Assembly: GCA_027013295.1 (NCBI GenBank)
Contig: JALUXP010000082.1
Location: 1-50,962 of the forward strand
DNA length: 50,962 bases
DNA from: Sulfurimonas sp.
GTDB taxonomy: Bacteria > Campylobacterota > Campylobacteria > Campylobacterales > Sulfurimonadaceae
Reading direction: 5' to 3'
This document shows positions 1 through 50,962 of this stretch, piece after piece. Position numbers and translations under genes: made by a program. The notes below the pieces were generated by a model that made no database searches, was not told the DNA's origin, and saw nothing but the letters and a program-made list of their open reading frames with translations. The number at the start of each line of letters is the position of its first letter. Position 1 is the stretch's first letter.

Positions 1-86
1 TAAAAAGAGAGCTACTGCTTCGTTAAAAGGCATTGAAGCTACTAGTAGCTCCTGCAACCTTTCGCCTTGCATTAGCCCTCTTTTTA
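1..86. repeat. Imperfect inverted repeat at the left edge
   Basis: Positions 1-18 and 69-86 are inverted copies of each other with two mismatches, so a transcript could fold into an 18-bp stem. A perfect 14-bp palindrome, AGCTACTAGTAGCT, lies inside at 37-50. I cannot name the element: it could be a structured RNA, a recombination site or a palindromic repeat, and it may continue left of the window. It sits at the start of an accessory stretch of broken genes, which favours mobile-element debris. One frame (2-136) is open through it but resembles nothing I know. Confidence 0.5.
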
Positions 87-106
87 AACCTCTGAAGTTG
101 GGGTTA

Positions 107-124
107 TTTATGGAGAGGCACTTA
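107..124. repeat. 18-bp dispersed repeat, copy 1
   Basis: The sequence TTTATGGAGAGGCACTTA occurs here and again, identically, at 44716-44733. A shorter core, GAGGCACTTA, is at 18413-18422, and a variant with GGGACACTTA is near 41044. All copies lie between or just after genes. The function is unknown. Confidence 0.5.
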
Positions 125-180
125 CTTGGGTAAAATCATGGATAGAAAACTATATCAAAGCAAAAGAGGATGGACTAAAA

Positions 181-794
181 ATGAATAAATTAATTTTATT
201 ATTTTTCATATTACTATTGACTACAAGTGTTAACGCAAAATCAACTAGGTATTTTATAGGTATTGGGGCGAACAAGGTAAATCTACAGCATGATAATGTT
301 GTTATTACAGATGGAACAACAATGCGGCTAAAGACACCTCTTACGGATACGGTATAAACGGAGGAGTTTATTTTAATGAAAAGATAAGACTAAAAGCAAG
401 TTATATAAGCTCTCAAACAACTACTAACTTTAAACTTGATTACTCATCTTTGTCTACATTTATAGAGTACAAACCTTTTAAATTCTCTTACATTGGAGGA
501 GGTTTTTCCTTATCCAGAACAACATATGAAAGCAACTCGTATATGCCAGAAAAAACAATATCAGATTTTGACATACCTTTGGAGATTGGTTTTTACATAC
601 CAGTAGCAGAAAATATATATATGGATATTTCTTATGTTATAAAAATATCTCCTAGTGAACATGATTACACATCTAGTGATGGTTCTATTTATTTTTCTAG
701 TGACTTTACAAGTCATTATGCATATATATCTATAAATTATGACTTTTCAATTAATAGTAGATTTTCATATAGAAAATTTAAAAGACTTTTTTAG
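181..794 (+). pseudogene. Frameshifted outer-membrane beta-barrel-like protein
   Basis: An ATG at 181 opens a protein with a clear signal peptide (about residues 1-20, hydrophobic LILLFFILLLTT core, cleavage near VNA-K) followed by YFIGIGANK, a typical first strand of a small porin-like barrel. This frame stops at 356-358. The reading continues in another frame from about 320 to 794 as an alternating aromatic/polar sequence (YGYGINGGVYFNEKIRLKA, then FSYIGGGFSLSRT) that looks like further beta strands. The joint lies between about 313 and 330, so a one-base shift explains it. The intact protein would be about 204 residues. A sequencing error cannot be excluded. It lies in a decayed accessory region, which favours a real pseudogene. 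Confidence 0.65.
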
Positions 795-796
795 TT

Positions 797-859
797 ATGA
801 TAGATGGCGAGACAGCAGTAAGTGATAAATATACAATATGTGTAGCAGACACACAATAG
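797..859 (+). other. 20-residue orphan reading frame, probably a gene remnant
   Basis: An ATG at 797 gives MIDGETAVSDKYTICVADTQ and a stop. It looks like the tail of a longer protein whose front is gone, but it matches no family I know and has no clear ribosome site. It follows the broken beta-barrel gene directly. An inverted repeat (AGACACACAAT with ATTGTGTCT, about 848-871) follows and may be a terminator shared with the minus-strand fragment next door. Confidence 0.2.
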
Positions 860-868
860 AAATTGTGT

Positions 869-1597
869 CTATTTGTAATCAAAAGCTTTATAGTCATGCA
901 AACCTTTCTCTTTTTCCTCTAGTTTCTTATCATCATCCATCTTTGTTTGTTCCTCTTTAGTCACTAGAACATAGTCTGGGTTAGTAACTTTTTTATTTTT
1001 TTTGTCAAAGATATATTTTTTAGTATCTTTATTTCTATAAACATCAAGAGCCAAGTTAGGTTCTATCTTATACTCTTTAGAAATAGCACTCACCCCAGCA
1101 ACATCTGCTTCATACTTTTTCTTGATTGTGTCATCCATAGAAAAGTTTGGTGCATCCATCCCCATAGATGTAGCAAGGAGAGATTTTATTTTTGCACCAG
1201 TAGCCTCAGTATATTTGAAGCTATCATCTTTTTTTGAAGAGGCTTTTTTATTTGCTTTGTTGAGTTTATTTTGCCACTCTAAATCTTTTTTAGCTTGTTT
1301 GAGTTGTGCTATTTCTGTTTTTGTTTTAGTATCTTTAGCAACATCTTTATTTATTAAGTCTTTACCAAACTTCATAGATTCAAAGTCCACTCCGTTGTCA
1401 CCATAGAATTTGTCATCATTGGTGTTTGCGTAGTCTATTAATGCTTGTTTGCCATCAACTCCATCTATAGTGAGTAGATCTTTTTTGAAAGCGTCACTAT
1501 GCTTTTTGTTTTCTTTTTGAATCTTACTCTCTTCTTTTGCTTGAGCAAGGTCAGTAGCTTTAGTAGCTTCGTTGGTTATCTTCAATTCAGTCAAAGC
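869..1597 (-). pseudogene. 5'-truncated lysine-rich hypothetical protein
   Basis: The minus-strand frame encodes about 240 residues, highly charged and lysine/aspartate rich, with a helical stretch around KTEIAQLKQAKKDLEWQNKLNK and no signal peptide or membrane segment. I do not recognise the family; the composition and context suggest a phage or mobile-element protein. The frame stays open into the tRNA-Val remnant at 1597-1648. The Met at 1657 lies inside or upstream of that remnant and gives the residues MCRWWVLRDSNSR, the usual artefact of translating a tRNA backwards. No Met with a ribosome site lies near the real N-terminus; the first internal Met is in ESMKFG. The gene therefore seems to have lost its 5' end at the tRNA junction. 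Confidence 0.55.
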
Positions 1598-1648
1598 GTT
1601 TGTTTTTACACCGAGTGCTCGAGAGTTAGAGTCTCTCAGAACCCACCA
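1597..1648 (+). other. Degenerate 3' part of tRNA-Val (UAC); likely old attachment site
   Basis: The plus strand shows the 3' portion of a tRNA: an anticodon-loop-like TTTTACACCGAG carrying TAC, a T-arm with stem GAGAG/CTCTC around the loop TTAGAGT, then the acceptor strand AGAACCC followed by CCA. A normal T-loop reads TTCGAGT or similar; the conserved C is replaced by A here. No proper 5' acceptor (GGGTTCT) or D-arm is found upstream. It is therefore not a functional tRNA but a remnant, of the kind left where an integrase copies a tRNA 3' end. It marks the edge between decayed accessory DNA to the left and core genes to the right. Confidence 0.6.
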
Positions 1649-1866
1649 TCTACACATCTTTCATAACTTTATCAACATCTACAACTTTAGATTCAACACT
1701 CTAAGTTATCAGAAAAAAGTATGGATTGTACCCTCGTTTTTTTCATTAAGTCAACTTTAAAAGTATTTCAATATAATACAAGGTTTTGATAAAAATGTAG
1801 TGTAAATTATATTTTTGGTGCATCATAAGATGACTCATAAACAATAAATCTTGTAGGAATGAATAA

Positions 1867-2979
1867 ATGTTACTCTTTACACCTGGACCAACTCCAGTAC
1901 CACAAAATGTTCGTAATGCAATGGCCCAAGAGACTATGCATCACCGTACGCCTGAGTTTGAGGCCATCTTTGAGCAAACTCGTAAACATCTTTTTAAACT
2001 TTTAAATACTGATGAAGTTGTGATGATCGCTTCAAGTGGGACTGGTGCTATGGAAGCAGCAGTTACCAACCTTTGTAAAAATACACTTTTGAGTGTAAAC
2101 TCTGGGAAGTTTGGTGAACGCTTTGGTAAAATCGCTCTTGCTCATGGTCTTAAAAATGTAGAGATTAAAAATGAGTGGGATACACCTGTAAGTGTAGAGG
2201 CGATAGTAGAGGCTGTAAAAAACAACCCTGACATAGATGCAATCGCAGTACAGATAAGTGAGTCGGCAGGTGGACTTCGTCACCCAGTAGAAGAACTTGC
2301 CAAAGCTGCCAAAGCTATCAATCCAGATATCATGATCATCGCTGATGGGATTACAGCTGTCGGTGTTGAGATGATTGATGTTTCTCATATTGACTGCCTT
2401 ATCGCTGGAAGTCAAAAAGCACTGATGCTCCCCCCTGGTCTTGCTATACTTGGTCTGAGTAATAAGGCTGTAGTAGTTGTAGGGAGTGGTGTAGGCTACT
2501 ACCTCAATCTTGCATCTGAGATAAAAAAACAAAGACAAAACACGACCGCTTACACTGCGGCAACTACACTTATCATAGGACTCTTAGAAGTTTTAGAGAC
2601 TATAGAAAGAAATGGAAGCCTCAAAAGACTTTATGGAGAAACAGCGTGTCGTGCAAAAGCGGTCAAACGAGCCCTTGAAGCGATAGGTCTTCACTCTTAC
2701 CCTACAACTCCTGCAAAGTCCATGACAACAATTGTTGATGAAAATGCTTCTGAGATTCGTAAACTTTTAAAAGAGGAGTTTGAGGTCAATGTAGCAGGTG
2801 GTCAAGACCATCTTAAAGGAAAAATCTTTAGGATCAATCAGATGGGCTTGATACCTGTTTATGAGATGGCATGGGTTGTAAACGCAGTTGAGTTAGCACT
2901 CTCAAAACTTGGTCGTCGAGCATATGATGGTACAGCAAACAGAGTATTTAATGAAGCTTTTTTTGGAGTGGAGAACTAG
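1867..2979 (+). CDS. Class V PLP-dependent aminotransferase (alanine-glyoxylate / serine-pyruvate type)
   Basis: This 370-residue protein starts LLFTPGPTPVPQNVRNAM, the substrate-loop signature of the alanine-glyoxylate/serine-pyruvate branch of class V aminotransferases. SSGTGAMEAAV (about 56-66) binds the cofactor phosphate, and AGSQKALMLPPG (about 180-191) holds the likely PLP lysine. The length is normal for the family. A PLP-dependent cytosolic amino-group transfer is secure, but the substrate cannot be read from sequence; glyoxylate or serine metabolism is an inference. The stop codon touches the start of the next gene, so it heads an operon with hisZ and purA. The Shine-Dalgarno is weak (TAGGAATG). 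Confidence 0.85.
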   Translation: MLLFTPGPTPVPQNVRNAMAQETMHHRTPEFEAIFEQTRKHLFKLLNTDEVVMIASSGTGAMEAAVTNLCKNTLLSVNSGKFGERFGKIALAHGLKNVEIKNEWDTPVSVEAIVEAVKNNPDIDAIAVQISESAGGLRHPVEELAKAAKAINPDIMIIADGITAVGVEMIDVSHIDCLIAGSQKALMLPPGLAILGLSNKAVVVVGSGVGYYLNLASEIKKQRQNTTAYTAATTLIIGLLEVLETIERNGSLKRLYGETACRAKAVKRALEAIGLHSYPTTPAKSMTTIVDENASEIRKLLKEEFEVNVAGGQDHLKGKIFRINQMGLIPVYEMAWVVNAVELALSKLGRRAYDGTANRVFNEAFFGVEN

Positions 2980-3828
2980 ATGATACTAGAGCATGAGATC
3001 CCTCAAGGAAGTAAACTTTACTTCGCAAATACAGCAAAAGTAAAACGCTCTATTGAAGCGACAGCGGCTGAGATTTTAGAGCATCATCAATTTGAGGAGA
3101 TAGTGACACCTATCTTTTCACATCATCAACACTTAAGTATTGCAAATGAGAGTGAACTCATCCGTATCAATGATAGAAAAAACAACCCTATCTCTCTGCG
3201 TGCTGATGCAACCATAGATGTTGTACGCATCATCAAAAAAAGACTAGGGGGCAATACAAGCCAAAAAAAGTGGTTTTACATCCAGCCAGTTTACCGTTAC
3301 CCAACGGAGGAGCAGTACCAAATAGGTGTTGAATTTATGGGGGAGAAAAATCTCTCAAGTGTGCTCAATATTGCCAATGAGATCTTTGCAAAACTTGAGG
3401 TTGATGCTCTTGTGCAGATAAGCAACATGAAGATACCACATATCATCGCAGATATGTTTGATGCACTGAGTATAGACGACTTTAGACATATTAACATAGA
3501 TAAATTTTTATCTTTAAATGTTGATTGGCTCTCTAAACTTGTCTATCTTCAACATGAATCACAAGTAGATGAACTGATAGCTCTTGTCCCTGATGCACTC
3601 AAAATAGAACTCAAAAAGATGAAAGATTTGTGTAGTGAAAGTGGATGTCACAATAGTGTACTCGCACCTATGTATTATGCAAAGATGCTCTATTATGATG
3701 AACTTTTCTTTCGAGTGATAAAAAACAATGAGGTCTATGCCCGTGGTGGTAGATATAACAACGATGATGTAAGTTCGGTTGGATTTGCAATATATACAGA
3801 TGAGATTATAGAGAGTAAGGTTCAGTAG
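2980..3828 (+). CDS. hisZ: ATP phosphoribosyltransferase regulatory subunit
   Basis: At 282 residues this is a histidyl-tRNA-synthetase-like catalytic core without an anticodon-binding domain, the form of HisZ. Visible class II elements are SLRADATIDVVRII (about 71-84), FYIQPVYRYPTEEQYQIGVEFMG (motif 2 region) and YARGGRYNND near the C-terminus. In the family, HisZ pairs with the short catalytic HisG in the first step of histidine synthesis and confers histidine feedback; hisG is not in this window. Its ATG follows the upstream stop directly, and its own stop is followed directly by purA, so the three genes are probably translationally coupled. A diverged orphan synthetase-like protein is the alternative. 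Confidence 0.8.
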   Translation: MILEHEIPQGSKLYFANTAKVKRSIEATAAEILEHHQFEEIVTPIFSHHQHLSIANESELIRINDRKNNPISLRADATIDVVRIIKKRLGGNTSQKKWFYIQPVYRYPTEEQYQIGVEFMGEKNLSSVLNIANEIFAKLEVDALVQISNMKIPHIIADMFDALSIDDFRHINIDKFLSLNVDWLSKLVYLQHESQVDELIALVPDALKIELKKMKDLCSESGCHNSVLAPMYYAKMLYYDELFFRVIKNNEVYARGGRYNNDDVSSVGFAIYTDEIIESKVQ

Positions 3829-5082
3829 ATGGTAAATAAAGCAGATTTAATAGTTGGGATCCAATGGGGTGATGAAGGTAAGGGCAAGATAGTAGATAGA
3901 CTCGCTTGTGAGTACGATATGGTTTGTAGAAGCCAAGGTGGGCATAATGCTGGACATACTATCTGGGTAGATGGTGTCAAGTATGCACTGCATCTTATCC
4001 CTTCTGGAGTTCTTAACCCAGATGCTATCAATGTAGTTGGCAATGGTGTTGTCCTCTCTCCAGAGTCTATCATCAAAGAGATGGTGCAGTTTGACAACTT
4101 AGAAGGTCGTCTTTTTATCTCAGATAAAGCACACCTAAATCTTTATTACCATGCACTCATAGACCAAGCTAAAGAGCGACTCAGGGGTGATAAGGCTATT
4201 GGTACGACAGGAAAAGGTATCGGACCTGCATATGCCGATAAGATCAACCGTACAGGTTTTCGTATTGGTGAGCTTTTAAATCCTACAAAGCTTACAACAG
4301 ATATTATAGAATATTTTGAGCAAAATAGACAAATATTTGATATCTATGAGATTCCTACACCAAAAGAGTCCCAACTTTTAGTTGAGTTAGAGGGTTTTAA
4401 AAAAGAGTTAGCACCTTTTATCACAGATACTACCCAAATGGTATGGGGTGCCATCGATGCTGGTAAGAAAATCTTACTAGAGGGTGCACAAGGTACTTTG
4501 CTAGATATTGACCATGGGACCTACCCCTTTGTAACTTCCTCTGCAACTGTATCTGCTGGTGCATGTACAGGTCTTGGCATCAACCCTAAAGATATTGGGA
4601 AAGTTATCGGGATAGTAAAAGCGTATTGTACTCGTGTGGGTAATGGACCTTTTCCCTCGGAAGACTTTGGTGAAGATGGTAAGCGTTTGGGTGAACAAGG
4701 GCATGAGTTCGGAACAACAACAGGAAGAGCAAGAAGATGTGGTTGGTTTGATGCAGTAGCAACTCGCCATGCAGCAAGACTCAATGGTTGTGATGAACTA
4801 GCTCTTATGAAACTTGATGTGCTTGATGGTTTTGATGAGGTAAAACTCTGCGTTGCGTATGAGTATGAGGGTAAAGAGATAGACTATATGCCCTCAAATC
4901 TTGAAGATGTAAAACCCATCTATAAAACTTTCAAAGGTTGGAGTAACTCTGTAGGTGCAAGAACTTTTGATGCACTACCAAAAGATGCACAAGACTTTGT
5001 AAAAGAGATAGAGATGATTTCTCAAACAAAAGTTGGAATTATCTCTACTTCACCAGAAAGAGACGATACTATAATTCTATAA
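3829..5082 (+). CDS. purA: Adenylosuccinate synthetase
   Basis: This enzyme joins IMP and aspartate with GTP to make adenylosuccinate, the first committed step to AMP. The 417-residue protein has the N-terminal GTP site [12 protein letters not shown] (about 12-23), the GGHNAGHTI loop (about 38-46), [13 protein letters not shown] (about 127-139) and the [14 protein letters not shown] segment (about 296-309). Length and motifs fit an intact enzyme. It begins immediately after hisZ. The order of purA followed by FliJ-like, MotE-like, DUF507 and carA genes is the one familiar from Campylobacter. Confidence 0.97.
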
Positions 5083-5134
5083 TTTTTTAAAGTACAAAAA
5101 TCCTTTCGGGATTTCCATTGGGGGAGGGGATGAA

Positions 5135-5557
5135 ATGAAAACTCGTTATACACCACTTGTAAAACTAAAAAAAAGTACAATGGACAAAAGCGAAACTCTC
5201 GTGCAGAGAATGAATGCAGACTTAAACTCTGCTACTACTGCACTCAAACTCTCCTACAGCTCTTTAGATGAGATAGAGACCCCAGAATCAGGCTCTATTC
5301 ATGAGCTTTTAGCATCTCGTTCACTTTTTCATTCACAAAGAGCACTCATAGACAAAAACAAACAATGGGTCGTTTATGCAAAAGGGCAGGTGGATGCTGC
5401 AAAACAACAGCTTAAAGCAGATATGATAGAATATGAAAAGTTTAACTACTTAGAGTTTGAAGAGATTAAAAAGATACTCAAAGAGAGAAAAATCAAAGAG
5501 GCAAAAGATCTTGATGAGATAGCTTTGATGACATACGATATAAAGGTGAGAAAGTGA
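5135..5557 (+). CDS. FliJ-like flagellar export protein (putative)
   Basis: A 140-residue, soluble, almost wholly helical protein with coiled-coil character (SETLVQRMNADLNSATTALK, then KGQVDAAKQQLKADMIEYEKF). Size, helix pattern and position before a MotE-like gene match the FliJ-like protein found downstream of purA in Campylobacterota. FliJ links the flagellar export ATPase to the export gate. Sequence conservation in this family is low, so the call leans on context. It has a very strong ribosome site (GGGGGAGGGG) just before the ATG, and its 3' end overlaps the next gene by four bases, implying coupled translation. Confidence 0.6.
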   Translation: MKTRYTPLVKLKKSTMDKSETLVQRMNADLNSATTALKLSYSSLDEIETPESGSIHELLASRSLFHSQRALIDKNKQWVVYAKGQVDAAKQQLKADMIEYEKFNYLEFEEIKKILKERKIKEAKDLDEIALMTYDIKVRK

Positions 5558-6063
5558 AAATATTTGTAATAGTGATTTTTATCTATAGTTCATTATTGGG
5601 ATTGCAAACAAATGATAAACTCTTTGAGTGCACAGAAATTTTTAAAGCAAGAAAAAGTGAACTTCTTATAGAACTTGAGCGTATAGATGAGCAAAAACAG
5701 GCACTAGATGCACTCAAAAGTGCGACAGAAGAGTTGCTTAAGCAAAAAGAGGCAAAAGTATCTTACGAGACTGAAGTGCTAGAAGTGAAACATCGCGAGG
5801 TTATGAAGAGAGAAGCCAATATAAAATCGATGTTAGAAGAGCATAAGAAGATTCTTAAACGGATTAGTAATATTAAGATGGACAAAATTGCACAAACATT
5901 TTCCAAGATGAAGCCAAGTGCATCTGCAAAGGTACTTTCAGAGATGGATATAAAAGAGGCTTCTCTTATCTTAGAATCTCTCAAACCTAAGATTGTTGGG
6001 AAAATTTTAACAAAAATGGATGCAAAAAAAGGTTCAGAGATCACAAGATATCTTATGAAGTAG
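5554..6063 (+). CDS. MotE-family periplasmic protein (flagellar motor-associated)
   Basis: 169 residues with an N-terminal signal or anchor segment (IFVIVIFIYSSLLGL, about 2-16), a long coiled coil (about 30-105) and a compact C-terminal helical domain (MKPSASAKVLSEMD, then LKPKIVGKILTKMDAKKGSEI) resembling the MgtE N-terminal fold. This architecture is the MotE/PDP family, whose Campylobacter and Helicobacter members act in the periplasm on the flagellar stator. The ATGA overlap with the FliJ-like gene fits a small motility operon inside a housekeeping block. The family is fairly certain; the exact role is inferred. Confidence 0.72.
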   Translation: MKIFVIVIFIYSSLLGLQTNDKLFECTEIFKARKSELLIELERIDEQKQALDALKSATEELLKQKEAKVSYETEVLEVKHREVMKREANIKSMLEEHKKILKRISNIKMDKIAQTFSKMKPSASAKVLSEMDIKEASLILESLKPKIVGKILTKMDAKKGSEITRYLMK

Positions 6064-6109
6064 ATATTTTTTTAAAGGGTTATTGCTCTAATCGTTTTCT
6101 AACCTTTAT

Positions 6110-6115
6110 TATAGT
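6110..6115 (+). promoter_or_regulatory. Putative -10 box (TATAGT) for the DUF507/carA unit
   Basis: TATAGT lies so that transcription would start at about 6122. That start falls after the first in-frame ATG (6119), which supports using the second ATG at 6152 as the real start. No clear -35 is visible, as is usual in this phylum. Confidence 0.35.
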
Positions 6116-6151
6116 AGAATGTCAAAATTATTATACTTAACAAGGTTCATT

Positions 6152-6703
6152 ATGAAATTATCTCTTAAAACTATCCCCCATATCTCCTCAAAAATCGCTA
6201 TAGAGTTAAACAAAAGTGGGGCTGTCACAATGACACAAGGTCTTGAAGCTGTTGAACATGAAGCCTTTAAGATACTAGAACACAGTGTAAAACAAGAGAT
6301 AGAGCTTGAGAACAAAGCAGATGAGATGATAGATGACAATGAAGAAGAGATAGAGTTTATGCTTGCAGATGAGAGACAACTTTTCTTTATGATTAAGAAA
6401 AAATTAGCACCAGAATTTGGCGTAATACTCAACTATGAAGAGCGTTATTCTGATATATCTCACAAAATTCTCGATGAACTATATGAAGAGGATTTGATCC
6501 ATTTTGAGGTGACAGAAAATCGTATTAAAAATATCATCTACAACGCTATTACAGATTTTATCTCAGAATCTTCACAGATAGATGATGCTGTGATGGATAA
6601 AATTCATACATACAAAAAAAGATATATCCCTGGAACAGATGAATTTGACATTCTTTATGAAAAAATTTATCGTGAAGAGTTGATCAAAAGAGGAATGGAG
6701 TAG
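6152..6703 (+). CDS. DUF507 family protein
   Basis: With the start at 6152 the protein has 183 residues and begins MKLSLKTIPHISSKIAIEL. I prefer this ATG to the one at 6119 because AAGG stands 8 bases before it and a likely -10 box sits immediately before 6119. It is acidic, helical and without a membrane segment; DEMIDDNEEEIEFMLADERQLFF and the C-terminal YIPGTDEFDILYEKIYREEL are features of DUF507. The function of the family is unknown. It precedes carA by 7 bases, the same order as in Campylobacter, so the two are probably co-transcribed. Confidence 0.8.
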   Translation: MKLSLKTIPHISSKIAIELNKSGAVTMTQGLEAVEHEAFKILEHSVKQEIELENKADEMIDDNEEEIEFMLADERQLFFMIKKKLAPEFGVILNYEERYSDISHKILDELYEEDLIHFEVTENRIKNIIYNAITDFISESSQIDDAVMDKIHTYKKRYIPGTDEFDILYEKIYREELIKRGME

Positions 6704-6710
6704 AAGTGCA

Positions 6711-7838
6711 ATGAAAACTGTTACAATTTATCTTGAAAATGGAACTTTACTTGAAGCAAAGAGCTTTGGCGTGGAGGGTACAAGCGTAGGCGAGATAGTA
6801 TTTAATACTTCCCTCACAGGTTACCAAGAGATTATGAGTGACCCCTCTTATGCGGGACAATTTGTCACTTTTACTATGCCAGAGATTGGTAATGTTGGTG
6901 TCAATGATGAAGATATGGAAAGTTACGGCGCACATGCAAAAGGTATGCTTGTTCGTAAGTATCAAAAAAGGTATTCTAACTTTCGTGCAGAGGGTTCTTT
7001 AGAGGATTTCTTGATCAAACATAATGTGATGGGAATTTGCGATATTGATACGCGTTATTTAACAAAAATGCTCCGAGCGGAGGGTGCTATGATGATGGTG
7101 GCATCAACCACTGTAAATGATAAAGTAGAGTTGAAGAAGATACTAGAGTCTTCGCCTCGCATTGAAGATATAAATTACATAGAAGAGGTAAGTACAAAAG
7201 AGGCTTACCCGCATACCCAGTCCACTTACTCTAAAACAAAGTTTGAGTTTGAAAGTGCCCCAACACAAGAGGCAAAAATCGTTGTTATTGACTTTGGTGT
7301 AAAGAAAAATATCCTCAATGAGATAGTAAGTGCAAAAATAGGTGTTGAAGTAGTTCCAAACAACTTTGATGCAGATGCCTTGATAGAACAATACAAAGCA
7401 AAAACCATTGATGGTGTCTTTTTGTCAAATGGTCCAGGCGATCCACTTGTACTAAAAAAAGAGCAAGAACAGATCAAAAAACTCATCGCTGCTAAAATCC
7501 CTATGTTTGGGATATGCCTTGGGCATCAACTCCTCTCTATCTCTCATGGGTACGATACCTATAAACTCAAGTTTGGACACCATGGTGGGAACCATCCTGT
7601 GAAAAATAAAGAGACAGGTTTAGTAGAGATTACAGCCCAAAATCATAACTACAATGTCCCTGCAAATATTACCGAAATTGCAGAGGTGACACATACTAAT
7701 CTTTTTGATGATACGATTGAAGGACTCAAATACAATGATAGCCCAATTTTTTCAGTTCAGCATCATCCAGAAGCAAGCCCAGGACCAAAAGAATCTCGCT
7801 ATATATTTAGCAAATTTTTAGAACTTATCAAACGATAA
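6711..7838 (+). CDS. carA: Carbamoyl phosphate synthase small subunit
   Basis: CarA hydrolyses glutamine and passes ammonia to CarB to make carbamoyl phosphate for arginine and pyrimidines. The 375-residue protein has the N-terminal CPSase domain (VGEIVFNTSLTGYQEIMSDP, about 26-45) and a C-terminal class I amidotransferase domain with nucleophile Cys in MFGICLGHQLLSISHGY and the His/Glu pair in VQHHPEASPGP. All catalytic residues are present. CarB is not adjacent and must lie elsewhere, as is common in this phylum. It starts 7 bases after the DUF507 gene and closes the purine/motility block. Confidence 0.97.
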   Translation: MKTVTIYLENGTLLEAKSFGVEGTSVGEIVFNTSLTGYQEIMSDPSYAGQFVTFTMPEIGNVGVNDEDMESYGAHAKGMLVRKYQKRYSNFRAEGSLEDFLIKHNVMGICDIDTRYLTKMLRAEGAMMMVASTTVNDKVELKKILESSPRIEDINYIEEVSTKEAYPHTQSTYSKTKFEFESAPTQEAKIVVIDFGVKKNILNEIVSAKIGVEVVPNNFDADALIEQYKAKTIDGVFLSNGPGDPLVLKKEQEQIKKLIAAKIPMFGICLGHQLLSISHGYDTYKLKFGHHGGNHPVKNKETGLVEITAQNHNYNVPANITEIAEVTHTNLFDDTIEGLKYNDSPIFSVQHHPEASPGPKESRYIFSKFLELIKR

Positions 7839-7965
7839 GTTCTATAATCTCACAAATACAATCTAAAAGCAAACAAAAAGATAATAAATTTTCAAATTTG
7901 TCTCAAATCTGTCATCCTTTAAGATACATTAAACTTTACAACTGATATTATTATGTCGTTAATTA

Positions 7966-7986
7966 GTCTAAAAATGTTTTTTAGAC
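7966..7986. promoter_or_regulatory. Perfect 9-bp inverted repeat upstream of ccoN
   Basis: GTCTAAAAA and TTTTTAGAC flank a 3-base spacer, 31 bases before the ccoN start. The repeat extends loosely on both sides (TTA, TAA). It could be a regulator operator or a hairpin in the cco leader. Placement directly before the oxidase operon suggests control of that operon, but no regulator can be assigned. Confidence 0.5.
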
Positions 7987-8017
7987 ATAATTGCTTTGAA
8001 TCTTAAGGAGGCTATAT

Positions 8018-9511
8018 ATGGAGAATCGTCCATTAGAGTACGACTATACGGTTGCAAAGATGTTCATGCTTACAACAATTGTTTTAGGAATTGTTGGTAT
8101 GCTCGTCGGTGTTATCTTAGCGTTTGAACTTGCTTTCCCTAGTATTAATACAATACTTGGAAGTGGTTTGGCTGAGTACACAAACTTTAGTCGTCTTCGT
8201 CCACTGCACACAGATGCAGTAATTTTTGGTTTTACTTTAAGTGGAATCTTTTCTACTTGGTATTATGTTGGTCAGCGTGTACTAAAAGTGTCAATGGCAG
8301 AGTCAGGTCTGTTGATGTTTTTAGGAAAATTACACTTTTGGTTATATCTCGTTGGTGTTGCAGCGGTTGTTGTATCATTATTAGCAGGAGTAACTACTTC
8401 AAAAGAGTATGCTGAGTTTGAATGGCCTATCGATATCGCTATCGTTGTTGTATGGGTTATCTTTGGTATGAGTATATTTGGTCTTATCGGTATTCGCCGT
8501 GAGAAATCACTTTATATCTCTGTCTGGTATTACATCGCTACATTCCTTGGAATTGCTATGCTTTATCTTTTCAACAATATGGAGATCCCTACTATATTAG
8601 GTACATCTGCTGCTGGTGAAAGTGGAATTGGTGCATGGTATCACTCAGTATCTATGTATGCAGGTACAAATGACGCCCTAGTAGAGTGGTGGTATGGTCA
8701 CAATGCAGTTGCATTTGGTTTTACTGTTCCTATTGTTGCGATGATTTATTACTTTTTACCAAAAGAATCGGGTCAAGCTATTTATTCTTATAAACTGTCT
8801 TTACTTTCATTTTGGGGTTTAATGTTCTTATATTTATGGGCTGGCGGTCATCACTTGTTATACTCAACTGTTCCAGACTGGATGCAGACTATGGGGTCTA
8901 TCTTCTCCATAATCTTAATTCTTCCATCATGGGGCTCAGCGATCAATATGTTGCTTACGATGAAGGGTGAATGGCAACAAGTTGCAGCTTCGCCACTTAT
9001 CAAGTTTATGGTTCTTGGTTCTACTTTCTATATGTTCTCAACACTAGAAGGTCCTATTCAAGCGATCAAATCTGTTAATGCTATTGCACACTTTACTGAC
9101 TGGATCGTTGGTCATGTTCATGATGGTGTTCTTGGCTGGGTTGGCTTTATGATTATGGCTGCGCTTTTCCATATGGCTCCTCGTGTATTCAAGCGTGAGA
9201 TCTACTCTAAAAGTTTAATGGCTTCTCAATTTTGGATCCAAACTGTAGGTGTTGTCCTTTACTTCACATCTATGTGGATTGCAGGTATCACTCAAGGTAT
9301 GATGTGGCGTGCTCACGATGAGTTTGGTAACTTAGCTTACTCATTCATCGATACAGTTACTGTTTTACATCCATATTACGCTATTCGTGGTGTTGGTGGA
9401 TTACTATACTTAACTGGTTTCTTGATGTTTGCTTACAATATGTACAAGACTATGTCTGCTCGTCCGGTTGAAGAATCAGAGCTACAATCAGCATCGCCTA
9501 TGGGCGCTTAA
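8018..9511 (+). CDS. ccoN: cbb3-type cytochrome c oxidase subunit I
   Basis: CcoN is the catalytic subunit that reduces oxygen at a haem b3-CuB centre and pumps protons; the cbb3 type has high oxygen affinity and suits microaerobic growth. The 497-residue protein is almost all membrane helices, with the ligand histidines in RPLHTDAVIFGF (about 61-72), WWYGHNAVAFGF (about 228), GGHHLLYSTVPDWM (about 275) and DWIVGHVHDGVLGW (about 360). Length and motifs are normal. AAGGAGG stands just before the ATG. It is the first gene of a tightly packed operon with ccoO, ccoQ, ccoP and accessory genes. Confidence 0.97.
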   Translation: MENRPLEYDYTVAKMFMLTTIVLGIVGMLVGVILAFELAFPSINTILGSGLAEYTNFSRLRPLHTDAVIFGFTLSGIFSTWYYVGQRVLKVSMAESGLLMFLGKLHFWLYLVGVAAVVVSLLAGVTTSKEYAEFEWPIDIAIVVVWVIFGMSIFGLIGIRREKSLYISVWYYIATFLGIAMLYLFNNMEIPTILGTSAAGESGIGAWYHSVSMYAGTNDALVEWWYGHNAVAFGFTVPIVAMIYYFLPKESGQAIYSYKLSLLSFWGLMFLYLWAGGHHLLYSTVPDWMQTMGSIFSIILILPSWGSAINMLLTMKGEWQQVAASPLIKFMVLGSTFYMFSTLEGPIQAIKSVNAIAHFTDWIVGHVHDGVLGWVGFMIMAALFHMAPRVFKREIYSKSLMASQFWIQTVGVVLYFTSMWIAGITQGMMWRAHDEFGNLAYSFIDTVTVLHPYYAIRGVGGLLYLTGFLMFAYNMYKTMSARPVEESELQSASPMGA

Positions 9512-9526
9512 TAGAAAGGATATAAT

Positions 9527-10219
9527 ATGTTTCATTGGTTAGAAAAAAATCCGTTCTTTTTTGCGGTTGGTGTTTTTGTTACTATAGCTTTTGCTGGTTT
9601 AGTGGAAATTCTTCCAAACTTTGCAGAACAGTCTCGTCCCGTAATTGGAACGAAACCTTACTCTACTTTAGAATTAGCTGGTCGTCATGTGTATATCAAG
9701 AACTCTTGTAATGCATGTCACTCTCAACTAGTTCGTCCATTTAAATCAGAAACTGACCGTTATGGTCACTACTCTTTAAGTGGTGAGTACGCTTACGATC
9801 GTCCATTTTTATGGGGTTCAAAAAGAACTGGTCCAGATCTTATGCGTGTAGGAAACTACCGAACTACAGACTGGCATGAAAATCACATGAAAAGTCCTGC
9901 TTCAGTTGTTCCAAATTCAATCATGCCAGGTTATGCGTGGTTGTTTACAAATGTTGCGGATATTGACACTGCTTATGCAGAGCAATTAACTGTAGCACAG
10001 TTCTTTTCAGTTCCTTACAATCAACCTGTACCTATGAAAGATGGTTCAACTGCAGTTGTAAAAATGGGTTCAAGTGTTGCAGATGCAAACGCTCTAGCAT
10101 TAGCTGAAGCAAAAGTTATTGTAGCGGATATGAGAGATCAAGATGTTAAAGACGCAGTAGCAAGTGGTAAGATTCCAGAAATCGTAGCACTTATCGCTTA
10201 TTTGAACAGTCTTAAATAA
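9527..10219 (+). CDS. ccoO: cbb3-type cytochrome c oxidase subunit II (mono-haem)
   Basis: CcoO is the membrane-anchored mono-haem cytochrome c that passes electrons to CcoN. The 230-residue protein has one N-terminal membrane helix (PFFFAVGVFVTIAFAGLVEILP, about 9-30) and a periplasmic domain with the haem site SCNACHSQLVRPF (about 63-75). The RTGPDLMRVGNYR and PNSIMPGYAWLF segments are also conserved; the Met in the latter is the likely sixth haem ligand. It begins 15 bases after ccoN. Confidence 0.97.
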   Translation: MFHWLEKNPFFFAVGVFVTIAFAGLVEILPNFAEQSRPVIGTKPYSTLELAGRHVYIKNSCNACHSQLVRPFKSETDRYGHYSLSGEYAYDRPFLWGSKRTGPDLMRVGNYRTTDWHENHMKSPASVVPNSIMPGYAWLFTNVADIDTAYAEQLTVAQFFSVPYNQPVPMKDGSTAVVKMGSSVADANALALAEAKVIVADMRDQDVKDAVASGKIPEIVALIAYLNSLK

Positions 10220-10231
10220 TAAAGGGTTACA

Positions 10232-10435
10232 GTGGATATTGCACAATTTCAAGCTTATGGATATTTTATCTTAATAGCGATTTTAGTCCTAGCTTTGTAT
10301 GGGTATATTTATCACCTTTACACGGTAAGGAAAGATTCTGATGGACATGACTATGAAGAGTATAGCAATATGGCACTTAACGACGATATAACAGATACTC
10401 CGGTATCTGAACTATCAAAAGAAAACAAGAAATAG
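10232..10435 (+). CDS. ccoQ: cbb3 oxidase small subunit CcoQ
   Basis: A 67-residue protein with a single membrane helix (YFILIAILVLALYGYIYHLY, about 11-30) and an acidic C-terminal tail, in the canonical place between ccoO and ccoP. It uses a GTG start, with AAGGG upstream. CcoQ stabilises the assembled oxidase in other bacteria. Sequence conservation is low, so the call rests on topology and position. Confidence 0.88.
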   Translation: MDIAQFQAYGYFILIAILVLALYGYIYHLYTVRKDSDGHDYEEYSNMALNDDITDTPVSELSKENKK

Positions 10436-10444
10436 GAGATATAT

Positions 10445-11377
10445 ATGAATAAGCTTACGCTTTGGGGGATTGTTTTTGTCCTTGCTATGTTATTGTTCAC
10501 TTACATATCTGTATCTGGTTCTGAGGGTGGTCTTCATGGAGACATCATCAACCAACTGGGCGTTGCTGGTGCAGTTGCACTTGTAATCATTACAGTATAT
10601 GTTGTAGTAGGTTATGTACGCCAAATGCAGGAAAAGACAGCTGATGGTCAATTGGCTGATGAACAATGGGATGGAATAGGTGAATACCTAAATGAAGTAC
10701 CAACTGGTTGGGCAGTTATGTTCCTTGGTACTATGATTTGGGGTATGTGGTATTGGGTCGCAGGTTATCCTGTTAATAGTTATTCGCAAATAGGTGAATA
10801 CAATGAAGATCTTGCTGTGCAGAATGCAAAATACGAAGCTCAATATGGCTCTATCACTGGTGATAGACTTGTAGAGATGGGTGAGAGTGTATTTTTAGCA
10901 GAGTGTAAAGTATGTCATGGTCTTACAGCTGATGGTATTGATGGTAAAGCCGCAAATCTCAATCAAAGAATCGCAGCTAAATCTGTAAAATATACAATAC
11001 TACATGGTTCAAATAATGAACTGCTTGGTATGGAAATGCCAATGCCAGATCGTAACGGACTTTTCAATGCTAATTCAGGAGCACTTATCACTGATGCAGA
11101 GATTGATGCAGTAGCTACTTATGTTGCAAATGGTTTGAGTGGTACAGGTGCAGGTGCTAATATCTTTGCAGGTACATGTGCATCGTGTCATGGAGCTGAT
11201 GGCGCTGGTATGGATATGGTAGCACCTAGTTTAAAAGCATTTAGTCCTAAGCTGGTCACCAATGTGTTAAATCATGGTAAAAAAGCTGCTATTGGTACTA
11301 TGCCTTCGTTTGCTACGAAACTTAATAGCAAACAAAAAGAAGCTGTTGGTGCATACATCACTAGCTTAAGTAAATAA
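10445..11377 (+). CDS. ccoP: cbb3-type cytochrome c oxidase subunit III (di-haem)
   Basis: CcoP is the di-haem cytochrome c that receives electrons from soluble cytochromes or the bc1 complex. The 310-residue protein has two N-terminal helices (about 5-25 and 32-55), a WDGIGEYLNEVPTGW linker typical of CcoP, and two haem sites, ECKVCHGLTADG (about 153) and TCASCHGADGAG (about 244). It follows ccoQ by 9 bases, has a good ribosome site (AGGAG) and is intact. Confidence 0.97.
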   Translation: MNKLTLWGIVFVLAMLLFTYISVSGSEGGLHGDIINQLGVAGAVALVIITVYVVVGYVRQMQEKTADGQLADEQWDGIGEYLNEVPTGWAVMFLGTMIWGMWYWVAGYPVNSYSQIGEYNEDLAVQNAKYEAQYGSITGDRLVEMGESVFLAECKVCHGLTADGIDGKAANLNQRIAAKSVKYTILHGSNNELLGMEMPMPDRNGLFNANSGALITDAEIDAVATYVANGLSGTGAGANIFAGTCASCHGADGAGMDMVAPSLKAFSPKLVTNVLNHGKKAAIGTMPSFATKLNSKQKEAVGAYITSLSK

Positions 11378-11387
11378 GGGGTCAGGT

Positions 11388-11597
11388 ATGAATGAAAATA
11401 GAAGCGTATTTTCCCTTCACGGTATAACGGGTATGTTGATCGCTACTGTACTTTTACTAAGTATCCTTGCAGGTTTAACTGTATGGGGACTTGGGGTGCA
11501 AAATGCCAATATGAGTAACTTTTATAAAGTTAAAGATGAACAATCTATCAAGATGTTCGGTTCTACTAGAGCTGAGCATATTGTTGATGTAAAGTAA
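11388..11597 (+). CDS. DUF4006 family small membrane protein
   Basis: A 69-residue protein with one membrane helix (GMLIATVLLLSILAGLTVWGLGV, about 15-37) and a short polar tail. It sits 10 bases after ccoP with its own ribosome site. I recognise it as the DUF4006 family, found mainly behind ccoP in Campylobacterota. No biochemical role is established; persistent linkage to the oxidase suggests an assembly or stability factor. Confidence 0.7.
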   Translation: MNENRSVFSLHGITGMLIATVLLLSILAGLTVWGLGVQNANMSNFYKVKDEQSIKMFGSTRAEHIVDVK

Positions 11598-11607
11598 GGA
11601 GTAGGAA

Positions 11608-11697
11608 ATGGAAAAAATTATTTCATGGGGACTAGTCATCATGGCTATCTACACTGTTTACGCGGTTTTAACTCCAAATCATCTTTATATTAGTTAG
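11608..11697 (+). CDS. 29-residue membrane microprotein in the cco operon
   Basis: An ATG at 11608, with AAGGAG eleven to sixteen bases upstream, opens a 29-residue peptide (MEKIISWGLVIMAIYTVYAV followed by LTPNHLYIS) that is essentially one membrane helix. It fills the only gap between the DUF4006 gene and the next gene, 10 and 8 bases from each. Size and place resemble the tiny extra subunits of terminal oxidases such as CydX or CcoM. That it is translated is an inference from the ribosome site, spacing and hydrophobicity. Confidence 0.6.
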   Translation: MEKIISWGLVIMAIYTVYAVLTPNHLYIS

Positions 11698-11705
11698 GAA
11701 ATTCT

Positions 11706-12401
11706 TTGAATTTTTTGACAAGAGGGCTTCTTGCCCTCATCTTCACACTATCTATACAAACAAATTTATCTGCCGAGTATTTATATAAAGATGAAGTAAT
11801 ATTTAATCCTTCGTTCAATGAGTCTGTAGAGAAATTAGGCTCAGAACTTTATGCTAAGACAGGTATATCCTTGCGTCTTTTGATGTTGAGGGAATTACCA
11901 CTTAAGCAAGATATAGTTACTTATGAAAAAGAAGTATTACAGGGTTTTAACGAACCTACGATACTACTAACATTTTCAGAGATGAATCATCAAGTTGACA
12001 TTTTAGCAACTGATCCATCTTTATATAAATATTTTGATAAAAAACAAGTATTGAGCCCAATATCTTCGCCCGTACAGGCCTTTGTAGTTGCTCTTTTAAA
12101 TATGGATTTTAGTGATATGCAAAGTGGGGGGACCATTTTGCCCCTTCTCGCACAAAAAGCTAAAAAAGAGCAAGTTTTAGGGAAGTATAGTGGTTCTATG
12201 TTTAATGGCTATGCGGACATAGCAGAGCAAATTGCTATAAGTAAAGGTGTAGTTTTAGACAATGCTGTGGGAAATGCAAATCAAACATCAATATTTGTTG
12301 TTAAAGTTATTTTTTATGGTACTCTACTTATAGGAATTTATATGTATATAAGAAGAAAATTATTTTATAGAAGGCAAAGAATTGAACAAGCAAAAAAGTA
12401 A
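11706..12401 (+). CDS. Membrane-anchored periplasmic protein, TPM-like
   Basis: 231 residues with a signal peptide (LLALIFTLSIQTNLSA, about 8-23) and a C-terminal membrane helix (VVKVIFYGTLLIGIYMYIRR, about 198-217) followed by a very basic tail, so the bulk is periplasmic and tethered. The segment SVEKLGSELYAKTGISLRLLM (about 40-60) resembles the start of TPM/Psb32-type domains; this is a tentative fold match. It begins with TTG. It overlaps the fixH-like gene by 20 bases and belongs to the cco operon, so a role in oxidase assembly is plausible. Confidence 0.55.
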   Translation: MNFLTRGLLALIFTLSIQTNLSAEYLYKDEVIFNPSFNESVEKLGSELYAKTGISLRLLMLRELPLKQDIVTYEKEVLQGFNEPTILLTFSEMNHQVDILATDPSLYKYFDKKQVLSPISSPVQAFVVALLNMDFSDMQSGGTILPLLAQKAKKEQVLGKYSGSMFNGYADIAEQIAISKGVVLDNAVGNANQTSIFVVKVIFYGTLLIGIYMYIRRKLFYRRQRIEQAKK

Positions 12402-12894
12402 TGGTAAAATTTGGCCTTATGCAATAGCACTCTCTATAACGCTTGTGTTTGTAGCAGCAGTAGTCACTGTCATAATAGCCAATAAACTACCAGTTGAAAA
12501 TAGTGATACTTATATGATGGGTTATCATGAAGCAGATGCAAAAGCAAATGAACTCATAGAAGCACGAATAGCATTTGATGATAAATTTAAGGTAGAGTAT
12601 ATTACAGAGGGTCTATCTCTTGATAATACAGTTTTAAAATACAGAGTAACAACCTTAGCTGGTAAGCCAGTAGATGATGCACAGATCAAAGTTGTCATTA
12701 CCCGCCCAAATGTGCATAAATATGACAAAGAGTTACTTAACCCTAGTGTATCGCAAGGTGTTTATACTTTTGGTGCTACCCACCTAGATGTAGCAGGTCG
12801 ATGGAATATTATGGCAAAAATAAAACTGGGTGACTTCCAAAGGTTTTTGAATGTAAAAGCTGATACTCGTACAAAAGATGCTTACCAATACTAA
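12382..12894 (+). CDS. FixH family protein
   Basis: 170 residues with one N-terminal membrane helix (IWPYAIALSITLVFVAAVVTV, about 10-30) and a periplasmic domain ending in the FixH pattern GVYTFGATHLDVAGRWNIMAKI (about 127-148). FixH/CcoH proteins assist assembly of cbb3 oxidase and its copper supply, which fits this position behind ccoNOQP. The start appears to be TTG inside the end of the preceding gene, and its own end overlaps the addB gene by 17 bases, so all three are likely translationally coupled. Confidence 0.78.
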   Translation: MNKQKSNGKIWPYAIALSITLVFVAAVVTVIIANKLPVENSDTYMMGYHEADAKANELIEARIAFDDKFKVEYITEGLSLDNTVLKYRVTTLAGKPVDDAQIKVVITRPNVHKYDKELLNPSVSQGVYTFGATHLDVAGRWNIMAKIKLGDFQRFLNVKADTRTKDAYQY

Positions 12895-15244
12895 AACGAT
12901 AGTCCTACCTTCAGCTCGTGCGATCCGCCACGAGCAACTCAAGCTTCAAGAAAAGACACTTTTTTTACCCAACTATATCACTATGGGAGAGTTTATAGCA
13001 AAGTTGTGTATTGTCAAAGGATTTAAACCTATTGATGAGGATACTCGTGTATTGTTACTCCTAAAAGCAGCGGATTTTGACTCCTTCAAAGAGTTACAAA
13101 TAGAGCGAAACTTTTTTGCATTTACAAAAAACAGTAGTTATATCTTTAAATTTTTTCAAGAGTTAGCACATGAACAATACGACATAAATAATTTAGAAAA
13201 CAATGATATTTATGCAGAGTATGAGGAACATATAGAGATACTCCAAGAACTTTACAGAAGGTATGAAAAACTTTGCCTTGATGCACAGATACTCGATGCT
13301 ATCTTTTTACCAAAGCTTTATGAGTTTAATAGTGCGTTCGCATCTTCACATAAAAGTGTGTCCCTAAGTGTAGATGGACATCTGACAAACTTTGAGTTTG
13401 AATTGCTGTTAAAGCTTTGTGAATATACGGAGGTTGAGTTACTTTTTTATACTTCAAGATTTAACACAAAGATGCAAGAAAAATTTACTCATCTTGGTTT
13501 TACACTTGAGGTTGGATACAAATATAGCTTGTCATTAAACTCTAAGAGCATCTTAGCCAAGGTGTGCATCGTAGAGAACAAAAACATCAGTTGCACTTCT
13601 GTAAGTGAACCCCTCCTTCAAGTTGGGTATATAAAACAAAAGATCTATGAGTATATGCAAAAGGGTTATGATATACAAAATATAGCGGTGATTTTACCAG
13701 ATGAGTCTATGGCAACTTCACTAAAGCTCTTTGATGAAAAGTTCAATTTTAACTTTGCGATGGGTGAGCCTTATAAAAAGAGTATAGTTTATGCAAAGCT
13801 GAGTGCTACTTTAGAGTTTTTAGAGCAAAATTCTAAAGAGAATGAGGCTAGGATGCACAGACTTGGGAGTGAATTTTATGCAGTTTTAGCACCACTGTAC
13901 TATAAGACAATTTCACAAGTAGATATAGAGAAATTCTTGCAAGAGTACAAAGAGAGTTTTGACCCTCAAGATCAAAATGAGAGAGTGAGCCTATCTTTAT
14001 ACGAAGCGGAGCTTTATAAGTTTAAGAGGATTCTCCCCTATTTGGGAGAGATGACAACGAAATCAGTTTTGAGTATGTTTATGCAACGCTTATCCTCTTT
14101 GAGTGTTGATGATGTTCGAGGTGGAAAGATTACTGTTATGGGAGTTTTAGAGACAAGGAGCATCTCTTTTGATGCAGTCATTATAGTAGATTTCAATGAT
14201 GCAAATGTACCAAAACGAAGCGATAAAGATATGTTTTTAAATACGCAGATAAGAAAAAATGCAAACTTGCCCACTATGGGTGACAGGGAAAATCTTCAAA
14301 AACATTATTATGATGCACTTATCAATGCATCACAAGAGGTAGCCATAAGTTTTGTAAAATCAGCTCAGAGTACAGAATCTAGGTTTTTAAAACAGTTGGA
14401 TATCAAAGAAAAGAGAGAGCATCATGAGAGTCACTATGCAAAAATCCTTTTTCAATCTACCCTTAGCAGTAAAAATTTAGATGATGAGATATTTGGTACT
14501 TACGATTTTAAGCATAAAAAGCTCTCAGCAACAAAGCTTAAAACATTTTTAACTTGTAGAAGAAAGTTTTATCTAAAATATATGTTAAATCTACAAGGGC
14601 ATCTGATACCAAAAGATATACCACAAGAGTATGAGATTGGCTCCCAAGTGCATCAAGCTTTAGAGATGCTCTATAGAGGTAAAGATAGCTATACCGATGC
14701 GATGGCATTAAAATCTGATTTGAATAAAGAGCTTGACAAGGTGGTTGGTGCAAGTGAGCTAGACAAATACCTTATGGCATTACAAAAAAAACGCCTTGAT
14801 GGTTTTGCAAACTTCGAGGTAAAAAGATTTGCTGAGGGTTGGCATGTGCAAGAGTGCGAAGCCAAACTTGAAACTGAGTTTGCAGGGATAAAACTTGTTG
14901 GGGTGATAGACAGGATAGATACTAAAGATGATACCATCTTTGTACTTGACTACAAAACAGGCTCATATCCACTTTATAACAAAAACAATTTCATAGATGC
15001 AACAGACTTTCAACTTGAATTTTACTATCTACTCACAAGAGGATACTCTCAAAATATTTTTTGTGGCTACTATGATTTAAAAGAGATAAAAATTGTTCGA
15101 GAGCCATTCTTGGAAGAGAAGATAGAGATATTAAAGTCTAATATTAAAGATATTTTAGCCCTTGATGAGATAAATTTTATAAAGTGTGAGGATACAAAAA
15201 GTTGTCTTTACTGTGACTATAAAATACTCTGTCAAAGGGATTGA
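12878..15244 (+). CDS. addB: AddB-like helicase/nuclease subunit (PD-(D/E)XK family)
   Basis: The 788-residue protein has a degenerate UvrD-like helicase body (TIVLPSARAIRH near the N-terminus; ISFDAVIIVDFNDANVPKRS about 425-444) and a C-terminal RecB-type nuclease. The latter has CRRKFYLKYM (about 562), GSQVHQALEMLYRG and the catalytic IFVLDYKTGSYP (about 687). CLYCDYKILC at the extreme C-terminus, with the earlier Cys, fits the iron-sulfur staple of AddB. AddAB processes double-strand ends for recombination. The addA partner is not next to it; dsbD follows instead. AddB in this place, after the cco genes, matches Campylobacter. Confidence 0.82.
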   Translation: MLTNTKTIVLPSARAIRHEQLKLQEKTLFLPNYITMGEFIAKLCIVKGFKPIDEDTRVLLLLKAADFDSFKELQIERNFFAFTKNSSYIFKFFQELAHEQYDINNLENNDIYAEYEEHIEILQELYRRYEKLCLDAQILDAIFLPKLYEFNSAFASSHKSVSLSVDGHLTNFEFELLLKLCEYTEVELLFYTSRFNTKMQEKFTHLGFTLEVGYKYSLSLNSKSILAKVCIVENKNISCTSVSEPLLQVGYIKQKIYEYMQKGYDIQNIAVILPDESMATSLKLFDEKFNFNFAMGEPYKKSIVYAKLSATLEFLEQNSKENEARMHRLGSEFYAVLAPLYYKTISQVDIEKFLQEYKESFDPQDQNERVSLSLYEAELYKFKRILPYLGEMTTKSVLSMFMQRLSSLSVDDVRGGKITVMGVLETRSISFDAVIIVDFNDANVPKRSDKDMFLNTQIRKNANLPTMGDRENLQKHYYDALINASQEVAISFVKSAQSTESRFLKQLDIKEKREHHESHYAKILFQSTLSSKNLDDEIFGTYDFKHKKLSATKLKTFLTCRRKFYLKYMLNLQGHLIPKDIPQEYEIGSQVHQALEMLYRGKDSYTDAMALKSDLNKELDKVVGASELDKYLMALQKKRLDGFANFEVKRFAEGWHVQECEAKLETEFAGIKLVGVIDRIDTKDDTIFVLDYKTGSYPLYNKNNFIDATDFQLEFYYLLTRGYSQNIFCGYYDLKEIKIVREPFLEEKIEILKSNIKDILALDEINFIKCEDTKSCLYCDYKILCQRD

Positions 15245-15287
15245 TTTAGAATATGACTTGCTACACAATTATTACACATATTTAGTA

Positions 15288-15293
15288 TATAAT
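15288..15293 (+). promoter_or_regulatory. -10 box for dsbD
   Basis: TATAAT in an AT-rich gap, 43 bases before the dsbD start, giving a leader of about 35 bases. No -35 is evident. Confidence 0.55.
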
Positions 15294-15335
15294 TTCGTTA
15301 TAAGTACCTATCCATAAATACGAAGGAATTAAACA

Positions 15336-17111
15336 ATGAAAAAAATCAGTTTATTATTTTTATTTGTAATGACACTTTTTGCATCTCCACCGAAGTTCTT
15401 GATGCCAGAAGATGCATTTAAACCAACGGCAAAGATAAATGAGCATTCTCAGATAGTTGCAGAGATTTGGATAGCTAAAGATATCTACTTGTACGATAAG
15501 GCTGTTAAGTTTGAGATAGTGGATGGTTCAGGAGTGCATATCAAGAATGTTGTGCGTCCTAAGACACAAGAGCATCATGGAGATCAGGTTTATCTCAGTT
15601 CTCCAACTTTTATTGTAGATTTGAAAAAAGATGATGGTGTGCGTGGAATTAGGGAAGTTGAATTTAAGATCTCTTATCAAGGTTGTTCAGAACAGGGTTT
15701 GTGCTATGAACCTTATACGGATAGTCTTAAATTAAAAGTAGATACTGATAGTTTAGGTGGAGTACAAACAAAAGTGCAGGTAAAACCACCAGTTAAAGAA
15801 AAAACAACTGCATTAAGTAATGACCTATCAGAAACTGATATGATTGCAGATACTATAAAAAATGCAAATATCTGGATAATCCTTTTGACATTTCTTGGTT
15901 TTGGATTACTATTATCTTTGACTCCATGTGTATTTCCTATGATTCCTATTATATCGGGAGTTATCATCTCACAGGGCGAAGGGCTTACAACAAGAAAAGC
16001 ATTTTTTCTTTCACTTGTTTATGTTCTTGCGATGGCAGTTGCTTATACCTTTGCAGGTGTCCTTGCAGGATTATTTGGTGCAAATTTACAAGCAGCACTT
16101 CAAAACCCTTGGGTAATCTACTCTTTTTCAGGAGTTTTTGTAGCCTTAGCTATGAGTATGTTTGGTTTTTATGAACTTAAAATTCCAGATTCGATAGTAG
16201 CTAAAGTGAGTTCTACTGGTGAGAGAAGTGGTTATGTTGGTGTTGCTGTTATGGGCTTTCTCTCCGCTCTCATAGTTGGACCTTGTGTTGCCGCACCACT
16301 TGCGGGTGCTCTTGTGTATATTGGACAAACAGGTGATGCACTGCTCGGTGGTATGGCTCTGTTTGCTATGAGTATTGGTATGGGTATGCCTTTGATCCTT
16401 GTTGGTGTGAGTGCTGGTAAATTTATGCCAAAACCTGGAGCATGGATGACTCTTGTCAATGCTTTCTTTGGTGTATTGATGATAGTTGTAGCTATCTGGA
16501 TGTTAGAAAAAGTAGTAGATTCAAGTATCACAATGTTCCTTTATGCTGTAACAGGCATTGGATTTGCATTTTTCCTTGGACTTTTTGACAATGAAAATTA
16601 CCATCATCATGTGAAAAAAACTATAGCGTTTTTACTCTTTGGTTATTCTATATCTCTGCTTATTGGTTTGTTGGCTGGATCAACAAGTATGACAAAACCA
16701 CTTAAAGTTTTTGTCCCTCAAGCGGGAGTAGTGGGTGCATCTTCTCAAGCCCCAACACACGCTTCATTCATAAAAGTTACTTCCATAGAGGAGTTAGATG
16801 CTCTTCTCTTACAACATAAAGGAAGCAAAATAATGGTTGATTTTGCTGCTGATTGGTGTACTTCTTGTAAAGAGTTTGAAGAGATAACATTTGCCGACAC
16901 AGGCGTAGTGAACAAACTCAGTGAGTTCATTCTCATCCAAGCAGATGTGACCGAAAATACAGCAAAAGAGAAAGCCTTGAGTAAAAAGTATGGTGTATTT
17001 GGACCACCTGTGATTTTGTTTTTTGATGAAAATGGTGGGTGGCAAAAAGGGAAAACTATCGTTGGCTATATGGAGCCAAAACCTTTCTTAGAGCATCTTA
17101 ATAAGCTCTAA
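15336..17111 (+). CDS. dsbD: Thiol:disulfide interchange protein DsbD
   Basis: DsbD moves reducing power from cytoplasmic thioredoxin to periplasmic proteins, including cytochrome c maturation partners. The 591-residue protein has a signal peptide (about 1-17), a periplasmic N-domain with the Cys pair CSEQGLCYEP (about 112-121), a membrane core with paired cysteines in LTPCVFPMIPIISG (about 196) and IVGPCVAAPLAGAL (about 313), and a C-terminal thioredoxin domain with ADWCTSCKEF (about 507-516). All three redox modules are complete. A nearby supply of reductant suits the many c-type cytochromes encoded in this window. Confidence 0.95.
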   Translation: MKKISLLFLFVMTLFASPPKFLMPEDAFKPTAKINEHSQIVAEIWIAKDIYLYDKAVKFEIVDGSGVHIKNVVRPKTQEHHGDQVYLSSPTFIVDLKKDDGVRGIREVEFKISYQGCSEQGLCYEPYTDSLKLKVDTDSLGGVQTKVQVKPPVKEKTTALSNDLSETDMIADTIKNANIWIILLTFLGFGLLLSLTPCVFPMIPIISGVIISQGEGLTTRKAFFLSLVYVLAMAVAYTFAGVLAGLFGANLQAALQNPWVIYSFSGVFVALAMSMFGFYELKIPDSIVAKVSSTGERSGYVGVAVMGFLSALIVGPCVAAPLAGALVYIGQTGDALLGGMALFAMSIGMGMPLILVGVSAGKFMPKPGAWMTLVNAFFGVLMIVVAIWMLEKVVDSSITMFLYAVTGIGFAFFLGLFDNENYHHHVKKTIAFLLFGYSISLLIGLLAGSTSMTKPLKVFVPQAGVVGASSQAPTHASFIKVTSIEELDALLLQHKGSKIMVDFAADWCTSCKEFEEITFADTGVVNKLSEFILIQADVTENTAKEKALSKKYGVFGPPVILFFDENGGWQKGKTIVGYMEPKPFLEHLNKL

Positions 17112-17212
17112 GCTCTTAGTTAGACTATTGCTCTAGGATGGTGCTCCGTGCTGTTTTGTCTATCAGATGAGATGGGTAGTTACAAAAATTTTAAAAAGCA
17201 AGTATTTTTCGC

Positions 17213-17218
17213 TATAAT
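17213..17218 (+). promoter_or_regulatory. -10 box for the YeiH-family gene
   Basis: TATAAT within TTTTTCGCTATAATTCGC, 44 bases before the next start codon. The T-rich run just upstream is typical of sigma-70 promoters in this phylum. Confidence 0.6.
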
Positions 17219-17261
17219 TCGCATAAATCAAATATATAAGAACTTATTATAAGGATAAACT

Positions 17262-18332
17262 ATGGCATTTTCAAAAGAAAATAGAAACGGTACTATCTCA
17301 GGTATTGTTTTTGTTGCTATCTTTGCAACAGCTGCAACAATGATTGCAGATATTGCATTTATAAAAAATTTGGGGTTATCACCTCTCGTGATTGGTATCG
17401 TAATGGGTATCTTCTATGCAAACACACTTCATAACCATATACCAACTGCATGGGGTACAGGGATCACCTTCTCTGGGAAGAAAATTTTACGCTTTGCGAT
17501 TGTATTTTATGGATTTCGTATAACATTTCAAGAGATTATGAATGTAGGTATGAGCGGATTTATGGTTTCACTTATCATGTTATCAACTACGCTGATATTT
17601 GGATCATGGGTAGGTTACAAAATCTTTAAAATGGAAAAAGATACTTCTATCCTTACAGCATCTGGAGCAGCAGTATGTGGTGCAGCAGCGGTTCTTGCTA
17701 CAGAGCCAGTCCTTAAAGCAGAAGGTCATAAAACGGCAGTCGCTGTTAGTATGGTTGTTCTTTTTGGTACAATCTCTATGTTTTTATACCCAGTTCTTTA
17801 TGCATCTATTATAGAACCAGCTACAGGTTTTTTACATATGACACCGCAGGAGTTTGGTATCTATGTGGGTGGTACTATTCATGAAGTAGCCCAAGTAGTA
17901 GCGGTCCCTGCTTCTATCCCAGGTGCTCCTGAAGATATGGCTCACTCTGCAGTTATTGTAAAGATGACGCGTGTTATTATGATCGCTCCTATGCTTATAA
18001 TACTTGGTTTATATCTTGCATATAGTGCTAAAAAAGAGGGTAATGTTGCAAGTGATGGTGTAAAACTTGTGATCCCTTGGTTTGCAGTTTATTTCATAGG
18101 TGTGGCTGGATTTAATTCACTACAACTTGTTCCTTTAAGCATAGTAGGTGGTATCAATCAGATTGATACTTTTTTGCTTACTATGGCTATGACAGCTCTA
18201 GGTATGGGGACTATTTTTGCAAAGTTTAAAGGTCTAGGACTTGCACCACTTTATGCTGCTGGAACTATGTTTGTTTGGCTTGTAGTAGGTGGTTTTATTG
18301 TCACTAAGGGTGTGGTTGCATTTTTCTCGTAG
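17262..18332 (+). CDS. YeiH/UPF0324 family membrane transporter
   Basis: 356 residues forming roughly ten membrane helices. The signatures of the family are visible: ANTLHNHIPTAWGTGI (about 48-63), SGAAVCGAAAVLATEPVL (about 133-150), and GGTIHEVAQVVA with VIVKMTRVIMIAPM (about 205-250). Some relatives are annotated as putative sulfate or sulfonate exporters, but the substrate is not established for most. Export of an oxidised sulfur anion would suit a sulfur oxidiser; that is inference. It is a single-gene unit with its own promoter. Confidence 0.82.
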   Translation: MAFSKENRNGTISGIVFVAIFATAATMIADIAFIKNLGLSPLVIGIVMGIFYANTLHNHIPTAWGTGITFSGKKILRFAIVFYGFRITFQEIMNVGMSGFMVSLIMLSTTLIFGSWVGYKIFKMEKDTSILTASGAAVCGAAAVLATEPVLKAEGHKTAVAVSMVVLFGTISMFLYPVLYASIIEPATGFLHMTPQEFGIYVGGTIHEVAQVVAVPASIPGAPEDMAHSAVIVKMTRVIMIAPMLIILGLYLAYSAKKEGNVASDGVKLVIPWFAVYFIGVAGFNSLQLVPLSIVGGINQIDTFLLTMAMTALGMGTIFAKFKGLGLAPLYAAGTMFVWLVVGGFIVTKGVVAFFS

Positions 18333-18412
18333 ATGTTTAAGTGCTAAGTGCATCTAGCTTAGTATTTATGCCCTCTTACTTATGTCCTCTTCATCTATTT
18401 TAAAAGAAAGAA

Positions 18413-18422
18413 GAGGCACTTA
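18413..18422. repeat. Short copy of the GAGGCACTTA dispersed motif
   Basis: GAGGCACTTA here matches the core of the longer repeats at 107-124 and 44716-44733. It also forms the right arm of a weak hairpin with GTCCTCTTC at about 18385, so it may be part of a terminator for the YeiH-family gene. Confidence 0.3.
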
Positions 18423-18449
18423 TTTAATAAAACTATATAAAAAAAACTA

Positions 18450-18455
18450 TATAAT
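18450..18455 (+). promoter_or_regulatory. -10 box upstream of the hypothetical at 18488
   Basis: TATAAT 33 bases before the TTG start at 18488. A near-duplicate AACTATATAA lies about 16 bases earlier, so the exact start is uncertain. Confidence 0.45.
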
Positions 18456-18487
18456 GGTGCTTACTTAACTTTTTCGGAGGTCAATAG

Positions 18488-18955
18488 TTGTCAACGCTAC
18501 CAAATACACTTAACTCTTTTTGGCTCTGGAAAGAGGTATCAGCAAAACTTGGTGTGAGTAATCCTGCATATAAGTATTGGAAGAAGACTCCAAATATCAA
18601 GCTCAATAATAAATATGTTTTTGTTCAAAAAGACACTCTGCCTAAAAAACATGAGCATATTCAAGAGATGTTGAGTGATCTTTCTGGTCACCTTCCTATC
18701 AAATTTGCCTCAGACCAACTGCATGTCAATGAGCATATATTTTCTTATGAAAAAATGAAACTATTTCGTGAGTTTGAATATAAATTTGTAGAGGATGTTA
18801 AGTTTGTCAATATTAAAAAGTTCTTTCGTGAAAATGGTATTTTAATCCCTAGAAATTCTATGGTTCACTTAGGTAAACTCAAAGATTTAGACCTAGTCAA
18901 TTCAAGTGCTTTTTATAGACTTAAAGATGACTATGGGGTGGTGGTTTATAACTAA
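18488..18955 (+). CDS. Hypothetical protein upstream of TPR gene
   Basis: 155 residues from a TTG start that has a strong ribosome site (CGGAGG) nearby. It is soluble and basic, with LWKEVSAKLGVSNPAYKYWKK at the N-terminus, which could be a small helix-turn-helix-like unit, and no recognised domain after that. The last base of its stop is the first base of the next gene, so the two are co-translated. It belongs to the block that in Campylobacter leads to rnhA, rnc and aroC. I do not know its function. Confidence 0.6.
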   Translation: MSTLPNTLNSFWLWKEVSAKLGVSNPAYKYWKKTPNIKLNNKYVFVQKDTLPKKHEHIQEMLSDLSGHLPIKFASDQLHVNEHIFSYEKMKLFREFEYKFVEDVKFVNIKKFFRENGILIPRNSMVHLGKLKDLDLVNSSAFYRLKDDYGVVVYN

Positions 18956-20001
18956 TGAGTACATTTTTTATAGAGTTTAGAGACCCACTTTTTGGAATAA
19001 TCATTTTTTTTATTTTAGTCTTTATGATTAGTACTTCATCCTATTGGTGGACAAAATATTCTAACAAAGAAAAAATCAAATCTTTAGATAGATTTTTAAA
19101 AGACTTAAAACAAACTCCCTCAGTAGCAGAGATGCAAAATCTTATTTCAAAAGGGAATTTAAGTATTAAGTCGTGGATGTTATTGGCAAGTCTTTATGCT
19201 AAAAATGGTGATTTTGAAAAAAGTATAGAGATATATAATGAACTGCTTAAAGTAGATGATGGGAACAACACAAGAGAGTTGATGTTCCTTTTAGGTCGTA
19301 CTTATTTCAAGGCAGGATTCCTAGAGCGGGCTAGGCAAATATTTTTAAACATACTTCAAAACAATCCTAGAACTCCTGAAGCTTTAAAGTATTTACTACT
19401 TGTGTATGAGTATATGCGTGATTTTGACTCTGCCTTTGAAGTTTTAGAACCATTAGATGAGCTTGAACATGACATAGAATTAGATGCACATTATCTTCGT
19501 GCGATGAAATTGTTGAGTGACCATACCATACAGCACGATGCAAAAGTTGAGCAACTTATAGAGATCTATAAAAAAGATGGAGATTTGACCTATCTTATCT
19601 TTGAGTATATTTTCCGTGAGGATCCACAATTTGCCTGGAAAAATTTTGATGGTTCCAAAGGTGAAAAGCTCATAGATATCTTATGGTCCTTAGATCCGAA
19701 TAAACTTGATTTGGATATAATATCGAAAAATAGCTTTTTAAAAGAGCTCTACACTGCTCGTGGTGACATAAGTGAAGTGACAAAAAGTGCCATTTTTGAG
19801 TTAGATGTGTTGATAAACTTAGACAAGAGGGCTAGTGCTACTTTGAGTTTTGAGTATATTTGTGATGGATGTAAGCAGGTTTTTCCTTTTTCTTTTTCAC
19901 GATGTTCCTCTTGCCATGCGATAGACACTGTGAGAGTAGATCTGCTTTTAGTAAAAGACCATTATAGGAATGATTTTGAAGAAAATAACTCTTTTCAGTG
20001 A
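18955..20001 (+). CDS. Membrane-anchored TPR protein with C-terminal zinc ribbon (LapB-like architecture)
   Basis: 348 residues: an N-terminal membrane helix (LFGIIIFFILVFMISTSSYWW, about 11-31), a TPR array (about 60-200, e.g. WMLLASLYAKNGDFEKSIEIY), and a C-terminal metal-binding module CDGC with CSSC (about 304-325). Anchor, TPRs and rubredoxin-like ribbon form the architecture of LapB/YciM, which controls LpxC turnover in E. coli. Similarity is architectural and orthology is not shown. The last ten codons overlap the start of the rnhA remnant, the kind of overlap that the intact rnhA would also have had. Confidence 0.65.
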   Translation: MSTFFIEFRDPLFGIIIFFILVFMISTSSYWWTKYSNKEKIKSLDRFLKDLKQTPSVAEMQNLISKGNLSIKSWMLLASLYAKNGDFEKSIEIYNELLKVDDGNNTRELMFLLGRTYFKAGFLERARQIFLNILQNNPRTPEALKYLLLVYEYMRDFDSAFEVLEPLDELEHDIELDAHYLRAMKLLSDHTIQHDAKVEQLIEIYKKDGDLTYLIFEYIFREDPQFAWKNFDGSKGEKLIDILWSLDPNKLDLDIISKNSFLKELYTARGDISEVTKSAIFELDVLINLDKRASATLSFEYICDGCKQVFPFSFSRCSSCHAIDTVRVDLLLVKDHYRNDFEENNSFQ

Positions 20002-20142
20002 GGGAAGTGCTTTAGACAACTCTGGTCAAGAAAGTGAAAAATATTGATCTTTGGAAAGAATATATAAAAGTTTCAAAACAACATAAAGTAAAAAGCTATT
20101 TTTGCTCGTGGGCATAATAGGCATGTAGAGAATGAAAGATAA
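19970..20142 (+). pseudogene. rnhA: Decayed ribonuclease HI gene (three fragments in three frames)
   Basis: From 19970 the sequence reads ILKKITLFSEGSALDNSG, the N-terminus of RNase HI, with the first catalytic Asp of FSDGS changed to Glu and a stop at 20045-20047. From 20034 another frame gives KNIDLWKEYIKVSKQHKVK, the late helix region of the enzyme. From about 20095 a third frame gives AIFARGHNRHVENER, matching the GHNGHxxNERCD end, followed by a stop. About 75 central residues, carrying other catalytic acids, are missing. The order TPR gene, rnhA, rnc, aroC is that of Campylobacter. It cannot encode an active enzyme. Confidence 0.88.
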
Positions 20143-20162
20143 CTTATAAAAGGATACGATAA

Positions 20163-20852
20163 ATGACGCAAAATGTTCAAGTACTAGAAGAAAATCTAGG
20201 CTATAAATTTCAATCAACAAAGCTCATTACCGAAGCGCTGACGCACAAAAGCCATAAGCAGCCCTACGATAATGAGCGTTTAGAATTTTTAGGAGATGCA
20301 GTATTGGATTTGATAGTTGGAGAGTTTTTATATTTGAAATTTCCAAAGTCAAATGAGGGTAAACTTTCCAAAATAAGAGCATCTCTGGTAAATGAGGATG
20401 GTTTTTATAAATTGGCACTTTATTTAGATCTTGGCTCATTTATAAATATGTCTAATGCAGAACAAAACAATGGTGGAAGAGAAAAATCATCTTTACTTTC
20501 TAACGCATTTGAGGCTATCATGGGAGCAATCTATCTTGAGTCAGGTTTAGAAGTGACAAAAAAAATTGCTCTTGAACTCATAGATAAAAATTATGAAAGA
20601 ATCTCTTTAGATGAGCTTTCTCAAGATTATAAAACAGCACTTCAAGAGTTGACTCAGGCAAGATTTGGTGTAATTCCAGAGTATGATGTTGTCGCTTCTC
20701 GTGGACCTGACCACCAAAAAGAGTTTGAGGTTGCAGTCCTCATAGAGAACAAAGAGTATGCAAGAGCTGTTGGCAAAAGTAAAAAGATAGCGCAACAAGA
20801 GGCTGCCAAAATAGCCTTAGCATCTTTTAAAAATGGGGATAAAAGTGAATAG
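20163..20852 (+). CDS. rnc: Ribonuclease III
   Basis: RNase III cuts double-stranded RNA in rRNA precursors and structured mRNAs. The 229-residue protein has the signature NERLEFLGDAVLDLIVGEFL (about 38-57), the second acidic site EAIMGAIYLESG (about 118-129) and a C-terminal double-stranded RNA-binding domain (about 155-222, ending KKIAQQEAAKIAL). Length and catalytic residues are normal. AAAAGG precedes the ATG. Its end overlaps aroC. Confidence 0.97.
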   Translation: MTQNVQVLEENLGYKFQSTKLITEALTHKSHKQPYDNERLEFLGDAVLDLIVGEFLYLKFPKSNEGKLSKIRASLVNEDGFYKLALYLDLGSFINMSNAEQNNGGREKSSLLSNAFEAIMGAIYLESGLEVTKKIALELIDKNYERISLDELSQDYKTALQELTQARFGVIPEYDVVASRGPDHQKEFEVAVLIENKEYARAVGKSKKIAQQEAAKIALASFKNGDKSE

Positions 20853-21918
20853 TTTTGGTCAAAAGATGCGTTTTAGCACATTTGGAGAGTCTCATGGAAA
20901 AGCTTTAGGCTGTATTCTTGATGGAGTTCCAGCAGGATTAAATATTGATGAAGCATACATTCAAAGAGAACTTGACCGTAGAAAACCAGGTAAAAGTGAG
21001 TTTGAAACTGCAAGAAAAGAAGCTGACAAAGTGGAGATACTGAGCGGTGTGTTTGAGGGTAAAAGTACGGGTACGCCAATAGCTATGGTTATCTACAATA
21101 CAAATCAAAAGTCTAAAGATTATTCTAATATTAAAGATATTTTTCGTCCAGGGCATGCTGACTTCACCTACTTTCACAAATATGGACTAAGGGATTACCG
21201 TGGTGGAGGGCGTTCCTCTGCAAGAGAAACGGCAGCACGAGTAGCAGCTGGAGCTATCGCTAAGCTTATGCTTATGCAACTTGGTATTGAGATACAAAGT
21301 GGTATATGTGAGATAGATGGTATCAAATCAAAAAATTATGATTTTGCATATGCAAAATCAAGCCAAATTTATGCACTTGATCCAAAAGTTGAAGCTGCAC
21401 AAAAAGAAGCAGTGCTTCAAGCTAAAAATGAGCATGATTCTGTTGGTGGCGTATCGCGTGTTATCGCAAAAGGTGTGCCTGTTGGGCTTGGTCAGCCACT
21501 TTATTATAAGCTTGATGGTGTTTTAGCTGATGCGATGATGGGGATCAACGCAGTGAAAGCTGTGGAGATTGGAGATGGCATACTTAGTGCAAGTGCAAAA
21601 GGTTCAGGTAACAATGATCCCATTCGCTCAAGTGGTTTTGAATCTAATCACTCTGGTGGTATTCTAGGTGGGATTAGTAATGGTGATGAGATAGTGATGA
21701 GCGTTTACTTCAAGCCAACGCCCTCAATCTTTAAATCGCAGCATACTATAAATACTGACAATGAAGAGTTAGACTTTTCACTAAAAGGGCGACATGACCC
21801 ATGTGTCGCTATTCGTGGTAGTGTTGTATGTGAGTCTATGATGGCACTTGTCTTAGCAGATATGATGCTTTTAAATATGGGTTCAAATTTAGATGGAGTT
21901 TTAAAATACTATAACTAA
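20845..21918 (+). CDS. aroC: Chorismate synthase
   Basis: AroC makes chorismate from EPSP using reduced FMN, the last step of the shikimate pathway. Signatures are MRFSTFGESHGKALG near the N-terminus, FRPGHADFTYFHKYG followed by RDYRGGGRSSARETAARVAAG (about 96-135), and ALKGRHDPC replaced here by SLKGRHDPCVAIRG near the end. I place the start at the GTG at 20845 (NSFGQKMRFS), because GGGGAT is correctly spaced before it and it matches the family N-terminus; an ATG at 20833 would add four residues. The start lies inside the end of rnc. Confidence 0.95.
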   Translation: MNSFGQKMRFSTFGESHGKALGCILDGVPAGLNIDEAYIQRELDRRKPGKSEFETARKEADKVEILSGVFEGKSTGTPIAMVIYNTNQKSKDYSNIKDIFRPGHADFTYFHKYGLRDYRGGGRSSARETAARVAAGAIAKLMLMQLGIEIQSGICEIDGIKSKNYDFAYAKSSQIYALDPKVEAAQKEAVLQAKNEHDSVGGVSRVIAKGVPVGLGQPLYYKLDGVLADAMMGINAVKAVEIGDGILSASAKGSGNNDPIRSSGFESNHSGGILGGISNGDEIVMSVYFKPTPSIFKSQHTINTDNEELDFSLKGRHDPCVAIRGSVVCESMMALVLADMMLLNMGSNLDGVLKYYN

Positions 21919-21931
21919 AAAGGGCTTTGAT

Positions 21932-22348
21932 ATGAATGGGATTTACAAAAAAGAAAATAGTGAAGAATGGATGTTTCCTCAGGATGCTTTTATATTGAGC
22001 GAAACAGATGAACATGGCATTATCACTTATGCAAATGATATTTTTTGTGAGATAGCAGGATATACTTTAGAAGAACTCATCGGAGAGCCTCATAATATTG
22101 TAAGACATCCAGATATGCCCCGCATAGCCTTTAAAAGTTTATGGAATGATATCCAAACTAAAGGTTTTTGGACAGGAATTGTGAAAAATCTTAGAAGAGA
22201 CAGGGGATGCTACTGGGTCTATGCTACCGTTTTAAAAAGAGTGGATTCTAAAGGAAGAGTATCATATCTTTCTATTCGTACAGTGCCTAAAAGACAGGAT
22301 GTCGAAACTTGTATTGCATTATATGCAGAGTTAAAGTCTAAAGAATAG
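21932..22348 (+). CDS. Single-domain PAS protein (aerotaxis/redox-sensor type)
   Basis: 138 residues that are almost entirely one PAS domain: DEHGIITYANDIFCEIAGYTLEELIG, PHNIVRHPDMPRIAFKSLW and GFWTGIVKNLRRDRGCYWVYATV are the hallmarks of Aer/CetB-type PAS domains that bind FAD. There is no membrane segment or output domain. In Campylobacter, CetB works with a membrane-bound partner, CetA, in energy taxis; no cetA-like gene is adjacent here. A role in redox or oxygen sensing is well supported by the fold; the partner is unknown. Confidence 0.8.
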   Translation: MNGIYKKENSEEWMFPQDAFILSETDEHGIITYANDIFCEIAGYTLEELIGEPHNIVRHPDMPRIAFKSLWNDIQTKGFWTGIVKNLRRDRGCYWVYATVLKRVDSKGRVSYLSIRTVPKRQDVETCIALYAELKSKE

Positions 22349-22427
22349 TGAAGAGCTATAAAGTAACATTATATGTTGAAATTGTGAGTTCAAAGCCATT
22401 TTTTAGTTAATTTAAGATTTTTGTGAC

Positions 22428-22433
22428 TATAAT
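22428..22433 (+). promoter_or_regulatory. -10 box for the cytochrome c gene at 22466
   Basis: TATAAT with TGTGAC directly before it, 33 bases upstream of the start codon. Confidence 0.55.
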
Positions 22434-22465
22434 AACACATAAATTTAATTTTTTGAGGGTTCAAA

Positions 22466-22846
22466 ATGAAAAAAATCATTCTTTCTGCCTTGGTTGCAAG
22501 TGTAGCTTTAGTGGCAGCAGATAAAACACCAATCTACAAATCAGGTATGTTGTTACCACCACAGCCTAAGGTTATTTATAAAGAGCAATGTGCTCAATGT
22601 CACGGTATGGATGGAAAACAAACAAGTTTTAAAGGTTCTTCCACTGTAACTTATGCTCCTATTGCAGGTCTAAATGCAGATGCACTAGCAAAAGAGCTTA
22701 AAGAGTATAGAGGTGGAATCAAAAGTAAAGATTATGGTCCACTTAAGAAGCATGGTTATGGAGCGTTAATGCAAACTACACTTACTGACCTTTCTTGGGA
22801 AGAGATAGACTCGTTGTCTCAATGGATATCAGACAACTTAAAATAA
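22466..22846 (+). CDS. Periplasmic mono-haem c-type cytochrome (c553-like)
   Basis: 126 residues: a signal peptide (about 1-18, ILSALVASVALVAA) and one haem site QCAQCHGMDGKQ (about 42-53), with a Met in ALMQTTLTDLSWEEI as the likely sixth ligand. Size and pattern are those of small class I cytochromes that ferry electrons to the cbb3 oxidase. It stands alone between a promoter and a strong terminator, just upstream of the sulfide oxidation genes, so it could accept their electrons. Confidence 0.85.
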   Translation: MKKIILSALVASVALVAADKTPIYKSGMLLPPQPKVIYKEQCAQCHGMDGKQTSFKGSSTVTYAPIAGLNADALAKELKEYRGGIKSKDYGPLKKHGYGALMQTTLTDLSWEEIDSLSQWISDNLK

Positions 22847-22853
22847 TCTCTTT

Positions 22854-22877
22854 ATTGCACTGATTTTTCAGTGCAAT
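22854..22877 (+). terminator. Hairpin terminator after the cytochrome c gene
   Basis: ATTGCACTGA and TCAGTGCAAT form a perfect 10-bp stem with a TTTT loop, 7 bases after the stop codon. The tail is T-rich but not a pure T run. Confidence 0.7.
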
Positions 22878-22944
22878 CTCTCTTAGGTTAAAAATAAATT
22901 TTTCCTTATCTCAACAAAGCAATTCTAAATACATGGAGTAATAT

Positions 22945-23310
22945 ATGAAAGCTACCCTTTTTATTGTAGTATTGTTTTTTACGATAAGCTCATTTGCTAA
23001 TGATAAAATTCAAAGATATACTAAGCTATGTAATCAAGGCAAGAGTAGTTATTGTTTGGAGTTAGGAAAATTTTATTTCAGTGGTGATGGAGTTGAAAAA
23101 GATTTGTTAAAATCTAAAAAAATCTTTAGGGATGCTTGTAAATCAAGAGTTGCTAAAGGTTGTTACTATCTAGGGTTTATCTATAAACGGGGTGGTATAG
23201 GTGTAAAACAAAATAAAAAGAAAGCTAAATTGGCTTTTGGTAGAGCTTGCAATATAGGAAGTGAGCATGCCTGTGTCGAGTGGCGTAAGTTAGATGGAGA
23301 GGGTATTTAA
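22945..23310 (+). CDS. Secreted Sel1-like repeat protein
   Basis: 121 residues with a signal peptide (FIVVLFFTISSFA, about 5-17) followed by roughly two Sel1-like repeats (ELGKFYFSGDGVEKDLLKSKK and YLGFIYKRGGIGVKQNKKKAK). Cysteines are paired within the repeats (NQGKSSYCLEL, DACKSRVAKGCYYLG) as in the disulfide-rich Hcp family of Helicobacter. Such proteins act in protein-protein contacts in the periplasm or outside. The partner is unknown. Confidence 0.75.
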   Translation: MKATLFIVVLFFTISSFANDKIQRYTKLCNQGKSSYCLELGKFYFSGDGVEKDLLKSKKIFRDACKSRVAKGCYYLGFIYKRGGIGVKQNKKKAKLAFGRACNIGSEHACVEWRKLDGEGI

Positions 23311-23446
23311 AGCTTTATTCGTGCAAAAATGTAACAATTCTATCACAAATGAAACTTTTTTGTAAGTTTATTTTTATTTAACTATAGATTTACACATTTT
23401 ACGATATTGTAACGCAAGCATAATGATAAAAATATAAAGGAAAAGT

Positions 23447-24937
23447 ATGGATCATAAATATATAAATAGTATGTTATCTCAAATGGATAAAGATTTAGCT
23501 GCTAAAGGTATGAGCAGAAGAGATGCTATGAAGTTAGCAGGAATCTCTAGTGCAGGTATGTTCATGGGTGCTACAAATGCATCTGCTAATGAAAAAGATG
23601 AGATAGAAGAAGTCAAGTCTGGAGTTAAGGGTAAGATTGTTATCGTTGGTGGTGGACTTGCTGGTATGAGTACTGCAAGAAGACTATTGAACTTTCTTGA
23701 CAATCCAGACATTACTGTTATAGAGCCAGAAGCACTTTCTACATCTTATCAACCAGGTCAAACACTTGTTGGTGGTGGTATCTGGGATATAGATGCTATT
23801 AAAGTAAAAAGAGATGACTATATACCAGATGGTGTAAAAATCATTAAAGAAAAAGTGATTGATTTTCATCCCCAAGTAAATGAACTGACAACTGCTGAGG
23901 GTACAGTGGTAAAATATGATTATTTAGTTCTTGCAACTGGTTTACACCTTGACTTTGAGCGTATTAAAGGTTTAGAAGATGCAGGGCGTGCAATGTCTGC
24001 TGGAGACAACTCAAGACTTTTAAAAGCTATGGGTGATGATGGAATTTGTTCAATATACACTGCAGAAGGTGCAGCTGCTACTTGGACTCAAATGCAAAAG
24101 TTCATAGAAAAAGCTAAAAACAAAAAAGATGGTGAAAAAGTACAATTTGTATTTACTCATCCTAATACTCCTGTAAAATGTGGTGGTGCACCGAAAAAAA
24201 TCTTAAATCTTGCTAATGCAAGACTTAAAGAAGCTGGTGCAAGGGAGAATGCCGAACTTTCTTTCTACCCAAATGGTGGAGTAATGTTTGGTGTGCCACA
24301 ATACCATGATGCTATTGTTGGTCAGTTTAAACGCGAAGGCTATAAGTGGTACTACAGACACAATCTCATCGAAGTTGATAAAGAGAAAAAAATCGCTACT
24401 TTTGATTCCAAATGGCAGGAGAAAGGTCCATTCGATCCTATTATGAGAGACTTTGAGGTTATTTCTAAACACGAAAAAGTAAGAGTTCCTTATGACTTTT
24501 TACATGTTACTCCACCACAATTAGCTCCAAGAGAGATTGCAGAGTCAGATTTAGGTTCTGCTAAAGGTTGGGTACCAGTAAATAAAGAGACATTACAACA
24601 TATCAGATATGATAATGTATTTTCCATCGGTGATGTTGCACAAGTTCCTATGGGTAAAACTGGTGGGTCTGTAAGAAAACAATACAAAGTTCTTGTAACT
24701 AACCTTATTGCTAGGATGGAAGGTAAAAAACTTCCAGCTAAATATGCAGGATATACAGTATGTCCACTTATTACAACTATTGGTACTGTTATGTTAGCCG
24801 AGTTTAACTGGACAAGAGAACCTACACCTTCATTCCCTCTTGATCCAACTGTTGAGAGATGGATGTGGTGGTTGATGAAAATTTATCTACTTAAGCCAAT
24901 GACAGTTATTGGTATGCTTCAAACAGGTAAAGCATAA
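23447..24937 (+). CDS. Sulfide:quinone oxidoreductase-type flavoprotein with Tat signal
   Basis: The 496-residue protein oxidises sulfide and reduces quinone if the assignment holds. It starts with a Tat-like SRRDAMKLAGISSAGMFMGA (about 23-42), then the FAD-binding KIVIVGGGLAGMSTARRLL (about 62-80), YDYLVLATGLHLDFERIKGL (about 159), the redox Cys region PVKCGGAPKK (about 242-251), and FSIGDVAQVPMGKTGGSVRKQ (about 390). WMWWLMKIYLLKP near the end suggests amphipathic membrane contact. The Tat signal implies a periplasmic enzyme. It is a single-gene unit with a strong terminator. The subtype within the SQR family was not determined. Confidence 0.82.
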   Translation: MDHKYINSMLSQMDKDLAAKGMSRRDAMKLAGISSAGMFMGATNASANEKDEIEEVKSGVKGKIVIVGGGLAGMSTARRLLNFLDNPDITVIEPEALSTSYQPGQTLVGGGIWDIDAIKVKRDDYIPDGVKIIKEKVIDFHPQVNELTTAEGTVVKYDYLVLATGLHLDFERIKGLEDAGRAMSAGDNSRLLKAMGDDGICSIYTAEGAAATWTQMQKFIEKAKNKKDGEKVQFVFTHPNTPVKCGGAPKKILNLANARLKEAGARENAELSFYPNGGVMFGVPQYHDAIVGQFKREGYKWYYRHNLIEVDKEKKIATFDSKWQEKGPFDPIMRDFEVISKHEKVRVPYDFLHVTPPQLAPREIAESDLGSAKGWVPVNKETLQHIRYDNVFSIGDVAQVPMGKTGGSVRKQYKVLVTNLIARMEGKKLPAKYAGYTVCPLITTIGTVMLAEFNWTREPTPSFPLDPTVERWMWWLMKIYLLKPMTVIGMLQTGKA

Positions 24938-24944
24938 TTTACAC

Positions 24945-24972
24945 AAAAGAGAGACATCCCCTTCTCTCTTTT
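24945..24972 (+). terminator. Terminator after the sulfide:quinone oxidoreductase gene
   Basis: A 10-bp stem of AAAAGAGAGA and TCTCTCTTTT around an 8-base loop, followed by more T-rich sequence. It is a textbook intrinsic terminator and would also work on the opposite strand. Confidence 0.8.
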
Positions 24973-25012
24973 CTTTCTTTCAAAAAAACTTTTACATTTT
25001 TAGGATAATACA

Positions 25013-25465
25013 ATGAAACTTAATTTTGAGTTTGCTATATATGATGAAGAACTTGACAAATTTGAACTAGACGATACTATCTATTCGCTTGAACTTGATG
25101 AAGAACAAACAAAAACTTTTGAACTTTTAAAGGATGCTGATTTGCACCTCTACAATTGGTTCAAAGATTCTGAATATTTCATCAATTGGTTAAAAACAGA
25201 GGTCTATCCAGATTCTATTGGTAAAAAAATAGCTATTGCAACAATCAATGATATTTTATATCTAAGATTTTATTTTTTTAAAGTTACAAGTGCTGATACG
25301 CATTACGACTACTTTAAAAAACTTTTTGACATTATTGAAGAGTCAGATTGGCAAGATAGAGAAGAGGTTGGCGAGCAGATATTAGAGGCACTCAAGGTGA
25401 AGAGAAAAGATCTAATTATAGAGTTGAAAGATGACGAAGGTGAGCAAGTTGAAAAAAGCGATTAA
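25013..25465 (+). CDS. Acidic hypothetical protein
   Basis: 150 residues, strongly acidic (DEELDKFELDDTIYSLELDEEQ near the N-terminus is shortened here from a longer acidic run), soluble and with no recognised domain. FKDSEYFINWLKTEVYPDSIG is the most distinctive central segment. AGGATAATACA precedes the ATG. It overlaps the following small membrane-protein gene, so they are probably one unit between the Sqr and Sox genes. Function unknown. Confidence 0.6.
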   Translation: MKLNFEFAIYDEELDKFELDDTIYSLELDEEQTKTFELLKDADLHLYNWFKDSEYFINWLKTEVYPDSIGKKIAIATINDILYLRFYFFKVTSADTHYDYFKKLFDIIEESDWQDREEVGEQILEALKVKRKDLIIELKDDEGEQVEKSD

Positions 25466-25682
25466 AAAAGAGTTTTTTATCTATTTAACCACTTTGTTAG
25501 TCCTTATCGTTATTGCACACAGTGACATGCTTACAGATCCAATGGCTCGTTTTAAATTAATGAGTGAAAAAGAAAACTATATGCATCCATTGCTTTACTC
25601 GTTTGTTATCTACGCTGTAATCTTTGTTTTAAGAAAAACTATTGATTTTGTAGTTGGTTTTTTTGAGAAAAAAACTCATTGA
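25431..25682 (+). CDS. Small membrane protein, two predicted helices
   Basis: 83 residues with helices at about 14-29 (FFIYLTTLLVLIVIAH) and 53-69 (LLYSFVIYAVIFVLRKT), joined by a polar loop. It overlaps the end of the preceding gene by 35 bases; an alternative TTG at 25449 would shorten it by six residues. I do not recognise it. Its place just upstream of soxC is suggestive but there is a promoter in between. Confidence 0.5.
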   Translation: MTKVSKLKKAIKKEFFIYLTTLLVLIVIAHSDMLTDPMARFKLMSEKENYMHPLLYSFVIYAVIFVLRKTIDFVVGFFEKKTH

Positions 25683-25790
25683 GACCATTGATGAAGGACA
25701 TTTGTTTCCATATGTAACATAATGGTTGCAAAAGTCTCAATATTATCAAGTATTGATTTTCATCAAGGTGTTAACTCATTGTAAAGATGA

Positions 25791-25796
25791 TATAAT
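25791..25796 (+). promoter_or_regulatory. -10 box for the soxCDYZ operon
   Basis: TATAAT in GATGATATAATCATT, about 88 bases before the soxC start, giving a leader of roughly 80 bases. A second AT-rich candidate, GATAAAAT, lies closer at about 25818. Confidence 0.5.
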
Positions 25797-25883
25797 CATT
25801 TTTTGTGCCAACTTTGTGATAAAATCAACACAGGTTATACAGATAAATATTAAAATAATAAGTATATTATAAAAGGAGAAGAT

Positions 25884-27185
25884 GTGGATAAAACATTTAA
25901 AACAGAAGAATCAACATCTGTTAGCAGAAGAGATTTCTTTAAAAAAACAGCATCTATTAGTGCAGTTGCTGCCGCTAGTTTATTAGCACCAGCTGCACTT
26001 AATGCAGATGATCCAGCTATTATGCATCACACTAAGTGGGGAACTACTTTAGGAGATGAGTGTAACTACCATCCTTATGGAGTACCATCAAAATATGAGC
26101 ATAATATTGTAAGAAGGACATCAGCATTGATGTCATCAGCAGGCGATATGCACGCTGCTATCTCTATGACACCATTATACGCACAAAAAGGTATAATCAC
26201 TCCAAGTGGTCTACACTTTACTCGTACTCACAATGGTGTAGCACATGTTGATCCAAACGAATGGAGACTTATGATACATGGTCTTGTTGAAAAGACTATA
26301 GTATTGACTCTTGATCAGTTGAAAAAATATCCTAATGAAAGTGTTATTCACTTCTTAGAATGTCCTTCAAATGGTGCTGCTGAGTGGAAAGGTCCACAGT
26401 TTAATTCTGTGCAATTTGTAAGAGGTATGATGAGTTGTTCTGAATGGACTGGTGTCCGTCTCAAGACTATTCTTGATGACTTAGGTCTTAAGCCAACTGC
26501 TAAATGGATGTTAGCAGAAGGTTCTGATGGATCTGAGATGAGCAGAACAGTGCCAGTTGAAAAGGTACTTGATGATGCGATGATCGTTTGGGGACAAAAT
26601 GGTGAGGCTCTTCGTGATGAACAAGGGTATCCAGCTCGTTTATTTCTCCCAGGTTGGGAAGCTAACCTCTGTGTTAAATGGCTAAAAAGATTAGAGTTTG
26701 GCGATAAGCCATGGTATGCAAAAGAGGAAACTTCTAAGTATACTGCACTTACTGCAAGTGGCAAAGCTATTCAACACTTTTATGCACTAGAGACTAACTC
26801 TATTATCATCGCTCCATGTCCAGAGAAGCCTTGGACCGATTTGAAAAAAGGTGAGATGATAGAGATAGAAGGTTTAGCATGGAGTGGTTATGGTACCGTC
26901 CGTGGTGTTGATATCAGTTTTGACGGCGGTAAGAACTGGGTAGAAGCAAGCCTTAAAGGTTTAGTGCTTCCTAAATCTTGGACTAAGTTTTCTTACATGT
27001 ATAAATATGAAGGTAAACCATTGTTGCTTCAAAGTCGTTCTTATGATGATTCTGGTGATGTTCAACCAACTGTAAATCAAGAAAAAACTGTTGTAGGTGT
27101 TGAAGGTGTTTATCATAGAAATGCTATCCATACATGGGAAGTCACTGCTAAAGGGGAGGTAAACAATGTTCAAGTTAGATCGTAA
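25884..27185 (+). CDS. soxC: SoxC, molybdenum subunit of sulfane dehydrogenase
   Basis: SoxCD oxidises the sulfane sulfur bound to SoxY in the periplasm. The 433-residue protein has a Tat signal (SRRDFFKKTASISAVAAASLLAP, shortened: residues about 14-36), then a sulfite-oxidase-type Mo domain with the molybdopterin Cys in IHFLECPSNGAAEWKG (about 154-169), and a C-terminal dimerisation domain (VRGVDISFDGGKNWVEA, about 339). Start is GTG with AAAGGAGAAG upstream. Length is normal for SoxC. It heads an operon in which soxD overlaps by 20 bases. Mo-cofactor genes moaC and mobA are also in this window. Confidence 0.93.
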   Translation: MDKTFKTEESTSVSRRDFFKKTASISAVAAASLLAPAALNADDPAIMHHTKWGTTLGDECNYHPYGVPSKYEHNIVRRTSALMSSAGDMHAAISMTPLYAQKGIITPSGLHFTRTHNGVAHVDPNEWRLMIHGLVEKTIVLTLDQLKKYPNESVIHFLECPSNGAAEWKGPQFNSVQFVRGMMSCSEWTGVRLKTILDDLGLKPTAKWMLAEGSDGSEMSRTVPVEKVLDDAMIVWGQNGEALRDEQGYPARLFLPGWEANLCVKWLKRLEFGDKPWYAKEETSKYTALTASGKAIQHFYALETNSIIIAPCPEKPWTDLKKGEMIEIEGLAWSGYGTVRGVDISFDGGKNWVEASLKGLVLPKSWTKFSYMYKYEGKPLLLQSRSYDDSGDVQPTVNQEKTVVGVEGVYHRNAIHTWEVTAKGEVNNVQVRS

Positions 27186-28380
27186 ATCAATATTAATTGG
27201 AACTTCAGCTTTTGCTGCATCTGTTGTGTTATTGTCAGGATGTGGTGATTCTACTTCTACAGGCGTAGCATCAAATAGTAACAAAACATGTGAATTAGGT
27301 GTGTATAAGATTATAGATAAGCACGCTATCGATGGTGGTGTAATATATGCTAGACAAAATGGTGTATATACTGATTATCGTTATAATCAACAAAGCATGA
27401 AAGGTCTTGATTATGGAAGACCTGCAACTGCTGATGAGATTAAGGCATGGGATGTAGATGCTTTGCCTGATGGTACAGGTCTACCAGAAGGTCAAGGTTC
27501 AGTTGAAGAGGGTGATGAGCTATTTGAAGCACAATGTGCATCGTGTCATGGTGACTTTGGTGGTGGTGGAAAAGGTTATCCACAGCTTACTGGAGGAAAC
27601 CAAGATAAAGATGAAAAAGGTATAGTGAAAGTTCTTAAAAACCAAAGGCTATTACCAGGTATGGCTGCACCAAAAAGAACAGTCGGTACTTACTGGCCAA
27701 AAGCTACAACGCTCTTTACATATATTAGAGATGCAATGCCATATGCTTCACCAAAAAGTTTAACTGATGATCAAGTTTATGCGATCACTGCATATATCTT
27801 AGCAAACAACAATATCAAAATTGATGGCGAAGAGATGGATGATGAGTATGTACTCAATGCAAAAAAACTTGCACAAGTTGTTCTTCCAAACAATAATGGT
27901 TTCTACCCTGACATTGATGGTCCAAAAGGTCCAGCAAATGTAAAAGCATTTTTTGCTGATCGTGGTAAAAATATTGGTATCGGTATCAGATGTATGCATG
28001 ACTGTAAAGATGTGAGTAAAGATGGTCATGGTAAAATGGTAGCTCCATCTGTATTTAAAATTAAATATGAAATGTCAGATGTTGTTCCTCCATACAATTA
28101 CGCAAGAGATTTGCCACCAGAAGTAGATAATGGACTTGTATCTAAAGGTGAAAAAATGTATAATACATCTTGTAAACTTTGTCACGGTACGGATACTATG
28201 GGTGCACCAATGGTCGGAGATAAAGAAGCTTGGGCTAGCGTAATGGAAAAAGGACTTGATGGAGTCGTTCATAATGCTATCAAAGGTACAGGTGGAATGC
28301 CTCCAAAAGGTGGTAATGCGGACTTGTCAGATTCTGACATTAAAACTATAGTCGAATTTATGGCAAATTCTAGTAAGTAA
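27166..28380 (+). CDS. soxD: SoxD, di-haem cytochrome subunit of sulfane dehydrogenase
   Basis: The 404-residue partner of SoxC carries two haem c sites, QCASCHGDFGGGG (about 124) and SCKLCHGTDTMGAP (about 336), with Met-containing segments for axial ligands (e.g. RDAMPYASPKSL). The N-terminus looks like a lipoprotein signal: a hydrophobic run ending LLSGCGDST, so Cys about 26 may be lipidated and the complex membrane-tethered. A further Cys pair in GIRCMHDCKD is not a haem motif. It overlaps soxC, which argues for coupled translation and a fixed ratio. Confidence 0.92.
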   Translation: MFKLDRKSILIGTSAFAASVVLLSGCGDSTSTGVASNSNKTCELGVYKIIDKHAIDGGVIYARQNGVYTDYRYNQQSMKGLDYGRPATADEIKAWDVDALPDGTGLPEGQGSVEEGDELFEAQCASCHGDFGGGGKGYPQLTGGNQDKDEKGIVKVLKNQRLLPGMAAPKRTVGTYWPKATTLFTYIRDAMPYASPKSLTDDQVYAITAYILANNNIKIDGEEMDDEYVLNAKKLAQVVLPNNNGFYPDIDGPKGPANVKAFFADRGKNIGIGIRCMHDCKDVSKDGHGKMVAPSVFKIKYEMSDVVPPYNYARDLPPEVDNGLVSKGEKMYNTSCKLCHGTDTMGAPMVGDKEAWASVMEKGLDGVVHNAIKGTGGMPPKGGNADLSDSDIKTIVEFMANSSK

Positions 28381-28405
28381 TTTACATTAATATAAAGGAA
28401 ATAAA

Positions 28406-28867
28406 ATGGATAGAAGAAAATTTTTTAAGGGCGTAGGACTTGTAGCATTTGCTGCAATCGTTGCACCAACAACAAGTTTAAAAGCAGTAGATTTCAGAGC
28501 TACTAAACCAGAAGCATGGGCAGCTGAGAAGTCAGTTGACGCTATTAAGGCACTGTTTGGTGGTACTCCAACTGAGAGTGATAAAATCTCTTTCAAAGCT
28601 CCTAAATTAGCTGAAAATGGTGGGTCTATCCCAATTACTATCAAATCTAAATTAGATTTAGAAACTGTTGCACTTTTCCAAGATGCTAATCCAAGAGCTT
28701 TATCTTGTGTATTTACTGTACCTGTTGATGCTATTATTGATTATGATATTCGTATCAAAATGAGACAAACCGCTTTCGTTACTGTTGTAGGTAAAGAGAG
28801 AGGAACAGGTAAACTTTATAGTACTAAAAAAGAGATTGATGTTTCAATCGGTGGTTGTGGAGGTTGA
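28406..28867 (+). CDS. soxY: SoxY, sulfur-carrier protein
   Basis: SoxY carries sulfur intermediates covalently on a Cys in a flexible C-terminal arm. The 153-residue protein ends VSIGGCGG, the exact carrier arm. It begins with a Tat signal (MDRRKFFKGVGLVAFAAIV), so it is exported folded, normally with SoxZ. Length and termini are normal. It lies between soxD and soxZ with its own AAAGGA ribosome site. Confidence 0.96.
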   Translation: MDRRKFFKGVGLVAFAAIVAPTTSLKAVDFRATKPEAWAAEKSVDAIKALFGGTPTESDKISFKAPKLAENGGSIPITIKSKLDLETVALFQDANPRALSCVFTVPVDAIIDYDIRIKMRQTAFVTVVGKERGTGKLYSTKKEIDVSIGGCGG

Positions 28868-28929
28868 TTTAACCCCACCCCGCAAAGATTTAAAAGTACA
28901 AAAATAAAATAAATATTAAAGGAAATATT

Positions 28930-29232
28930 ATGGGTAAAGCAAAAATTAAGGCAAAAAACAAAAAAGGTATTACTAAAGTAAAAGCAATGTTTACTAGCTT
29001 GATGGCTGATGTAGAACAAGCAAAGAAAACAGGTGTTGAAGTATCATACATTAGACAAGTTGTAGCAACTATCAATGATAAAGTTGTATATGAAATTTCT
29101 ATGAGTGGATTTATGTCTGAAAACCCTCTTCTTAAGTTTAAGACTAAGTCAGGGAAAAAAGGTGAGAAAATTGTATTTACTGTAACTGATAATAATGGTA
29201 AAACATTCACAGCTAAGAAAAAAATTAAGTAA
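28930..29232 (+). CDS. soxZ: SoxZ, partner of the sulfur carrier
   Basis: A 100-residue all-beta protein without its own signal peptide, as expected for SoxZ, which is exported as a complex with SoxY. The ISMSGFMSENPLLKFKT segment (about 57-73) and the C-terminal FTVTDNNGKTFTAKKKI strand are typical of the family. It follows soxY by 62 bases with a clear ribosome site (AAAGGAAATATT). Confidence 0.93.
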   Translation: MGKAKIKAKNKKGITKVKAMFTSLMADVEQAKKTGVEVSYIRQVVATINDKVVYEISMSGFMSENPLLKFKTKSGKKGEKIVFTVTDNNGKTFTAKKKIK

Positions 29233-29254
29233 TAATTTTTAGGTAAGGATACTT

Positions 29255-30367
29255 ATGAAAAACAAATTAATTATCTTATTTGCACTTGTGGCATTCGCAA
29301 TAGCGTTGCCATTTGTTGGAAATAAAAGTATAGATGTTAAAAACCCCCATAAACTTGACATTGATGGGAATTTTATCATGTATGATTGGGACTATCAAGG
29401 TTTTAAAGAGGGTTCTAGGACTGGTGACAATCCAGAATGGAACTATAATCTTCATCCTGTTCAGATTAGTGAAAGAGTATGGTGCTTCTTTGGAGCAATG
29501 CAGATGCCAACAAAAGACAATGCTGGAGATATGTCAAATAGTTGTTATATCAAAGGTGATGATAGTTGGATAGCATGGGATTCAGGTCCGTCATATATAT
29601 TTGCTAAACAAGCTCACGCTGCTATGAAAAAGATTAAAGATATGCCAGTTAAGACTGTCTTTGTTAGTCATGAGCACGATGATCACTGGTTAGGTAATAA
29701 CTACTACAAAGAGACTCAGGGTGCTACAATATATGGTCCTAAATCCATCAATGTAAACTACCTAGGTTATGATGAGCATACTGGTAAACCAAATGAAAAT
29801 ACTAGAAAAGTGCCACCTCAAACTAGAATGATTCGAGCACTGTATCAAAATGCTATCAGAGGTACTAAACTAGTTCCAGTTGATAAATCATATGATGATA
29901 CTCATACTTTTAATCTACATGGTGTAAAACTAGAGTATGTAAAAGTTGGTTATGCTCACTCTGAAGAAGATTGGTTCTTGTATCTTCCAGATGATAAAGT
30001 CGCATTAGTTGCAGATGTTGTTATGAATGGTCGTGTTACATCGAACCGTGATGGTATCATCATCGGTCAATTAAATGCTCTTAAAGCTATCAAATCAAGA
30101 GATTGGAACCACTTAGTTCCTGGTCATGGTTTTGTAACTGATAAAAGTGCTACGGATGAGTCTGTAAAATACTTTACTCTTATCAAAGATAGAGTACTTG
30201 AGGGTATTGAAGAAGAGATTCCAGCTGATTACATTACAAAGTATGTAACTCTTGATGAATTTAGAGATAAAGACTTGTACTACATCTTAAGTCCAGGTAA
30301 TGTTTTTAGATCTTATGAAGAACTTGAAATGTATGATGATGATGATGTGGAAGATGATATAGATTAA
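29255..30367 (+). CDS. Secreted metallo-beta-lactamase-fold hydrolase (SoxH-like)
   Basis: 370 residues with a signal peptide (IILFALVAFAIALPFVG, about 5-21) and the metal site SHEHDDHWLGNNYY (about 138-151), followed by GYAHSEEDWFLYLPDDKVALVAD (about 233) and LVPGHGFVTD (about 288). This matches the MBL-fold proteins encoded at the end of soxCDYZ clusters in Campylobacterota and called SoxH. The substrate is not established; a periplasmic sulfur ester or thiol is an inference. The acidic C-terminal tail (YDDDDVEDDID) is unusual. It starts 22 bases after soxZ. Confidence 0.8.
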   Translation: MKNKLIILFALVAFAIALPFVGNKSIDVKNPHKLDIDGNFIMYDWDYQGFKEGSRTGDNPEWNYNLHPVQISERVWCFFGAMQMPTKDNAGDMSNSCYIKGDDSWIAWDSGPSYIFAKQAHAAMKKIKDMPVKTVFVSHEHDDHWLGNNYYKETQGATIYGPKSINVNYLGYDEHTGKPNENTRKVPPQTRMIRALYQNAIRGTKLVPVDKSYDDTHTFNLHGVKLEYVKVGYAHSEEDWFLYLPDDKVALVADVVMNGRVTSNRDGIIIGQLNALKAIKSRDWNHLVPGHGFVTDKSATDESVKYFTLIKDRVLEGIEEEIPADYITKYVTLDEFRDKDLYYILSPGNVFRSYEELEMYDDDDVEDDID

Positions 30368-30396
30368 TATTCTTAAGTTCAAGATAATTAATTTTT

Positions 30397-30402
30397 TATA
30401 AT
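30397..30402 (+). promoter_or_regulatory. Possible -10 box upstream of the MOSC gene
   Basis: TATAAT after a T-rich run. It would give a leader of about 100 bases before the start at 30514. The leader contains a hairpin of TGCACAAA and TTTGTGCA (about 30427-30456), which could be an attenuator or a terminator for the sox operon. Confidence 0.4.
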
Positions 30403-30513
30403 CGCTCTATTCTTACCGTCCATATATGCACAAAGCTAGTAAATGGTTTTGTGCACCACAATGCAAAACCCTTTTTTAAACTATACCAAATTATTTAAAA
30501 GCGAGCATCAGCC

Positions 30514-30948
30514 ATGCTATCTAATCCTATTGGAAAAGTATTGGAACTATTTTATTCTACAAATGATGGTAGAGTAAATCCAGATAAATTAACACTCGAT
30601 AAAAAAGGTGTTATAGAAGACAAATATTATAATAAAAATATACAGAGGTCAGTTTTAATTGCCACTAAAGAGAGCTATGACTTGGCTCAATACCATGGTA
30701 TTGATGCAGCCTACAGTGCATTGGGAGAAAATCTACTCATAGACTATAACCCGTATCATTTGAAACCAGGTGCAAGGCTTCAGGTGGGTGAGGTACTATT
30801 AGAGATTTCTCAAAACTGTACACTTTGCAATAGTTTAGCAAAAGTAGATGCGAGACTGCCAAAACTACTCAAAGATGATAGAGGTATATTTGCTAAAGTT
30901 ATCAGTAGTGGGAATATAGTTAAAGATGATAATATTTTTCTTTTATAA
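30514..30948 (+). CDS. MOSC domain protein
   Basis: 144 residues making one MOSC domain: GVIEDKYYNKNIQRSVLIAT (about 31-50), LGENLLIDYNPYHLKPGARLQVGEVLLEI (shortened: about 70-98) and the conserved Cys in QNCTLCNSLAKVD. MOSC domains transfer sulfur or bind molybdenum cofactor. Sitting between a Mo-dependent Sox enzyme and a flavoprotein, it may serve Mo-cofactor sulfuration or sulfur trafficking; the sequence does not decide. The ribosome site is weak. Confidence 0.82.
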   Translation: MLSNPIGKVLELFYSTNDGRVNPDKLTLDKKGVIEDKYYNKNIQRSVLIATKESYDLAQYHGIDAAYSALGENLLIDYNPYHLKPGARLQVGEVLLEISQNCTLCNSLAKVDARLPKLLKDDRGIFAKVISSGNIVKDDNIFLL

Positions 30949-30964
30949 ATAAGTACTTATAGTG

Positions 30965-30970
30965 TATAAT
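30965..30970 (+). promoter_or_regulatory. -10 box for the FccB-like gene
   Basis: TATAAT preceded by AAGTACTTATAGTG, 37 bases before the start codon. The AAGTACTT palindrome just upstream (30953-30960) could be an operator. Confidence 0.5.
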
Positions 30971-31001
30971 ATCACAAAATTGAAATAAATGAGGAAATAT
31001 A

Positions 31002-32348
31002 ATGGCAATATCAAGAAGAGACGCATTAAAATTTACTGGTGCAGTTGCTGCAGCTACAGCGATTAGTGGATGTAATCAATCACAAGATGTTCATCCAAAA
31101 GTAAATCTGAATCCTAGAAAATCTGACTATACTGCTCCTATAAGCAAAGCAAAAGGTCCTAGAATTGTAGTTGTTGGCGGTGGTTGGTCTGGGCTTTCCA
31201 TAGCTAAATATACAAAAATATTCGCACCAACAGCTGATGTTGTACTTGTAGAGCAAAGATACGAGTTCGTTTCTTGCCCTATGAGCAATCTATGGCTTGT
31301 AGATCAAGTAGATTTAAAATACTTGACTCATGATTATCTCGAAGCTGCTAGAAACAATGATTATACTTTTTTTCATGCTGCAGCAACTGGTATGGATAAA
31401 AAAAATAGGATTTTACATACAAGTGATGGCGATATAGCTTATGATTACTTGGTATTTGCACCAGGAATTGATTATGATTATTCGCGATGGACTAGTGATA
31501 TCGCTTTTGAAACGAGACTTAGGCAAGAATATCCAGCAGGTTTTATCCCTGGAAGTGAGCATCTCACTCTTAAAAATAAAATTCAAAACTTCAAAGGTGG
31601 TAATTTTATCTTAACTGTTCCAAGCGGAAATTACAGATGTTTACCTGCCCCTTATGAGAGAGCATGTATTATTGCGGATCATTTTAAGCAAAAAAAACTT
31701 GATGCAAAGGTAATATTGCTTGATGAAAACAATACAATAACCATCAAGAAAAAAGGTTTCCAATCTGCCTTTGATGAGATGTATGCAGACTATTTAGAAT
31801 ATATTCCAAATACAAAAATCAAAAATATAGATCTTGATAAAAAAGTTGTAAAAACTGAATTTGATGAGATAGAGTTTGAAGATGCAGCTTTTTATCCCCA
31901 TGTTCGAGGTGCAAAGATACTTGAGCGTTGTGGCATTGCTAAAGATGCAAAAAATATGCTCGAAGGTGATATTAACCAACTTACTTATGAGGTTAATGGT
32001 CTTGAAAATGTATATATCACAGGTGATTCGCGTCCTATGGGATTTTCAAAATCTGGAAATACATCTAACTCTGAAGGACATTTTGTAGCAAAGTTAATAG
32101 CACAAAAAATCAATAAAAGTAAAACAATCAAATGGGAACCACCAACAACTACATGTTTTTCTGTAGTTGCGACAAAACCTCTAAAAGCCATCTATATCTA
32201 TACCCAGTATGCATACAATAAAAATGATAAAACATTTAGTTTTGCAAATACTTTAAGTAGTGAAGATTGGAAAAAAGATGGTGCGGTGAATGCTAGTTCA
32301 GTATATGATTGGGCGAATGCACTTTATACGGATATGTTCGACAAATAA
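31002..32348 (+). CDS. FccB/SoxF-type flavoprotein (sulfide dehydrogenase flavin subunit)
   Basis: The 448-residue protein starts with a Tat motif followed by a lipobox-like site (SRRDALKFTGAVAAATAISGC), so it may be a Tat-exported lipoprotein. FAD binding is at PRIVVVGGGWSGLSIAKYT (about 49-67). EQRYEFVSCPMSNLWLVDQV (about 84-103) is the segment that carries the flavin-linked Cys in flavocytochrome c sulfide dehydrogenases. Further Cys in SGNYRCLPAPYERA and TTTCFSVVATKPL fit the redox pair. The usual cytochrome subunit FccA is not adjacent, so the electron acceptor is open. Confidence 0.8.
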   Translation: MAISRRDALKFTGAVAAATAISGCNQSQDVHPKVNLNPRKSDYTAPISKAKGPRIVVVGGGWSGLSIAKYTKIFAPTADVVLVEQRYEFVSCPMSNLWLVDQVDLKYLTHDYLEAARNNDYTFFHAAATGMDKKNRILHTSDGDIAYDYLVFAPGIDYDYSRWTSDIAFETRLRQEYPAGFIPGSEHLTLKNKIQNFKGGNFILTVPSGNYRCLPAPYERACIIADHFKQKKLDAKVILLDENNTITIKKKGFQSAFDEMYADYLEYIPNTKIKNIDLDKKVVKTEFDEIEFEDAAFYPHVRGAKILERCGIAKDAKNMLEGDINQLTYEVNGLENVYITGDSRPMGFSKSGNTSNSEGHFVAKLIAQKINKSKTIKWEPPTTTCFSVVATKPLKAIYIYTQYAYNKNDKTFSFANTLSSEDWKKDGAVNASSVYDWANALYTDMFDK

Positions 32349-32367
32349 ATCCTTTTAGGATTTATTT
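32343..32367. terminator. Bidirectional terminator between convergent genes
   Basis: AAATAAATCC and GGATTTATTT form a perfect 10-bp stem around TTTTA. The hairpin sits on the stop of the FccB-like gene and just past the end of the minus-strand gene that ends at 32378. Confidence 0.8.
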
Positions 32368-32377
32368 GAAGAAGTTC

Positions 32378-33430
32378 TTACTTCTTATCTATAAACTCTT
32401 TGCCAGATTTAATAGCATTACCTAAAGCTACTTTAGCTACACCCCACGCTTGTTTACCCATCTCTTTTGCTTCTTGAGCTTTTGGAGACTTAAGTGCCTC
32501 TTCTGTTTTACTTACCGCTTTTTTTGCAAATGATGAAAATCTTTCTTTCATGGCATCTGCAGTTTCTTTGGAGATGTGGACAAGCTCCTCTAAGTCGTAG
32601 TGCATCTTTTGGTTAAGATCTATTAAAAGTTTTCTTATTTGTGGGGAACTTTCATTGGCTTGTGTTTGAACTATTTGAAGAAAAAGAGTGTCTGTTTGAT
32701 TTAAGTCTTCCATAATAGTATCATAGTCTGCTATGAGTATATGTTTTGCTTCTATAGGTATGTACATGATGCGTTGCTTAAATCTATCTATAGCACATGC
32801 TAAGCCACTTCTCATGCCCTTGAGGGTAGCTTCAAGTATGGTAGAAGCTTGGTTTGGTGTAGCCTCAGCTAATTCTATAGCAGAGCTAAGAATTGTGGAG
32901 AGTATCTTTCTTATGCGAATGGTGTTGAGTGAGCCCTCTTTGATAGCTTCATAAGTAAGGTCCTTGACAACCTCATTTATCTGTTGGCTTGCTTGTGAAT
33001 CTTTTGCTTTTTCCAAAGAGGTGATGATAGCAGACTCCACCATCTCACTGAGAAGATCAAAGATATCTACTGACTGCAATTTTACTTGATGAAGTTTAGA
33101 AAGAGTGAGATTATCATCTTCGCTTATGTGTTGCTCTATAGCATTAAAGACATCATATTTTATATCTTGGAGTGCATCTAACTTTTTATCAAGTTCTATT
33201 TGTAGTTTTTCTTTTTTTGCAAGCAGTTCTTCCACTTCGGCATGAACTTTAGCTGTCTCAAGATCAAGCACTGTAGAAGTAAGTGATTTCATCTCATTGA
33301 GGTTGAGAGCAGTTAGGTCTATGCCTGCAGACTTTGTCTCCTCAATAGCATTTGTTACTCGCTTTTGAACACTTCTAAACCTAAGATTGTATATCTTTTT
33401 AACATGTTCTTGTATTTTATCAATTTCCAT
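32378..33430 (-). CDS. Long helical hypothetical protein
   Basis: 350 residues, almost all helix, with coiled-coil stretches (AEVEELLAKKEKLQIELDKKL, about 80-100), no signal peptide and an Ala/Lys-rich C-terminal third (about 295-350, e.g. KEMGKQAWGVAKVALGNAIK) that could be amphipathic. It resembles conserved hypotheticals of sulfur-oxidising proteobacteria, but I know of no proven function. Strong ribosome site (AAGGAG). It is the last gene of a minus-strand series after the YbeD-like gene. Confidence 0.65.
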   Translation of the reverse strand: MEIDKIQEHVKKIYNLRFRSVQKRVTNAIEETKSAGIDLTALNLNEMKSLTSTVLDLETAKVHAEVEELLAKKEKLQIELDKKLDALQDIKYDVFNAIEQHISEDDNLTLSKLHQVKLQSVDIFDLLSEMVESAIITSLEKAKDSQASQQINEVVKDLTYEAIKEGSLNTIRIRKILSTILSSAIELAEATPNQASTILEATLKGMRSGLACAIDRFKQRIMYIPIEAKHILIADYDTIMEDLNQTDTLFLQIVQTQANESSPQIRKLLIDLNQKMHYDLEELVHISKETADAMKERFSSFAKKAVSKTEEALKSPKAQEAKEMGKQAWGVAKVALGNAIKSGKEFIDKK

Positions 33431-33445
33431 AAAAACTCCTTAGTT

Positions 33446-33715
33446 TTATAATACCATTTTTATATCTTGATGCGCTTTGAGTGCGTCAAAGATAAAGTTT
33501 CTGTCATCTTCGTTGTGAACCAACAAATCAAGGTTCATACTCACAAATTTACCTGTTTTGCTTGCATTTGAGTGGCTCAGTTTATGTTCCCTCTCTAAGA
33601 TAACCTCATGGACCACTTTTTGGATGAGTGCTTTATCTAAAGAGATGAGTTTGTAGCTCCACTCAAGAGGATACTCCAGCTCTACTTTTTGTTTACTATC
33701 GTTTATAATCTCCAC
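33446..33715 (-). CDS. YbeD/HP0495-like (DUF493) protein
   Basis: With GTG at 33715 as start the protein has 89 residues, the usual length, and begins [23 protein letters not shown] lies correctly before this GTG. An ATG further upstream at 33748 would add an unsupported N-terminus that overlaps moaC more deeply. The ferredoxin-like fold is suggested by [20 protein letters not shown]. The small ACT-like family has no settled role. It overlaps the 3' end of moaC by 20 bases. Confidence 0.72.
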
Positions 33716-34166
33716 TTTTACCTCCTGATTTTTTCTCAAGTTGAACATGGCGGATAACCATCCCTTTGTCTATAGCTTTGACCATATCATAAATAGTAAG
33801 CAGTCCTATAGATGTCCCCGTAAGTGCTTCCATCTCTACCCCTGTTTGCCCTGTGAGTTTAGCAGTTACTATAAGCTTAAATCCTGGCAATTCTGGTAAC
33901 TCCTCTACATCACAGTTGATACCACTAAGATTGAGCGGATGGCACATTGGGATGAGATCACTTGTCTTTTTAACACCCATAATAGCTGCGATAACTGCAG
34001 TTTGAAGGACTGGACCTTTTTTTGTTTTCTCTGCTACTATAGCGTCGTAAGCATCTTGGCTCATCTCTATGATGCCACTAGCTACAGCTACTCTCGTTGT
34101 TTGGTTTTTGTCACTTACATCAACCATTTTTGGTCTTTGGTTTTCATCTAGGTGTGTTAGGTTCAT
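33696..34166 (-). CDS. moaC: Cyclic pyranopterin monophosphate synthase
   Basis: MoaC works with MoaA in the first step of molybdenum cofactor synthesis. The 156-residue protein has the signatures [20 protein letters not shown] (about 12-31), [14 protein letters not shown] (about 69-82) and the catalytic region [20 protein letters not shown] (about 108-127). Length is normal. It lies with mobA in a minus-strand block, so Mo-cofactor synthesis is grouped and serves enzymes such as SoxC. Confidence 0.96.
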
Positions 34167-34206
34167 TTTTACTCTTTAATATTTTTATCATTATAGCTAA
34201 GATGTG

Positions 34207-34779
34207 TTAAATGAGTTGTAATGCTTCTTCGTATTCTTGTGGATTGTTGAGATTTAAAAATTTTTTGTCCTCTTGAGAGTGGACAAATTTTGTATTGCTA
34301 TTTTTAAGTAAGAAGCCAAGTTTATGATTGTCCTCTTGGAGCATCTTGACAAATGAGTTTTGAAGGGAGCGGTGGTAGATGCCACACATTGGTTGTATGC
34401 CAGAGTCTGTTTGGGCTATACATGCATCTAGTTCTTTAGAATCTTCTATTAGAAGTTTCGAGATGGTATCTTCATCTACAAAAGGGGCATCAACACTGAG
34501 TGCAAAAAAGGCATCCTCTTTGAGTGCATCAAAGATAGCGATAAATCCTGTTGTGGGTGCATACACACCACCAGATGCAATATCTTCTATATAGTGTGCA
34601 TCAAGGTTAAATTTCTCTTTTGATTTACAAGAGATATAAACGGTTTTAAAGAGTTTCTGGAGTCTTTGGAGTTGAAACTCAGTGAGAGTGTCAAAACCTC
34701 CAAAGGGGAGGAGTGCTTTGTCTTTTCCCATGCGTGAACTTTTCCCACCAGCAAAAATCACACAAGGAATATCAATCAT
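34207..34779 (-). CDS. mobA: Molybdenum cofactor guanylyltransferase
   Basis: MobA attaches GMP to molybdopterin. The 190-residue protein opens with [20 protein letters not shown] (about 4-23), the nucleotide-binding signature, and has [15 protein letters not shown] (about 91-105), in which an Asp coordinates metal. It is the size of a typical MobA. It starts 17 bases after leuC on the same strand. Confidence 0.92.
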
Positions 34780-34795
34780 AGCCTATCTAACCTAG

Positions 34796-36055
34796 CTATC
34801 TAGGATCTGTGATGTAACCAGCAATCGCAGAAGCGGCAGCTACCGCTGAGTTTGCTAGATATACTTCAGAGGTGCGAGAACCCATACGACCTACAAAGTT
34901 ACGGTTTGTTGTTGAGATCGCTTTTTCCCCATCACCCAAGATGCCCATGTAGCCACCAAGACAAGCCCCACAAGTAGGGTTTGAAACTACACCACCTGCA
35001 TCGATGATGATATCCATATAGCCGAGTCTATAAGCCTCTTTGAGGATTCTTTGTGTAGCAGGTGTTACGATGAGTCGAACATCTTCATGCACTTTTTTGC
35101 CCTCAAGTATCTCAGCTGCAACTTTTAGGTCACCCAAACGACCATTGGTACAACTCCCGATGAAAGCTTGGTCAATTTTGATTTTATCAGAGACTGCCTC
35201 GGAGATGCTATGCCCATTTGATGGTAAAAATGGGTAGGCAATGACAGGTTCAAGAGATGCTACATCTATGTCCAAAGTGAGGCAGTAGGAAGCCTCATCA
35301 TCACTTGTGTGGATTTTAGGTTCACGAGCTAATTCTTTATCAGCTAAAAACTCTTTTGTGACATCATCGTAAGCAACAATTCCACTTTTTGCTCCAGCTT
35401 CTATCGCCATGTTACACATTGAAAATCTATCATCCATGTTAAGATGCTCTATGGTAGAGCCTGTAAACTCCAAAGTTTTGTAGAGTGCTCCATCCACACC
35501 TATCCTGCGGATAATCTCCAAGATGATATCTTTTCCAGTTGTATGGAGTCTAGGTTTACCACTTAAGTTTACTTTGATAGATTCAGGTACTTTAAACCAA
35601 TTGCCCCCGCTTATCATTGCAAAGGCAATGTCTGTTGAACCCATACCAGTTGAGAATGTTCCAAGTGCACCATGTGTACAAGTATGTGAGTCAGCACCGA
35701 TGATTACATCGCCTGGAACAACAAGACCTTTTTCTGGTAAAAGAGCGTGTTCAATGCCCATATCTTTTTCATCAAAAAAGTTTTTTAAGTTATGTTTTTT
35801 TGCAAATACACGGCTTATCTTTGCTTGATTTGCTGAAGCTATATCTTTGGCAGGGATGAAGTGGTCAAGCACTATGGAAAACCCATCAGGATTTGCTAGT
35901 TTTGTTGCACCGCTAAGCTCAAATGCACTGATGGAGATAGGTGTTGTAATATCATTTCCGATAACCATGTCGATATTTGAGCGGATGATTTCGCCTGCGT
36001 AAACCTCATGCCCCACATGCTCTGAAAATATTTTTTCTGTTATAGTTTGAGCCAT
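34796..36055 (-). CDS. leuC: 3-isopropylmalate dehydratase large subunit
   Basis: LeuC, with LeuD, isomerises isopropylmalate in leucine synthesis using a 4Fe-4S cluster. The 419-residue protein belongs to the shorter LeuC type. Cluster cysteines are in GADSHTCTHGALG (about 122-134), IGSCTNGRLGD (about 299-309) and PTCGACLGGYMG (about 359-370). The length of about 420 is right for this type. LeuD is not next to it. A TATAAT (minus strand, 36094-36089) precedes it. Confidence 0.94.
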   Translation of the reverse strand: MAQTITEKIFSEHVGHEVYAGEIIRSNIDMVIGNDITTPISISAFELSGATKLANPDGFSIVLDHFIPAKDIASANQAKISRVFAKKHNLKNFFDEKDMGIEHALLPEKGLVVPGDVIIGADSHTCTHGALGTFSTGMGSTDIAFAMISGGNWFKVPESIKVNLSGKPRLHTTGKDIILEIIRRIGVDGALYKTLEFTGSTIEHLNMDDRFSMCNMAIEAGAKSGIVAYDDVTKEFLADKELAREPKIHTSDDEASYCLTLDIDVASLEPVIAYPFLPSNGHSISEAVSDKIKIDQAFIGSCTNGRLGDLKVAAEILEGKKVHEDVRLIVTPATQRILKEAYRLGYMDIIIDAGGVVSNPTCGACLGGYMGILGDGEKAISTTNRNFVGRMGSRTSEVYLANSAVAAASAIAGYITDPR

Positions 36056-36088
36056 TGTTAAAATTCCTTAAAAATATATATTTTCGCG

Positions 36089-36094
36089 ATTATA
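36089..36094 (-). promoter_or_regulatory. -10 box for leuC
   Basis: TATAAT on the minus strand (GGTATAATCGCG), 34 bases upstream of the leuC start. Confidence 0.55.
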
Positions 36095-36127
36095 CCATTT
36101 AAGTTTTAAAATTATTGTAAAATTCAG

Positions 36128-36673
36128 CTATCTAAGGTGTTTTAAAGCTTTTTTCGTAAACTCTGTTGAGCAAAAAAACATTGCTACAAAGATAGGGTTA
36201 AGGCTTGCGAAGTTATCTTCAACCTTATCAAATACTTTAAAGTTAAATCCACCATGCTCTGATCTTCCAAGTGGTGTGATAGTAAATTCGACAGGAGAGA
36301 GAGTCCTTACCATATTTAAAATTTTCTTTGCTTTTTTAGCACTCTCGTTTTCTAGGATATTAAAGTTAGTTTCCTCTGAACTTTTATGAAAACGGATAAT
36401 CTCTTCTAAAACATCAAACTTATCTTTAAAGACAGTTTTGTTCCACTCTATTGTAGCTTCATCAGATTTTATAAATCTATTTTTATGTATGAGAGCATTT
36501 GGTTTTTGCTCTTTCATGCTCTCGATGAGTTTGAGTAAAAAGTTTGTGCCACCGAGGGCATCTGCACTTTTTTTCATAAAGAGGTGTATAAGTAGTTTTG
36601 TATCATCGTTCTGTTTGTCAAAATTGCACATATTTATGTACAGTGAAAATCTCATCAAAGAAAAAGATTTCAC
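36128..36673 (-). CDS. Hypothetical protein
   Basis: 181 residues from a GTG that has AAAGGAA eight bases upstream; a later ATG at 36655 is possible. Soluble, basic and mixed helix/strand, with SLYINMCNFDKQNDDTKLL at the front and SPVEFTITPLGRSEHGGFNF near residue 135. I do not recognise a family. It is separated from leuC by a leuC promoter, so it forms its own unit. Confidence 0.55.
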   Translation of the reverse strand: MKSFSLMRFSLYINMCNFDKQNDDTKLLIHLFMKKSADALGGTNFLLKLIESMKEQKPNALIHKNRFIKSDEATIEWNKTVFKDKFDVLEEIIRFHKSSEETNFNILENESAKKAKKILNMVRTLSPVEFTITPLGRSEHGGFNFKVFDKVEDNFASLNPIFVAMFFCSTEFTKKALKHLR

Positions 36674-36809
36674 ACTGTATTCCTTTCTAGTGTTTTGTAA
36701 ATATAATTATACCTTAAAAAAAATATTTGGTTGCCTCCTCTTAAGCATAACATAATAACAAAAGCACTATCATGTCAAAAGTAAAAGAAGACAAAAATAG
36801 TCCGAATTA

Positions 36810-36844
36810 AAAATCACTATCAAAATTGAAGTGATTTTGTTTTT
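36810..36844 (+). terminator. Terminator-like hairpin in the nifS leader (possible attenuator)
   Basis: AAAATCACT and AGTGATTTT form a perfect 9-bp stem with an 11-base loop, followed by GTTTTTG, and the structure ends only 16 bases before nifS. No plus-strand gene precedes it that would need a terminator, so attenuation of nifSU is possible. An operator-like reading of the same palindrome is the alternative. Confidence 0.5.
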
Positions 36845-36857
36845 GAAAAGGAAATAA

Positions 36858-38072
<1,215 letters not shown>

Positions 38073-38082
38073 GTAGTTTAGA

Positions 38083-38098
38083 ATTGTGCTAGCACAAT
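38083..38098. promoter_or_regulatory. Perfect 16-bp palindrome in the nifS-nifU gap
   Basis: ATTGTGCTAGCACAAT begins 11 bases after the nifS stop. It could be a protein-binding site or a short hairpin. No T run follows, so it is not a standard terminator. It lies in the 142-base gap, which also holds a second hairpin nearer nifU. Confidence 0.55.
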
Positions 38099-38164
38099 GG
38101 GCACTCTGCCGAAGAGAACCAAGTGTTAGCGAAGGTAGCGGAATTTTTTCGATACCGTATAAAT

Positions 38165-38190
38165 AATGGGAAAAGGTTCCCTTATTCTTA
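38165..38190 (+). promoter_or_regulatory. Hairpin in the nifU leader
   Basis: AATAATGGGAA and TTCCCTTATT pair around AAGG, with one bulged base, just upstream of the nifU ribosome site (AAAAGGAAAATATT). It may set the relative yield of NifU or mark an mRNA processing point. Confidence 0.45.
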
Positions 38191-38214
38191 TGAAATAAAA
38201 AAAAGGAAAATATT

Positions 38215-39195
38215 ATGGCTAAAGCTGATATATTAGGCGAGTCTTTATGGGACGCGTATTCAGATAAAGTAACAACATTGATGAATAACCCTCTTCACCA
38301 AGGTGAGATTTTTGAAGCAGATGCACAGGCAAGAGGTCACAAACTTATAGTTGCAGACTTTGGAGCTGAAAGCTGTGGAGATGCGGTGCGTCTGTACTGG
38401 GAGATAGATTCAAAAACAGATACGATTGTAAACTCAAAGTTTAAATCTTTTGGCTGTGGTACTGCTATTGCATCATCTGATGTTATGACTGAACTTTGTA
38501 TTGGAAAAACAGTAGCCCAAGCCGTTAAAATTACAAATATAGATGTTGAGATGGCTCTTCGTGATGACCCTGATACCCCTGCAGTGCCACCTCAAAAGAT
38601 GCACTGTTCAGTGATGGCTTATGATGTTATCAAAAAAGCAGCTGGTCTTTACATGGGTGTAGATAGTGAAAGTTTTGAAGAGGAGATTATAGTTTGTGAG
38701 TGTGCTCGAGTATCTCTTAAAACTCTTCAAGAAGTTATCAAGTTAAATGACTTAACAACTATTGAACAGATTACAGACTACACTAAAGCTGGTGGTTTTT
38801 GCAAAAGTTGTATTAAACCAGGTGGGCATGAAGAGCGTGAATACTATCTTGTAGATATCCTTCGTGATACTCGCAGAGAGATGGATGAGGAGAAGATGAA
38901 AGCAGCGGCGGATGCAAGTGCATCTGGTGAGAGCAAGTTTGAAGATATGACACTTGTTCAACAGATCAAAGCTGTAGATGCCATCATCGATGACTCTGTC
39001 CGTCAGTTTCTTGTGATGGATGGCGGAGATATGGAGGTTATAGATATCAAACCTACCGATGAGTATATAGATATCTACATAAGATACTTAGGTGCTTGTA
39101 ATGGTTGTGCATCGAGTGCAACAGGAACACTTTATGCAATAGAATCAACGCTTAAAGAGAAACTCTCTTCAAATATTCGCGTTTTACCTATATAA
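38215..39195 (+). CDS. nifU: NIF-type iron-sulfur scaffold
   Basis: NifU assembles Fe-S clusters. All three modules of the full-length type are present in 326 residues: an IscU-like scaffold with cysteines in GAESCGDAVRLYW (about 57), SFGCGTAIASSDV (about 80) and KMHCSVMAYDV (about 127); a central 2Fe-2S domain with VCECARVSLKTL and GGFCKSCIKPGG; and a C-terminal NFU domain with YLGACNGCASSATGTL (about 292). It pairs with nifS directly upstream and is intact. Confidence 0.96.
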   Translation: MAKADILGESLWDAYSDKVTTLMNNPLHQGEIFEADAQARGHKLIVADFGAESCGDAVRLYWEIDSKTDTIVNSKFKSFGCGTAIASSDVMTELCIGKTVAQAVKITNIDVEMALRDDPDTPAVPPQKMHCSVMAYDVIKKAAGLYMGVDSESFEEEIIVCECARVSLKTLQEVIKLNDLTTIEQITDYTKAGGFCKSCIKPGGHEEREYYLVDILRDTRREMDEEKMKAAADASASGESKFEDMTLVQQIKAVDAIIDDSVRQFLVMDGGDMEVIDIKPTDEYIDIYIRYLGACNGCASSATGTLYAIESTLKEKLSSNIRVLPI

Positions 39196-39223
39196 ACATC
39201 TTTGGCTTATGCCAAAAATGTTT
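39194..39223 (+). terminator. Terminator after nifU
   Basis: AAACAT-C-TTTGGC pairs with GCCAAA-A-ATGTTT around a TTAT loop, giving a 12-bp stem with one internal mismatch that overlaps the nifU stop codon. Confidence 0.7.
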
Positions 39224-39291
39224 ATTGTGGCTTCATCGAAAGATGGCTTCCTATAAATCCAATTTAAGAACCTCCTCATAAAGGCATAGCT

Positions 39292-41043
39292 ATGCACAAA
39301 ATACTTTTTATTATCTTCCTCATAACAAACATATACGCAACACAACAAACGCACTCTGTTTGTAATGGACATGGCGAAATAAAATACACCAATGCTACCT
39401 ATGTAGGTGAATGTAGCAATAATAAAAGAGAGGGACAAGGTGTTCTTAGATTTGAAAATACTGAAAGCTATGAAGGTAGCTGGAAGATGGACAAACGCAA
39501 TGGTCAAGGTCGTTATACTTATGCAAATGGTATGGTTTATGATGGGAATTGGGTTGATGACACAAAAGAGGGAAAAGCTACTTTGACCTACCCTGATGGC
39601 TCTATCTACACAGGAGAATTTCATAAAGATAAACTCACGGGAAAAGGAAAGTTTATCTACGCATCTGGCGACATATATGAGGGTTCATTTTTAAACTCTA
39701 AGCGAGAAGGGCAAGGAGTGTTAATCTATGTAGATGGTGCTAGATATGAGGGAGCATGGCACAATGATAATAAAAATGGATATGGAAAACAAACTTACCC
39801 TTCTGGTGCATACTACGAAGGTGATTGGGTCAACAATGCAAAAGATGGCAAGGGGATCTATGTAGATAGAACGGGGTCAAAATATGAGGGTGCGTTTAAA
39901 AACAATCAACGCAATGGATATGGTGTCCTTACATACGCAAATAAAAGAGTGTATGAGGGAAATTGGCTCAACGACCTGCGTGAGGGTAAAGGGAAAATCC
40001 TATACCAAGATGGCAAAATATTTTTTGGTTCATGGCACAAAGATAAAAAAGAGGGCATTGGGAGTGAACTCACACAATACGGTCTTTGCAAAGGGATATG
40101 GAAAGATTCAAAACTGATCGAAGTGACAAATGAGATCTCCACAAAAGAGGCATACCAATACTTCAATACCTTACGCCAACAAGCTGGTATGATAGCTCTC
40201 AAACCAAATAAAATCTTGCAAAAATCTGCCAAGAGCCATTCTCGTTATATTGAGTTACACCATAAGAGCATCAAAGGTTTACAGCTCCATCATGAAGTGC
40301 GTGGCAAAAAGGGTTTTACAGGCAAAACTCCGAGTGATAGAGCGATAGCACAAGGATACTTTTCAAACAATATAGGTGAGGGCATCTCTAACTTTTGTAC
40401 AGCAAAAGAGTCTATCAACTCTTTAATGACAGCAATCTATCATAGATTTGGTGTTTTATCTTTTTCTAAAGATGAGGTGGGCATCGGGTTTACAAATGAT
40501 CCAAAGATACTAGATCGAAATTTTGTGCACAATATGGGAAGTTCAAGATTAAATCAACTTTGTCAGGGGAGCAGTGCTTGGATAGGTTATTATTATGAAA
40601 AAGTATGTGCCGATCCAAAATTTAAAGTCAAAAAAGAGCCTTACGATAAAGCAAAAGCAAGCATAAGAGGACAAAATCCCGAGTATGTACTTTGGCCAAG
40701 TGCAAACTCTAAAAACAATCTCTACTATTTTCAAAATGAGATCCCAAATCCGATGCCGGGCTTCGCTAAAACAGGGAATCCTATCTCGGTTGAGTTTAAT
40801 CCCTATTATTTCTCCAAAAAAGTTATGATGCACTCATTTAAGCTCTTTAAAAACAACAAAGAGATTAAAAACAACAAGATACTCACAAAAAAAACAGATC
40901 CAAATAAAAAATTTACAAGACTCCAGTATGCTTTGTTTCCTCTGGATGTACTTGCGCGAAATGCTGTTTACAATGTAGAGTTTAAATACAGCTACAATGG
41001 TTCTATAGATACGATAAAGTGGACTTTTACCACTATGAAGTAG
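39292..41043 (+). CDS. Secreted MORN-repeat protein with C-terminal CAP (SCP-like) domain
   Basis: 583 residues: a signal peptide (ILFIIFLITNIYA, about 3-15), then about ten MORN repeats (about 25-275; e.g. YEGSWKMDKRNGQGRYTYANG, YEGAWHNDNKNGYGKQTYPSG). After these comes a CAP/SCP-like domain (about 285-420: EAYQYFNTLRQQAGMIAL, SAKSHSRYIELHH, NIGEGISNF) and a C-terminal beta domain of unknown kind. MORN repeats bind lipid or carbohydrate surfaces; bacterial CAP domains are secreted and mostly uncharacterised. The combination suggests a cell-envelope surface protein. It is a single gene with AAAGG before the ATG. Confidence 0.8.
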   Translation: MHKILFIIFLITNIYATQQTHSVCNGHGEIKYTNATYVGECSNNKREGQGVLRFENTESYEGSWKMDKRNGQGRYTYANGMVYDGNWVDDTKEGKATLTYPDGSIYTGEFHKDKLTGKGKFIYASGDIYEGSFLNSKREGQGVLIYVDGARYEGAWHNDNKNGYGKQTYPSGAYYEGDWVNNAKDGKGIYVDRTGSKYEGAFKNNQRNGYGVLTYANKRVYEGNWLNDLREGKGKILYQDGKIFFGSWHKDKKEGIGSELTQYGLCKGIWKDSKLIEVTNEISTKEAYQYFNTLRQQAGMIALKPNKILQKSAKSHSRYIELHHKSIKGLQLHHEVRGKKGFTGKTPSDRAIAQGYFSNNIGEGISNFCTAKESINSLMTAIYHRFGVLSFSKDEVGIGFTNDPKILDRNFVHNMGSSRLNQLCQGSSAWIGYYYEKVCADPKFKVKKEPYDKAKASIRGQNPEYVLWPSANSKNNLYYFQNEIPNPMPGFAKTGNPISVEFNPYYFSKKVMMHSFKLFKNNKEIKNNKILTKKTDPNKKFTRLQYALFPLDVLARNAVYNVEFKYSYNGSIDTIKWTFTTMK

Positions 41044-41073
41044 AGGGACACTTACATTTTTAAGGATTACGCC

Positions 41074-41502
41074 ATGAAAAACAATAATTTTTTAAGTGCT
41101 ACACTTTTAGTTTCTGCACTTGCTCTTAGTCCTCTTGTCGCAAAAAGCTTGAGTGTTTCTTCACAAGCAAAAGTCAATACAACTTTCTCAAATATAGCTA
41201 ACATCCTTCATCGACGAGGACTTGAAGCGGATGCAGCTCTTGATATCTCAAATAACTTTATAAATGAACATAATCTCATGCTTTTTGCTATGATAAGTAA
41301 TCTTGAAAAGGGATGTAGTATTGTAAGCAAAGAGGAGATTTTAGACTATCTGAGTTCATCTGCTCTGAGAAAACAAAGCGTATCTTTAGATGATTATTCA
41401 TTTTTAGTAGGTATGGTTTATGAGATAAAAAAAAGAGTTTTGACACATGAAACTCTCCATGAATTGGAAAAAATCGCTACAAAAAACACTATTCTTTCAT
41501 AA
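41074..41502 (+). CDS. Secreted small hypothetical protein
   Basis: 142 residues with a signal peptide (LSATLLVSALALSPLVA, about 7-23) and a helical mature part that includes one Cys (EKGCSIVSKEEILDYLSSS). It begins 30 bases after the MORN-CAP gene and may be expressed with it. No family recognised. Confidence 0.6.
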   Translation: MKNNNFLSATLLVSALALSPLVAKSLSVSSQAKVNTTFSNIANILHRRGLEADAALDISNNFINEHNLMLFAMISNLEKGCSIVSKEEILDYLSSSALRKQSVSLDDYSFLVGMVYEIKKRVLTHETLHELEKIATKNTILS

Positions 41503-41552
41503 CCTTGATAGGTTTAGAAGCTCAATACCAGATACTCTTGATGATAATCTGA

Positions 41553-41558
41553 TATAAT
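41553..41558 (+). promoter_or_regulatory. -10 box for the gene at 41595
   Basis: TATAAT 36 bases before the TTG start, in CTGATATAATGG. It probably drives the hypothetical gene together with dbpA. Confidence 0.55.
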
Positions 41559-41594
41559 GGAGAAGATTTCTAGCTACTAAGAAAAGGGGAGATT

Positions 41595-42056
41595 TTGTTT
41601 ACAAAATTTTTAAAGAGTCTAAAGGGTTCTCAAAGAGAGAATAGTAATAAATTGCTGGATAAGATTTCTAAGATGGATCTTGTTGAGATGCGAATTTATA
41701 TCAATGAAAAATTAGATGATTTTGAAGTGGATGATTTTGGCTTGCATGAGGTAGTAAAAAAGCTCATTAATATGAATGAACAAAGTTCAAAATATTTTCT
41801 TCAAGAAAATGATCTCGATTCTAAAAAGAAAAAAGCTTTTGAGCTACTTCTTTTGATCTTACAACATAAAAAGACAAGTATAGCTGTGATTGAAAGTACT
41901 CAAGAGTTTTTAGATGTGTACGATAAACTCATTAAACAGTATGATAAAGATAACAAAGATATATATGAAAGTAAAATCAAAAAGTTGATGAGTTTAGCTG
42001 TTGACAGAATAAACAAGCAAACAAATATTATCAATGTGATGGAGGTTAGTAAATAG
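41595..42056 (+). CDS. Helical hypothetical protein upstream of dbpA
   Basis: 153 residues from a TTG start with AAGGGGAGA upstream. It is soluble, helical and rich in charge, with no signal or membrane segment and no recognised domain. Its stop lies two bases before the dbpA start, so the two are coupled. A link to RNA metabolism through dbpA is only guilt by association. Confidence 0.55.
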   Translation: MFTKFLKSLKGSQRENSNKLLDKISKMDLVEMRIYINEKLDDFEVDDFGLHEVVKKLINMNEQSSKYFLQENDLDSKKKKAFELLLLILQHKKTSIAVIESTQEFLDVYDKLIKQYDKDNKDIYESKIKKLMSLAVDRINKQTNIINVMEVSK

Positions 42057-42058
42057 TT

Positions 42059-43429
42059 ATGAAAACCACAAATTTCTCTGCACTCCATCTCTCATCTGAA
42101 ATGCTTCAAAATTTGGATTCTATCGGCTATAAGGAGATGACTGCAATCCAAGCAGAATCTTTACCACATATCCTTGAGGGTAAAGATATTATTGCTCAAG
42201 CAAAAACAGGTTCAGGCAAAACTGCAGCTTTTGGCATCGGACTTTTGTCCCATTTGGATGTAAAAAAGTTTCGCATCCAATCACTCGTTCTTTGCCCCAC
42301 TCGTGAACTTGCGGATCAAGTTGCTAAAGAGCTTAGAGTCCTTGCAAGAGCTACCCACAATGTAAAGATACTTACCCTTTGTGGTGGTGTTGCATTTGGT
42401 CCACAACTAGGCTCACTCAAACATGGTGCTCACATCATCGTTGGAACTCCGGGACGCGTTTTAAAGCATCTCAAAAAAGAGATTTTAAATCTAGAAAATC
42501 TCAACACTTTGGTGCTAGATGAAGCAGATAGAATGTTAGATATGGGTTTCATAGAAGAGATAGAAGAGGTACTTAGTTTTGTACCAAAAGAGAGGCAAAC
42601 ACTTCTTTTTTCTGCAACTTACCCAGCAGAGATCACAAAACTTAGTAGCTCCATCCAAAGAGATGCTCTGAGTGTCAAAACAAAGTCCATCGAAGTCGCC
42701 AACAAGATAGTTGAAAGATTTTACGAGCTTGAAGAGCATACAAAGGTACAAGCCCTCATCAATCTCCTTAGTAATTTTCAACCTAAAAATGTGATTGTTT
42801 TTTGTAACACAAAACTTGAGTGTGATGAGTTAGCAAAAAAACTTCAAGATAAAAAGATAGATGCACTTGCACTTCATGGCGACATGGAACAGTATGATAG
42901 AAATGATGTCTTAGTGCAGTTTTCTAACAACTCTTGTGCAGTTTTAGTTGCTACAGATGTCGCAGCACGCGGACTAGACATAAAAGAATTGAGTATGGTG
43001 GTAAACTTTGATTTACCACACTCACAAGAGACTTATACACACCGCATAGGTCGTACAGGTCGAGCAGGTGCTGAGGGGCTGGCTTTTACTTTTTATGATG
43101 AGCGTGGAGAGGAGTTAGCCAATGAGTACAAAAATGAAACACGACTTTTTGAGAGCATCACAGAGTTAAAAGTGCTAGAGGGTTTTAAGATGATTCCTGA
43201 GTTTGTTACCTTAGTTATAGAGGGCGGCAAAAAAGACAAACTCCGTGCAGGGGATATTCTCGGAGCACTTACTGGCGATGCAGGACTCAAAGGAAGTGCT
43301 ATCGGCAAGATAGATATTTATGATAGGCAAGCTTATGTAGCGATACAAAATGGTGTTGCAGATGACGCACATAAAAAACTTCAAAATGGAAAGATTAAAG
43401 GGAAAAAGTTCTCTGTTTGGATATTATAA
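42059..43429 (+). CDS. dbpA: ATP-dependent RNA helicase DbpA
   Basis: DbpA is a DEAD-box helicase acting late in 50S ribosome assembly. The 456-residue protein has AKTGSGKTAAFG (motif I), PTRELADQ (Ia), GTPGRVL, DEADRMLDMGF (motif II), SAT (III), ATDVAARGLDI (V) and HRIGRTGRAG (VI). The C-terminal part (about 385-456: AGDILGALTGDAGLKGSAIG, then IDIYDRQAYVAI) is the DbpA-type RNA-binding domain that targets 23S rRNA. It is intact and starts with GGAGGTTAG upstream. Confidence 0.94.
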   Translation: MKTTNFSALHLSSEMLQNLDSIGYKEMTAIQAESLPHILEGKDIIAQAKTGSGKTAAFGIGLLSHLDVKKFRIQSLVLCPTRELADQVAKELRVLARATHNVKILTLCGGVAFGPQLGSLKHGAHIIVGTPGRVLKHLKKEILNLENLNTLVLDEADRMLDMGFIEEIEEVLSFVPKERQTLLFSATYPAEITKLSSSIQRDALSVKTKSIEVANKIVERFYELEEHTKVQALINLLSNFQPKNVIVFCNTKLECDELAKKLQDKKIDALALHGDMEQYDRNDVLVQFSNNSCAVLVATDVAARGLDIKELSMVVNFDLPHSQETYTHRIGRTGRAGAEGLAFTFYDERGEELANEYKNETRLFESITELKVLEGFKMIPEFVTLVIEGGKKDKLRAGDILGALTGDAGLKGSAIGKIDIYDRQAYVAIQNGVADDAHKKLQNGKIKGKKFSVWIL

Positions 43430-43450
43430 ATGCTTAAAATAGGCACTTGA

Positions 43451-44416
43451 TTATTCCCAGTCTAAAAGTCTTTGTTGCCCCTCTAGTGAACGGATGTGCG
43501 TTACATCTTGGCTTACTTCGATAACCCCTTTGTAAGCACCTTCATCGTCACGAATAGCAAAATAACGGATATGGATAAATTTGCCTTTGAAGTTGATCCA
43601 AAATTCTGCTTCATCTCTACGACCTGCTTTAAACTCACGAAGTATCATAAGCACCTGTTCTACTGACTTTGGTGGGTGACAAAACTTTACTTCCCTACCG
43701 ATAATCCCTGCACTTCTAGGGAACACTCTAGCATCCCCACGATTATAAAAGATGACAATGTCGTTTTCATCTACATAGGTAATATCTACAGGCATAAACT
43801 TTAAAAGCCAGTTGATCTGTTCTGGAAGCATATGCCCTACATCTAGGTCTATGCGGTTTTCAAGGGAAAAAGGGAGTTTTCTTTTTGTTGTGTCTTGTGA
43901 TGGATGGATATACTCATCTTCTGTGTGTACTGGCCAAGCAGGTGGTGGTGTTTCAAACATCCAGCCAATCTCCTCATCACCATCACGCATCTCCATCCAG
44001 TCACTCTCTTGGAGCATCTCTAAAGCACGAGGAAGTAGGCGACCCTCTTCAACCTGCATGATATGCTCTAAGTTTTGAAAAAGATTTTGGAGAGTCATAC
44101 TCAGAGATGCAAACTCTTTTGTCGTGATGAGCTGTCGCGTCATCTTAAAGATGGCACGAATATCATCATGAAATGCCCACATATTTTGTGATGGGGATGT
44201 CCAACCATATTGTTCTAAGTAGGGAAAAAGTTGATTTTCTTTTCTTGCAAAATGCTTTTCAGTGAGTGAAAGTTTTGCATACAAAGCTTCAAAGGTCTCA
44301 AAGTCAGCACCGATGTCGATGGCATTAATATCACTCATAAGTGAACGGATAAGTTGGTTTTCTTCTAAGTAAACACGAGCAGGATGCCCTTGGGGTAGAT
44401 TTGAAAAAGAGTTCAT
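43451..44416 (-). CDS. Hemerythrin-like/PAS protein (DUF438-related)
   Basis: 321 residues with two parts. The N-terminal half (about 1-170) has the spaced His/Glu pattern of hemerythrin-like domains: HPARVYLEENQLIRSL, EKHFARKENQLFPYLEQYGW, WAFHDDIRAIF and EHIMQVEEGRLLPRA. The C-terminal half (about 195-318) is a PAS domain (DITYVDENDIVIFYNRGDAR, then YKGVIEVSQDVTHIRSLEGQ). This arrangement is typical of DUF438-type proteins, thought to sense oxygen or nitric oxide at a di-iron site; no output domain is attached. It is convergent with dbpA, and its upstream region is the long palindromic element. Confidence 0.8.
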   Translation of the reverse strand: MNSFSNLPQGHPARVYLEENQLIRSLMSDINAIDIGADFETFEALYAKLSLTEKHFARKENQLFPYLEQYGWTSPSQNMWAFHDDIRAIFKMTRQLITTKEFASLSMTLQNLFQNLEHIMQVEEGRLLPRALEMLQESDWMEMRDGDEEIGWMFETPPPAWPVHTEDEYIHPSQDTTKRKLPFSLENRIDLDVGHMLPEQINWLLKFMPVDITYVDENDIVIFYNRGDARVFPRSAGIIGREVKFCHPPKSVEQVLMILREFKAGRRDEAEFWINFKGKFIHIRYFAIRDDEGAYKGVIEVSQDVTHIRSLEGQQRLLDWE

Positions 44417-44453
44417 TTTAGATTCCTAGTAAAGTATTTTAATTTTTTAATTG

Positions 44454-44459
44454 TATAAT
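44454..44459 (+). promoter_or_regulatory. -10 box placed to start transcription at the palindrome
   Basis: TATAAT in TTGTATAATTTTGAG. A start 6-7 bases downstream coincides with the first base of the inverted repeat at 44466. No -35 element is obvious. Confidence 0.45.
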
Positions 44460-44465
44460 TTTGAG

Positions 44466-44637
44466 ATTATCCCAAATTATGCAATAGGGATTTCTAAAAT
44501 TTTCCCATGCTTGTGTCCAAGGGATGTTTAGCAAAAATGATAAGCCACCTTATTGGTGGTGGTCATTTTTGATGAATGTCCATTGGGTGCAATGATAGGT
44601 AAAGTTTTTAATTTTCTATTGCATAATTTGGGATTAT
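44466..44637 (+). repeat. 172-bp imperfect palindrome: long-hairpin RNA gene or MITE
   Basis: The outer 22-base arms (44466-44487 and 44616-44637) match as inverted copies with one mismatch. The symmetry continues to the centre (CCACC, TTATT, GGTGG at 44545-44559) without any length difference between the arms. In the inner arms I count about nine mismatches that become G-U pairs in a plus-strand RNA and one that would do so on the minus strand, so the plus-strand hairpin is the better fold. It fills most of the 391-base gap between the hemerythrin/PAS gene and tonB. A short plus-strand frame at 44553-44801 overlaps its right half but shows no protein character. Confidence 0.7.
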
Positions 44638-44639
44638 AC
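44634..44639 (-). promoter_or_regulatory. Possible -10 box for the hemerythrin/PAS gene
   Basis: TATAAT on the minus strand (GGGTATAATCCC). Transcription from here would run through the palindrome and give the gene at 44416 a leader of about 210 bases that folds as a hairpin. Confidence 0.35.
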
Positions 44640-44704
44640 CCTCATAAAGAGAGTTCTCTTTTGATATATGACAATAATTTAACAATTTTTTTACATACAA
44701 AGCC

Positions 44705-44710
44705 TATAAT
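44705..44710 (+). promoter_or_regulatory. -10 box for tonB-exbB-exbD
   Basis: TATAAT in AGCCTATAATGG, about 100 bases before tonB, after a T-rich run. Transcription would begin at the 18-bp repeat at 44716. Confidence 0.5.
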
Positions 44711-44715
44711 GGTTG

Positions 44716-44733
44716 TTTATGGAGAGGCACTTA
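44716..44733. repeat. 18-bp dispersed repeat, copy 2
   Basis: TTTATGGAGAGGCACTTA, identical to 107-124, located at the predicted start of the tonB transcript. A 20-residue reading frame (MNITNHKNILGYTYDNNIGT, 44739-44801) follows in the leader; it has no clear ribosome site and I do not call it a gene. Confidence 0.5.
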
Positions 44734-44807
44734 TATTGATGAATATCACGAATCATAAAAATATTCTTGGATATACTTACGATAATAATATAGGTACTTA
44801 GAGGCTA

Positions 44808-45494
44808 ATGCAAAACAAATATATAAGATTTTTTATTTATGCTTTTTTTATTATAGGTGTGATACTGATGCCCGTAGATTTGCCAAAAGAGAAGATAAAA
44901 CAGATGCCGCTAAAATCAAATGTTGTGAGTATAACATTGATACAGCCACCTCAAAAAAAGAAAGTTCTTAAAAGAGTTATAAAAAAACCAAAACCAAAAA
45001 AAAAGCCAAGGAAAAAGCCAAGGAAAAAGCCGAAGCTGATTGTCAAAAAGATAGAACAAAAAACTGAACCCATTGTGAAAAAAGAACCTAAGATAGAACA
45101 AAAACAAGAGCTAGAGGTAAAAAAAGAGGAGATCATCCCTCAAAAGGTAGAGGTGAAAACCGAAGATGACCTAGAACAAAAACGAGAGTTGGCACTTGCA
45201 AAACAAGCTGAGAAAACTTACTACGATACTATCTATGAAGTGATATCACAGAATAAACGCTATCCAAAACGAGCAAGGCGATACAAAAAAGAGGGGAGTG
45301 TTAAAGTGAGTTTTAAAGTGATGCAAGATGGAAGTATTGTAAACTTGCAACTCATAGAACTCTCCAAACATAAGAGTTTAAACACGGCGACAAAAAAACT
45401 TTTTGAAAGACTTGGAAGTTTTCCCAAACCACCAAACAATCTAAGTTTCCCACTAGAACTTAGCATTACGATAAACTACAAACTAAGAAGGTAA
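44808..45494 (+). CDS. tonB: TonB family energy-transducing protein
   Basis: TonB couples the inner-membrane proton gradient to outer-membrane receptors. The 228-residue protein has an N-terminal anchor (IRFFIYAFFIIGVILMP, about 5-21), a Lys/Pro-rich spacer (about 50-80, e.g. KKPKPKKKPRKKPRKKPK) and a C-terminal TonB domain (about 140-228: RYPKRARRYKKEGSVKVSF, then GSFPKPPNNLSFPLELSI). It starts an operon with exbB and exbD, 3 and 1 bases apart. The substrate (iron, haem, copper or other) is not shown. Confidence 0.9.
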   Translation: MQNKYIRFFIYAFFIIGVILMPVDLPKEKIKQMPLKSNVVSITLIQPPQKKKVLKRVIKKPKPKKKPRKKPRKKPKLIVKKIEQKTEPIVKKEPKIEQKQELEVKKEEIIPQKVEVKTEDDLEQKRELALAKQAEKTYYDTIYEVISQNKRYPKRARRYKKEGSVKVSFKVMQDGSIVNLQLIELSKHKSLNTATKKLFERLGSFPKPPNNLSFPLELSITINYKLRR

Positions 45495-45497
45495 AAG

Positions 45498-46064
45498 ATG
45501 AATATATTAGAGATTTGGTTAGAACATGATTGGGTGATAAAAATCCTCATAATTGCTACAATAGTTGTTATAGTAATAGCCTTAGAAAAAGCATATCAGT
45601 TTTTTAAGGTCTCACAAACGCTCAAGAGTTTAGCAAGTATCCAAAGTGTACAAGAATATAGTGCTTTACAAGAGGGTCAACTCAAAGATATTTTAGAAGA
45701 TATAGACTCCTTTAAAGAGTCTAATAAAGCGTTATTTAACGCCAATGTAGGGGTGAAACTTGATATATTTGAATCTTCTCAGATGCGTTTTGTTGGCATC
45801 ATCTCTACCATTGCTACACTCAGTCCTATGCTTGGACTCATTGGGACATTCATCGGTGTTTGGCATGTTTTTGAGGGTGTTGGCTCAGTGGGGCTTAACG
45901 ACCCAGCGATCATCGCTCGTGGCATCAAAGAGGTACTTGTAGATACGATGGCAGGACTTATAGTTGCAGTTATAGCGATGGTGTTTTACAAGATTTTTGA
46001 ATATCTTGGGCAAAGAAATATACTTGCATTTGAAGATAAACTTTATAAGTTACTAAAGAATTAA
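45498..46064 (+). CDS. exbB: Biopolymer transport protein ExbB
   Basis: ExbB forms the proton-driven motor with ExbD that powers TonB. The 188-residue protein has an N-terminal helix (IKILIIATIVVIVIALEKAYQF, about 14-35) and two further helices in the MotA/TolQ/ExbB fold: FVGIISTIATLSPMLGLIGTFIGV (about 97-120) and DTMAGLIVAVIAMVFYKIFE (about 149-168). The order tonB, exbB, exbD differs from the more common exbB-exbD-tonB order. Confidence 0.92.
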   Translation: MNILEIWLEHDWVIKILIIATIVVIVIALEKAYQFFKVSQTLKSLASIQSVQEYSALQEGQLKDILEDIDSFKESNKALFNANVGVKLDIFESSQMRFVGIISTIATLSPMLGLIGTFIGVWHVFEGVGSVGLNDPAIIARGIKEVLVDTMAGLIVAVIAMVFYKIFEYLGQRNILAFEDKLYKLLKN

Positions 46065-46065
46065 G

Positions 46066-46470
46066 ATGCGAAGACGCAGAAGAAAAAGTTCATTACACCT
46101 TGACATAGCACCGATAAATCTCATAGATTTACTTTTGGTACTTTTAGTGTTTTTTGTAACCACGACATCATTTTTGCAACTCAAAGTGATCAATATATCA
46201 CTCCCAAAAGCTGAAAACACTAAAACAGCGTACAAGAAGAATCATACCTATATAGTCAATATAAACAAAGAAGGTAAAATCTTTTTCAATAAAGAAGCAG
46301 TAGATCTAAAAGAGCTCAAAATGAGATTTGAAGACCTACTAGAAGATAAAAGTTACCTTGTTCAAATTGGTGCAGATAGGGACTCAAAACATAGTTCATT
46401 CGTAGATGTCCTCGATGTTGCTAAGAGTGTGGGAGTTACGAACTTGGGGATACTAACAAAGACAAAGTGA
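46066..46470 (+). CDS. exbD: Biopolymer transport protein ExbD
   Basis: 134 residues with a basic N-terminus, a single membrane helix (IDLLLVLLVFFVTTTSFLQL, about 20-39) carrying the proton-path Asp of NLIDLLLV, and a periplasmic domain. Size and topology are normal for ExbD. Its stop lies against the remains of a minus-strand toxin gene, whose 3' part has been lost at this junction. Confidence 0.92.
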   Translation: MRRRRRKSSLHLDIAPINLIDLLLVLLVFFVTTTSFLQLKVINISLPKAENTKTAYKKNHTYIVNINKEGKIFFNKEAVDLKELKMRFEDLLEDKSYLVQIGADRDSKHSSFVDVLDVAKSVGVTNLGILTKTK

Positions 46471-46474
46471 TGAT

Positions 46475-46537
46475 TTGTAGTTTTCTTTGGTAACTTGAAA
46501 ACTTTTTTTCAAATGTTTTTGAATAGGAGATTTTCAT
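46475..46537 (-). pseudogene. Truncated RelE/ParE-type toxin
   Basis: The minus-strand ATG at 46537 overlaps the antitoxin stop (ATGA) and encodes MKISYSKTFEKKFSSYQRKL, a typical RelE/ParE N-terminus. After about 21 codons the frame enters the antisense of exbD and stops. All catalytic parts of the toxin are missing. The ATGA overlap is the usual layout of a type II toxin-antitoxin pair. Confidence 0.6.
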
Positions 46538-46781
46538 AAATTGAATTTTTTAGCGAACTCATCTTGTGATGAAAAAGAATCATTCTTGAGGATTGCCATA
46601 ACCTCTTTTTCATCATCAGCTTCTAGTAAAAGTTTGGCTTGCGTTTTTTTTCTTTACTTTTATTAAGGTATTCACTTAAACTTTCACGAATCATTTGCGA
46701 TATAGACTTGTTCTCCAAAAAACTAAATGCTCTTGCTTGCTCATAGAGAGCCTCATCAATAGTTAAATTTAATCTATGCAT
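46534..46781 (-). pseudogene. Frameshifted ribbon-helix-helix antitoxin
   Basis: An ATG at 46781, with AAAGGAG before it, encodes MHRLNLTIDEALYEQARAFS and continues through SISQMIRESLSEYLNK, a ribbon-helix-helix DNA-binding domain. The frame ends early at 46623. A run of eight A (minus strand, about 46653-46660) precedes a switch to a second frame that reads TQAKLLLEADDEKEVMAILK and then EFAKKFNL to the stop at 46534, the usual toxin-binding tail. One more A would restore a protein of about 81 residues. It is either a decayed gene or slippage-variable. Confidence 0.7.
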
Positions 46782-46806
46782 AAATACTCCTTTATGTAGT
46801 GATGTA

Positions 46807-47913
46807 TTAGTGTATTATAGCAAAATTTTTCGCTTTGAGTATATGAAACTTTGCAAGCTCTTTATCATCTTGGAGTTTGAGCTTTTTAAGAACTTTTGGG
46901 TTGACTATGAAGTAACCTAGTTGTACCTCTACTCTATCTCCCTTTTGGAGTGGTGTGTCAAAGTGAATCACTCTATTTTCATTTGCTTTTATCATCGTAT
47001 CTTTGATCACGGCATCGGCTACCCATGGCATCGCTGGTTTGCCATTTTTTCCTATGATTTTTACAAAGGTATGTGTTTTAAGTGGCATTGTTTTTCCATC
47101 TCTATGAAGTATAGTGCGGAGTTGAACAACTCTGAGTGGATGGGTAAAAAGATTGTGTGGTGCACCATTGCCGATACTTACATCAAACGAATCTGTATTT
47201 TTCTTCAATCCCAAAGAGAGATATTGGCTTAGAAGTTCAGGCTTGACTCTCGCTCCTGCAAAACCATGATAAGCATGTTGCTTAGAGATTCTAACAGTTG
47301 TTGCACTTCCATCAACTTTTGGCATATGGCAGGTGATGCAGTTACTTTTGTCTGTGCTAACACCAGCTTCATTAGTTGTACATACGCTAAACTTATGTCC
47401 GTTTTGCTTATGAGAGTGACAACCCATGCAAACCTGACCATCATAGTAAATTTTATTTGTATAGTCTATATCGTGATAAGCTGAACCAACTGTAGTTTTA
47501 CTGAGTCCAAACCATGATGATTTTTGTTTGTAAACCACCTTTTCGTTTTCTCTACCTTTTTCTGCCGAGTAAAAAGTCTTTTTCTTGCCAGAATAGATGT
47601 TTTTGTTTGACTGAGCATGTTGTTCTACATCTTTGATGGTATGACAAGCGATGCAAGTGACACCAGCAGTGTGTTCTTTTTGCTCTGCAAGATTTGGTGT
47701 ATGGCATTTTGCACACTTGTAATTGCCTTTTGCTTTGGCAGGGTGTTTATCCCAGATTGCTTTGTGAACCTTATCTTCATAGATAGTGGATTTTTTATGC
47801 ATCGAAGTTTGAAACTCTTTTGAGATGAGAGGGTGACATTTTTTACATGCATCAGTATCTGTTGATGCAAATAAAACAAAACTAAGTGTGAGAAGTGAGA
47901 AAAGTATTTTCAT
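46807..47913 (-). CDS. Secreted pentahaem cytochrome c
   Basis: 368 residues with a signal peptide (ILFSLLTLSFVLFAS, about 3-17) and five haem sites: ACKKCHPLIS (about 23), KCAKCHTPN (about 68), TCIACHTIKD (about 87), VCMGCHSHKQN (about 161) and NCITCHMPKVD (about 193). The C-terminal half (about 230-368) has no haem and looks beta-rich. The pattern is that of multihaem cytochromes in nitrogen or sulfur redox chains; the substrate cannot be read from the sequence. It lacks the CxxCK motif of NrfA. It has a TATAAT upstream (minus strand, 47936-47931). Confidence 0.82.
   Translation of the reverse strand: MKILFSLLTLSFVLFASTDTDACKKCHPLISKEFQTSMHKKSTIYEDKVHKAIWDKHPAKAKGNYKCAKCHTPNLAEQKEHTAGVTCIACHTIKDVEQHAQSNKNIYSGKKKTFYSAEKGRENEKVVYKQKSSWFGLSKTTVGSAYHDIDYTNKIYYDGQVCMGCHSHKQNGHKFSVCTTNEAGVSTDKSNCITCHMPKVDGSATTVRISKQHAYHGFAGARVKPELLSQYLSLGLKKNTDSFDVSIGNGAPHNLFTHPLRVVQLRTILHRDGKTMPLKTHTFVKIIGKNGKPAMPWVADAVIKDTMIKANENRVIHFDTPLQKGDRVEVQLGYFIVNPKVLKKLKLQDDKELAKFHILKAKNFAIIH
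46814..46819 (-). promoter_or_regulatory. -10 box of the dead toxin-antitoxin module
   Basis: TATAAT on the minus strand (GCTATAATACAC), within the 3' end of the cytochrome gene. The following CACTAATACATCACTA repeats CACTA-like half sites, as expected for autoregulation by a ribbon-helix-helix antitoxin. Confidence 0.45.
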
Positions 47914-47930
47914 AAGCTAACCTTTTTTTA

Positions 47931-47936
47931 ATTATA
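47931..47936 (-). promoter_or_regulatory. -10 box for the pentahaem cytochrome
   Basis: TATAAT on the minus strand, 18 bases upstream of the start codon, leaving a leader of about 10 bases with AAGG as ribosome site. Confidence 0.5.
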
Positions 47937-47952
47937 AGTAGAAGTATAGCAT

Positions 47953-48360
47953 CTATTTTTGTGTTTTGCAATTTGGGCAAAGTCCTGAAACAATAACTGA
48001 TGTTTTAGCTACCTCATAAGTAGTTTCATCAACAAGATTCTTACAGAGCTTATTCATATCAAATGCTACATCCTTGTGCTCCCCACATGAGGTACATACA
48101 AAATGTGCATGAGGCTCTTTCGTAATCTCATAGTGAGTTTTATAGTTTGGAGCTTTTACCTCTGTGAGGAGGGTGGAATCTACCATAGAATTTATATTTT
48201 TATAGAGCGTAGCTAAAGATATAGATGTAAATTGTTTTTTTATCTGCGAAAAAAGATTTTCTATTGTTATATGTCCAGCACTATGCATCATATCTAAGAT
48301 GCCAACTCTTTGAGGTGTTACTTTTAATTGATGTTGTTTTAAGAGTGTTTCATAATTCAT
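47953..48360 (-). CDS. Fur-family regulator, PerR-like
   Basis: 135 residues with a winged helix (LKVTPQRVGILDMMHSAGHI, SLATLYKNINSMV, about 12-65) and a metal-binding C-terminal domain with the structural zinc site CTSCGE (about 95) and CPNCKTQK at the end. EPHAHFVCTSCGEH carries the regulatory His residues. Divergence from a cytochrome c peroxidase gene favours PerR, the peroxide sensor, over Fur. A TATAAT lies only six bases before the ATG and there is no ribosome site, so the mRNA may be leaderless. Confidence 0.85.
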   Translation of the reverse strand: MNYETLLKQHQLKVTPQRVGILDMMHSAGHITIENLFSQIKKQFTSISLATLYKNINSMVDSTLLTEVKAPNYKTHYEITKEPHAHFVCTSCGEHKDVAFDMNKLCKNLVDETTYEVAKTSVIVSGLCPNCKTQK

Positions 48361-48366
48361 AGTGCA

Positions 48367-48372
48367 ATTATA
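48367..48372 (-). promoter_or_regulatory. -10 box of the PerR-like gene, abutting its start codon
   Basis: TATAAT on the minus strand followed by TGCACT and then ATG. A normal start 6-7 bases after the box coincides with the A of the ATG. Confidence 0.55.
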
Positions 48373-48400
48373 GTTAAATTGATAATGAAAGTCAAATAAG

Positions 48401-48424
48401 AATAATTATCCTTTAAGAATTATT
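48401..48424. promoter_or_regulatory. Candidate Fur/PerR operator
   Basis: AATAATT and AATTATT form an inverted repeat with a 10-base spacer, lying across the -35/-10 region of the peroxidase promoter between the divergent genes. The AT-rich symmetry suits a Fur-family regulator; binding is inferred. Confidence 0.45.
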
Positions 48425-48428
48425 TGTA

Positions 48429-48434
48429 TATAAT
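48429..48434 (+). promoter_or_regulatory. -10 box of the cytochrome c peroxidase gene
   Basis: TATAAT in TTGTATATAATTTT, 26 bases before the ATG at 48460. An upstream ATG at 48424 lies before this box and cannot be the start. Confidence 0.6.
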
Positions 48435-48459
48435 TTTAAAAATCAAAAAAAGGCATAAA

Positions 48460-49470
48460 ATGAAATCAATCGTACTTGCTACTTTAGCAACAGCATCTTT
48501 AATGGCTAGCTCATTAGTAGAGACTGCAACAAACGCTGGACTTAGCCCAATACCAGAATCTAAAACAGAGCTATACAAACTCATAGACAATCCTAAAAAC
48601 CCTATAACAGAGGAAAAAGTTGCACTTGGAAAAAAACTTTTCTTTGACCCAAGACTTTCAAAAAGTGGACTTATCTCTTGTAACTTCTGCCATAACTTAT
48701 CAGAAGGTGGTGATGATGGTGTGCGTGCAGCTATTGGACATAAATGGACAGTAAATCCACATAATTTAAACTCTCCTACTGTTTACAATGCAGTATTTGC
48801 AGGCTCTCAGTTCTGGGATGGTCGTGATCCAGACTTAGAAAAACAAGCACAAGGTCCTATCCAAGCAGCTCCAGAGATGGCAGCAACAAAAGAGCATGTT
48901 GTAAAAACTGTTAACTCTATGCCAGAGTATGTAAGAGCATTTAAAAAAGCTTATGGAAAAAATGTAAAGATTAATTTTGTAAAGATTACAGATACTATTG
49001 CAAACTTTGAGCGTACACTTGTAACACCATCAAGGTTTGATGACTTTATGAACGGATGTCCAGGTGCTATGAGTAAAGCTGAGAAAAAAGGGATGCAAAC
49101 ATTTATCGATAAAGGTTGTGCAACATGTCACAATGGTGTAGCTCTTGGTGGTTCTATGCAGCCATTTGGAATTACTGCAAAGTACAAGTATGCAAAAGGT
49201 GATTTTAAAGGCGATAAAAATGGTCTTGTAAAAGTTCCAACACTTAGAAACCTTTCAAGCACTGCACCTTACTTTCACAACGGTGGAACTTATTCACTTA
49301 AAGTTGCAGTTATCGAGATGGGAAGAATCCAACTTGGTATGAAGATTAACGACAAAGATGCAAGTTCAATCGTTACATTTTTAAAAGCACTTGATGGAAG
49401 AAAGCCTCACATGCTAACTCCAATGCTTCCAGCATCAACTGATACAACTCCTAAACCAAATCTCAACTAA
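48460..49470 (+). CDS. Periplasmic di-haem cytochrome c peroxidase
   Basis: The enzyme reduces hydrogen peroxide with electrons from cytochrome c. With the ATG at 48460 (AAAAGG upstream) the protein has 336 residues: a signal peptide (IVLATLATASLMAS, about 3-16), the peroxidatic haem SCNFCHNLSEGGDDG (about 68-82) and the electron-transfer haem GCATCHNGVALGG (about 219-231). VNPHNLNSPTVYNAVF and the LRNLSSTAPYFHNGG segment are also conserved. Length fits the family. It is divergent from the PerR-like gene, so peroxide-dependent induction is likely. Confidence 0.93.
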   Translation: MKSIVLATLATASLMASSLVETATNAGLSPIPESKTELYKLIDNPKNPITEEKVALGKKLFFDPRLSKSGLISCNFCHNLSEGGDDGVRAAIGHKWTVNPHNLNSPTVYNAVFAGSQFWDGRDPDLEKQAQGPIQAAPEMAATKEHVVKTVNSMPEYVRAFKKAYGKNVKINFVKITDTIANFERTLVTPSRFDDFMNGCPGAMSKAEKKGMQTFIDKGCATCHNGVALGGSMQPFGITAKYKYAKGDFKGDKNGLVKVPTLRNLSSTAPYFHNGGTYSLKVAVIEMGRIQLGMKINDKDASSIVTFLKALDGRKPHMLTPMLPASTDTTPKPNLN

Positions 49471-49471
49471 T

Positions 49472-49492
49472 CTGTAGGCTTTTTGCCTACAG
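49472..49492 (+). terminator. Terminator after the peroxidase gene
   Basis: CTGTAGGC and GCCTACAG pair perfectly around TTTTT, one base after the stop codon. The downstream tail is not T-rich, so efficiency is uncertain. Confidence 0.6.
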
Positions 49493-49541
49493 TTACACTC
49501 CATAAACAAACATGTCATAAATATATTTTGTAAAAATATGC

Positions 49542-49547
49542 TATAAT
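49542..49547 (+). promoter_or_regulatory. -10 box of the AAA/DUF4143 gene
   Basis: TATAAT in TATGCTATAATCAG, 25 bases before the ATG. Confidence 0.55.
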
Positions 49548-49572
49548 CAGTAAATACATTTTAGGATTTAAT

Positions 49573-50769
49573 ATGGATATTAGCTATTTTACTAGAAAAC
49601 AAGAGTTAATCTTAGCAAAAATAGAAATTAAGTTTATTAGAAAGAAGTATTTAGATATTTTAAACTCTAATGAGAGGTTAATAGCACTTATCGGTGCAAG
49701 AGGTGTTGGTAAAACAACCCTTCTTTTTCAATATATGAAAGCAAACAATATGAAGTCTCTTTACATGACTGGAGATGACATAGAGTTTACTTCCTCAAGT
49801 ATCTATGCCCTTACGGATGAGTTTTATGCACTTGGTGGTAGAGTAATAATTATAGATGAAGTTCATAAATATAAAAACTGGGTACAAGAGATTAAAAATA
49901 TTTATGATAGTTTTCCAGATCTTACCATTAGAATTAGTGGTTCTTCTATGATTAATATTCTGTATGAAAAATATGACTTAAGTAGAAGGCTTGTTGTCTA
50001 TACACTCCCTGTGCTAAGTTTCAAAGAATATTATGAGATTCAAAAAGGAATTACACTCACATCATACACACTTCAAGATATACTTACCAATAGTAGTGAA
50101 ATCTCTAAGGAGCTTGTTTTTCAGTATGAAGACCTCTATGCAGAGTTTAAGAACTATCTGCAATATGGTGCGTATCCATTCTATTTAGAAGGTATAGAGA
50201 GTTTTAATGACAAACTCTTTAACGCGTTAGAGAAGATTATTCATGAAGATATCCCCTCTTTAAATAAAATGGATTACTCCCATATCTCTATTTTTGAGAA
50301 ACTTATCTTTTTTGTAGTGTCTGCAAATAAACCATATAGTGTCAATGTGGCAGCACTTGCAAGAGAGTTTGGAGTAAGTGAACCAACACTCTATACCTAT
50401 CTTAGTATATTAGATAAAACAGCTATCTTTAAATCTATGAGAAAATCTTCAAATAAAATATCGAAAAAACCTCAAAAGATTCTTTTTGCCAATAGTAATA
50501 TACTTTATGCCTATGCTGATAAGATTAATCTAGAACTTGACATTGGAACTGTTAGAGAGACTTTTTTTGTTAATTGTTTTGAAAATATTTTTTACAGTGA
50601 TGTGGGAGACTTTAAGGTCGATAAGTATATTTTTGAGGTTGGTGGAAAAAGTAAGACCTTTTCACAAGTGAAGGATATACAAGATAGTTATTTAGCCTTA
50701 GATATAGACTTTACATCAAATGATAAAAAAATCCCTCTTTGGTTATTTTCGTTTATAATCAAAGTATAA
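49573..50769 (+). CDS. AAA_14/DUF4143-type ATPase
   Basis: 398 residues. The N-terminal ATPase has Walker A LIGARGVGKTTLLFQY (about 38-53), Walker B RVIIIDEVHKYKNW (about 95-108) and sensor RISGSSMINIL (about 119-129). A winged helix follows (VAALAREFGVSEPTLYTYLS, about 258-277). The C-terminus has a PD-(D/E)XK-like core (VDKYIFEVGGKSKT, about 352-365). This is the COG1373 type, found widely and often horizontally moved. Function is unclear; some are suspected in defence or chromosome dynamics. No toxin or defence partner is adjacent, and base use is like the neighbours. Confidence 0.82.
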   Translation: MDISYFTRKQELILAKIEIKFIRKKYLDILNSNERLIALIGARGVGKTTLLFQYMKANNMKSLYMTGDDIEFTSSSIYALTDEFYALGGRVIIIDEVHKYKNWVQEIKNIYDSFPDLTIRISGSSMINILYEKYDLSRRLVVYTLPVLSFKEYYEIQKGITLTSYTLQDILTNSSEISKELVFQYEDLYAEFKNYLQYGAYPFYLEGIESFNDKLFNALEKIIHEDIPSLNKMDYSHISIFEKLIFFVVSANKPYSVNVAALAREFGVSEPTLYTYLSILDKTAIFKSMRKSSNKISKKPQKILFANSNILYAYADKINLELDIGTVRETFFVNCFENIFYSDVGDFKVDKYIFEVGGKSKTFSQVKDIQDSYLALDIDFTSNDKKIPLWLFSFIIKV

Positions 50770-50775
50770 AAAAGC

Positions 50776-50962
50776 TTAGTCCATCCAGCGAGTGGGGTCA
50801 TACCCATCGCTTGGTCTTAGAATCTCTTTTCTCTGCAGCTTTAAACGCATCTTTAACTTTTCATTATCTACTCGGAGAAAGCCAAATTTTTCATAAAAAT
50901 TGACATACTTTTCCTCTTGTGCATCAATGAGGAGTTCTTCGTAGGAAGCAGCTGCCTCAATG
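50776..50962 (-). CDS. C-terminal end of a GNAT-like acetyltransferase (runs off the window)
   Basis: The minus strand encodes at least 61 residues that enter from beyond the right edge, with EEKYVNFYEKFGFLRVD (the final strand-helix of GNAT enzymes, normally YEKxGF) and a polar tail ending YDPTRWMD before the TAA. The acetyl-CoA site would lie outside the window. It converges on the AAA/DUF4143 gene. Confidence 0.6.
   Translation of the reverse strand, partial: IEAAASYEELLIDAQEEKYVNFYEKFGFLRVDNEKLKMRLKLQRKEILRPSDGYDPTRWMD

Follow-up and report, generated by a model that had tools for sequence, protein, structure and literature searches.

A MITE with IS1380-type ends in Campylobacterales and the apparent conservation of a strand-specific fold in its moving lineage

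Does the long imperfect palindrome upstream of a hemerythrin/PAS gene of Sulfurimonas sp. represent a folded RNA, a MITE (a non-autonomous transposable element), or both? The window analysed here, 50,962 nt of contig JALUXP010000082.1 (assembly GCA_027013295.1), contains an inverted repeat with 75-nt arms (44466–44540 and 44563–44637) that are 75% complementary and enclose 22 nt. An earlier note on this DNA, which treated folded RNA and MITE as alternatives, had described an indel-free imperfect palindrome of 172 bp, and this description was borne out at 44466–44637. Its count of about nine G-U mismatches on the plus strand against one on the minus strand was reproduced when the 162-bp element defined below was compared along its ungapped axis (9 on plus, 1 on minus). 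The fold energies of both strands, whose calculation the note had proposed, were computed for a 221-nt query: the plus-strand RNA folds at -85.2 kcal/mol against -44.6 for its shuffles (z -9.2) and the minus-strand RNA at -66.4 kcal/mol against -33.5 (z -9.0). Each native fold was more stable than every shuffle of its strand, and plus is the more stable strand.

A search of the genome and its relatives returned copies, target duplications and empty sites, the outcome by which the note would have recognised a MITE, and the window palindrome is a MITE with IS1380-type ends. The 172 bp consist of a 162-bp element (44471–44632, plus strand, plus being the one whose RNA fold is conserved and more stable) and two ATTAT target-site duplications (44466–44470 and 44633–44637). 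Its boundaries were taken from the empty sites and from 11 aligned copies of the genus, each 162 bp long (one 163 bp), which have the ends CCCRAATTATGCAATAG in common and whose similarity breaks off at the same point on both sides. The termini are CCCRAATTWTGCAATAG; the left terminal inverted repeat, CCCAAATTATGCAATAG (44471–44487, plus strand), has an exact inverted copy at 44616–44632 (minus strand), and this 17-bp end occurs at 22 sites in the home genome with at most two mismatches, against 0 for the reversed control. Three relatives (G579, G561 and G567) lack the insertion: ahead of the same hemerythrin/PAS gene, their intergenic sequence runs through without a break and carries a single ATTAT in place of the ATTAT-element-ATTAT of the window, which makes this a clean empty site and defines the 5-bp target duplication. 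Exact 5-bp duplications flank 50 of 94 family copies (0.14 expected by chance), and the flanking bases are alike at four or more of the five positions in 69 of 94 (about 2 expected). Terminal inverted repeats, a target duplication with empty sites and a short, multicopy sequence are all present, and the non-coding nature of the element is seen in copy lengths that vary by steps other than 3. The home genome holds one further full copy at 95% identity and one half copy, besides several sequences that are short derivatives or single ends. Two derivatives of about 50 bp (L064, G000 C102:311–360; L069, G000 C121:3141–3191) are reduced to the two ends plus roughly the first 15 inner bases, without the remainder of the hairpin; such short forms may still be moving or may be deletion products.

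The window copy lies upstream of the gene for a hemerythrin plus PAS domain protein (43451–44416, minus strand, Pfam) and has a TonB-like protein gene as its other neighbour (44808–45494, plus strand, Pfam). The insertion abuts the probable -10 box of the hemerythrin/PAS gene, a TATAAT at 44633–44638 on the minus strand (GTATAATCC) that is conserved at the uninterrupted site of G579, G561 and G567. Since the right duplication preserves this box, a transcript driven by it would start within the element and take in its minus strand as a leader. The copy thus probably lies just downstream of the box and would form the minus-strand leader of the gene, an option that the earlier note had raised and that the conservation of the box in three relatives supports. 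The plus-strand TATAAT (44454–44459) that the note had taken for a promoter at the repeat edge is in the stated place, with an expected start at about 44466, but it lies in flanking DNA outside the element and is found in the empty site of G579 and not in those of G561 or G567; judged from these sites, it is older flanking sequence and not part of the feature. Inside the element, the promoter search gave nothing above shuffles. The RNase III gene to which the note had linked the hairpin is in the window (20163–20852), but nothing ties it to the element, RNase III being nearly universal in bacteria. Elsewhere in the window, 39292–41043 encodes a 583-aa protein with eight MORN repeats ahead of a CAP (cysteine-rich secretory protein) domain, a combination that looks unusual.

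The element was found in 12 of 99 relatives, home genome included. A covariance model built from 15 copies detected full-length relatives of 160–166 bp in 48 of 399 Campylobacterales genomes, representing 17 of 87 genera and about 10 families of sulfur-cycling and related bacteria. Matches per genome, both strands counted, range from 13 to 57 (the latter in one 2.2-Mb genome), and copies per genome reach about 50. Named records with copies include Sulfurimonas, Sulfurovum and Sulfurospirillum MAGs, and the Sulfurimonas copy L190 is identical to L132, a copy from the genus of the window. Identity reaches 88% between families (L044 and L127) and falls to 56% within families; that cross-family copies are closer than some within-family copies points to horizontal transfer, and we read this as a sign of movement of the element between families. 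Plasmid and phage collections gave no match to the element; Rfam 15 gave no match in the window region at E up to 1 and, at the gathering score, none covering the element in seven related loci. A literature search on MITEs with IS1380, Sulfurimonas or Sulfurovum did not turn up this element. Bacteroidota, Chlorobiota and one Elusimicrobia MAG contain elements that share its ends and duplication but differ in the interior. We do not claim the Bacteroidota relatives, which were found by their ends, as the same RNA family, given their different interior and a weaker asymmetry (41:19, oriented post hoc). One element with the same ends and a different interior (L185, 1635–1801, uncultured Dokdonia record) adjoins a cluster of nine tRNA genes, and in the Elusimicrobia MAG, far outside the order, these ends delimit a palindrome of 157 bp that is flanked by TTAAA (L203, 378–534).

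The 5-bp AT-rich duplication and the ends starting with CC led us to predict an IS1380-type transposase, and PF13701 was searched. The termini of the MITE, the length of its duplication and its AT-rich targets match IS1380-family transposons of related genomes. G262 contains four IS1380 elements of 1661–1662 bp with perfect 17-bp ends, CCCAAATCCGTAAATAG, duplications of TTAAA, ATCAT, TTTAT and ATTAT and a transposase assigned to NF033539 at E 5e-100; an intact element of G262, present in four copies, is that of L155, 1341–3001. G134 contains a 1.2-kb IS1380 element with a broken transposase and an end, CCCAGATTTTGCAATAG, close to those used by the MITE family. The IS1380 family (NF033539, PF13701) and the MITE thus share 17-bp terminal repeats that start with CCC and end with AATAG and 5-bp AT-rich duplications (G262, G134), whereas the MITE has no transposase and no sequence in common with the family beyond the ends. 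Because no PF13701 transposase was detected in the home genome or in most copy-carrying genomes, few carriers having one, the helper role that we infer for an IS1380 transposase rests on the ends and the duplications. The MITE covariance model found nothing inside the examined IS1380 loci, and the inner hairpin was accordingly rejected as a part of IS1380 elements. Other candidates were also dismissed: two PF01609 matches of the home genome lie on contigs without the ends of the element, a second transposase of G153 with a weak PF13701 score has different ends, and a candidate autonomous element of the home genome (C23:89780–92013) encloses no transposase and has two unrelated ends, the genes within it being presumably RNase H-like and chloride-channel-like from their ORF sequences.

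The fold was followed across the family. Across all 44 copies, drawn from about ten families, plus is, after orientation of the copies, the more stable strand (mean MFE -81 against -52 kcal/mol), with 9.6 G-U pairs per copy against 1.3 on the minus strand. Since G-U pairs could be favoured by the folding step, we added a comparison of the two arms at the DNA level, scored symmetrically for the strands; it gave 427 G-U against 74 A-C differences, and all 44 copies lean the same way. A second copy set, whose bias is slightly inflated by its orientation by fold energy, gave 268:31. The compensatory changes that the earlier note had proposed to look for are present: in an alignment not fitted to the structure, 92.8% of cells are paired, double changes occur at 35 of 62 pairs, and the covariation score reaches 0.423, compared with 0.175 shuffled and about 0.10 slid, although in a palindrome arm-to-arm correction of the DNA can also yield covariation. 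Individual pairs vary among G-U, A-U and G-C, the pattern to be expected if pairing passes through wobble intermediates. The suggestion of the note that selection acts on a folded plus-strand RNA therefore holds, with regard to the folded strand, at the level of the family, where the G-U asymmetry is old, family-wide and accompanied by compensatory change; it does not hold as an alternative to a MITE, since the evidence supports both. A separate feature of the family alignment (A1, columns 38–43 and 125–130) is a 2x2 internal loop (GC against UG) in which ATGCT faces AATGAT; it is nearly invariant across families and may serve as a motif recognised by a protein or an RNA.

The asymmetry could also arise in an ordinary MITE, in which the hairpin is a by-product of long inverted repeats and mutation is strand-biased. 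The element has every feature of a MITE, MITE transcripts usually fold (PMC10969869), and C-to-T and A-to-G changes on one strand would give G-U pairs without selection. We scored changes private to single copies in G097 (37 copies) and in G231 with G372 (24 copies) and found 21 G-U and 20 A-C changes at paired positions, plus 37 pair-breaking transversions, whereas the consensus arm differences are 20 G-U versus 2 A-C (Fisher one-sided p 0.0013 against the private 21:20). Strand-biased mutation thus does not explain the bias: mutation is symmetric, old changes have been filtered and resident copies drift. Changes common to several copies within genomes are intermediate and weakly biased (34 G-U to 22 A-C), which places the selection signal mainly in older divergence. 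The simplest reading is that selection acted on the mobile lineage and not on each insertion. One strand is kept foldable while copies lie in both orientations to genes, which argues for selection of a defined strand and not for a general harmlessness of read-through RNA. With copies in both orientations (21 and 16 in G097), a bias that recurs in every copy across about ten families and pairs that switch between G-U and both Watson-Crick forms, the ordinary MITE is an improbable explanation.

We give equally little credence to the idea that the host has selected each insertion as an RNA regulator, be it a leader, an RNase III substrate or an element affecting mRNA stability, on the model put forward for NEMIS and ERIC. 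In its favour, RNase III cleaves NEMIS transcripts and the effect of ERIC on mRNA decay depends on its orientation (PMC10969869, PMC2229807), the window copy adjoins a conserved -10 box, and there is a mild excess of copies directed at the downstream gene (56 to 35). However, private mutations break pairs freely (37 transversions versus 21 G-U changes), orientation to the upstream gene is unbiased (39 to 51), and positions are not shared, the three nearest relatives having an empty site. The selected molecule might instead be plus-strand single-stranded DNA, for instance a hairpin in transposition or replication. DNA hairpins tolerate G-T mismatches better than A-C, which could yield the same asymmetry, but clean duplications of 5 bp, together with the paired terminal repeats, speak for double-strand DDE transposition, and with both orientations present lagging-strand effects should average out; we regard this explanation, too, as rather unlikely. 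The conservation of a strand-specific fold in the moving lineage is well supported.

We consider it likely that the element is a MITE moved in trans by an IS1380-type transposase, and that one strand of the element is kept foldable in the moving lineage for the sake of its propagation. In the hypothetical mechanism that we propose, (i) an IS1380-type DDE transposase would recognise the 17-bp ends, move the MITE in trans and duplicate 5 AT-rich bases; (ii) the full-length imperfect hairpin between the ends would be kept foldable on one strand via G-U pairs; (iii) a transcript of the kept strand would, most simply, fold into a rod; (iv) the fold would be selected in the lineage of copies still moving while inserted copies drift, so that the folded strand would most likely serve the propagation of the element itself and not the host at each site. 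We infer that the selected molecule is RNA rather than single-stranded DNA. A more specific and doubtful version is a mobile non-coding RNA required for its own DDE transposition or spread, in which the putative folded plus-strand transcript recruits the IS1380 transposase or a host factor; if true, DNA transposition would depend on an RNA fold in a system that is otherwise of the ordinary cut-and-paste type. The usual view of hairpin MITEs is that they are decayed transposons with an incidental RNA fold. The 160–166-bp family has kept a strand-specific fold despite divergence to less than 60% identity while moving between bacterial families, so that whether a MITE requires its RNA becomes directly testable, and the Campylobacterales gain a mobile structured element absent from Rfam.

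Among known repeats, the element differs from the GTAG- or CGTC-tagged 20–40-bp palindromes of REP/RAYT in its ends, CCCRAATTWTGCAATAG, and its 162 bp, and it matches none of the curated covariance models of RNA families in Rfam 15. QMITE2 of Coxiella burnetii is likewise a long palindromic MITE with a predicted transcript of one hairpin, but has 7–9-bp duplications and was described in C. burnetii, and the accessible part of its description reports no strand-specific conservation (PMC5896051). ERIC, too, is a short, mostly intergenic, non-coding mobile palindrome with a folding transcript, for which orientation-dependent RNA effects have been reported (PMC2229807); it differs in its conserved sequence of 127 bp (PMC2759123) and its occurrence in Enterobacteriaceae and Vibrionaceae (PMC10969869), whereas the window family has 160–166 bp (162 bp in the window), Campylobacterales as hosts and IS1380-type ends. 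The NEMIS/Correia elements are MITEs with a hairpin transcript, as predicted here, for which RNase III cleavage has been shown (PMC10969869); they are Neisseria elements of 107 or 155 bp (PMC2229807) with TA at their termini, in contrast to the 160–166 bp, 5-bp duplication and CCC termini of the window family. We place the element among the hairpin MITEs, a known kind that includes ERIC and NEMIS.
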